From a virus, in IMG/VR virus record IMGVR_UViG_3300012264_000012, positions 1-32,748 of that record: a DNA stretch of 32,748 bases. One strand, written 5' to 3'. This document shows positions 1 to 32,748 of the stretch, piece after piece (the first letter of the stretch is position 1; each line of letters opens with the position of its first letter). A program made the position numbers and the translations under genes. A model generated the notes under the pieces. It saw only the letters and a program-made list of their open reading frames with translations, did not search any database and was not told the DNA's origin.

Positions 1-31
1 AAACGCATTTACCGAGAAAAAGGCTATTGCA

Positions 32-70
32 GTAATGCAGTTGTAATGCAATTACGATTATAAAGCATTA
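32..70. repeat. Short direct repeats GTAATGCA beside the tRNA half
   Basis: GTAATGCA occurs at 32-39 and 43-50, an 11-bp period. The second copy is part of the inverted repeat GTAAT-GCA-ATTAC (43-55), and GCATTA follows at 65-70 in the opposite orientation. Short repeats this close to a tRNA-derived att core resemble integrase arm-type or excisionase sites. That role is inference; the repeats themselves are seen. Confidence 0.35.
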
Positions 71-92
71 AACTAGGCTGAATCATAAAGGA

Positions 93-140
93 ATTTTACG
101 CTCCCGAAAAGCCAAAAAGCCCGTAAAATAAGGTTTTTTT
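93..140 (+). terminator. Rho-independent terminator, plus strand
   Basis: The arms ATTTTACG (93-100) and CGTAAAAT (122-129) are perfect complements and are followed at 134-140 by seven T. It would end a plus-strand transcript coming from outside the window on the left. No gene is visible in 1-92. Confidence 0.45.
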
Positions 141-174
141 AACTAGATAAAACAGTATGAAATGGACTTCCTTA

Positions 175-221
175 GAATGGCATTCAAGAGGTAAGGGGTT
201 CGATCCCCCTCATCTCCACCA
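175..221 (+). other. 3' half of tRNA-Ala(GGC), probable att core
   Basis: From about 175 the sequence reads as the 3' half of a tRNA. It has an anticodon loop ATGGCAT with anticodon GGC, the 3' anticodon-stem strand TCAAG, a 5-nt variable loop AGGTA, a T-arm AGGGG-TTCGATC-CCCCT, an acceptor strand CATCTCC, discriminator A and an encoded CCA at 219-221. U at acceptor position 70 fits the G3-U70 alanine identity pair. There is no D-arm or 5' acceptor strand upstream, and the 5' anticodon stem is disrupted (CTTA before GAATGGC). Such 3'-half copies are what tyrosine integrases leave at the distal end of an element inserted in a tRNA gene. Given the orientation, that element would lie to the left, outside the window. 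A decayed tRNA gene is the alternative. Confidence 0.75.
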
Positions 222-414
222 AATCAAATACCATCTATTGATAAAATGAATTTTGTCGGTGGGTGGTTTTTTGTTTGCCCGAAAGTCCAGTAATACTGGG
301 CTTTTTCGCTTCTGGCGCTTTGCCTTGTAGCAATAGTTAGTGTTTTAGAATAGCCGTTTTCGGAGGACACTTGACATGAACCATAGCGGTTTTCGGGGCA
401 GCCGCAGGGGCAAA

Positions 415-491
415 TCGTTAAAAGAAAGGTAATCGTTAAAAGTTGCACCGAAAATCAGGCTATCTTTTAACGATACACCGACCCGTTAAAA
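415..491. repeat. Cluster of CGTTAAAA repeats, possible recombinase or regulator sites
   Basis: TCGTTAAAAG is present at 415-424 and 433-442 (18 bp apart), its reverse complement CTTTTAACGA at 464-473, and CGTTAAAA again at 484-491. That is four copies of an 8-bp core in 77 bp, two direct, one inverted, one shorter. They lie downstream of the recombinase genes, where the attachment site is expected. They could bind the recombinase, a directionality factor or a regulator; none of this can be settled from sequence. Confidence 0.5.
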
Positions 492-504
492 TTAAGGGTT
501 TGGG

Positions 505-535
505 CAAAGAAAAACAGCCCGCCCAAAGGGCGAGC
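505..535 (-). terminator. Rho-independent terminator of the recombinase operon
   Basis: The hairpin spans 517-535: arms CGCCC and GGGCG around an AAA loop, extended by two more pairs past one mismatch. On the minus strand it is followed by TGTTTTTCTTT. It would stop transcripts leaving the recombinase genes before they reach the tRNA half. Confidence 0.65.
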
Positions 536-603
536 CAGACACCTTGTCAATCTTACAACCTTGACCGAGAAAGCCGCATTATTGCTGGGTTTCTATATTA
601 TTA

Positions 604-638
604 AAGGTTGCCAATCCCCTTGATGGATCGGCAACCTT
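604..638 (-). terminator. Long hairpin just after the recombinase stop codon
   Basis: AAGGTTGCC (604-612) and GGCAACCTT (630-638) pair perfectly over 9 bp, and ATCC/GGAT inside the loop adds four more pairs. It begins 12 nt after the recombinase stop. The following minus-strand tract, TTTAATAATATAG, is only moderately U-rich, so this may be a weak first terminator, an mRNA 3' stabiliser, or an inverted binding site. Confidence 0.45.
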
Positions 639-650
639 GGCATGGCAATG

Positions 651-2246
651 TTAAGCAGTGACTTCTGAACCGTTTTTGAACCTGAATGTCATTATGCTGT
701 CACGGTCGACCGTCACTTGGTCGATTACGGCAAGCCACAGTTTTTCATCAAACCCGTCGATGGCAAGCGGTCGGTTCTCGATGTCTTTGATGAAGCCTTC
801 GATAATTTTACCCTTGCCGAGCCGCTCCCGTTTGGCGGCTTCCAACTCGTCGACCCGCTCCATGGCTTTGCGGTGGCGTCCAAGATAGGCGTTATTGCGC
901 TCCGCCCATTCGGTCTGGTCTACTACTGTTCGGGCATTTTCGTAAATCGCCTTTCTGTAAAGTTCGGTGACAACTTCAATCTCACGGAATAATTCGGCAA
1001 GTTCCGTATCAATCGCCGTCGTGTCACAAAGGACATTTTGAGCAAGGCGGCAGTCCTCAATCAGCCCGTCGCGGTCATGCATCAGTTGGTTGAAAGCTGT
1101 TAAAAACCTTTCCTTAATCTCATCTTCGGTGATATGTGGCGTTTGGCATCCTTTTCCGGGGTTGCCAAGCCGTTTGTATTTATCATTGCACTGCCAGACC
1201 TCTTTACGGTAGGTCTTATCACCCTTATAACTGCCCCAGACCTTTTTGCCGAAGCGACCGCCACAATCTGCACAGATAAGCCTTGATGCAAATATACTCG
1301 TGCTACTCGTGGGTCTGCCGAGGCTTTTACGACGCTCAATTTCAAGCTGAACCGCATCGAATTCATCAGGCTCGATAATGGCGGGGTGGCTGTTTTCTAC
1401 GTAGTATTGCTGAACCTGCCCCGTGTTCTTGACCATCTTCTTGGTCAGGAAGTCTGTGCAGTAGGTTTTTTGCAAAAGGGCGTGGCCTTTATACTTTTCA
1501 TTGGTCAGGATTGACCGAACCACCGCCGTTTGCCACGTTTCCTTTCCTGCTGGGGATGGGATGCCGTGGTTGCCAAGGTATTTGGCGATTGCCGAGAAGG
1601 TCTTGCCCTCCATAAAAAGCCTGAAGATAAGCCGTACAATTTCCGCTTCGGCGGGGATTATTTTCGGTAAACCGTCCTCGCCTTTTTCGTATCCGAGAAA
1701 TTGTTTATACGGAAGGCTAACCTTGCCGTCTGACATACGCTTGCGCTGCCCCCAAGTCACGTTCTCCGAAATGGAGCGGCTCTCCTCCTGTGCCAAGCTA
1801 CTCATAATTGTAATAAGCAACTCGCCCTTGGAATCCAGCGTGTAGATGTTCTCCTTCTCGAACCAAACCTCCACGCCTTTTTCCTTGAGTTTGCGGACGG
1901 TCGTGAGACTGTCCACCGTGTTTCGGGCAAAGCGGCTGACCGACTTTGTGACGATGAGGTCGATGCCGCCCTCCAGAGCGTCAGCTACCATCTGGTTAAA
2001 TCCGTCACGCTTCTTGGTGTTGACCGCCGAAATGCCCTCGTCCGTGTAGACGGTCACAAACTCCCAGTCCTCTCGGCTCTGGATGAATTTCGTGTAGTAG
2101 TCCACCTGCGCTTCATAGCTTGTAAGCTGCTCGTCGCTGTCGGTGGAAACCCTCGCATAAGCCGCCACGCGCCGCTTGACAGTGTTCGCCTTTGACTGCG
2201 CCGACAAAGCTGGGGCGGTAGCGGGGATAACTCGTATATTAGCCAT
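651..2246 (-). CDS. Large serine recombinase with coiled coil (prophage integrase candidate)
   Basis: Large serine recombinases cut and rejoin attP and attB through a covalent serine-DNA link. The N-terminal resolvase domain has the catalytic motif YARVS (Ser34 with the chosen start) and the later SRFARN arginine segment. A recombinase domain follows, then a zinc ribbon (CADC, later WQCN and GC pairs), then a charged helical stretch rich in Leu/Glu/Arg (about residues 415-490) that fits the coiled coil controlling integration versus excision. I chose ATG 2246 because GGGAGG sits 8 nt before it; the upstream GTG at 2255 overlaps that ribosome binding site. The gene overlaps the end of the second recombinase by 8 bp, so translation is probably coupled. 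It is the last gene before the presumed attachment region and the best candidate for the integrase. About 531 aa, normal for the family. Confidence 0.93.
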   Translation of the reverse strand: MANIRVIPATAPALSAQSKANTVKRRVAAYARVSTDSDEQLTSYEAQVDYYTKFIQSREDWEFVTVYTDEGISAVNTKKRDGFNQMVADALEGGIDLIVTKSVSRFARNTVDSLTTVRKLKEKGVEVWFEKENIYTLDSKGELLITIMSSLAQEESRSISENVTWGQRKRMSDGKVSLPYKQFLGYEKGEDGLPKIIPAEAEIVRLIFRLFMEGKTFSAIAKYLGNHGIPSPAGKETWQTAVVRSILTNEKYKGHALLQKTYCTDFLTKKMVKNTGQVQQYYVENSHPAIIEPDEFDAVQLEIERRKSLGRPTSSTSIFASRLICADCGGRFGKKVWGSYKGDKTYRKEVWQCNDKYKRLGNPGKGCQTPHITEDEIKERFLTAFNQLMHDRDGLIEDCRLAQNVLCDTTAIDTELAELFREIEVVTELYRKAIYENARTVVDQTEWAERNNAYLGRHRKAMERVDELEAAKRERLGKGKIIEGFIKDIENRPLAIDGFDEKLWLAVIDQVTVDRDSIMTFRFKNGSEVTA

Positions 2247-3552
2247 TGTCCGCACCTCCCAACGCTCGTTCTCTTGCGGTTTGCTTCATCTCGTCTGTCC
2301 AACTATCTCGGCGGGAGCGATTCTCCCAAGTGACTGTTTGCTCTGAACCGTCTTTAAAGACAAACACCAGAACGCCGTCATCGGGGATTGTTATCGCAGC
2401 AACCTTTGCCGTGAATACATCGGGGTCGTGTTCCGCAAGCCCTAAAAGCTCGGCACACTTTTCTTTGAGAATGTCCTCGGGTATTCGTTTGGCGGCGCAT
2501 TCGTGCTTGCCCTTGTAAGTGTAGGTGGCGCAAGCCCAAACCACCTTAGCGTATTTTGTGCCGATGCCGTTTACCTTTTTGCGGAATTTCGCTCCACATC
2601 TTTCGCAGGTGATAAGCCCTGAAAACTCGCTGAATGTTAGCTTCCGAGGATGGTTTGCCTTCGCTGCTCGCCGAGCTATCTCTATTTGAACTGCCTCGAA
2701 AGTCTCTCTGTCAATAATGGCTTCGTGTGAGCCTTCGACATAATATTTCGGCAGCTCACCGGTGTTTGATTTCCATTGTTTGGTGAGGTGGTCAGTGATA
2801 AAACCCTTTTGCAAGCACGTATCACCGATGAATTTTTCATTCTTGAGAATTGAACCCACGGTGCTTTCCGACCACCGACCGCCGCACTTGGTGGGGACTT
2901 TGAGCTTAACCAACTTCTTCATAATTGCATTTTTACCAAGTCCCGATAGATAGTCGGCGAATATCATCCGCACGACCTCGGCTTCTTCGGGAATAATGGT
3001 TAACTTGAAGTCCTTATAATCAAACCCATAAATGCGGATGTTATTAGAGGGCTTGCCCTCCTTGAAATCTTTTCTGATACGCCACTTCTGGTTTTCGCTG
3101 ACCGAACGGCTCTCCTCCTGTGCGTAGCTTGCGAGGATGGTTAGCATTAACTCCCCATCGCCCGAAAGTGAATGTAGGTTCTGCTCCTCAAAATATACGC
3201 CGACACCGAGGTCTTTGAGTTCCCGTACAGTTTCAAGCAGCGTGACCGTATTTCTCGCAAAGCGACTGATTGACTTCGTGAGGACGAGGTCAATGTGTCC
3301 CGTCCTGCAATCGGTAATCAGTCGTTGGAATTCGGGTCTTGAATCTTTTGTGCCGGTTTCCGCTTCGTCGGCATACACGCCGACATACTCCCATTCGGGC
3401 TTACCCTGTATCAGATTGCTGTAATAGCTGACTTGAGCGGCAAGGGAATGAAGCATTTCATCTTTTCCGCTGGAAACACGGGCGTAGGCTGCGACCTGCT
3501 GTCTGGTCGGCAACTCCGCTGTGTGTTCAATTTTCGTTATCTTTCTGCCCAT
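2239..3552 (-). CDS. Second serine recombinase, shorter, lacking an obvious coiled coil
   Basis: It has the same architecture as its neighbour up to the zinc ribbon: catalytic YARVS (Ser27), SRFARN arginines, recombinase domain, and Cys pairs ITCERCG with a later WACATY and HEC. The chain then ends after about 85 residues without the long charged helical region seen in the 531-aa recombinase. ATG 3552 is preceded by AAAGGAGG with 5-nt spacing; the longer reading frame starting at 3576 is less likely. About 437 aa. The start lies inside the 3' end of the SHOCT-like gene, and a promoter-like element (3574-3605) lies just upstream. It may be a partner that forms hetero-oligomers with the first recombinase, an integrase of a separate former element, or a regulator. 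Active-site residues look intact. Confidence 0.92.
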   Translation of the reverse strand: MGRKITKIEHTAELPTRQQVAAYARVSSGKDEMLHSLAAQVSYYSNLIQGKPEWEYVGVYADEAETGTKDSRPEFQRLITDCRTGHIDLVLTKSISRFARNTVTLLETVRELKDLGVGVYFEEQNLHSLSGDGELMLTILASYAQEESRSVSENQKWRIRKDFKEGKPSNNIRIYGFDYKDFKLTIIPEEAEVVRMIFADYLSGLGKNAIMKKLVKLKVPTKCGGRWSESTVGSILKNEKFIGDTCLQKGFITDHLTKQWKSNTGELPKYYVEGSHEAIIDRETFEAVQIEIARRAAKANHPRKLTFSEFSGLITCERCGAKFRKKVNGIGTKYAKVVWACATYTYKGKHECAAKRIPEDILKEKCAELLGLAEHDPDVFTAKVAAITIPDDGVLVFVFKDGSEQTVTWENRSRRDSWTDEMKQTARERALGGADNG

Positions 3553-3766
3553 AATGGCCTCCTTTCGCACTACCATATATCACTCTATTTTCCTTACATA
3601 GCAAGTCATTTTCGAGGAATATACTGCACGAGGATAAACCGTACTTTTGGGCGAGCATTGTGTCTATTTCCAGCAGATCGTCATCAGAAATGACGCCGTC
3701 GGCGTGCCAGTTTTTGAACACCGCCATAGCAGACTTGTAGCGGAGGATTGCTTCGTCTTTACTCAT
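3527..3766 (-). CDS. Small SHOCT-like protein of the recombinase module
   Basis: This protein of about 79 aa starts at ATG 3766, with GAGGG a few nucleotides upstream. The core (KNWHADGVISDDDLLEID, then MLAQKYGL) resembles the SHOCT motif, a short helical segment usually at protein ends and thought to mediate oligomerisation. The last 25 or so residues are encoded by DNA that also carries the 3574-3605 promoter-like element and the next gene's ribosome binding site, so they may be unconstrained. It overlaps the upstream zinc-ribbon gene by 8 bp and the recombinase by 26 bp, which suggests a coupled set. Such small proteins are common next to serine recombinases in Firmicutes elements. A role as recombination helper or directionality factor is only a guess from position. 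Confidence 0.7.
   Translation of the reverse strand: MSKDEAILRYKSAMAVFKNWHADGVISDDDLLEIDTMLAQKYGLSSCSIFLENDLLCKENRVIYGSAKGGHYGQKDNEN
3574..3605 (-). promoter_or_regulatory. Promoter-like element, copy 1 (before recombinase pair)
   Basis: On the minus strand it reads CTTGCTAT, three variable bases, AGG, four variable bases, then TAGAGTGATATATG. The same blocks with identical spacing occur at 23873-23904. TTGCTA could be a -35 box and TGATATATG an extended -10 (TGnTATATG); the 19-bp gap is long for a housekeeping sigma factor. It lies 21 bp before the ATG of the 437-aa recombinase, inside the end of the SHOCT-like gene. Confidence 0.5.
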
Positions 3767-4163
3767 GGCAAGCCCTCTGCGACAGCCCGAAACAGGTACG
3801 GGAACAGTATCGACGACGTGCGTTACCGTAGCTTTCAAACTCCGCACCACAGGTCGGGCAGACGAAATGATAGACGGCTCTGCGGTTCACGGCTTCTGGG
3901 TGCGCCTTCCACCAAGCCATGCGGCATTTGTCGGAGCAGAAGCGTTTTTGTTTCGACCCCGGCGTGTGTCGGAGTGGACATCCGCAGTTGGCACAGGTTT
4001 TAGTGGTTATAAGTAGTTCTTGCTTTATCGCAACGCCGATGTTATTTCGGTGGCAGAAGGACTTGACGGTGTTTTCGGACATACCGAGATCGGCGGCGAT
4101 AGCGGCGTAGCTGTCGCCTCTGCCGCGTAAGTATTCAATCCGTTGTTTTTGAGCAGTAGTCAT
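3759..4163 (-). CDS. HTH protein with two zinc-ribbon-like Cys clusters
   Basis: A 134-aa protein. The first 45 residues form a helix-turn-helix resembling sigma-70 region 4 (YAAIAADLGMSENTVKSF). Two Cys clusters follow: CANC with CSDKC, and CPTC with CSRTC, each able to hold one zinc ion. I know similar proteins, often labelled 'sigma-70-like', next to serine recombinases in Firmicutes prophages; it lacks sigma region 2, so it is more likely a DNA-binding regulator than a sigma factor. ATG 4163 has GGAGG with 7-nt spacing. It is the first gene of the four-gene recombinase unit and follows the late-operon terminator at 4191-4231, so it probably needs its own promoter or read-through; I see no clear promoter in the 27 bp available. 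Confidence 0.75.
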   Translation of the reverse strand: MTTAQKQRIEYLRGRGDSYAAIAADLGMSENTVKSFCHRNNIGVAIKQELLITTKTCANCGCPLRHTPGSKQKRFCSDKCRMAWWKAHPEAVNRRAVYHFVCPTCGAEFESYGNARRRYCSRTCFGLSQRACHE

Positions 4164-4190
4164 ATGTTTTCCTCCGTTTCGGAGGGGAAA

Positions 4191-4231
4191 TAAAAAGCGC
4201 CCCTCTACCGTCTACAGACAGGAGAGGGGCG
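4191..4231 (-). terminator. Rho-independent terminator of the late (lysis) operon
   Basis: CGCCCCTCT (4198-4206) and AGAGGGGCG (4223-4231) form a perfect 9-bp stem. On the minus strand it is followed by CTTTTTATTT. It lies 22 bp after the endolysin stop codon and separates lysis genes from the recombinase module. Confidence 0.85.
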
Positions 4232-4253
4232 TTTGCGTACCGATGTAAGCGGT

Positions 4254-4991
4254 TCACTCAGTTTTGATGAAAGCATCCGTAAATCCCGCCGCCTTGACCC
4301 TTTTGAGCATGGCTTCAGCATTGGCTTTGACTGCGTAAGCACCGACTTGTACACGGTATAGCTTTTTCGGTTCAGTTGGGGTGGGCGTGGGAGGTTTTGA
4401 CGGTTCTGTCGCCGTGAGCAACCTTTGAACTTCGGCGCGAAAAGTATCCATCGATTTACCGTGTTTTGGAAACCAGTGACCGGGGTCGGCATGATTACTG
4501 GCGATGCCGCGTCTATGCCCCTCGTAATGCCCGATAATAACGCCGTCAGCCATCGGGTTCAGTTTGTACTCCTTGCAGAGATAGGCACACAGTTCAGCGG
4601 CTTCTTTGTAGACGGCATTGAAATAGGTTTTGTCAGTCAACCCGTCCTCGCAGATCTCAAAGCTGATATGGGTGTCGTTGACCGAGCCTTTTGAACCGGA
4701 GCCACCATGCCAGCCGCGATGATTCCACGGCAGGGTTTGGTAGGTAGCAATCGAGCCGTCAGCCAGTTTCCCTATGAAGCCGTGTACGCAAACTTGCCGC
4801 CCGTCCGGTCTGTCTTGATTCCAGTGGTTATTGTATTGGTTCTTTCCGAGCAAGCCGTCGTCGGGCCCCACATAACGGCGCAGGTTCGGATTGTTCGCGC
4901 CGGTGGAGTGTACCATAATGCCTTTGACGGCAATGGTTCTACCCGTCTTGTAACAAGCATTGTTCGTGAATATCAGTTTCCTTAGATTCAT
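4254..4991 (-). CDS. N-acetylmuramoyl-L-alanine amidase endolysin with SPOR domain
   Basis: This enzyme cuts the amide bond between N-acetylmuramic acid and the stem peptide of peptidoglycan to release phage. Residues 20-190 form an Amidase_2 (T7 lysozyme-like) domain: IMVHSTG with the metal ligand His28, a conserved WNHRGWH segment (90-95), and NHADPGHWFP (166-175), where the second His/Asp ligand group is expected. A Pro/Thr linker (about 197-208) leads to a C-terminal SPOR-like repeat (LYRVQVGAYAVKANAEAML), which would bind peptidoglycan. There is no signal peptide, so it depends on the holin. Its start overlaps the holin stop (ATGA). It is the last gene of the late operon. 245 aa, typical size. 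Confidence 0.93.
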   Translation of the reverse strand: MNLRKLIFTNNACYKTGRTIAVKGIMVHSTGANNPNLRRYVGPDDGLLGKNQYNNHWNQDRPDGRQVCVHGFIGKLADGSIATYQTLPWNHRGWHGGSGSKGSVNDTHISFEICEDGLTDKTYFNAVYKEAAELCAYLCKEYKLNPMADGVIIGHYEGHRRGIASNHADPGHWFPKHGKSMDTFRAEVQRLLTATEPSKPPTPTPTEPKKLYRVQVGAYAVKANAEAMLKRVKAAGFTDAFIKTE

Positions 4992-5398
4992 TTCTGTTCA
5001 TCCTTTCCATGAAGCTGTGCCAGTACGTCTTTGAGTTTGTCCGGCACCGGCAATCCGATAGCTGTGGCGTTCTCCAAGAGTGAAATGCCCTCGTTGGCGA
5101 TATAGAAGAAGATAACTGCCGTGCGAAGCGGTGCACCCGTACTGTTGATCAGATAAGTGTCAATCAGATGGCCGATGCCGACCACAAGGAACAGCGCCAC
5201 CTTCTTGGCGATACCTTGCGCTCCGATTTGGCTGGACAGTTTCTTTTCTACGATTGCCCGAAGTACGCCTGTGATGTAATCAACGACCACAAAGGCGATG
5301 AGTGTATAGAGGAAGCCGTCCAGCCCGCCCAAATACCAACCCAGCGTCCCGCCGATGGCTGCAAACACAACCTGAATCCAATTCCAAATGTCTTTCAT
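4988..5398 (-). CDS. Phage holin (Phage_holin_4 / toxin-secretion holin family)
   Basis: A small membrane protein that permeabilises the cell membrane at the end of infection so that the endolysin reaches the wall. It has about three hydrophobic segments (VVFAAIGGTLGWYL; LYTLIAFVVVDYITGVL; VALFLVVGIGHLIDTYLI) plus AVIFFYIANEGISLLEN, typical of this holin family, and a charged C-terminus. I chose ATG 5398 (136 aa) because AGGAGG lies 10 nt upstream; the reading frame's earlier start at 5425 falls inside the terminator stem region. It is directly followed by the amidase with an ATGA overlap. Confidence 0.92.
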   Translation of the reverse strand: MKDIWNWIQVVFAAIGGTLGWYLGGLDGFLYTLIAFVVVDYITGVLRAIVEKKLSSQIGAQGIAKKVALFLVVGIGHLIDTYLINSTGAPLRTAVIFFYIANEGISLLENATAIGLPVPDKLKDVLAQLHGKDEQK

Positions 5399-5424
5399 TT
5401 TCGTTTTACCTCCTGTTTTCTGCA

Positions 5425-5453
5425 CAAAAAACGCCTGCCAAGATAGGCAGGCG
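5425..5453 (-). terminator. Rho-independent terminator between tail glycosidase and holin
   Basis: CGCCTGCC (5432-5439) and GGCAGGCG (5446-5453) form an 8-bp GC-rich stem with loop AAGATA, followed on the minus strand by TTTTTTGTG. It lies between the tail genes and the holin ribosome binding site (5409-5413), so it could limit lysis-gene expression unless transcription reads through or antiterminates. Confidence 0.75.
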
Positions 5454-5479
5454 CGAATGCCGTTATGAATCGTTATGCT

Positions 5480-7951
5480 TTATATTTGTTTGGGAAGAGC
5501 CTCCCAAAGCCTCAAATCTTCCTGACCGAGTGACCACAGAGCGAAGCCCCGAAGTCCCCATCGGTATGCCGCTTCATTTGCCCAGTAGACAATGCTGTCC
5601 ACGTCTTGGTAGTAGACAATACCGAAGCCGTCTCCATCACCGAGGAATAGCCGCGAGCACCAGACGTTAATATCTCTTGGTGTGAATTTCGCAGTGTAGT
5701 CGGCGTTGCATGGAATGTACAGCATCGCCGAATGTACGAAGTCGTAGTCCATTGATATATCCTCGCTTCGGGTAGAGGATTCCTCGATATCTGAGGTAAG
5801 CGCGAAAACCTCAAACTCGTCGTCCCATGTCACGCCGCTCCGGGATATCCTGCCGTAGCTTTCGGTCGAGCCGTCCGGCATGGTTACATCAAAGGCTTCA
5901 TACGGCTCGTAAGTCCAAGCGTCGCCCAAACGGAGCAGTTCGCACTTGATTTCGCTGTCTGACCGAATACCGCAGTAGCCACTTGTAGCCGATACCGTAG
6001 CCGTGAAGCGGAGGACATTGCTGCTGCCCGAATAGACCCTTACGCTGTTGCCTCGCTTCCTTAGTTCGATGAGGTACATATTCGGGTTCGTCCGAATATC
6101 GGCTTCAGGTGTTTTGTTGTAGGATGCGCTGTAACTGCCAAGCAAAGTCGAACCTTGGTAGAGTTCGATCCGCTGCGAATCGATGTTGATACAGCAGAAG
6201 ATATCGCCTATGAATACCCCGGCACGACCGCTCCCGTTGTGAGGGAAAGCAATCCGCGCCCGAAGGTGGACATCGGAGAAAGCGTCGTATTTCCACGCAA
6301 GCTGGCCGCTACCCTCAAGCTGCGAATAAACCCTGCCGGAGGCATACTGGTCACTCCGCCAGACTGCCCAACTGCCTGAAAGCGTAGTCCAGTAGGTGCT
6401 TTGCAGCGTGATGGGGTCGCGGAAGTCTTCATACCATGCCAGAGCCGAGTCGGGCTTTCGCCGCAGGACTTCGGTGGTTAGCTTGAAGCCTTTGTCCGGC
6501 ACGGCCATATTCCCGTTCACATCCTTGAAGCTGCGCGGCGAGAGTTCAAAAGTAGCAGAACCTGCCGAGGGCTGTTCCGAGAACGACGAGCAAAGGCGAA
6601 AACCGTAAAACTGTGCTCCCGCCACGCCGCCGTCAATGGTAATGGTGTGATCTCCTGCCGAAAGATTGCGTCCTTTGGCAAGAATCACCCAAAATGTGCT
6701 CCTCCAGTACGGCCACCACAGACGATTCTCAGAAAAGCCGACGGAAGAATCGTCAAGGGAAATGTTGATACCGTTCATATCCCAGTACGGATAGCAGATA
6801 CGCACCGCCACATCATAAACACCTGATTGAGGAACAGTGAAATTGTAGGTAGCCGTCCCATCGCTTGAAGAAAGCGTAATCATGCCGTTGCCGACCACCA
6901 CGCCGTCCGTGTAACTGTCCGGATCGCCGTCACGATCAATATAGATTGTGCCGAACTCCGCTTTTTGTGTTTTGCCGTAGCAAGTCAAGTATCGGCGGCG
7001 GTTGTAAGTCTCGCCGATTATCGGTGCTTCACGGCTTGTCGCATCGCCGCCCTCGGCATAATCGTAAACTTGGGGAAGCATATACGGTACTTGGTCGTAG
7101 TCGTCCCAGTAGGCAAGCCACGGTATCATCGGCTGCGGCGGAGCGTTCCCTGTAAAGTTATAGCCGCCCTCAGCCCATATTTTGGCGGCGTAGTAAGTAA
7201 GCGACACACCGCGATAAGTCTTGCCGAGGTCGGAGGGGTTGGCATAAATCTGCCACTCCCAGCCGTAACCCGGCAAACCCATATAGACTTTTTGCGGGTT
7301 CATCACCTGAATTGCATAATTGTAAACACCTACAAGCCAGTCGCGGGGTGAGACAGGACCCGGTGCGCTGCCTGCCCAGGACATGCCGTAGGACATAATC
7401 GCCGCCGTGTCGCAGTACGGATCGAGGTCGGCATATACACACCAGTTTTCACCGCCGACAGAGCCTTGGACACCTGTCATGCCGGGTAAACAGATATTGA
7501 CCAGCTTGGCGGGGTTATAGGTCTTGACGGTTTGGTAAATATCGCGGAAGAGAGCATTTGCCGCGTCCTTGTTTTCGTATCCGCCGCCGCGTTCTAAGTC
7601 GATGTCCACGCCAGCGCACCACGGATATTTCTGCATAATCCGCACCAATTCGGAGAGAAACTTTGTCTTTGCTCCGTTCGTGTTGTTTCGCAGGGCGGTG
7701 AAGATAGAGGCTGTTCCGTGGTTCATCACGGTAAGAAACCATCGCACCTTCGGCCATTTATTGATATACGGCATCATGCCGGATATCGGTGTTCCTGTTT
7801 CGGAGATTGTGCCTGTAATGTCCACCTCGAAGGTGAAGATGCCGACGGCTTCAAAGCGGTCACCGTATTTGTTTAAGGCTTGGTGCATTCGGGTGTTGCC
7901 CATAAACGACCATATCATGCACTTTTTGCCTTTAAGATAATCCCTGCTCAT
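5480..7951 (-). CDS. Tail-associated GH18-like glycosidase with inserted beta domains
   Basis: Residues 1-300 resemble the first part of a glycoside hydrolase 18 barrel: GVDIDLE with catalytic Glu120 (the first Asp of the usual DGxDxDxE is Ala113), MSYGMSW near 186-192, and KVYMGLPGYGWEW near 221-233. The last 50 residues (DSIVYWANEAAYRWGLRGFA, then LWSLGQED) look like the final strand and helix of the same barrel with its Trp. Between them lie about 450 residues: a CBM6-like beta region (about 335-455), then a LamG/concanavalin-like region (about 500-690). So the barrel appears interrupted by binding domains. It probably cuts or binds a surface polysaccharide during adsorption. It overlaps the upstream gene by ATGA. 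823 aa. Substrate unknown; chitinase activity should not be assumed. Confidence 0.8.
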   Translation of the reverse strand: MSRDYLKGKKCMIWSFMGNTRMHQALNKYGDRFEAVGIFTFEVDITGTISETGTPISGMMPYINKWPKVRWFLTVMNHGTASIFTALRNNTNGAKTKFLSELVRIMQKYPWCAGVDIDLERGGGYENKDAANALFRDIYQTVKTYNPAKLVNICLPGMTGVQGSVGGENWCVYADLDPYCDTAAIMSYGMSWAGSAPGPVSPRDWLVGVYNYAIQVMNPQKVYMGLPGYGWEWQIYANPSDLGKTYRGVSLTYYAAKIWAEGGYNFTGNAPPQPMIPWLAYWDDYDQVPYMLPQVYDYAEGGDATSREAPIIGETYNRRRYLTCYGKTQKAEFGTIYIDRDGDPDSYTDGVVVGNGMITLSSSDGTATYNFTVPQSGVYDVAVRICYPYWDMNGINISLDDSSVGFSENRLWWPYWRSTFWVILAKGRNLSAGDHTITIDGGVAGAQFYGFRLCSSFSEQPSAGSATFELSPRSFKDVNGNMAVPDKGFKLTTEVLRRKPDSALAWYEDFRDPITLQSTYWTTLSGSWAVWRSDQYASGRVYSQLEGSGQLAWKYDAFSDVHLRARIAFPHNGSGRAGVFIGDIFCCINIDSQRIELYQGSTLLGSYSASYNKTPEADIRTNPNMYLIELRKRGNSVRVYSGSSNVLRFTATVSATSGYCGIRSDSEIKCELLRLGDAWTYEPYEAFDVTMPDGSTESYGRISRSGVTWDDEFEVFALTSDIEESSTRSEDISMDYDFVHSAMLYIPCNADYTAKFTPRDINVWCSRLFLGDGDGFGIVYYQDVDSIVYWANEAAYRWGLRGFALWSLGQEDLRLWEALPKQI

Positions 7952-8517
7952 AGACGCGGCTCTCCTTCCATCATTTCGGTGTATTCGAGGTAAACCCTCG
8001 CTGACTTACCGCTTTCTAATTTCACTAGATGTTTGCTGTCATAGGCGGCGGTATATTGGTAAAATCCGTCCTTCGGTGTGGGGCTTCCGTTAAGCAGGCA
8101 CTCGCGGGTCGAGGCCTTGAGCGCCAATGTGTCGCCTGAATTCACAGCCGACTTAAAGTTGCATTTATGTGACCCCAAACCTTGAGAAACCTCAATACTG
8201 CCCGCCGCCATAGCCTGTTTTGGGTAGATGTAGCAATCAAGACCCGCCGAGGTTTCCCCCGTGTTGAAGAGGACAAGGGTTGCGCCACCACGCACGACGG
8301 CGTTTTGGTAGCGGGTAGCATTTCCGCTATCTCGAAGCATAGTCGAGGTGTGTGGCGTGTAGCCTGTTAGTTTATCGCCCTCCTGAAGCTGAATGTCGGT
8401 ATAATAAATCTCGCCCGTGCAGTCGGAGATGAGGGGACGGATAGTTACGCTTACAATACGTTTTTCCTCTTTGAGTTTTAGTACTTCCGCAAAGCGGATA
8501 AAGTTGTTGATGATCAT
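7948..8517 (-). CDS. Baseplate/tail-tip protein, unknown function
   Basis: It lies between the Tal-like protein and the tail glycosidase. Near its N-terminus is a segment VSVTIRPLISDCTGEIYYTD followed by IQLQEGDKLTGY, which resembles the segment SITIRLVIQNCTGEVFFTDL of the 64-aa upstream protein, so the two share a module. That pattern ('G-E-hh-T-D-h-x-L-x-x-G') is typical of the end of beta-sandwich carbohydrate-binding modules in tail proteins. The rest is beta-rich with no motif I recognise. ATG 8517 (189 aa) has AGGTGG 5 nt upstream; a GTG at 8526 is the alternative. ATGA overlap with the glycosidase. Confidence 0.7.
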   Translation of the reverse strand: MIINNFIRFAEVLKLKEEKRIVSVTIRPLISDCTGEIYYTDIQLQEGDKLTGYTPHTSTMLRDSGNATRYQNAVVRGGATLVLFNTGETSAGLDCYIYPKQAMAAGSIEVSQGLGSHKCNFKSAVNSGDTLALKASTRECLLNGSPTPKDGFYQYTAAYDSKHLVKLESGKSARVYLEYTEMMEGEPRL

Positions 8518-8526
8518 AAGAGCCAC

Positions 8527-8721
8527 CTACCCATCGAGCGTCCATTTAATTTCACAGACGTGGCCGACCCAGCCGGTGGCGATGGCGCCCGCTTGTAGCA
8601 TAAGGTCGGTGAAGAACACCTCGCCCGTGCAGTTTTGTATGACGAGACGGATGGTGATGGAGCGCAGCTTGCCGTAGCCTTTGGGCGAAGCATCTCGCGC
8701 CACTAGCTGATAATATGCCAT
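8527..8721 (-). CDS. 64-aa baseplate protein, looks like half a carbohydrate-binding module
   Basis: This short protein contains KLRSITIRLVIQNCTGEVFF, TDLMLQAGAIATGWVGH, the sort of strand-turn-strand that ends CBM4/9-like modules. The preceding gene's C-terminus (from about HLRNSRADDGFAYWQN to FEYEDGSTETRFIDLY) looks like the beginning of the same kind of module, ending 17 bp before this start. The two halves may associate. ATG 8721 has GGTGAT and a more distant GAGG upstream. The stop TAG abuts the next gene. Confidence 0.65.
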   Translation of the reverse strand: MAYYQLVARDASPKGYGKLRSITIRLVIQNCTGEVFFTDLMLQAGAIATGWVGHVCEIKWTLDG

Positions 8722-8738
8722 GTAAAATCACCAACCTC

Positions 8739-11258
8739 TCAATATAAATCGATAAACCGTGTTTCGGTCGACCCGTCCTCGTACTCGAATACCACCTCGA
8801 TGCCAACCTGTCCGTTTGCGCCCTTGTTCAGATTATCCGAGCCAATTTGCGCCGATATGGTGTAGTTACGCCTTGAAGCCGGATAAACCGTCTGCGCCAT
8901 ACTCTTGGTCATATCCGCCACACCAACCGCCTTAAAGGAAGCTGTGCCGGACACGCCATTTTCGGCATCCACGACAAAACCGCTATTCTGCCAGTAAGCA
9001 AATCCATCATCGGCACGAGAATTCCTCAGATGGTTAAACGGCACCATGTCCTTGATTTCCTGCCCGATGAGATTGCTTTGGTCGAACTGGTCGGCAATCG
9101 TCGCGGAGGAAGAGTCGCCAAGTTCTCTGAGTTTCGTGGAGAGTTCCAGTACGGTTTTCCACGGCTCTTGGAGGTTGTACTGGCGGCGTACAATCCGCGT
9201 TTTGATGGTCAGGTTCAAATCTCTATCGTCAACGGTCACGATATCGCCTAAATCCCAGCGTTCATGCTCATAGCCTGTCAAGACGGATAAATCCATCGCC
9301 GAGAGCACATAGGAGACGCGGGGCTTTGCGTACTCGGCAAGCCGCATATTTGTAAATTCAAGCATCTGATAGGGGTTTGTAAAATTGGAGCAATCGAGTG
9401 TCGCCACCCGTACCTCGCTTGAATAGGTGTAGTCCTCCACATATTCCTTACTGCCGTTGATGGCGGCGAAGGTCATGCCGTCCTTGCCGATGGCGTATAG
9501 CCGCGTGACAAGGGATCGGGTATCCACAACCCGCTTTATACCCGTCAGGTTTTTGCGGTAGGCGAAGAGCGCGCCGCTGTCTGTTCCGCTGAATGTAAGC
9601 AAATCCACACGCCGATCCCTGCTATGGAATACCAAATCACCGCCGTGGATGTTTTGTACCATCCGCAGGATGGAGAGGGCGTTCTTTTCTTGGCAGTCCC
9701 ATGTCCGAAGCGTGGTCACATTCACCGTACCGACTTCCCAACCCGTACCCGCAAGAGCAAACGCCATCGGGACGGCGGGCAGGTCGGCGTTGAATTCTAT
9801 CGGTTGTTTCTCTGCCGAAAAATTCAGGTCATAGAACGCCGCTTCCGCATAAACGCTTGTGAGAATGCTGTTGCCGTCCGAACCTTTTTCATCCGTCATC
9901 GTCCGTATGCGGTAAACATCCTCGGCAATCTGCACCTGTTTTTCATTGTCAAGCGTCGCTCGCTTTGGGTCGCTGTATGGCAGCTTGAATTCCAATGTGT
10001 CCGCTCCGTTGACTTCACCAGTAACCATGATATCGAAGGCGTTTTCCAGCACTGTTTCCCATGCGCCGTTTTCGTCCAAGACCACGGGGCGAGCAAAGCC
10101 CAGTTTCTCATACGGTGCTTTCGGGATGTCGTGGAGAGTGATATCGAGCAGCTTCGGGGTGACCGTCGTGTCGTCGGTGGTGAGCATTACGCGATAGCGG
10201 ATATATGAACGGTTCGGCGAGGCCAGTTCACCGTTCGAGCCGACCGCCTGCCAAGCCGACCAGTCCTGCAGATCATCCGAAGTAGATGTTTCTATCAGTG
10301 AAACGGATGTAACGCCCGCCGTGTATTCGCTGGTTACCGATACCCGACCACTTCCCGCAAGGCTGCATTCAGCGGCAATCGTGGTTAGCTGGCCGCTTTC
10401 GGGGTAGAGGTTATCCGTTCCCTTCCGCAGGGTGACAGCACCCGGCTCGGTTAGAGCATCCACGCTCCCCGAAGTGTCACCACCGTTGGCGAGCATCGCC
10501 TGACGAAAATACCTAATCAAATCCTCGATAGTTAGGTCGCTGTCTGTCTCGAAGAACCACTCGTCTAAACCGCCTGCGTAGTAATACTGGTTTGCGTGCA
10601 TTCCCATGACGATATCCGCCGTGCAGGACGGGTTCAATGTTCCTGTAAATGTCCGCAAGGGAGCCGTCCACACCGCGCCGTCGGCACGATTGCACAGCAC
10701 AATCTGAGAAGTCTTTTCAGTCACATTTATAATAGCGGCGAGGAAGTACCAACCGCCATTGACCATATTAAATCCAGGTGTTTCAGTCTGGTCGAGGATA
10801 AGCGTTCCCGCCGAATTGTAGAGCATCATGCGTGGTCTCCCTTGGTAGAGGGAAATATACAAAATCGGCTGACCGGGACCTTGCCTTGTATTAAAAAGCG
10901 GGATGAAGTTTTGCCCGACAGAATAGGTGGTCGGGTTTATCCAGCCACCGACGGCGATTTTTTTGCCGAGATCAGAGAAGAATGTGCCGTCGTTGGTGGC
11001 GACAAGGTGTGTCTTTTCGGTGGTCGGATTATTGATGTTCATGCGGAAATACCGCCCAAACCTGCCGTTCGGTAAAGATGCGGTCGTACCGCTCCAGCCG
11101 GACACAGCAACATGCCGTCCGTTGCCGGAGGAATCCGCAAGGCGGGTATCGCTGTCCGGTGCGGATTCGTTGAAGCGCCAGAGCGCGGCTGTTTTCTCGG
11201 TCGCGGGGATTTCGCCCGTAAAGTCTATTTGAGAAGTCAATATGGATTTTACAGCCAT
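8739..11258 (-). CDS. Tal-like tail protein with N-terminal LamG domain
   Basis: A tail-tip protein that sits below the Dit hub and contacts the cell. Residues about 25-255 resemble a LamG/concanavalin sugar-binding domain (ALWRFNE, LADSSGNGRH, VGGWINPTT, GGLDEWFF). Residues about 410-770 match the 'prophage tail' or minor structural protein core (ENAFDIMVTGEVNGADTLEF near the start; ERWDLGDIVTVDDRDLNLTI and VRRQYNLQEPWKTVLELSTK near the end). The last 90 residues look like the first half of a carbohydrate-binding module. ATG 11258 is chosen because GGAGG lies 7 nt upstream, giving 839 aa; the longer frame reaches into the Dit gene. No catalytic peptidase motif seen. Confidence 0.88.
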   Translation of the reverse strand: MAVKSILTSQIDFTGEIPATEKTAALWRFNESAPDSDTRLADSSGNGRHVAVSGWSGTTASLPNGRFGRYFRMNINNPTTEKTHLVATNDGTFFSDLGKKIAVGGWINPTTYSVGQNFIPLFNTRQGPGQPILYISLYQGRPRMMLYNSAGTLILDQTETPGFNMVNGGWYFLAAIINVTEKTSQIVLCNRADGAVWTAPLRTFTGTLNPSCTADIVMGMHANQYYYAGGLDEWFFETDSDLTIEDLIRYFRQAMLANGGDTSGSVDALTEPGAVTLRKGTDNLYPESGQLTTIAAECSLAGSGRVSVTSEYTAGVTSVSLIETSTSDDLQDWSAWQAVGSNGELASPNRSYIRYRVMLTTDDTTVTPKLLDITLHDIPKAPYEKLGFARPVVLDENGAWETVLENAFDIMVTGEVNGADTLEFKLPYSDPKRATLDNEKQVQIAEDVYRIRTMTDEKGSDGNSILTSVYAEAAFYDLNFSAEKQPIEFNADLPAVPMAFALAGTGWEVGTVNVTTLRTWDCQEKNALSILRMVQNIHGGDLVFHSRDRRVDLLTFSGTDSGALFAYRKNLTGIKRVVDTRSLVTRLYAIGKDGMTFAAINGSKEYVEDYTYSSEVRVATLDCSNFTNPYQMLEFTNMRLAEYAKPRVSYVLSAMDLSVLTGYEHERWDLGDIVTVDDRDLNLTIKTRIVRRQYNLQEPWKTVLELSTKLRELGDSSSATIADQFDQSNLIGQEIKDMVPFNHLRNSRADDGFAYWQNSGFVVDAENGVSGTASFKAVGVADMTKSMAQTVYPASRRNYTISAQIGSDNLNKGANGQVGIEVVFEYEDGSTETRFIDLY

Positions 11259-11262
11259 ATCC

Positions 11263-12036
11263 TCACCTCCAACGGCTCTTAGCCTGTATTTGCAGTTCCA
11301 TAAATGTCGCATCGACCGCCGTAATGGTTAGGGTGTTTGCGCCTTTGCGGAGTATTGGGAAATTCAACTCTTGAAGCAGCGGCAGACCGTTTCGGAGCGT
11401 TTCGCCTGTGGTATCTACCACCTTGGCGGTCACCAGACCGCTGTCGATGACGAGGGTTTCGCCGGAAGCAAGCGCACCGACCACGCGGATTTCTTCGTCA
11501 TTTGTTTTCAATGACACATAGGTTGATGAGCCTGACGAAATGATTCCTTTCAAAAGGTAAACAGGCAAAGAATCTGTGTTGCCTTTAGCTCTCGTGACCG
11601 TATTAGCTCCTGTCTGGGTCAGCGTAAAACCCTCGTCCGTCAAAGCATAAGCGTGTGGGTCAGGGCAAACGAAATTCAAATCAAACGCACCCGCCGACCG
11701 AATAAGCCGTTCGCAATTAACGGCATCCTGTAGCCGTGCCGTGAAATATCTATCCGGCACATCGTCAAGCACAAGCTGCTTCAAGCCCTTGTCGGGGTCA
11801 AGCCACTCAGCAAGACCGTCCAAAACCTCAACCAGCGAAGCAAGGTTGTGCCTTGGCGCAATATTGCACCGCAGGGTGATGACTCGCTCCGCGCTGTCGC
11901 TCCCAAAGTCCGCCACTCCGGGCTTGCCGGGTATGGATACAAAGGAGTTGCGCAAGGGCGGTGAAGCCTGCCAAGAGGTCAGCAGAGCCTTGACGTTCAT
12001 ACTTTGCGATGATATTCCGTTAAAAATAAAGCCCAC
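11263..12036 (-). CDS. Distal tail protein (Dit, Siphovirus tail family)
   Basis: Dit forms the hexameric hub joining tail tube and tail tip. The N-terminus MGFIFNGISSQSMNVKAL followed by SIPGKPGVADFG and later FDLNFVCPDPHAYA is the family pattern, and the position between tape measure and Tal fits. It starts with GTG (12036), with GGAGG 7 nt upstream. 257 aa, usual size. The C-terminal half is a second beta domain (residues 150-257), which could be the galectin-like extension seen in some Dit proteins. Confidence 0.9.
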   Translation of the reverse strand: MGFIFNGISSQSMNVKALLTSWQASPPLRNSFVSIPGKPGVADFGSDSAERVITLRCNIAPRHNLASLVEVLDGLAEWLDPDKGLKQLVLDDVPDRYFTARLQDAVNCERLIRSAGAFDLNFVCPDPHAYALTDEGFTLTQTGANTVTRAKGNTDSLPVYLLKGIISSGSSTYVSLKTNDEEIRVVGALASGETLVIDSGLVTAKVVDTTGETLRNGLPLLQELNFPILRKGANTLTITAVDATFMELQIQAKSRWR

Positions 12037-12047
12037 GCCAACACCTC

Positions 12048-14516
12048 CTATGCCGGGCTAAACCGTCCCTGCGCCCGAGAGCCGGTCTGCATCAGGTTAT
12101 ACAGTTCCTGTGAAATTCTGCGGATGTCGTCCTCGCTGCGGACAATCATCTGCTGTATGGTGATGAGTGCAGGCACTCCTGACACCGCCAAGCCGCCATA
12201 ACTTCCGGTCACATCACCCACATTTATGCCGGGTGTATCAAAAGCGGTGGGGATGGCGTTTTGCATATCTTCAGCGACTTCATCCATCGCCCGCTCGAAG
12301 CCCACGCCGATACCCTGACCCATGTTCTCACCAAGCCCGGCAAATAAGGTGGAGGGAGAGCGGATGCCGAAGAAGTTTTTGATGCCGTCGACAATACCGC
12401 CGAAGAAACCGGATATTTTGCTCCAAATCCAGTCTGCTGCATTGGAAATACCCTGCCAAAGTCCCTTTATGAGGTCAGTACCGACTTGCACGATTTTGCC
12501 GATGTTGCCGGTAAAGCCCTTGACGATGGCAGTAATAATCTGGGGTATCGCTTTCACTATTTCCACGATGATGGTCGGGAGGTTCTTTATCAGTGACACG
12601 AAAAGCTGTATGCCCGCTTGAACCAGCTGCGGGATACTCCCGATAATCGCCGTTACGAGTGACGAGATAATCTGTGGTATCGCCGCCACGACCGCCGTTA
12701 TTATCTGCGGCAAGTTCTGTACCAGCGATACCAATAGCTGAATTCCAGCGTCAATAAGCTGCGGAATAGAGCCGAGGATCGCCGTAATCAAGCCTTCAAT
12801 AATCTGTGGTATTGCCGCCACAATTGCTGTGATGATTTCGGGCAAGGCTCCTATCAAGGAAACCAGAAGCTGAATCCCAGCATCGATGATCTGCGGAATC
12901 GCCCCGATGATGAAATCCACGATGCCGATGATAATGGCAGGCAGAGCCGCTATCAATTGGGGCAGTGCGTCCAAAATCCCCTGTGTCAGCCCGAGAACCA
13001 GTTGCAAAGCCGCATCCAGTATCATAGGCAGACTGTCCATTAACCCCTGAACGATTGTTACCACGGCATTAACCGCCGCAGGTATCAATTGCGGAAGTGC
13101 GTCGGCAATGCCCGTGACAAGGGTAGTCACCAACTGCACTGCAGCGTCGATGAGGAGCGGGAGGTTATCAATCAGCGCGCCTACAATGGTCATAACCGCT
13201 TCTACAGCGGCAGGGATGAGTTCAGGCAGGAGCGTCAAAATTGTTGTCAGCACCTGTGTGAACAGTTCCGTGACCGTGGAGAGCAGCGTCGGAAGCAGAT
13301 CCCCGACTGCTTGTAATATCCCGGCAAGAGCAGGAGGCAGAGCCTTAACGATATTCTCTATAACCGGAACGATGTTTTTCACGACGTTCTGGAACGCCTC
13401 GACCACATTTCCAATCAAAAGCTCGATGTCTGCGTCGGCGTTACCCAGACCCGCCATTAAGTTGCCTATTGCCGACTGCATACCTGAAATAGAGCCGGTT
13501 ATGGTTTCTGTGGCTTCCAAAGCGGTCGTGCCGGTGATGCCCATTTCGGTCTGAATCACATGTATGGCTTCGGTCAAATCCGAAAACGACGATAGGTCGT
13601 ACTTAATGCCGGAGATTTTCTCAGCATCAGCTAAGAGCCGCTCCATTTCGGACTTCGTGCCGCCGTATCCCAGTTTGAGGTTGTCAAGCATCGTGTAGTT
13701 CTGCTTGGCGAAACCCTGATAGGCGTTTTGTATGGAGGCGATGTCCGTACCCATTTTATTGGCGTTGTCGGCCATATCGGTAATGGCCATGTCTGCAACC
13801 TGAGCCGCTTTTGCGGTGTCGCCGCCGAGGGATTGGATGAGACTTGCTGAAAAGCCCGTGACGGTTTCCATATACTCGTTCGCGGACATTCCGGCGGTCT
13901 TGAAGGCATTTTCGGCATACCCCTGAACAGCTTGCGATGACTCGCCGAACAGAGTGTCCACACCGCCGACCAGTTGCTCGTAATCGGCATACGCTGCTAT
14001 GACTTCTTTGCCGAGCTTGACGGCGGCAGCTCCGGCGGCGACAGCCACCGCACCCATTGCGACGCCGATGCCCTTGAGGATGCCGCCCAGTTTCTCAAAC
14101 TTGCCGCCGCTTTTTTCTGCGCTGTCGCCAGCGTCCTCCAGTTCCTCACCGAGGTCGTCGGCTTCCTCTGCTGATTCTTCCAGTTCGCGCTCCATATTAT
14201 TGAGTTCGGTGTTGGCGTTATTCAGAGCAATCTGCCAGTTTTGGGTGCGGCGATCGTTTTCACCAAAGCTGTCGGAGGCGTTTCTAAGAGCGGCTTCAAG
14301 AGTGGAGATTTTGTCCTTCTGGGCATCGATTGCCTTGTTCAGCACTTCGTTACGAGCGGAGGTAGCCGCTATCGATTTATCCTGCTTTTCGAATTCGCTC
14401 GTTACCAGCTTCATTTCGCTGCCCAGTACCTTGAACGACTGGTTTATATCACGAAGGGCACTCTTAAACTCTTTCTCGCCCTCGACGCCTATTTTCAGCC
14501 CGAAATTATCAGCCAC
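12048..14516 (-). CDS. Tail tape measure protein
   Basis: It sets tail length and is threaded into the tail tube. Residues 1-130 are a charged helical coiled coil with many Lys/Glu; residues about 150-175 are a hydrophobic Gly/Ala helix; residues about 180-350 resemble the TP901-type core (GGVDTLFGESSQAVQGYAEN, MADNANKMGTDIASIQNAYQ). Residues about 385-680 are a long series of hydrophobic repeats with LPxLI and IPQII motifs. The C-terminus has SPSTLFAGLGENMGQGIGVG, common in Firmicutes tape measures. GTG start at 14516 with GGAGG 8 nt upstream. 822 aa; by the usual 1.5 angstrom per residue, the tail would be around 120 nm (inference). Confidence 0.95.
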   Translation of the reverse strand: MADNFGLKIGVEGEKEFKSALRDINQSFKVLGSEMKLVTSEFEKQDKSIAATSARNEVLNKAIDAQKDKISTLEAALRNASDSFGENDRRTQNWQIALNNANTELNNMERELEESAEEADDLGEELEDAGDSAEKSGGKFEKLGGILKGIGVAMGAVAVAAGAAAVKLGKEVIAAYADYEQLVGGVDTLFGESSQAVQGYAENAFKTAGMSANEYMETVTGFSASLIQSLGGDTAKAAQVADMAITDMADNANKMGTDIASIQNAYQGFAKQNYTMLDNLKLGYGGTKSEMERLLADAEKISGIKYDLSSFSDLTEAIHVIQTEMGITGTTALEATETITGSISGMQSAIGNLMAGLGNADADIELLIGNVVEAFQNVVKNIVPVIENIVKALPPALAGILQAVGDLLPTLLSTVTELFTQVLTTILTLLPELIPAAVEAVMTIVGALIDNLPLLIDAAVQLVTTLVTGIADALPQLIPAAVNAVVTIVQGLMDSLPMILDAALQLVLGLTQGILDALPQLIAALPAIIIGIVDFIIGAIPQIIDAGIQLLVSLIGALPEIITAIVAAIPQIIEGLITAILGSIPQLIDAGIQLLVSLVQNLPQIITAVVAAIPQIISSLVTAIIGSIPQLVQAGIQLFVSLIKNLPTIIVEIVKAIPQIITAIVKGFTGNIGKIVQVGTDLIKGLWQGISNAADWIWSKISGFFGGIVDGIKNFFGIRSPSTLFAGLGENMGQGIGVGFERAMDEVAEDMQNAIPTAFDTPGINVGDVTGSYGGLAVSGVPALITIQQMIVRSEDDIRRISQELYNLMQTGSRAQGRFSPA
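12510..12905 (-). repeat. Three tandem 132-bp repeats in the tape measure gene
   Basis: Three 44-codon units begin at 12905, 12773 and 12641. Each starts G-x-I-P-Q and carries AGIQLxVSL and a second IPQII. Earlier codons (to about 13330) contain more divergent related units. Such in-frame repeats allow tail length to change by recombination. Confidence 0.8.
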
Positions 14517-14541
14517 TTAAAACACCTCCCTCCGTAAAAAA

Positions 14542-14745
14542 TCAGATGCCATCAGGGATGACATCCTCTATAAACAGTTCGCGCTTTGGTTTTGTCATTC
14601 CGAGGAATTGACGATGGCATTCCCACAAGTCCAGCAATTGCCCAATAGGTGTGAGCCACGTTTCCTCTTCGGAGCGATTCAGATGAACCGTGCCGTAATA
14701 TAAGAGTCGGGTAAACAACTCATTGTCGCTTACCCGACCTCGGCG
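14542..14745 (-). CDS. Frameshift extension of tail assembly chaperone (gpGT-like)
   Basis: In the -1 frame after the slippery heptamer the reading frame stays open for 67 codons, ending with TGA at 14542-14544. It includes NELFTRLLYYGTVHLNRSEE, TWLTPIGQLLDLWECHRQFL and KPKRELFIEDVIPDGI. I see no in-frame ATG near its beginning and no ribosome binding site, so it is expected only as a 191-aa fusion (124 residues of the 128-aa protein plus 67). This matches the lambda G/GT arrangement, where the fusion loads the major tail protein onto the tape measure. Located between the chaperone and the tape measure, as in other siphophages. Confidence 0.85.
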   Translation of the reverse strand, partial: RRGRVSDNELFTRLLYYGTVHLNRSEEETWLTPIGQLLDLWECHRQFLGMTKPKRELFIEDVIPDGI

Positions 14746-14751
14746 TTTTTT
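14706..14751 (-). promoter_or_regulatory. Programmed -1 ribosomal frameshift site with hairpin
   Basis: The heptamer A-AAA-AAC (14751-14745) lies in the right phase in codons CCA AAA AAC. Six bases later a hairpin starts: arms at 14738-14725 and 14719-14706 pair over 14 bp (two G-U pairs) around loop AATGA. The zero-frame stop TAA (14730-14732) is inside the stem. Confidence 0.9.
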
Positions 14752-15116
14752 GGCTCGCCATCCTCGCTTTCGATGTTACGAGCCGTCCCTTTGAACATCG
14801 CCTCGGTGATTGCTGTCTTATATGCTGCCAATTCCAACGGCGAAGTGAGCAATTCCACTTCTTCCTCGGTCAGCAGATCTTTCGGTTTTTCCTTATTCCT
14901 AAGGTTGTGGATGAGGATGGGCTGGTTGGCGAGAAGCGTAATCAACCAAATAATCTCGTCCAAAGCCATCTCAAAGTTTTCTGACTTCATCAGCTTTTCA
15001 CCGAGATTCTCCAAGCCGCCGTAGCGTTTGGCGATTTCCTTTGTGGCACGGGTGGACAAGACCAGCTCGTAATCCTCACCGCCAATTTTGATGAAGGCAC
15101 TACGTTCGTTATCCAT
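14730..15116 (-). CDS. Tail assembly chaperone (gpG-like), zero-frame product
   Basis: A 128-aa, mostly helical acidic protein. It begins MDNERSAFIKIGGEDYELVL and contains a Thr-Lys-Glu helix (STRATKEIAKRYGGLENLGE) typical of phage tail assembly chaperones of this class. It lies between the major tail protein and the tape measure, the fixed place for this function. It ends after EPKNAEVG; near the end the -1 slippery site allows a longer product. Four bp separate its start from the stop of the major tail protein gene. It is not part of the virion in the lambda paradigm. Confidence 0.88.
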   Translation of the reverse strand: MDNERSAFIKIGGEDYELVLSTRATKEIAKRYGGLENLGEKLMKSENFEMALDEIIWLITLLANQPILIHNLRNKEKPKDLLTEEEVELLTSPLELAAYKTAITEAMFKGTARNIESEDGEPKNAEVG

Positions 15117-15119
15117 GAG

Positions 15120-15719
15120 TTAGCCCTCCAAACCCGTGTCAAAATCAGGTTCATACACCTGCGTATACCAGCCGCTGATTACATCAACCAACACATCCGC
15201 ATCGTCTTCGTTGACTTCCGCTTTCCACGGATGACGGTCGTTGCCGTCCGGCTTGTTGCGGCGAGAGACCGTACCTTCGATACTCGGTGTTGAAAAGGTG
15301 ATGCTGTCGCCCTTGGTGGCGAGGTTGGTGGACGGAACGCCGAACTTCACGCGGTACAGCCAGAAGTAGCGGTACTTACCGTTTGCTTTCTTCGCCCGAA
15401 AGCCAATAGCGACAGGGTCGCCGCCGTCCTCTGAAGCCGAGATAAGGACGCCATTTTCATCCGTGGTCGCTCCTGTCAGCTTGGCAGCGACGGTCTTTCC
15501 GATGTCGTCCACGCCAAGAGTCAGTTTGCCGTTTTTGAATTCCTTGATGATTTCGGCGGCACCGTCGTCCGCCCATAGTGTCGCTTCCGCAAGTTCGATA
15601 GATAGTTCCGCCGAGATTGCCTTAGCCAGCATTACGGGAGTGCCGTAGGTCTCGTGACCCGTGATTGGCGCTTCGGTAACCGTTGCGTAGTAAAGTTTGT
15701 CAAGCCCGATTGTAGCCAT
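15120..15719 (-). CDS. Major tail (tube) protein
   Basis: It builds the tail tube. MATIGLDKLYYATVTEA, the GTPVMLAKAISAELSIELAE segment with ATLWADDGAAE, and TLGVDDIG are characteristic of the phi13-type major tail proteins of Firmicutes siphophages; a large share of Lys/Gly/Thr with beta pattern fits. ATG 15719 has GGAGG 9 nt upstream, giving 199 aa; the frame's earlier start at 15740 reads through the ribosome binding site. The C-terminus after PWKAEVNEDDADVLVD is a short extension. One base separates its start from the stop of the tail terminator gene. Confidence 0.9.
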   Translation of the reverse strand: MATIGLDKLYYATVTEAPITGHETYGTPVMLAKAISAELSIELAEATLWADDGAAEIIKEFKNGKLTLGVDDIGKTVAAKLTGATTDENGVLISASEDGGDPVAIGFRAKKANGKYRYFWLYRVKFGVPSTNLATKGDSITFSTPSIEGTVSRRNKPDGNDRHPWKAEVNEDDADVLVDVISGWYTQVYEPDFDTGLEG

Positions 15720-15720
15720 G

Positions 15721-16062
15721 TCAATTTTCCTCCGTTTCATATTCTTTCGCCGCGTCTATGGCGAAGTGGTGGTAGCCGCTGTCATTCTCATGACCGATAT
15801 AGCGGCGATCTGTTATGGTGAACGCCGCCCCAAGCAGGGCGGCGGTAATCTGATTCTTTCTGTTGATGTAATTGCCTTTTGAAAACAGGGATATCCGCAC
15901 CTCGGACACATCAATAAGCGGAGAATTATCGCCGAATAGAGCAAACTCATCCGTCATCGGTGTGAGGACAAGGTACTCGTCCGGTGCAATTCCGCTAAAT
16001 ATGCCCGTTTCCACCGGCAGGATGGGAGAGAGCAGCGTGTTCAGTTCCTGCAAAATGCTCAT
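15721..16062 (-). CDS. Tail terminator / tail completion protein (by position)
   Basis: A 113-aa protein lying between the gp10-like protein and the major tail protein, where siphophages keep the protein that caps the tail tube. It begins MSILQELNTLLSPILPVETG and contains YLVLTPMTDEFALFGDN and SEVRISLFSKGNY, consistent with the small minor capsid/tail-joining families. No catalytic motif. ATGA overlap with the gp10-like gene. Function is given mainly by gene order. Confidence 0.7.
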   Translation of the reverse strand: MSILQELNTLLSPILPVETGIFSGIAPDEYLVLTPMTDEFALFGDNSPLIDVSEVRISLFSKGNYINRKNQITAALLGAAFTITDRRYIGHENDSGYHHFAIDAAKEYETEEN

Positions 16063-16493
16063 ATACGCTCCACCTCCTGATCGAATTTCTCCTTCATGGC
16101 TTCAATGGCTGCGTTCCTCGATTGTCTTCGGGCGGGTCTCATAAAGGGCTTCGGCGGCTGACCGTGCTTGCCGTATTCGAGGATATTGGCGATTTTGGCA
16201 TTACTGCCGCCGTCGCTCCTCGGTTCGGCGAAACCGACCTTGATATCCCAACCGGAGCCGTCCCGTTTCTGTTTAGCGGGAGACAAACCGAGGGAGTCTT
16301 CCAACTCGCCTGTGGAGCGGCTCTTTAATTTCGTGCCGCGCCCGACTACGGAGGAGAGGTTGCTTTTTGCCTTGGCAAGCACGACTTCACCGCCCGCCTC
16401 AAGCACCTTGGGGATGATTTCATCCGTCTGATCGCCAAGGCGAGAGAGTTTCAGGAGGAAATCCTCCGGCATTTTCATCTCAATTTTCGCCAT
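16059..16493 (-). CDS. HK97 gp10-like head-tail / tail-joining protein
   Basis: A 144-aa basic protein with the typical features of the HK97 gp10 family: MPEDFLLKLSRLGDQTDEII, a central GRGTKLKSRSTGELEDSL, and the C-terminal YGKHGQPPKPFMRPA, where the 'QPPKPFMRPA' motif is the family hallmark. These proteins take part in joining head and tail. The start ATG shares one base with the stop TAA of the adaptor gene (TAATG), and its stop overlaps the following start (ATGA), which indicates coupled translation. Confidence 0.88.
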   Translation of the reverse strand: MAKIEMKMPEDFLLKLSRLGDQTDEIIPKVLEAGGEVVLAKAKSNLSSVVGRGTKLKSRSTGELEDSLGLSPAKQKRDGSGWDIKVGFAEPRSDGGSNAKIANILEYGKHGQPPKPFMRPARRQSRNAAIEAMKEKFDQEVERI

Positions 16494-16822
16494 TACCTCA
16501 CTGTCCCTTCCAGCTTTTCAGCTAACACCTCGACATACATCCCGCGCCCACGCACATCCTCCGCGCTGACAATGTTGTAGCGACCATCCGCTTCGGAGAT
16601 AAAATGTGAAGTCGTGACGGTTAAGTCGGGGATTTTGCGGAATCGAAATAGCACGGTCACACTTGAAAACGCCGCATTCCCGATAATCCGCTCCCATTTT
16701 GCGGTGGTGTTGCGAACTTCCTTATATGCCTTAACCGAAGCGAGGATGCGGTCACCCGTGGTGACGAAGCCCTCCGCATCTTTGACGGGTTCGGTTGAGA
16801 TGATGTTGATGGGCGTACTCAT
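16493..16822 (-). CDS. Head-tail adaptor (head closure, SPP1 gp16-like)
   Basis: About 109 aa from ATG 16822. It contains EGFVTTGDRILASVKAYKEV and ITTx-type beta strands ending RYNIVSAEDVRGRGMYVEVL, as in the SPP1 gp16/HK97 gp7-type head-tail joining family. It plugs the connector after DNA packaging. A GTG at 16852 would extend the protein by ten residues, but the chosen ATG fits the family length better; its ribosome binding site (GGGATACGGA) is weak either way, and translation may be coupled to the connector gene that ends at 16840. Confidence 0.8.
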   Translation of the reverse strand: MSTPINIISTEPVKDAEGFVTTGDRILASVKAYKEVRNTTAKWERIIGNAAFSSVTVLFRFRKIPDLTVTTSHFISEADGRYNIVSAEDVRGRGMYVEVLAEKLEGTVR

Positions 16823-16839
16823 TTTTCCGTATCCCACGC

Positions 16840-17157
16840 TTACACACCCCACAATCTGTCAAGCCGTAAAAGCATGTTGACCGTATTCCAGACTTGTTGA
16901 GAAGCCTGAACGCTGTCGGCAAAGAAACCAGCCGTCGAGCCATCTCTACTTTCATAGAAATGGCTCGACAGCATGATTACTGCTTGTTCGGTTGTAGGCG
17001 GCATAGTATTTTCCGTGTAATAGCCCTCAACAATATGTTGATAGCTCTCGGCGTAATTGACAGCGGCGGCGATGAGCCGCAGGAGCAGGTCGTCGTCCTC
17101 AGCGTGTGCCAGTATCAGGTTTTCTTTGACTTTTGGTAACAGTTCCGTTGGCGTCAT
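16840..17157 (-). CDS. Head-tail connector protein (gp6-like, phage_gp6 family)
   Basis: About 105 aa, helical. MTPTELLPKVKENLILAHAE, DDDLLLRLIAAAVNYAESY and the later EQAVIMLSSHFYESRDG are typical of DNA-packaging/connector proteins that form a ring below the portal. ATG 17157 was chosen because GGAGG lies 8 nt upstream; the GTG and ATG just upstream are too close to that site. Follows the small head-fiber-like gene and precedes the adaptor. Confidence 0.88.
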   Translation of the reverse strand: MTPTELLPKVKENLILAHAEDDDLLLRLIAAAVNYAESYQHIVEGYYTENTMPPTTEQAVIMLSSHFYESRDGSTAGFFADSVQASQQVWNTVNMLLRLDRLWGV

Positions 17158-17172
17158 CGCCATCACCTCCCA

Positions 17173-17388
17173 TTATTCGTTGGCCGCCATCAAACCCGCC
17201 GCTTTCAGCTTGGAGAGCAATGAGTTGAAGTCTGTAACCAGACCGGCGGTATCGGTGGCGGTGCTATCCGCCTGATTCTCCGCAGCAGGAAGCCCCGTTA
17301 CCGAGGCTCCCTCCTTGATTTCCAGCGTCCCGCCAATGACGGTTTTCTCTCCGCCTTGTTCGGTATAGTTCTTTGTGCTGTAGCTCAT
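17173..17388 (-). CDS. Small head-fiber-like protein
   Basis: A 71-aa protein starting MSYSTKNYTEQGGEKTVIGG, then LEIKEGASVTGLP, a short Ala/Thr/Asp linker, and a helix DFNSLLSKLKAAGLM. I know near-identical layouts directly after the major capsid gene in Firmicutes phages, labelled 'head fiber protein'. It may decorate the capsid. ATG 17388 has GGAGG 6 nt upstream. Function not proven. Confidence 0.72.
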   Translation of the reverse strand: MSYSTKNYTEQGGEKTVIGGTLEIKEGASVTGLPAAENQADSTATDTAGLVTDFNSLLSKLKAAGLMAANE

Positions 17389-17400
17389 GTCGCACCTCCG

Positions 17401-18606
17401 TTAAGCCTTCTGCTGGAGAACTTTGATAGCCTCCGGCAGAATCAGTTTGCCGTCCACACGCTGAGTGGCAACGAAGCCCACCTGCCCAGTGACAGCGAAG
17501 AGTTCATTGAGCCGCTTAAACACGCGCCCCTGACGGTCGGCTACCCAGTAATAGCTGAAGTCTCCGAATACAATGGTCTTGGCGGCCGCAGCGATAGTGG
17601 GAACATACGCAGAGGTGTGAACAGGGCGGTTCAGGATGGTGTCAGGCGTACCCGACTGCAGGGAGGGTTGCCACAGATACTGTCCCTGTCCGTCCTTCAG
17701 CTTACGGATGGCCTTTACGGTAGCATCGTTCATAACAAAAACCGCCTTGTTGCGGTAGGGTGCCTTCAGCGAGTAGAACAGGTCGAGCACTTCATCGATG
17801 GTGACGGCGGTAGCGCCTGCCGTAGTTATGCCAAGCTGGGCGCCGCCTGTCGCGGCAAGGATGCCGGTGGGTTTGCCGGAGCCGTCGCCGGTGAAGAAGG
17901 ACTCTTCCTCCTTGTTGCCGATGCGCCTTGCGAACTCTCTGGAGATGTAGGTTTCGAGATTGAACACGCTGTCATTGAGCAGTTCCTCAGAAACCTTAAT
18001 CAGGGTTCCCAGCTTGTAGGCGCCGATGGACACCTGCCCAAAACTGTCGTCGCTGTCAGTGATGGCGCCTTCTTCATCGATCCACGAAGCCGTGCCCTTG
18101 GAAGCTACGACCGGAATTTTTCTGTCGCCGGAAGAGGTGGTGATAACTTTGGCCAGCGTACGGAAAATGTTCTCCTCCTCAAGAGCGTCCACGAGGGTTC
18201 TTTCGAATTCATCGGGGACGAGATAGCCTCCTTCAGAGTCGGTGCCGACCTGTAAAGCGTTTTTCACGACTGCATCAAGTCCTTCGTTACCACGGGTGCG
18301 CATGGCGTTCCAGAACGCCTTTTTGTAATCATCAGTAGCTCTGCCGATCTTGGCTTCGGCGGACTTGGTCGGTGCACCCAGAATGGGAGCGGATGTAGGT
18401 TTGCTCATCTCAAGGTCATATGCCGACTGATGTTCCAGACGCTCAATTTCCTTGCCGAGGGCGACCATATCGGCTTCCATCTTGTCGTACTCTGCGGCGG
18501 CTTCAGCGGGAACAAACCCGTCTGCGCCGCGCTTCTGGTCGAGGAACTCCTTGGCAGTGTTCCAGATCTTGTTGCGCTTCTCGCGCAGTTCAAGGATTTT
18601 ACTCAT
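17401..18606 (-). CDS. Major capsid protein, HK97 family
   Basis: About 401 aa. The first 100 residues are a charged helical 'delta' scaffold (KILELREKRNKIWNTAKEFL) that the prohead protease is expected to remove. The HK97 fold follows: GTDSEGGYLVPDEFERTLVD, the E-loop and P-domain region with SEELLNDSVFNLETYISREF, GDGSGKPTGIL and FGDFSYYWVADRQG near the end. ATG 18606 has GGAGG 8 nt upstream; the longer frame begins inside that site. Directly downstream of the protease gene, the standard order. Confidence 0.96.
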   Translation of the reverse strand: MSKILELREKRNKIWNTAKEFLDQKRGADGFVPAEAAAEYDKMEADMVALGKEIERLEHQSAYDLEMSKPTSAPILGAPTKSAEAKIGRATDDYKKAFWNAMRTRGNEGLDAVVKNALQVGTDSEGGYLVPDEFERTLVDALEEENIFRTLAKVITTSSGDRKIPVVASKGTASWIDEEGAITDSDDSFGQVSIGAYKLGTLIKVSEELLNDSVFNLETYISREFARRIGNKEEESFFTGDGSGKPTGILAATGGAQLGITTAGATAVTIDEVLDLFYSLKAPYRNKAVFVMNDATVKAIRKLKDGQGQYLWQPSLQSGTPDTILNRPVHTSAYVPTIAAAAKTIVFGDFSYYWVADRQGRVFKRLNELFAVTGQVGFVATQRVDGKLILPEAIKVLQQKA

Positions 18607-18625
18607 TGTCATTACCTCCATAAAT

Positions 18626-19336
18626 TTAGTGGATAATTAAATTGAGCCGCCTTTCGAGCGACTCAACGGGTACGCCTTGCGGCGCAGGTTTGGGTTGCGG
18701 TTGTTCTTTGGGCTTGACCTTATCTAGCAAGGAATTGGTGACCGCCCTGCGACTAAACGCATAAGTCGGAGTGGCTTGCTGTCGTTTGTTGTCTTCCAAT
18801 ACACCGTCAGCGAAGCCGAGTTCCATTGCCTTGTTCGCATTCATCCATGTTTCGGAGTCCATCCAGTGGGAGATTTTTACGCGGCTTTGGTTCGTCTTGA
18901 TTTGGTAGGCGTTGATGATGCTTTCTTTGACCTCGGCGAGCATATCCATCGCTTTTTGCATTTCCTCGCTGTCGCCGATGGCGACGGTCAGCGGATTATG
19001 CACCATCATCAGGGCGGTGGGAGCCATGAGGACTTTTGTTCCGGCCATCGCCACGACGCTTGCCGCCGAAGCCGCAATGCCGTCAATCTTGACTGTGACG
19101 TTGTGCGGATAATCCATTAGCATGGCGTAGATCTGGCTTGCCGCGATACAGTCACCGCCGGGAGAGTTGAGCCAGATGGTGATGTCGCCCTTTTCAGCGA
19201 ACAGTTCTGACTTAAACATCGCCGGTGTGATTTCGTCGCCCCACCAAGTGTCCTCCGAAATGACTCCGTCGAGATAGAGGGTACGTTCACCTGTGGTTTC
19301 GTCTCGCACCCAGTTCCAAAATTTCTTTACTTTCAT
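18626..19336 (-). CDS. Prohead protease, ClpP-like serine protease
   Basis: It should cut the scaffold domain off the capsid protein during maturation. ClpP-type catalytic residues are visible: Ser90 in GIAASAAS, His113 in MMVHNP and an Asp near 160 (HWMDSETWM). LNSPGGD at 57-62 is the oxyanion/strand motif. The N-terminal WNWV...LYLDGVISEDTWWGDEIT is characteristic of the phage version. The C-terminus from about 190 is Pro/Lys-rich. It overlaps the portal stop by ATGA with GGAGG 7 nt upstream. 236 aa. Confidence 0.94.
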   Translation of the reverse strand: MKVKKFWNWVRDETTGERTLYLDGVISEDTWWGDEITPAMFKSELFAEKGDITIWLNSPGGDCIAASQIYAMLMDYPHNVTVKIDGIAASAASVVAMAGTKVLMAPTALMMVHNPLTVAIGDSEEMQKAMDMLAEVKESIINAYQIKTNQSRVKISHWMDSETWMNANKAMELGFADGVLEDNKRQQATPTYAFSRRAVTNSLLDKVKPKEQPQPKPAPQGVPVESLERRLNLIIH

Positions 19337-20562
19337 GAAGTGTCCTCCGTTTCTTTCGATTTGTACGCCGCGCCCACGTCGGCCAGTTTGACCATATTTC
19401 CGTTCAGGACGTGGATGTTACCACCTTCGACATCGGTCAGCAGATTCATATCCTCCAAGCTGCGCACGTCGTTGACCGACATAAAGCCGTTTTGAATGCC
19501 TGTCGAATATCCTTGCATCCGGCTTTGGTAGTCGCCCCGAAGCAGTCCGTCGAGGTTGAATTTGATAAAGATCGTCGTTTTTTCTGATGGCAAGATGAGA
19601 GCCTGCTGTAAAGACTGCTCCCATCTGACCACCCATGGGTCGAGGGTATATTTGACGAATTCAAGGCTCTGCTGCTCGATGTTGGAGAAGCTGCTCTTTT
19701 CAAGGTCGCCGACCATGTGCGGCGGCACGCGGAATATCCTCGCTATCTCGTTGATTTGGAATTTCCGTGTTTCAAGGAACTGCGCCTGTTCGGGCGGGAT
19801 AGACATCTGGTGAAACTTGAGACCTTCCTCCAAAACAGCCACCTTGTGAGCATTCGCACCCCCAAACTGCGACTGCCAGCTTTCCCGAAGCCGGTCTGCT
19901 TGTTCCGGCTTGATGACGCCGGGATGTTCGAGCACGCCGCCAGGGTTCGCACCGTTAGCGAAGAAAGTCGCACCGTATTCTTCGGTGGCGAGTGCCATGC
20001 CGATGGAGTTCTTGGCCATCGCTATCGGTGAGTATCCAATTAAGCCGTCGAAACCCAAGCCGGGGATGTGCAGCACATTCTCGCGCCGCAGCTTCACCTG
20101 ACCCTTGTCGCTTTGATAGGTATAGACAATTTCGCCGTTATTATTGCGGTCGACCGACGTTCTGTCGGGCAAGAGCGGATAGAGGGCAATCGGAAAACCT
20201 CTGCCGTCCCTGATAATCTGCGCATAAGCGTTGCCCCAAAGTAATAGATGACTCATCAGCGTTTCACGAAACACAAATGAAGTCATCTCACGATTCGGTT
20301 CGTCATGCAGCAGCCGGTAGAGAGGATGTGACGGCTTTGTGGCTTTGCTGCCATTGGCAGTTCGCTCATAAACATGGAGCGGAAGACCCGCCACCGATTC
20401 GGCAAGGATGCGGACACAGGCATAAACTGCCGAGGTCTGCATGGCCGTGCGCTCGTTGACCGCCTTGCCGCTGGTCGTGCCGCCGAACAGGAAGCTCCAG
20501 CCGCCACCGATACGGTTTTTAGGCTTATCTCGTGAACGGAACAGCCCTGAAAATATGCTCAT
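19333..20562 (-). CDS. Portal protein, HK97 family
   Basis: It forms the dodecameric ring through which DNA enters and leaves the head. YACVRILAESVAGLPLHVYE, MTSFVFRETLMSHLLLWGNA, the EFVKYTLDPWVVRWEQSLQQ region and RSLEDMNLL are family hallmarks. It starts at ATG 20562, overlapping the terminase stop by ATGA; a GAGGGGG lies about 12 nt upstream, so coupling to terminase translation is likely. 409 aa, normal size. Confidence 0.95.
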   Translation of the reverse strand: MSIFSGLFRSRDKPKNRIGGGWSFLFGGTTSGKAVNERTAMQTSAVYACVRILAESVAGLPLHVYERTANGSKATKPSHPLYRLLHDEPNREMTSFVFRETLMSHLLLWGNAYAQIIRDGRGFPIALYPLLPDRTSVDRNNNGEIVYTYQSDKGQVKLRRENVLHIPGLGFDGLIGYSPIAMAKNSIGMALATEEYGATFFANGANPGGVLEHPGVIKPEQADRLRESWQSQFGGANAHKVAVLEEGLKFHQMSIPPEQAQFLETRKFQINEIARIFRVPPHMVGDLEKSSFSNIEQQSLEFVKYTLDPWVVRWEQSLQQALILPSEKTTIFIKFNLDGLLRGDYQSRMQGYSTGIQNGFMSVNDVRSLEDMNLLTDVEGGNIHVLNGNMVKLADVGAAYKSKETEDTS

Positions 20563-22166
20563 ATAAACAACAACCCCCTCTCGTCATAGACGCTGCCGTC
20601 AATCCCACCGCCGAGGGTTGCCCTCGCAAGCCCCATAATCAGCGCGACCACACCGTCTATCTTTTCCGTGGACTTTTTCTTGTTGGGCTTGATATTGCCC
20701 GCGGCATCTTGGTCGACGATGACATTACCCATATTCCAATCGAGGACAGGATGCTTGCCGTGCCGGATTTTGCCCTCCATCACGAATTGGTAGAAATCCT
20801 TTGAAGGCGGCGACATGGATATGAAGCCCTGACCGAAGGGAAATACCGTGAAGCCATGCTCCGCACCCAACTCCTCAAGGTCGCGACGAATCTTCTCCGC
20901 ACCGTAGCGGTCGTAGGCGATTTCACGGATTTTGAAACGCTCCGACAGCTTGCCAATAAATGCTACGATATAGTCGTAGTCCACCACATTGCCCTCGGTG
21001 GTGTTAAACACGCCCGCTTTCTTCCACACGGCGTAAGGGACGTGATCTCGTCGTGTTCGCAGGTCGATAACATCCTCCGGCAGCCAGTAGAATGGCATCA
21101 CGGTGTACTTGGTATCGCCGCCGACCGGAGGGAATACCAACACCAGTGCCGTAAGGTCGCCCGTACTGGAAAGGTCGAGACCGCAATAGCAATCCCGACC
21201 CTCATATTCGTCAAAGTCTATGTCCTCACCGCAGGCATTCCATTTGTCCATAGGCATCCACCTGATGTCGGCGTTGCACCATTCGTTCAGGCGGAATTGC
21301 CTAAAATGCATCTCCTCAGCGGGATTCTGCTTCGCCTGTTCGTAGGCGGATTGCACCGTTTCAAAGGGAATCGTCACACCGATGGAGGGGTTGACTCGCC
21401 GCCAGACAGCTTCGTCGTTCCAATCGTCATCCTCTTCAATGCCAAATACGGCAGGATAAAAGGACGGGTCAACCTTCGAGCCATCCATAACCGCCTTGGC
21501 CTTTTGGTGGATTTCGTAGCAAATGCTCGTCTTGTCCCTACCTGCCGTGGTGATGAGGAAGTAAAGCGGCTGCCGTCTTGCATCGCCCGTGTACTTTGTC
21601 ATGGTGTCGAATAACTCGCGGGTCTGCTGCGCAAAGAGTTCATCGAAGATAAGCCCTGACACATTGAACCCCTGCTTGGATTTTGTTTCAGAAGACAATA
21701 CCCTGTAGAAACTGTTGGTGTGCGGGAATATTATCCGCTTGGTTGAAGGTACGAGTTTTGATAGCTTTGCCAGATCACCGCATTGCTCAACCATCGCTTT
21801 GGCGGTATTGAAAACAATACTCGCCTGATTGATGTCAGCGGCGCAGGAGTAAACCTCTGCACCCGCTTCACCATCTGCGAACAGGAGGTAGAGGGCGATT
21901 GCCGCCGCCAGTTCCGACTTGCCATTCTTCTTGCCAACCTCGACATAGGCCGTGCGGAACTGCCTGTAGCCGTCCTCGCCGACGATGCCGAATATGTCCC
22001 TGATAATCTGTTCCTGCCACGGCATCAGTCGGAACGGCTTCCCGTACCATTCGCCAGTGGTGTGTTTGAGCATGGATATGAAATTGACCGCAAAGTCCGC
22101 CCGTCGTTCTTCGTATCGGCTGGTCGGCAGCATGAGTGGGGTTGGCTTGTATTTGAAATCAGGCAT
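20559..22166 (-). CDS. terL: Terminase large subunit
   Basis: It packages DNA with an ATPase and cuts concatemers with an RNase H-like nuclease. With ATG 22166 the Walker A is GKKNGKS (78-84), Walker B IFDE (Asp175, Glu176), and the nuclease acids are likely Asp331 (CGLDLSS), Asp419 (AYDRYG) and Asp504 (KIDGVVAL). ATG 22166 is chosen because AAGGAGG lies 6 nt upstream; longer frames run into the terminator region. 535 aa. Unusually far (about 4.6 kb) from the small subunit, with methyltransferases between; this separation is known in related Clostridia prophages. Confidence 0.95.
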   Translation of the reverse strand: MPDFKYKPTPLMLPTSRYEERRADFAVNFISMLKHTTGEWYGKPFRLMPWQEQIIRDIFGIVGEDGYRQFRTAYVEVGKKNGKSELAAAIALYLLFADGEAGAEVYSCAADINQASIVFNTAKAMVEQCGDLAKLSKLVPSTKRIIFPHTNSFYRVLSSETKSKQGFNVSGLIFDELFAQQTRELFDTMTKYTGDARRQPLYFLITTAGRDKTSICYEIHQKAKAVMDGSKVDPSFYPAVFGIEEDDDWNDEAVWRRVNPSIGVTIPFETVQSAYEQAKQNPAEEMHFRQFRLNEWCNADIRWMPMDKWNACGEDIDFDEYEGRDCYCGLDLSSTGDLTALVLVFPPVGGDTKYTVMPFYWLPEDVIDLRTRRDHVPYAVWKKAGVFNTTEGNVVDYDYIVAFIGKLSERFKIREIAYDRYGAEKIRRDLEELGAEHGFTVFPFGQGFISMSPPSKDFYQFVMEGKIRHGKHPVLDWNMGNVIVDQDAAGNIKPNKKKSTEKIDGVVALIMGLARATLGGGIDGSVYDERGLLFI

Positions 22167-22190
22167 CGTCATCCTCCTTCCGCGCATAAT

Positions 22191-22210
22191 AAAAGACCTC
22201 CGAAGAAGTC
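22191..22210 (-). terminator. UUCG-loop terminator-like hairpin before terminase large subunit
   Basis: On the minus strand GACTTC-TTCG-GAGGTC (22210-22195) is followed by TTTTATTAT. UUCG is a very stable tetraloop. It ends 15 bp before the terL ribosome binding site. A second hairpin lies at 22232-22255 (AGACA/TGTCT and CCCCT/AGGGG around TGT). Together they fill the 109-bp gap before terL and could act as attenuators or processing sites. Confidence 0.55.
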
Positions 22211-22275
22211 CTAAAAATCTATCTGTACGAGAGACAGCCCCTTGTAGGGGTGTCTGTCTTTCGGTTATTTCGTGT

Positions 22276-22509
22276 TTAGTTGTACTTGCTGAGGATGATG
22301 GTGTAGACCGCCTTGACCTCATCGGTGGGCTTGATATCCCAACCCCTGTCGTAGTTCACGACATCGCTGCTTTCACCGACCTTGCGTAGTGTCAGCTTGC
22401 TGATTCTACCGCCGTCGATACCGAACGGAGAGCTTTCCTTATAATGCTTGACCCAGTATTCGTACTTGCCACCTGTCGATGGGCAGGTGATAATCCCTTC
22501 ACTCCACAT
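22276..22509 (-). CDS. Small DUF7678-like protein, unknown function
   Basis: About 77 aa. The GIDGGRISKLTLRK and VVNYDRGWDIKPT segments resemble a small phage family I remember as DUF7678; the label is from memory. No catalytic or DNA-binding motif. ATG 22509 has GGGGG 9 nt upstream; a TTG two codons earlier is the alternative. It overlaps the DUF4314-like gene by 11 bp and is followed by the hairpin region before terL. Confidence 0.7.
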   Translation of the reverse strand: MWSEGIITCPSTGGKYEYWVKHYKESSPFGIDGGRISKLTLRKVGESSDVVNYDRGWDIKPTDEVKAVYTIILSKYN

Positions 22510-22912
22510 TTTCAAGTTCCCCCGTCAATATCAGATTTGAATATCGCTTGGTGTCCATGGAAATGAAGTTCGCTAATTCGTTGAACCCCATCTCCATCGC
22601 AATTTCGAACACTACCTTGGTGTCAAACATATTCGTGCGCCCCGTGGCTGCCACCTTACGGCACTGTTCTTTGACAACTTCGGCTTTTGAAAGTAGTCGT
22701 ATTTCATCTTCTCCGAAAACTACACCAAGGTGAGAACCGCTATCCCAGATAATGAAAACCGTGCCGGTGTCGTCCACGAAGTCCACCGTTCCCGTGTCGC
22801 CGGGCTTCAGCTTGGTGTAGGGGTCAGTCATGGAGACCAACTCCACACGTGTGCCCTTTTTGTGCCTTGCCCTCCGTGCTTCGAGGGCTGTTTTTGAAAT
22901 GAAATTATTCAC
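22499..22912 (-). CDS. DUF4314 plus DUF5049-like fusion, unknown function
   Basis: 137 aa with two recognisable halves. Residues about 20-75 (GTRVELVSMTDPYTKLKPGD, then GTVDFVDDTGTVFIIWDSGS) are the DUF4314 pattern, an SH3-like small beta barrel. Residues about 80-135 (VAATGRTNMFDTKVVFEIAM, GFNELANFI) resemble DUF5049, which in other phages I know as a separate small protein. The two are usually neighbours, so a fusion suggests they work together. GTG start at 22912 with GGAGG 9 nt upstream, overlapping the preceding gene by 8 bp. Function unknown. Confidence 0.75.
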   Translation of the reverse strand: MNNFISKTALEARRARHKKGTRVELVSMTDPYTKLKPGDTGTVDFVDDTGTVFIIWDSGSHLGVVFGEDEIRLLSKAEVVKEQCRKVAATGRTNMFDTKVVFEIAMEMGFNELANFISMDTKRYSNLILTGELENVE

Positions 22913-23816
22913 TGTCCGTCACCTCCGTTTTCTTGCCGCCTTTCCAGCTTGAATTGCCCTCAAGCCTTGAAAGAAGTATCTTTCGAGTCGCTTTGTACTC
23001 GTCACCGATGAAGCCGAGGGAGAGCAGGAAGCACCGCATGGCGTATTTTGGGTTGCCGTCGGTGTCCTTTTCTTTTGCCGTGATACGCTTCTTTTCAATC
23101 GCCGTCTTGCAAAGCAGGCTGACCAGCGTGGCGTAGGCTTCCGCGTGTTCCGCATCAATCGTTCCTTTAAACCAAGGGAACTGGAGCGTGTCGGCGGTCT
23201 GTTTAATAGGGAGGTCGTCCGTGCCGAGCGCCGCCTTGAGAAGAGGGGCTTTAGCGTTTACCAGTTTGGCGAGGTTGTCGAGTTTCTCAGGGGTGAAGCT
23301 CGAGAGCGGCATTTCGATGACTAATTCGTCAGGTTCTGGAATATCGTCGGCTTGCATTCCGTTTTCGCCTTGGAAGTTCTCTCGGCGGGTACGCCCAAGC
23401 CCCAGCTCCTCGCGTTCATCCATCTGCAAGTCCTCGAAAGCAATCACCTCATCTATCTGCTTTTGCATGGCATCGGTAATGGGTGCGTTTGGATTGGCGT
23501 ACCGTCCGGGATGGTGCTGGTCGATATCCGGAAATTCGTCAAGTGCGCCCATCCCGCCAAGCCCGCTCTCGTAGGTGTCGGGTTCGTCGTAGTGGCGGCT
23601 GTCGCCATCCACGTCAAAGCCCTGTTGGTGCAGGGCATCCTCCAAGGCCAAATTGTCCTCGCCCGTGACCGTGCCGTTCTTATCGATGTGGTAGCCGCCC
23701 ACTTCGTAGGCGAATGTCGGCGCTCCGAGGTACTTTGTCGAGGCATTCAATTCTTGGCTGATGGCTGCGACCAGTGATTTACGCTCCGCGCCTTTTACAT
23801 TGTAAGAAAGTCTCAT
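22905..23816 (-). CDS. 'Virulence-related' phage family protein, unknown function
   Basis: About 303 aa. The N-terminus MRLSYNVKGAERKSLVAAIS and YLGAPTFAYEVGGYHIDKNG is a widespread start in Firmicutes prophage proteins labelled 'virulence-related'; the label has no experimental support that I know of. An acidic middle (about 75-180) is followed by a helical C-terminal domain (LSSFTPEKLDNLAKLVNAKA; FPWFKGTIDAEHAEAYATLV). ATG 23816 has GGAGG 8 nt upstream. The frame extends upstream to 23927 but that part covers the promoter-like element. It is probably the first gene after that promoter. Confidence 0.8.
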   Translation of the reverse strand: MRLSYNVKGAERKSLVAAISQELNASTKYLGAPTFAYEVGGYHIDKNGTVTGEDNLALEDALHQQGFDVDGDSRHYDEPDTYESGLGGMGALDEFPDIDQHHPGRYANPNAPITDAMQKQIDEVIAFEDLQMDEREELGLGRTRRENFQGENGMQADDIPEPDELVIEMPLSSFTPEKLDNLAKLVNAKAPLLKAALGTDDLPIKQTADTLQFPWFKGTIDAEHAEAYATLVSLLCKTAIEKKRITAKEKDTDGNPKYAMRCFLLSLGFIGDEYKATRKILLSRLEGNSSWKGGKKTEVTDSE

Positions 23817-23872
23817 GTTCGTTTCCTCCGTTTTCCTTGATTTTGCGGGGTTTTTTCGTCCTCCGCGCATTA

Positions 23873-23904
23873 CATATATCACTCTAAACGCCTGTAATAG
23901 CAAG
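23873..23904 (-). promoter_or_regulatory. Promoter-like element, copy 2 (before virulence-related gene)
   Basis: Same blocks and spacing as 3574-3605: CTTGCTAT, three variable bases, AGG, four variable bases, TAGAGTGATATATG. Here AAACGC (23886-23891) and GCGTTT (23904-23909) form an inverted repeat around the putative -35 region, a possible operator. It lies 57 bp before the gene's ATG, and a GGAGG-containing stretch resembling the recombinase leader follows it. Confidence 0.5.
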
Positions 23905-24015
23905 CGTTTATGTGATAATAAATGCACCGAATATCAAGGAAAAACAGCCTCTTATCTTTGTGTGTATGACACAATGTCGCTGAGCACAAAAATAACGCAG
24001 GGCAGAGTGGATCTC

Positions 24016-24795
24016 TTATTCACTGACGAACGCCTCCTTAATCCATAGCACCTCGCGCCGTCCCATGCCACGTTCGGCTCGGGCATCCTTTTCGATGCGC
24101 CGCCAGTCTTTCAATTTCTCGTTGTAAAGCGGACTGTCATAACCGGACAGCACCACCGACCCGCTGTGCGCGATGAGTTTGTCAAGCAAGCGAGCGTGAT
24201 AGCCGTCGTCGCACTCATAGGCGTAGATGCTCTTGCTTCTGGTGTCTGCCATGTACGGCGGGTCGGCGTATATCAGGCAGTTCGTCGAGTTGTAGCGGTC
24301 GATGAGCGAAAGCGCGTCCGTATTTTCAATCTGGACGCCGAGCAGTCTGTCGGCTACTGCCTGAATCCGTTCCGGCAGCTTGTGCCAGATGTCCGGCTCT
24401 TTCGGGCTTTTGCCGATGGTGCGATTTCGCCATCCGCTGCGCTGGCCGGTACGAGTACCGAAGGCTTGCCAGCAGCGGACGAGGAAAACCCGTGCCCGCT
24501 CCACGTCATCTGAACTATCACATTTGTAGGAATTGTAGTATTCGTCGCGAGCCCATGGCGTGAGTGAAACGGCTTCGCATAGTTCTTCAGTGCGCTCGCG
24601 GATAACCCTGAAGAGGTTCACTACATCGCCGTCCAGGTCATTTATCGTCTCGGTGCGGCATGGCTCTTTGCCGAAAAACACAGCGCCGCTCCCGAAGAAT
24701 GGTTCAAGGTAGACTTCGTGCGGCGGGAGATTGTCGCATATCCATTTCGACAATACCCACTTGGCACCGGGGTAGCGGAGTACGGTCTGTATCAT
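24016..24795 (-). CDS. DNA adenine methylase, D12 class (Dam-like)
   Basis: It transfers a methyl group from S-adenosylmethionine to adenine N6. YPGAKWVLSKWI (about 8-19) and LEPFFGSGAVFF (about 30-41) form the cofactor motif I, and YADPPYMADT near 175-184 is the DPPY catalytic motif IV; the order I-then-IV is the alpha class. 259 aa, normal for Dam-type enzymes. Specificity cannot be read from sequence with confidence, GATC being the family default. Start overlaps the previous methyltransferase stop by ATGA. Phage methylases usually protect DNA from host restriction. Confidence 0.92.
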   Translation of the reverse strand: MIQTVLRYPGAKWVLSKWICDNLPPHEVYLEPFFGSGAVFFGKEPCRTETINDLDGDVVNLFRVIRERTEELCEAVSLTPWARDEYYNSYKCDSSDDVERARVFLVRCWQAFGTRTGQRSGWRNRTIGKSPKEPDIWHKLPERIQAVADRLLGVQIENTDALSLIDRYNSTNCLIYADPPYMADTRSKSIYAYECDDGYHARLLDKLIAHSGSVVLSGYDSPLYNEKLKDWRRIEKDARAERGMGRREVLWIKEAFVSE

Positions 24796-26045
24796 TTTCC
24801 TTCCACCTCCTTCACAAGGTCGACATAGGCAAGGGTCTGCCCGTCACGCTCGCAGCCGATGTCCTCGCCACCGTTTTGCTTATACTCGGCATATCGGCGC
24901 AAGATGACCGATGCGTACTTCTCGTCGAGTTCGAGCATGAAACAGGTGCGGTCAAGCTGATCGCAGGCAATGAGAGTCGATCCGGAGCCGCCAAAGGTGT
25001 CCAACACGATGGCGTTTGCCTGGCTGCTGTTGGCAATCGGGTATGCCAGCAGGTCAAGGGGCTTGCTCGTGGGGTGGTCGGCATTCTTCTTGGGCTTATC
25101 GAAGTTCCAGATGGTGGTCTGCTTGCGGTCGGAATACCACTTGTGTTTGGAGGTGTTCTTAAAGGCGTACAGCACCGGTTCGTGCATCTGCTGGTAATCA
25201 CCCCGACCAAGCACGAGGGCATTCTTGACCCAGATGCAAGTCGTGGAGTAATGAAACCCTGCGTCCACACAGGCACGAAAGAAATTCACCTTCTCCGAAT
25301 CCGAGTGGAAACAGTAAAAAGCCCCGCCGTCGGCGAGGTTCTCATAAAGATTCTTAAACGCCGACAGCAAAAAGATATAGAACTGTTCTGCCTTCATGCT
25401 ATCGTTCTTGATTTTTAGTCCGCTCACAGATTCAAAGCTGACGTTGTAAGGGGGATCGGTCAAGACAAGATTGGCTTTGCGACCGTCCATCAGCTTCTTA
25501 ACAGTCTCCGATACCGTGGCGTCGCCGCAAATGAGTCGATGTCGCCCCAGTGTCCAAACATCTCCTGGTAAAACAAAAGCCGCCTGTTCGAGGGCGGCCG
25601 TAAGGTCAAAGTCATCATCAGCTACATCCCCGTCTGGATCGGCGAAGAGCTTTTCAATCTCATCGGCGTCAAAGCCCGTAATTTCGAGGTCAAAGCCGAG
25701 TTCCTTGAGGTCGGCAAATTCCAGAGCCAGCAATTCCTCGTCCCATCCGGCGCTCAGTGCCAGTCGGTTGTCTGCGAGGATATATGCCCGTTTCTGCGCC
25801 TCGGTCAAATGCTCCACGAACACGCAGGGGATTTCGGTCAGGCTTTCTTCCCGAGCCGCTATAATGCGTCCGTGTCCTGCGATGATGTTCAGGTCTTTAT
25901 CTACGATGACCGGGTTGACGAAACCGAACTCACGAAGGGAGGAGCGGAGTTGCAGAATCTGCTCCTTGCTGTGGGTTCGGGCATTGCGGGCATACGGCAC
26001 AAGCCGGTCTATATTTACTTTTTCAAATCGTTCTGTCGATTTCAT
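24792..26045 (-). CDS. ParB-domain DNA methyltransferase (beta-class N6/N4)
   Basis: Residues 1-110 are a ParB/sulfiredoxin-like domain (RLVPYARNARTHSKEQILQL, IVDKDLNIIAGHGRIIAA). Residues about 160-400 are a beta-class methyltransferase: LVLTDPPYNVSF is motif IV, HPTSKPLDLL the conserved linker, and LDTFGGSGST motif I near the C-terminus. ParB-methyltransferase fusions are known in phages and elements; the ParB part is generally thought to aid DNA binding. ATG 26045 shares its A with the preceding stop (TGATG), so translation is coupled to the homing endonuclease gene. It sits between terminase subunits with a second methylase. Confidence 0.92.
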   Translation of the reverse strand: MKSTERFEKVNIDRLVPYARNARTHSKEQILQLRSSLREFGFVNPVIVDKDLNIIAGHGRIIAAREESLTEIPCVFVEHLTEAQKRAYILADNRLALSAGWDEELLALEFADLKELGFDLEITGFDADEIEKLFADPDGDVADDDFDLTAALEQAAFVLPGDVWTLGRHRLICGDATVSETVKKLMDGRKANLVLTDPPYNVSFESVSGLKIKNDSMKAEQFYIFLLSAFKNLYENLADGGAFYCFHSDSEKVNFFRACVDAGFHYSTTCIWVKNALVLGRGDYQQMHEPVLYAFKNTSKHKWYSDRKQTTIWNFDKPKKNADHPTSKPLDLLAYPIANSSQANAIVLDTFGGSGSTLIACDQLDRTCFMLELDEKYASVILRRYAEYKQNGGEDIGCERDGQTLAYVDLVKEVEGK

Positions 26046-26752
26046 CACATCACCCCCAACATTTCGTTTGTTCTGGCAAATTCGCCGTGATATAAAACAG
26101 CCGCCCTGTCATAGGCGGCTGCGGCTTCTTCTGGCGTTGTGTAAAGTCCAAGGTATTGGTACTCATAACCGCTCGTGATTTGAGCGACATATCGGTTTGC
26201 CTTTTTGTGCTTATAAACTCCTTTATAGCCAGAACTGTTTGACTGTGAAATTAACTGGTTTTTGGAGTTCTCAGCTTGTTGGCATATCCTCAAATTGCAT
26301 CGGCGGTTATCTGAGGCATCACCAGAAATATGGTCAATTTGGGTGTCATCACTCACAGGGATATTCTCAACTCCCAGCAGTAGCCGATGCAGTAGGGTCT
26401 TCCGACCGGAAACGGTTGTGACAAAATATCTACCGCACCTACACCACTGATATCTTCGAACAAACGAAAAATCCGACTCATCGATACGAAAGCTATCAGC
26501 GGAGCCGCAACTGATGCGTACTGTGCCGTCGGTGCCTATGTAATATGTGTTCGGCTTTCTGGTTCGCGCGCAACGAACACAACCGGTAGAACGTCCCGCG
26601 AGCAGATTCTCAGACCGAATCGAGCCTGTTGCCCCACAATCGCATATACAGTCATTTAGTGTACGGTCATGTTTGCCGCCACGAACGCGATGTGTATTTT
26701 GAACGACCCAATGGCCAAAACGTCTCCCAGATAAATCAACTGTTTTTCTCAT
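26045..26752 (-). CDS. Free-standing HNH homing endonuclease with AP2 domain
   Basis: 235 aa. N-terminus LSGRRFGHWVV, then a Cys cluster (CICDCG, CVRCAR), an HNH nuclease (QIDHISGDASDNRRCNLRIC, about 137-156) and a C-terminal AP2 DNA-binding domain (SSGYKGVYKHKKANRYVAQI ... AAAAYDRAAVLYHGEFARTN). Such genes are selfish elements that copy themselves into related phages lacking them. It lies exactly between the terminase small subunit stop (2 bp before its ATG) and the ParB methyltransferase (TGATG), without disturbing either. GAGG about 9 nt upstream. Interruption of an otherwise standard gene order suggests a recent insertion. Confidence 0.9.
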   Translation of the reverse strand: MRKTVDLSGRRFGHWVVQNTHRVRGGKHDRTLNDCICDCGATGSIRSENLLAGRSTGCVRCARTRKPNTYYIGTDGTVRISCGSADSFRIDESDFSFVRRYQWCRCGRYFVTTVSGRKTLLHRLLLGVENIPVSDDTQIDHISGDASDNRRCNLRICQQAENSKNQLISQSNSSGYKGVYKHKKANRYVAQITSGYEYQYLGLYTTPEEAAAAYDRAAVLYHGEFARTNEMLGVM

Positions 26753-26754
26753 AA

Positions 26755-27255
26755 TCAGAAACCTCGCGTCTTTAAAAGTTCAAGGAATTCATTCTTTTCT
26801 TCTCCCTGAGTGCCGCTGTGCCGATTGATGATTTGCATAATCAGATTAAAGTCGCCCTGCATCGCCTTGTAGTACTGAGCGCCTGCTGTGACGTAAGGTG
26901 ATAGCTTCAGTTCTTTGGTCATTCGTCCGATTTTGCGGTTCATGGCTTCGCAGGCAAGAAAACCCTGTCTGTTCAGCACATAATCCGTAATCGTCTGCGG
27001 TGCGACATAACCGTCACAACCGCGAGCCGAGATATATTCCTCGATTTCATTTCGTAGCACATCAGCCGCCGGAACTTCTTTTTCGCATTCCTTCATTGCC
27101 ATAGAGAAATAGTCCGCCATCACATTTTTGGAATTTACCTTTTTAGGTTTGGGCTGGCTTGTGGCATTCGTACTGGCAGTTTTACCTTCAAGCTTCTTAT
27201 CGATTGGATTCTTCCGAGGGCGGCCTGCCCCCGGACGATAGCCTCCGCTGGGCAT
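26755..27255 (-). CDS. terS: Terminase small subunit, P27 family
   Basis: It recognises the packaging start and brings in the large subunit. MPSGGYRPGAGRPRKNP is the basic AT-hook-like N-terminus of the P27 family. Later helices include PAADVLRNEIEEYISARGCD and a C-terminal NLIMQIINRHSGTQ. ATG 27255 has GGAGG 8 nt upstream; the longer frame reaches into the HNH gene region. 166 aa. The gene follows the HNH nuclease, the usual neighbourhood of a cos site. Confidence 0.9.
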   Translation of the reverse strand: MPSGGYRPGAGRPRKNPIDKKLEGKTASTNATSQPKPKKVNSKNVMADYFSMAMKECEKEVPAADVLRNEIEEYISARGCDGYVAPQTITDYVLNRQGFLACEAMNRKIGRMTKELKLSPYVTAGAQYYKAMQGDFNLIMQIINRHSGTQGEEKNEFLELLKTRGF

Positions 27256-27272
27256 GAGCGTCACCTCCTCGG

Positions 27273-27306
27273 TTTTGATTTCCTTTTGATTTTTTGATTT
27301 TTGATT
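27273..27306. repeat. Four TTTTGATTT-like repeats just upstream of terS
   Basis: TTTTGATT or TTTTGATTT occurs four times, with the G at 27277, 27288, 27296 and 27303 (spacing 11, 8 and 7 bp). It lies 18 bp upstream of the terS start and about 80 bp from the end of the HNH gene. It could be a terminase binding region (cosB/pac-like) or a simple A/T tract. Confidence 0.4.
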
Positions 27307-27386
27307 TATGAAAAATTCACACGGCAGGCCGAGCGCGCTGTCCACCTTAGAAGCCGTAGGGATTCGAGCCGCCCCTCGGTCTGAGA

Positions 27387-27737
27387 CTAAAAGTAGTCGC
27401 CTTGCTCGGCGTGAAGTCTTGAGTGGCATTCCTGACAAAGCGCCATCATGTTTTCCCAGTCGTTTGTGCCGCCGTCGGTCAGCTTGACCTTGTGGTGGGC
27501 AAGCGTCGCGGGAGTGAGGCGTCCGTCACGCTGGCACATCACACACAGCGGGTTCGCCGACAGGAACGCCGCACGGATTTGCTTCCACGTCCTGCCGTAG
27601 CGTTTGTTGCTGTCGGGGTCGCGGTCATTCCGGTTATATCGTTTGGCTTCCTGCTTCTGATGTTCCTCACAGTACCTACCCGTGGTCAACTTGACGCAGC
27701 CGGGGTAGGCGCAGGGTTTCTTTGCTTTGTATGGCAC
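27387..27737 (-). CDS. Phage HNH endonuclease
   Basis: 116 aa from GTG 27737, which has GGAGG 6 nt upstream; the longer frame to 27839 runs through the terminator. Zinc/Cys pairs CAYPGC and YCEEH, a basic stretch (RYNRNDRDPDSNKRYGRTWK), then the HNH core LCVMCQRDGRLTPATLAHHK, DGGTNDWENMMALCQECHSR. These nucleases lie next to the terminase in HK97-type phages and are needed for efficient cos cutting in several of them. It is the first gene after the early-late switch region. Confidence 0.92.
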   Translation of the reverse strand: MPYKAKKPCAYPGCVKLTTGRYCEEHQKQEAKRYNRNDRDPDSNKRYGRTWKQIRAAFLSANPLCVMCQRDGRLTPATLAHHKVKLTDGGTNDWENMMALCQECHSRLHAEQGDYF

Positions 27738-27760
27738 GTTGCACCTCCTGTTCTGCGCAA

Positions 27761-27794
27761 TAGAAAAGCCCCGTGGGATTTCTCCCGCGAGGCT
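27761..27794 (-). terminator. Terminator at the early-late boundary
   Basis: AGCCCCGTGGGA (27767-27778) and TCCCGCGAGGCT (27783-27794) pair over 12 positions with one mismatch around loop TTTC; on the minus strand TTTTCTATT follows. It lies about 30 bp before the HNH start and after the putative late promoter, so it could serve as an early terminator or a late attenuator. Confidence 0.65.
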
Positions 27795-27845
27795 CGTGTG
27801 TGCATTCAATTTTGCTATTCTAATAATAACAGGTTCCAAAGCGGT

Positions 27846-27851
27846 ATTATA
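27846..27851 (-). promoter_or_regulatory. Perfect -10 box (TATAAT), candidate late promoter
   Basis: The minus strand carries TATAAT, 5 bp beyond the stop codon of the DUF1492-like regulator. No good -35 is present at 17 bp (ATTAAT), which would fit an activator-dependent late promoter, possibly served by that regulator. This is inference from position and one box. Confidence 0.3.
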
Positions 27852-27855
27852 GTGG

Positions 27856-28287
27856 TCAACAGTGGCGTATTAATTCGACCTCGTTCAAGGCACGGTTATG
27901 GAGACGGTGTACCCAACGGAGATCGAAATGCAGAGCAACAGCTATCTGCTCCCACGTTTTGAAGCAAAGGTATCTCAGTTCCAGAAGCGTCTGGAGTTCC
28001 GGGCTTTCCACGCAGCTAATTACCGTGACGATTTCATGCTTCAGGTTTAAAAGGCGTTTCATATCAGCGCTGATTTCCGATTCCATATCCATCATCTTGG
28101 CGATGACATCCTCCATACGATGGACATTGCGTGATCCCTTGCTTGGTGGCACATCGGACAGGGTGGCACTCGCTTTTTCGGCGAGATCTCGTAGTGACTG
28201 TACCTGTTCAATCTTGCTATTGATACGCTGGTCTATGCGATAAGCTTGGGATAAATAATCCTTTGCCGACAATTTTGGTTTGCTCAT
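27856..28287 (-). CDS. DUF1492/ArpU-like transcriptional regulator
   Basis: 143 aa. The first 100 residues are helical (DYLSQAYRIDQRINSKIEQV). The C-terminus is an HTH like sigma-70 region 4 (LELRYLCFKTWEQIAVALHF, DLRWVHRLHNRALNEV). Such proteins lie at the end of the early region in Firmicutes phages and are thought to activate the late operon. ATG 28287 has GGAGG 6 nt upstream. Its position directly before a TATAAT box and the late genes fits that role. Confidence 0.85.
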   Translation of the reverse strand: MSKPKLSAKDYLSQAYRIDQRINSKIEQVQSLRDLAEKASATLSDVPPSKGSRNVHRMEDVIAKMMDMESEISADMKRLLNLKHEIVTVISCVESPELQTLLELRYLCFKTWEQIAVALHFDLRWVHRLHNRALNEVELIRHC

Positions 28288-28344
28288 AGGCTACCTCCGA
28301 TAATTTAATCCACTCGGATTGGCAGCTTTTGACTCCATAGATTT

Positions 28345-29708
28345 TCATAGATTGGCTTTGACCGCTTCAATTAAGGCGGTCTGCGTCTTGTCTTTATCGG
28401 ACAGGGCTTTTATAACCCGCTCGTCAATTGTACCTTTAGCGATGATGTGGTGGAGGACAACCGTTTCGGCGGTCTGACCTTGCCGCCACAGGCGGGCATT
28501 GGTCTGTTGGTAAAGTTCGAGGCTCCATGTCAGCCCGAACCATATAATCGTGTTGCCGCCTGTTTGAAGGTTCAGCCCGTGACCGGCAGACGCGGGATGG
28601 ATGAGTGCCACAGGCAATTCGCTGCGATTCCAACGGGCGATACTCTCGGATGAATCAAGCTGTGAAAACGGGATGTGCAGTTTTTGCAGCCGTTCCTTTA
28701 TTCGTTCCAAGTCATGCTTGAACCAGTAAGCTACCAGCACAGGCTTGCCGTTGGCGGCTTCGATTAAATCCTCAAGAGCATCCAGCTTGCGGTCATGGAT
28801 GTGGTGGACTTCGCCGTCATCGCCATAGACCGCACCGTTCGCCATCTGGCACAGCTTCCCCGACAGAGCGGCGGCATTAGCGGCTGTTACATCGCCGCCC
28901 GCCAGTTTCAACACCAAGTCCTGCCGAAGTTCATCATACCGCTCACGCTCTTTGTCAGATAATCGCACGGGATATTCGGCGGTCACTAATTCAGGCATGG
29001 TAAGATGGTCAATGGATTTCATGGAAATGGTGATATCGGCGATTTTGGCGTATATCCGCTTTTCGGCGTCCGGCATGGGCTTGTAGCTGAATATCACTTG
29101 GCCGTTTCGCTTGTCGGGGACAAAGTAGTCCGCGCGGTACTGCCCAATGAAACGTCCGAGCCGCTGCCCCATATCCAGAAGCCGGAACTCCGCCCACAAG
29201 TCCATCAGACCGTTGCTGCTCGGCGTTCCCGTCAAGCCCACGATGCGCCTGACCTTCGGGCGGGCTTTCATCAGCGACCGAAACCGTTTTGACTGGTGGC
29301 TTTTGAAGGATGAGAGTTCATCGACCACCACCATGTCCCATTGCCACGGGGTTCCGCTGTCCTCTATGAGCCATTGAACGTTTTCGCGGTTGATGATGTG
29401 GATGTCGGCAGGCTTGTTAAGAGCCGCCTTGCGCTCCATTTCCGTTCCGACTGCCACCGAGAACCGCAGATCTGAGAGATGCTCCCATTTGCCCAGTTCC
29501 TCTGGCCACGTGTCACGAGCGACACGCAAGGGTGCAATGCAAAGGACTTTGTGAACCTCAAAGCTGTCGAATAATAGATCGTTAATGGCGGTCAGGGTAA
29601 TCACGGTCTTTCCTAACCTAAGCCCATATCCAGCAGGACTGCAGCTATTTGATTGCTCTCGATGTAGTCGATGGCGTATCGCTGATAACTGTGCGGTATG
29701 AACTTCAT
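28345..29708 (-). pseudogene. SNF2-type helicase broken by a 5-bp duplication in motif I
   Basis: A superfamily 2 helicase of phage replication/repair. The true start is ATG 29708: it has GGAGG 9 nt upstream and overlaps the nuclease stop by ATGA. That frame encodes MKFIPHSYQRYAIDYIESNQ and then VLLDMGLG, the start of motif I, but stops at TAG (29613-29615). Tandem CCTAA-CCTAA (plus strand, 29612-29621) shifts the frame; removing one copy gives DMGLGKTVIT in one open frame. After the shift the sequence is intact: VVVDELSSFK (DExx box), GLTGTPSSNGL, QTNARLWRQGQTA (motif VI). A GTG/ATG in the other frame (29718/29715) could read through as a 457-aa protein with 33 scrambled N-terminal residues, but its ribosome binding site spacing is too short. 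Sequencing error is possible. Confidence 0.85.
29612..29621. repeat. 5-bp tandem duplication (CCTAA x2) in helicase motif I
   Basis: Plus strand CCTAACCTAA, i.e. TTAGGTTAGG in the gene's direction, following GGC and preceding AAAGACC. One copy restores Gly-Leu-Gly-Lys-Thr. The extra copy creates a TAG stop. Confidence 0.85.
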
Positions 29709-29992
29709 TCGGCATCACCTCCCATCTGTTTTAAGATTTCTCCGATTTGCTCTCCATCGTCCAAAACGTAGACCGCAAAACCCAACCGCCGAAGCAACCC
29801 ATGCCGCGCTTCCTGTAAAGGGCGGGGTTTCTCCCCATGCCGCTTGACTTCCACAAAGGCAATTCTCCCCATCGGCAAAAGGACAAGGCGGTCGGGCATC
29901 CCATCAAAACCGGGACTTGTAAATTTAGGCGCAATACCGCCCACTGCTTTGACCGCTTGGACGAGTTTCTTTTCTATAGTTTTTTCTCTCAC
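29705..29992 (-). CDS. VRR-NUC domain nuclease
   Basis: 95 aa from GTG 29992 with GGAGG 5 nt upstream. The PD-(D/E)xK-type core is visible: GFDGMPDRLVLLPMGRIAFV then EVKRHG, with the Asp, Glu and Lys of the active site. Small stand-alone VRR-NUC proteins lie between the primase-helicase and the SNF2 helicase in many Firmicutes prophages and may process branched DNA. The longer frame to 30307 covers a 226-bp intergenic stretch (29993-30218), AT-rich around 30080-30110, in which I see no other gene and no clear promoter. Confidence 0.88.
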   Translation of the reverse strand: MREKTIEKKLVQAVKAVGGIAPKFTSPGFDGMPDRLVLLPMGRIAFVEVKRHGEKPRPLQEARHGLLRRLGFAVYVLDDGEQIGEILKQMGGDAE

Positions 29993-30218
29993 GATGACCT
30001 CCGATTTCTCAATTGCCGTTTGCCCGATTTTTCCTATAATTACTACGCGTGCGTTTTGCGTGTGCCTATTACCCTTCTCCTTACCTATATAAATTAGTAG
30101 AATAAAATGAGCAATATGGGAAACAGCAAGCGCAGAACGCTGATATATTAGGGGCTTGCGACTTTGCCGTGTTTGCTTGCCGAAGCCCTCAAACGAGCAG
30201 ACAGGCAATAAAAACACT

Positions 30219-32543
30219 TCATTCCGTCCTAACGAACACCCTCTGGATGCCATAAATGGGCAAGGATTTTTTGCCGGTCTTGTTCCCATCGAATAGAGAC
30301 CAGCCACCGATACGATTCAATATGCCTTGAATCTCATAAGAATCAGCTTTCTTTATGGACTCGCGGGGCTTTCCGAAGCACTCGCACCATATCTCCATCA
30401 CGCAGACTTGATTCCTGCGGACGTTTCCGTTCGCCCTTGTGGGGTCGTCAGGTGAGCGGATGTACTCTATCCTGCGATAAATGTCCATCGTATCCCAGCT
30501 ATCAGGGAGCAGAGTTTCAAGGTAATCCAAAACCATACCCTCGCGCTCGTCGTTCTCCATAGCGTTGCGCTGTTCGGCGAAAGCCGCCATAGCGACATCG
30601 CCTTTTAAGAACAACTCCTCACCGTCTTGGTATTTTACAAGGGCTTCCGCCCAAATCAGGTCTATGTCCGTGAGTTCCCAAGCACGGTATTTGCCCTCGC
30701 CGGATACCCAAACAGGCCAGAAGCGTCGGTTGCCCGTGATGTCCCGCAGGAATCCGCCGTCCGAGTTGGTTGTGCCGACGACGATGCACTGACGCGGATG
30801 ACTTTCTACCGTGCGGCCGTATGAGGGGCGATACTTATCATCTGTGCGGGTAATAAAGGACTTTACCGTTTCCACGTCCATTTTCTTGATCTCCGCCAGC
30901 TCGCCGAGTTCCAGTATCCAGTAGCCCTGCAGCTTCTCCGGGGCGGTTTTATCTTTCATGTCCGATATGGAAAGACTGTCGGAGTACCATTGTTGCCCCA
31001 GTTTGGAAAAGAGCGTGGACTTTCCGATACCCTGCTTGCCGTTCAGAACAAGGATAGAGTCGTGCTTTGTGCCGGGGCTGATAATCCGAGCAACCGCTGC
31101 CACGAGAGTCTTTCGGGTGACGGCTCGGGTATAAGGCGAATCTTCTGCACCGAGGTAGTCGATGAGCAGCGTGTCGATTCGGGGAATCCTGTCCCATTCA
31201 GGTAAGCCTTCGAGGTATTCTCGAATCGGGTGGTAGGCACGGTCGTCGGCAACCTTTGTCAGAGCAAGTTCATAGTTCCGAGCCGAGAACACGCCGTAGC
31301 GTTTATCGATGAAAGCTACAAGCTGGGCTGTATCGACATCCCGCCAAGGCTTATGTGGGCGTTCCCACGGCAGTTCCTCGCCGTATATCTGGTTGGCGAG
31401 CCGATTGTGACGGATGCCTGTGAGGGTGTCATCGTTGTTAAGGATAAGGAGCAGATTGCCGAGGGTGTTGGATAGGATACCGTTTTTCTCGCGTTGAAGC
31501 TGAGATTTCCAATCGGCATCTTCATCGAAGTCACTTTCAGCCTTGGCAATGCGCTCCTCGGCGAGCAGCAGTTTTACGTTTTCATCCTGCACAGCAAATT
31601 CGCTCATCGCCTTGAAGCCTGCCTTTTCGTCAAGGTCGGTGAACTTGTGGATGCGGACGAGATCGAAAGCGTTTAGCAGCCTGCCACAGGCGGGGTCAGT
31701 GGCGTGGTGGGAATATGACCATTTGCCTTCGTACAGCACTACGCCCGCTGAACTATCAGCAAGGATATAATCGTAACGACCGCCCATAGCCGACGGCTCG
31801 TAGATGTCAGGCAGGAATGTCGCAATCACGTCCTCAATCGGATAGGCGCGGCAGAAAGCGCCGACCACGCCGTCTTTGGTGAGTGGGTCTTGCTGTTGAC
31901 GGATACTTCGCTGGATCACCTCAGACTGGCGACTTGAAGTAGGCCAAAGCGAGCAGTCGCGCCAGTCGGAGAGTTTGGAAAGATATGCATCGGGATTGAG
32001 ATTATCGCCGTCGATTTTTTTGAAGATATATTCGCCGTCAGAAGGTGTGGAAGGCCAGTACATAAGGCGCTCCGGTTCATAGGTGCTGTCGTCGAAAAAG
32101 TCCATGCCTATAACTTCAGCTACCAAACGTGAGAGAGCAGCGTATTCGTCTGGAGAAACCTCACGGGCAATCGGAATAACCACGCGCAGCCGGGGTTCTT
32201 CCGGTGTATGGCTGTGGGTGGAGTAAATCACACATCGATGCGGGAATAGCATCTCCACGGCGTCAATAAAATTGTTACCGGCGTGGTCGGCATCAAGAGT
32301 TATCCCGGAACGACTTTCGACCGTATCCTTTTTACGCCTGCCACCCTTGAGGTGACCGAGGACATAGCCGCCTACATCTTTGGCGGCGTCGCGGCGGTCT
32401 TTAGTGAATCTCTTGTATTCGGAAACCGTCTCTGTCGTGCGGCGGGTCACCTTGAACCGTTCACATAACTCATCAAAGGTGGTCTTTTTGTTGACCCACC
32501 GTTTTGACAGTCGGCTGTCGCCATATGCGATTTTAAATTCCAT
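30219..32543 (-). CDS. VapE-like primase-helicase (virulence-associated E family)
   Basis: 774 aa from ATG 32543, GAGGTG 7 nt upstream. The N-terminal half resembles an archaeo-eukaryotic-type primase/PrimPol: GITLDADHAG (D-x-D), YSTHSHTPE and PRLRVVIPI, then MYWPSTPSDGEY. The C-terminal half is a superfamily 3-like ATPase: NGKQGIGKST (Walker A, about 500) and WILELGELAEI (Walker B region), then VGTTNSDGGFLRDITGNRRF (sensor and arginine). It probably primes and unwinds phage DNA at replication. It overlaps the upstream gene by 11 bp; the open frame beyond ATG to 32723 is the shadow of that gene. The name comes from an early Dichelobacter annotation, not from a virulence role. Confidence 0.92.
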   Translation of the reverse strand: MEFKIAYGDSRLSKRWVNKKTTFDELCERFKVTRRTTETVSEYKRFTKDRRDAAKDVGGYVLGHLKGGRRKKDTVESRSGITLDADHAGNNFIDAVEMLFPHRCVIYSTHSHTPEEPRLRVVIPIAREVSPDEYAALSRLVAEVIGMDFFDDSTYEPERLMYWPSTPSDGEYIFKKIDGDNLNPDAYLSKLSDWRDCSLWPTSSRQSEVIQRSIRQQQDPLTKDGVVGAFCRAYPIEDVIATFLPDIYEPSAMGGRYDYILADSSAGVVLYEGKWSYSHHATDPACGRLLNAFDLVRIHKFTDLDEKAGFKAMSEFAVQDENVKLLLAEERIAKAESDFDEDADWKSQLQREKNGILSNTLGNLLLILNNDDTLTGIRHNRLANQIYGEELPWERPHKPWRDVDTAQLVAFIDKRYGVFSARNYELALTKVADDRAYHPIREYLEGLPEWDRIPRIDTLLIDYLGAEDSPYTRAVTRKTLVAAVARIISPGTKHDSILVLNGKQGIGKSTLFSKLGQQWYSDSLSISDMKDKTAPEKLQGYWILELGELAEIKKMDVETVKSFITRTDDKYRPSYGRTVESHPRQCIVVGTTNSDGGFLRDITGNRRFWPVWVSGEGKYRAWELTDIDLIWAEALVKYQDGEELFLKGDVAMAAFAEQRNAMENDEREGMVLDYLETLLPDSWDTMDIYRRIEYIRSPDDPTRANGNVRRNQVCVMEIWCECFGKPRESIKKADSYEIQGILNRIGGWSLFDGNKTGKKSLPIYGIQRVFVRTE

Positions 32544-32748
32544 ATTCCAACACCTCGCATTTGTGGTTGTAGTATTTGATAGGCATACCGCGCTTTTTCG
32601 CCTTAGCGATTTCACGAGCCATTCCCTCGGAAGGCTTGTCGAAAACCCATAGTTCGTCGCACTTGCCAAGTAGGACAAGGGCAAAGAATAAGCCCAATTC
32701 TCGCTGCTCTCTGTCGCTATCATCCATGAACTGCGGATAGTGGAGGTG
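32533..32748 (-). CDS. DUF7768-like small protein, truncated by window end
   Basis: Only the C-terminal part lies in the window; the frame is open to the edge (HLHYPQFMDDSDREQREL ... LLGKCDELWVFDKPSEGMAR ... AKKRGMPIKYY). The pattern is that of a small phage family related to nucleoside deoxyribosyltransferase-like/DUF4406 proteins, which I remember as DUF7768. An ATG at 32727 exists but the conserved residues before it show that the gene begins outside the window. Confidence 0.78.
   Translation of the reverse strand, partial: HLHYPQFMDDSDREQRELGLFFALVLLGKCDELWVFDKPSEGMAREIAKAKKRGMPIKYYNHKCEVLEYGI

Follow-up and report, generated by a model that had tools for sequence, protein, structure and literature searches.

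A candidate programmed -1 frameshift with a covarying hairpin in the putative tail assembly chaperone gene of a virus record

A -1 frameshift in a tail-building gene is a well-known phage trick, and the slippery heptamer of phage lambda is G_GGA_AAG. The lambda G/GT arrangement yields mainly a 0-frame chaperone and, as a minority product, a fusion, linking the tape measure and the tail tube subunit (PMC5009743). In the Lactococcus phage TP901-1, gpG/gpT form the chaperone pair of a Gram-positive siphophage, with the in-phase slippery heptamer GGGAAAG (PMC4493119), and the GeneTack frameshift clusters include A_AAA_AAC among their consensus heptamers and hold one phage tail assembly chaperone cluster with 6-7% frameshifting (PMC3711429). 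A_AAA_AAC is reported to slip with low efficiency in E. coli, and it is very probably used by insertion sequences (PMC4066793). The locus analysed here lies in a virus record of 32,748 bases (the window, meaning this whole stretch), in which the structural genes sit on the minus strand. It had been described from its sequence as a 'textbook' frameshift, a description that suits the pattern and not the strength, given the low efficiency of A_AAA_AAC in E. coli (PMC4066793).

The tail module and the probable frameshift signal

The features of the locus, in window positions, are as follows.

15120-15740, minus strand: major tail protein, upstream neighbour of the frameshift gene (phrog_88; TIGR01603 maj_tail_phi13, E = 5e-28)
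14730-15116, minus strand: 0-frame ORF, putative G-like tail assembly chaperone of 128 aa (phrog_2115, predicted fold)
14745-14751, minus strand: slippery heptamer A_AAA_AAC in 0-frame phase (in phase in 218/228 distinct relatives)
14739-14744, minus strand: 6-nt spacer GCCGAG (heptamer-hairpin geometry identical in 223/246 loci)
14706-14738, minus strand: putative stimulatory hairpin, 14-bp stem and 5-nt loop (z = -6.0; covariation)
14730-14732, minus strand: 0-frame stop TAA within the 5' arm of the stem, at stem positions 7-9
14542-14745, minus strand: -1 frame extension of 67 codons plus stop, putative T-like domain (phrog_10988; frame in relatives)
12048-14516, minus strand: tape measure protein, downstream neighbour of the frameshift gene (phrog_58, E = 1e-114)

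The chaperone ORF thus has the major tail protein gene on its upstream side and the tape measure gene on its downstream side, which is the synteny expected of a lambda G/GT-type pair. It matches phrog_2115 ('tail protein') with E = 1e-28, the -1 extension matches phrog_10988 ('unknown function') with E = 5e-26, and no Pfam or NCBIfam family covers either half. AlphaFold2 modelled the 0-frame protein as a beta-hairpin with helices after it (pLDDT 78 for the best model, 45-55 for the remaining models) and the extension as a small helical domain (pLDDT 84). A Foldseek search of viral models with the 0-frame protein, whose best model reached a pLDDT of 78 only, returned tail assembly chaperones and 'tail tube' proteins with E values down to 4.5e-6; synteny and, more tentatively, this predicted fold fit the suggestion, made originally by analogy with lambda, that the products would be a gpG/gpGT-type pair. 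Homology to solved structures was also considered and was rejected, as searches of the PDB by sequence and by fold gave nothing significant for either half.

The 3' end of the 0-frame ORF reads ...GAG CCA AAA AAC GCC GAG GTC GGG TAA, and the hairpin (14738-14706 on the minus strand) has the sequence GTCGGGTAAGCGAC-AATGA-GTTGTTTACCCGAC, with two G.U pairs in the stem. Reading of both frames bore out the original prediction that the heptamer is in the correct phase, that the hairpin begins 6 nt downstream of it and that the zero-frame stop lies inside the hairpin. The -1 reading is open for 67 codons past the slip, with a stop that ends at 14542, as had been claimed, and the predicted fusion is 191 aa long with an Asn-Arg junction; the accompanying claim that the extension has no start of its own was less accurate, for extension codon 10 (14718) in the -1 frame is a TTG; it falls in the hairpin's 3' arm, and no ribosome-binding site could be recognised for it.

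The 67-nt stretch has a folding energy of -28.9 kcal/mol (z = -6.0), and none of 200 shuffled sequences was equally stable. Among the 29 window genes scanned, a strong hairpin at the right distance was found only at this in-phase heptamer (-25.0 kcal/mol), the sole other in-phase AAAAAAC, at 23856, giving -2.4 kcal/mol. No known Rfam element was found at the frameshift site.

Some features elsewhere in the window are recorded here. A tail-to-lysis region protein with a glycosyl hydrolase family 18 domain is encoded at 5480-7951 (minus strand), and two adjacent, overlapping large serine recombinases, each with Resolvase and Recombinase domains, at 651-2255 and 2239-3576 (minus strand). There is a weak tmRNA match near these recombinase genes, at the extreme end of the record (1-221, plus strand; RF00023 at 21 bits, against a gathering score of 47 bits), where ARAGORN found no tmRNA; it is possible that this marks the attachment site of a prophage in a tmRNA gene.

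Conservation of the slip site and the shifted frame

Relatives were collected in several scans. The first, which used the full query, returned 80 viral loci, but one of its search patterns overlapped the slip site, which is a source of bias, and scans were repeated with queries ending before the slip site, two on viral and one on bacterial genomes (mostly Bacillota). Removal of duplicates left 228 distinct relatives. AAAAAAC was in phase in 218 of these, and the loci from queries ending before the slip site gave it in 55/61 (viral), 59/61 (genomic) and 30/30 (viral) cases. The other ten relatives have AAAAAAT (4), AAAAAAA (1), CCCAAAC (1), CCCAAAA (2), AGAAAAC (1) or an apparent indel (1), so that most relatives without AAAAAAC still carry another X_XXY_YYZ heptamer, and A_AAA_AAG was not found as the frameshift heptamer in any of the 228. 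AGAAAAC (in L101) is not a strict slippery heptamer. In L184, an Anaerocolumna sedimenticola prophage, the chaperone ORF is one base out of register upstream (about 3860-3900) while heptamer and hairpin are intact, an apparent indel that would reflect either a decayed gene or a sequencing error.

Almost all relatives have a run of six A within the heptamer, and RNA polymerase could in principle slip on such a run to give mRNAs of differing length. Six-A runs are usually too short for transcriptional slippage, and the variants CCCAAAC (in L129) and CCCAAAATAA (in L079 and L148, an in-phase C_CCA_AAA of which the very next codon is the 0-frame stop) keep an in-phase X_XXY_YYZ heptamer without the six-A run. 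Because these variants keep the slippery pattern in this way, and given the selection on a downstream RNA stem at fixed spacing that is described below, we regard transcriptional slippage as extremely improbable.

An extension was found in 225 loci, and in 223 of these its frame is -1 with respect to the chaperone ORF; the two without a simple -1 frame are L184 and a locus with an intron (L082), after which the frame resumes. The position of the 0-frame stop varies (its end is 13, 22, 25 or 40 nt from the heptamer start) and the -1 frame is still open past it. Diversity in the extension by codon position is 0.28/0.20/0.57, a codon-like constraint. Absence of conservation of heptamer, hairpin and -1 frame from related phages had been named as a result that would count against the original prediction; all three are strongly conserved (218/228, 223/246 and 223/225).

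The intron, in phage PV036457.1, is a 2,471-nt group II intron (4417-6887 of L082) within the -1 extension, 12 nt past the frameshift hairpin, with an RF00029 match (E = 7.5e-9) and an ORF with reverse transcriptase, maturase and HNH domains. Excising it in silico joins TAT|TAC and exactly restores the conserved -1 frame, which supports a coding role for the extension, and production of the fusion in this phage would depend on the predicted splicing. A second candidate intron locus (L173) was discounted, as the two contigs share 7,147 nt at 100% identity and represent one case.

A coding extension might alternatively be a separate gene, begun at the TTG at 14718 or by translational coupling and overlapping the chaperone ORF incidentally. 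Annotators do call short ORFs within the extension of related phages, and a TTG is present at extension codon 10. Such an independent start was rejected as it is not conserved among 114 non-redundant relatives: 37 lack any ATG, GTG or TTG in the -1 frame between the preceding stop and extension codon 20, an ATG or GTG is present in just 38, and a Shine-Dalgarno-like core lies upstream of just 5 of the first starts. Conserved extension residues precede the TTG, and a separate gene would leave the in-phase heptamer and the stem covariation unexplained. This makes the separate-gene explanation very unlikely. Nine annotated phage records, 7 of them assigned to 'Ca. Heliusvirales', show the extension as a separate and usually truncated 'hypothetical protein', and none of the nine has a joined frameshift gene annotated; the claim that ordinary gene calling misses the extension is qualified by these truncated calls.

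Covariation in the hairpin

Heptamer, 6-nt spacer, 14-bp stem and 5-nt loop are arranged identically in 223 of 246 loci, and most of the remaining loci differ by insertions around the stem that preserve the frame. Third codon positions in the -1 frame pair with one another across the two arms of the stem, leaving the RNA free to change without change to the protein. Covariation was examined over the first 50 extension codons of the 114 non-redundant loci, giving 1,225 third-third pairs, and the first four ranks of corrected mutual information among these were taken by stem pairs 5, 2, 11 and 8, which are four of the five third-third pairs in the stem. Stem pair 2, for example, occurs as UA, UG, CG, GU, GC and AU. 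Paired cells numbered 1466/1596, compared to 1360 +/- 6 after shuffling of synonymous codons between sequences, and the covariation score was 0.331, compared to at most 0.112 when the 3' partners were slid.

A search for compensatory changes in relatives had been proposed as a check, and these were found: on a tree built without the hairpin, compensatory double changes made up 16/25, 10/31 and 5/10 of the changes at pairs 5, 2 and 8 (32-64%), whereas control third-third pairs averaged 3.5% and reached 17% at most. The inner stem pairs 10, 11, 13 and 14 are looser (65-81% paired), suggesting that the firmly conserved stem consists of about nine base pairs with a variable top.

A stem this stable might also be a terminator, or a regulatory element unconnected with frameshifting, but it lacks a clean T run at its 3' side, it sits within the tail operon and within two reading frames, and its distance from the heptamer is constant at 6 nt in 223/246 loci, all of which render this explanation highly improbable. 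An optional upstream stimulator, a conserved Shine-Dalgarno sequence of the dnaX type, was also considered. Anti-Shine-Dalgarno affinity upstream of the heptamer peaks about 5-8 nt away, but Shine-Dalgarno-like cores (69/114, compared to 67.5 +/- 5 expected from synonymous-codon resampling) were not in excess, being no commoner than the acidic, purine-rich codons predict; in these alignments a putative stimulator and an effect of codon composition could not be told apart.

Proposed mechanism and comparison with known systems

A heptamer, a short spacer and a downstream RNA structure under selection, the elements of a -1 frameshift signal, are all present here, and the 0-frame ORF is overlapped by a shifted-frame ORF without a proper start, as is characteristic of a G/GT-type pair. 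Programmed -1 ribosomal frameshifting very probably yields two tail assembly chaperones of lambda G/GT type from one start codon. The majority of ribosomes would stay in the 0 frame as far as the TAA in the hairpin and make the 128-aa G-like protein, while a minority would be stalled by the hairpin as tRNA-Lys and tRNA-Asn occupy AAA AAC, would move back one base onto AAA AAA and would translate a further 67 codons, yielding the GT-like protein of 191 aa. If the roles are as in lambda, the G part would coat the tape measure, encoded by the next gene downstream, the T-like extension would recruit the major tail protein, encoded by the gene upstream, and both proteins would be absent from the finished virion.

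How much fusion is made may depend on the heptamer. We suggest tentatively, at rather less than even odds, that a heptamer weak by E. coli rules together with a strong hairpin at a fixed distance keeps the fusion fraction low, or else that Bacillota ribosomes slip well on this 'eukaryote-type' heptamer. The last base of the heptamer may be partly constrained by the first extension residue, which uses that base. The family described here offers a test of whether the E. coli slippage rules apply in Bacillota, and its large natural alignment backs a frameshift hairpin with synonymous covariation.

Homologues of both halves are held in PHROG 2115 and 10988, catalogued as two unlinked families and joined here by the predicted frameshift; linking phrog_2115 and phrog_10988 as a single frameshifted gene, found in the prophages of many Bacillota, would allow many 'hypothetical protein' calls to be corrected. 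No common sequence family was detected between lambda gpG/gpGT and the frameshift gene here, which differs from the lambda pair in having A_AAA_AAC with a strong conserved hairpin 6 nt on. The GeneTack tail cluster with 6-7% frameshifting resembles HK97. TP901-1 has the same kind of chaperone pair and, like the present locus, an in-phase slippery heptamer, although the heptamer itself differs (GGGAAAG in TP901-1). The case described here is best read as belonging to a known kind of phage frameshift.
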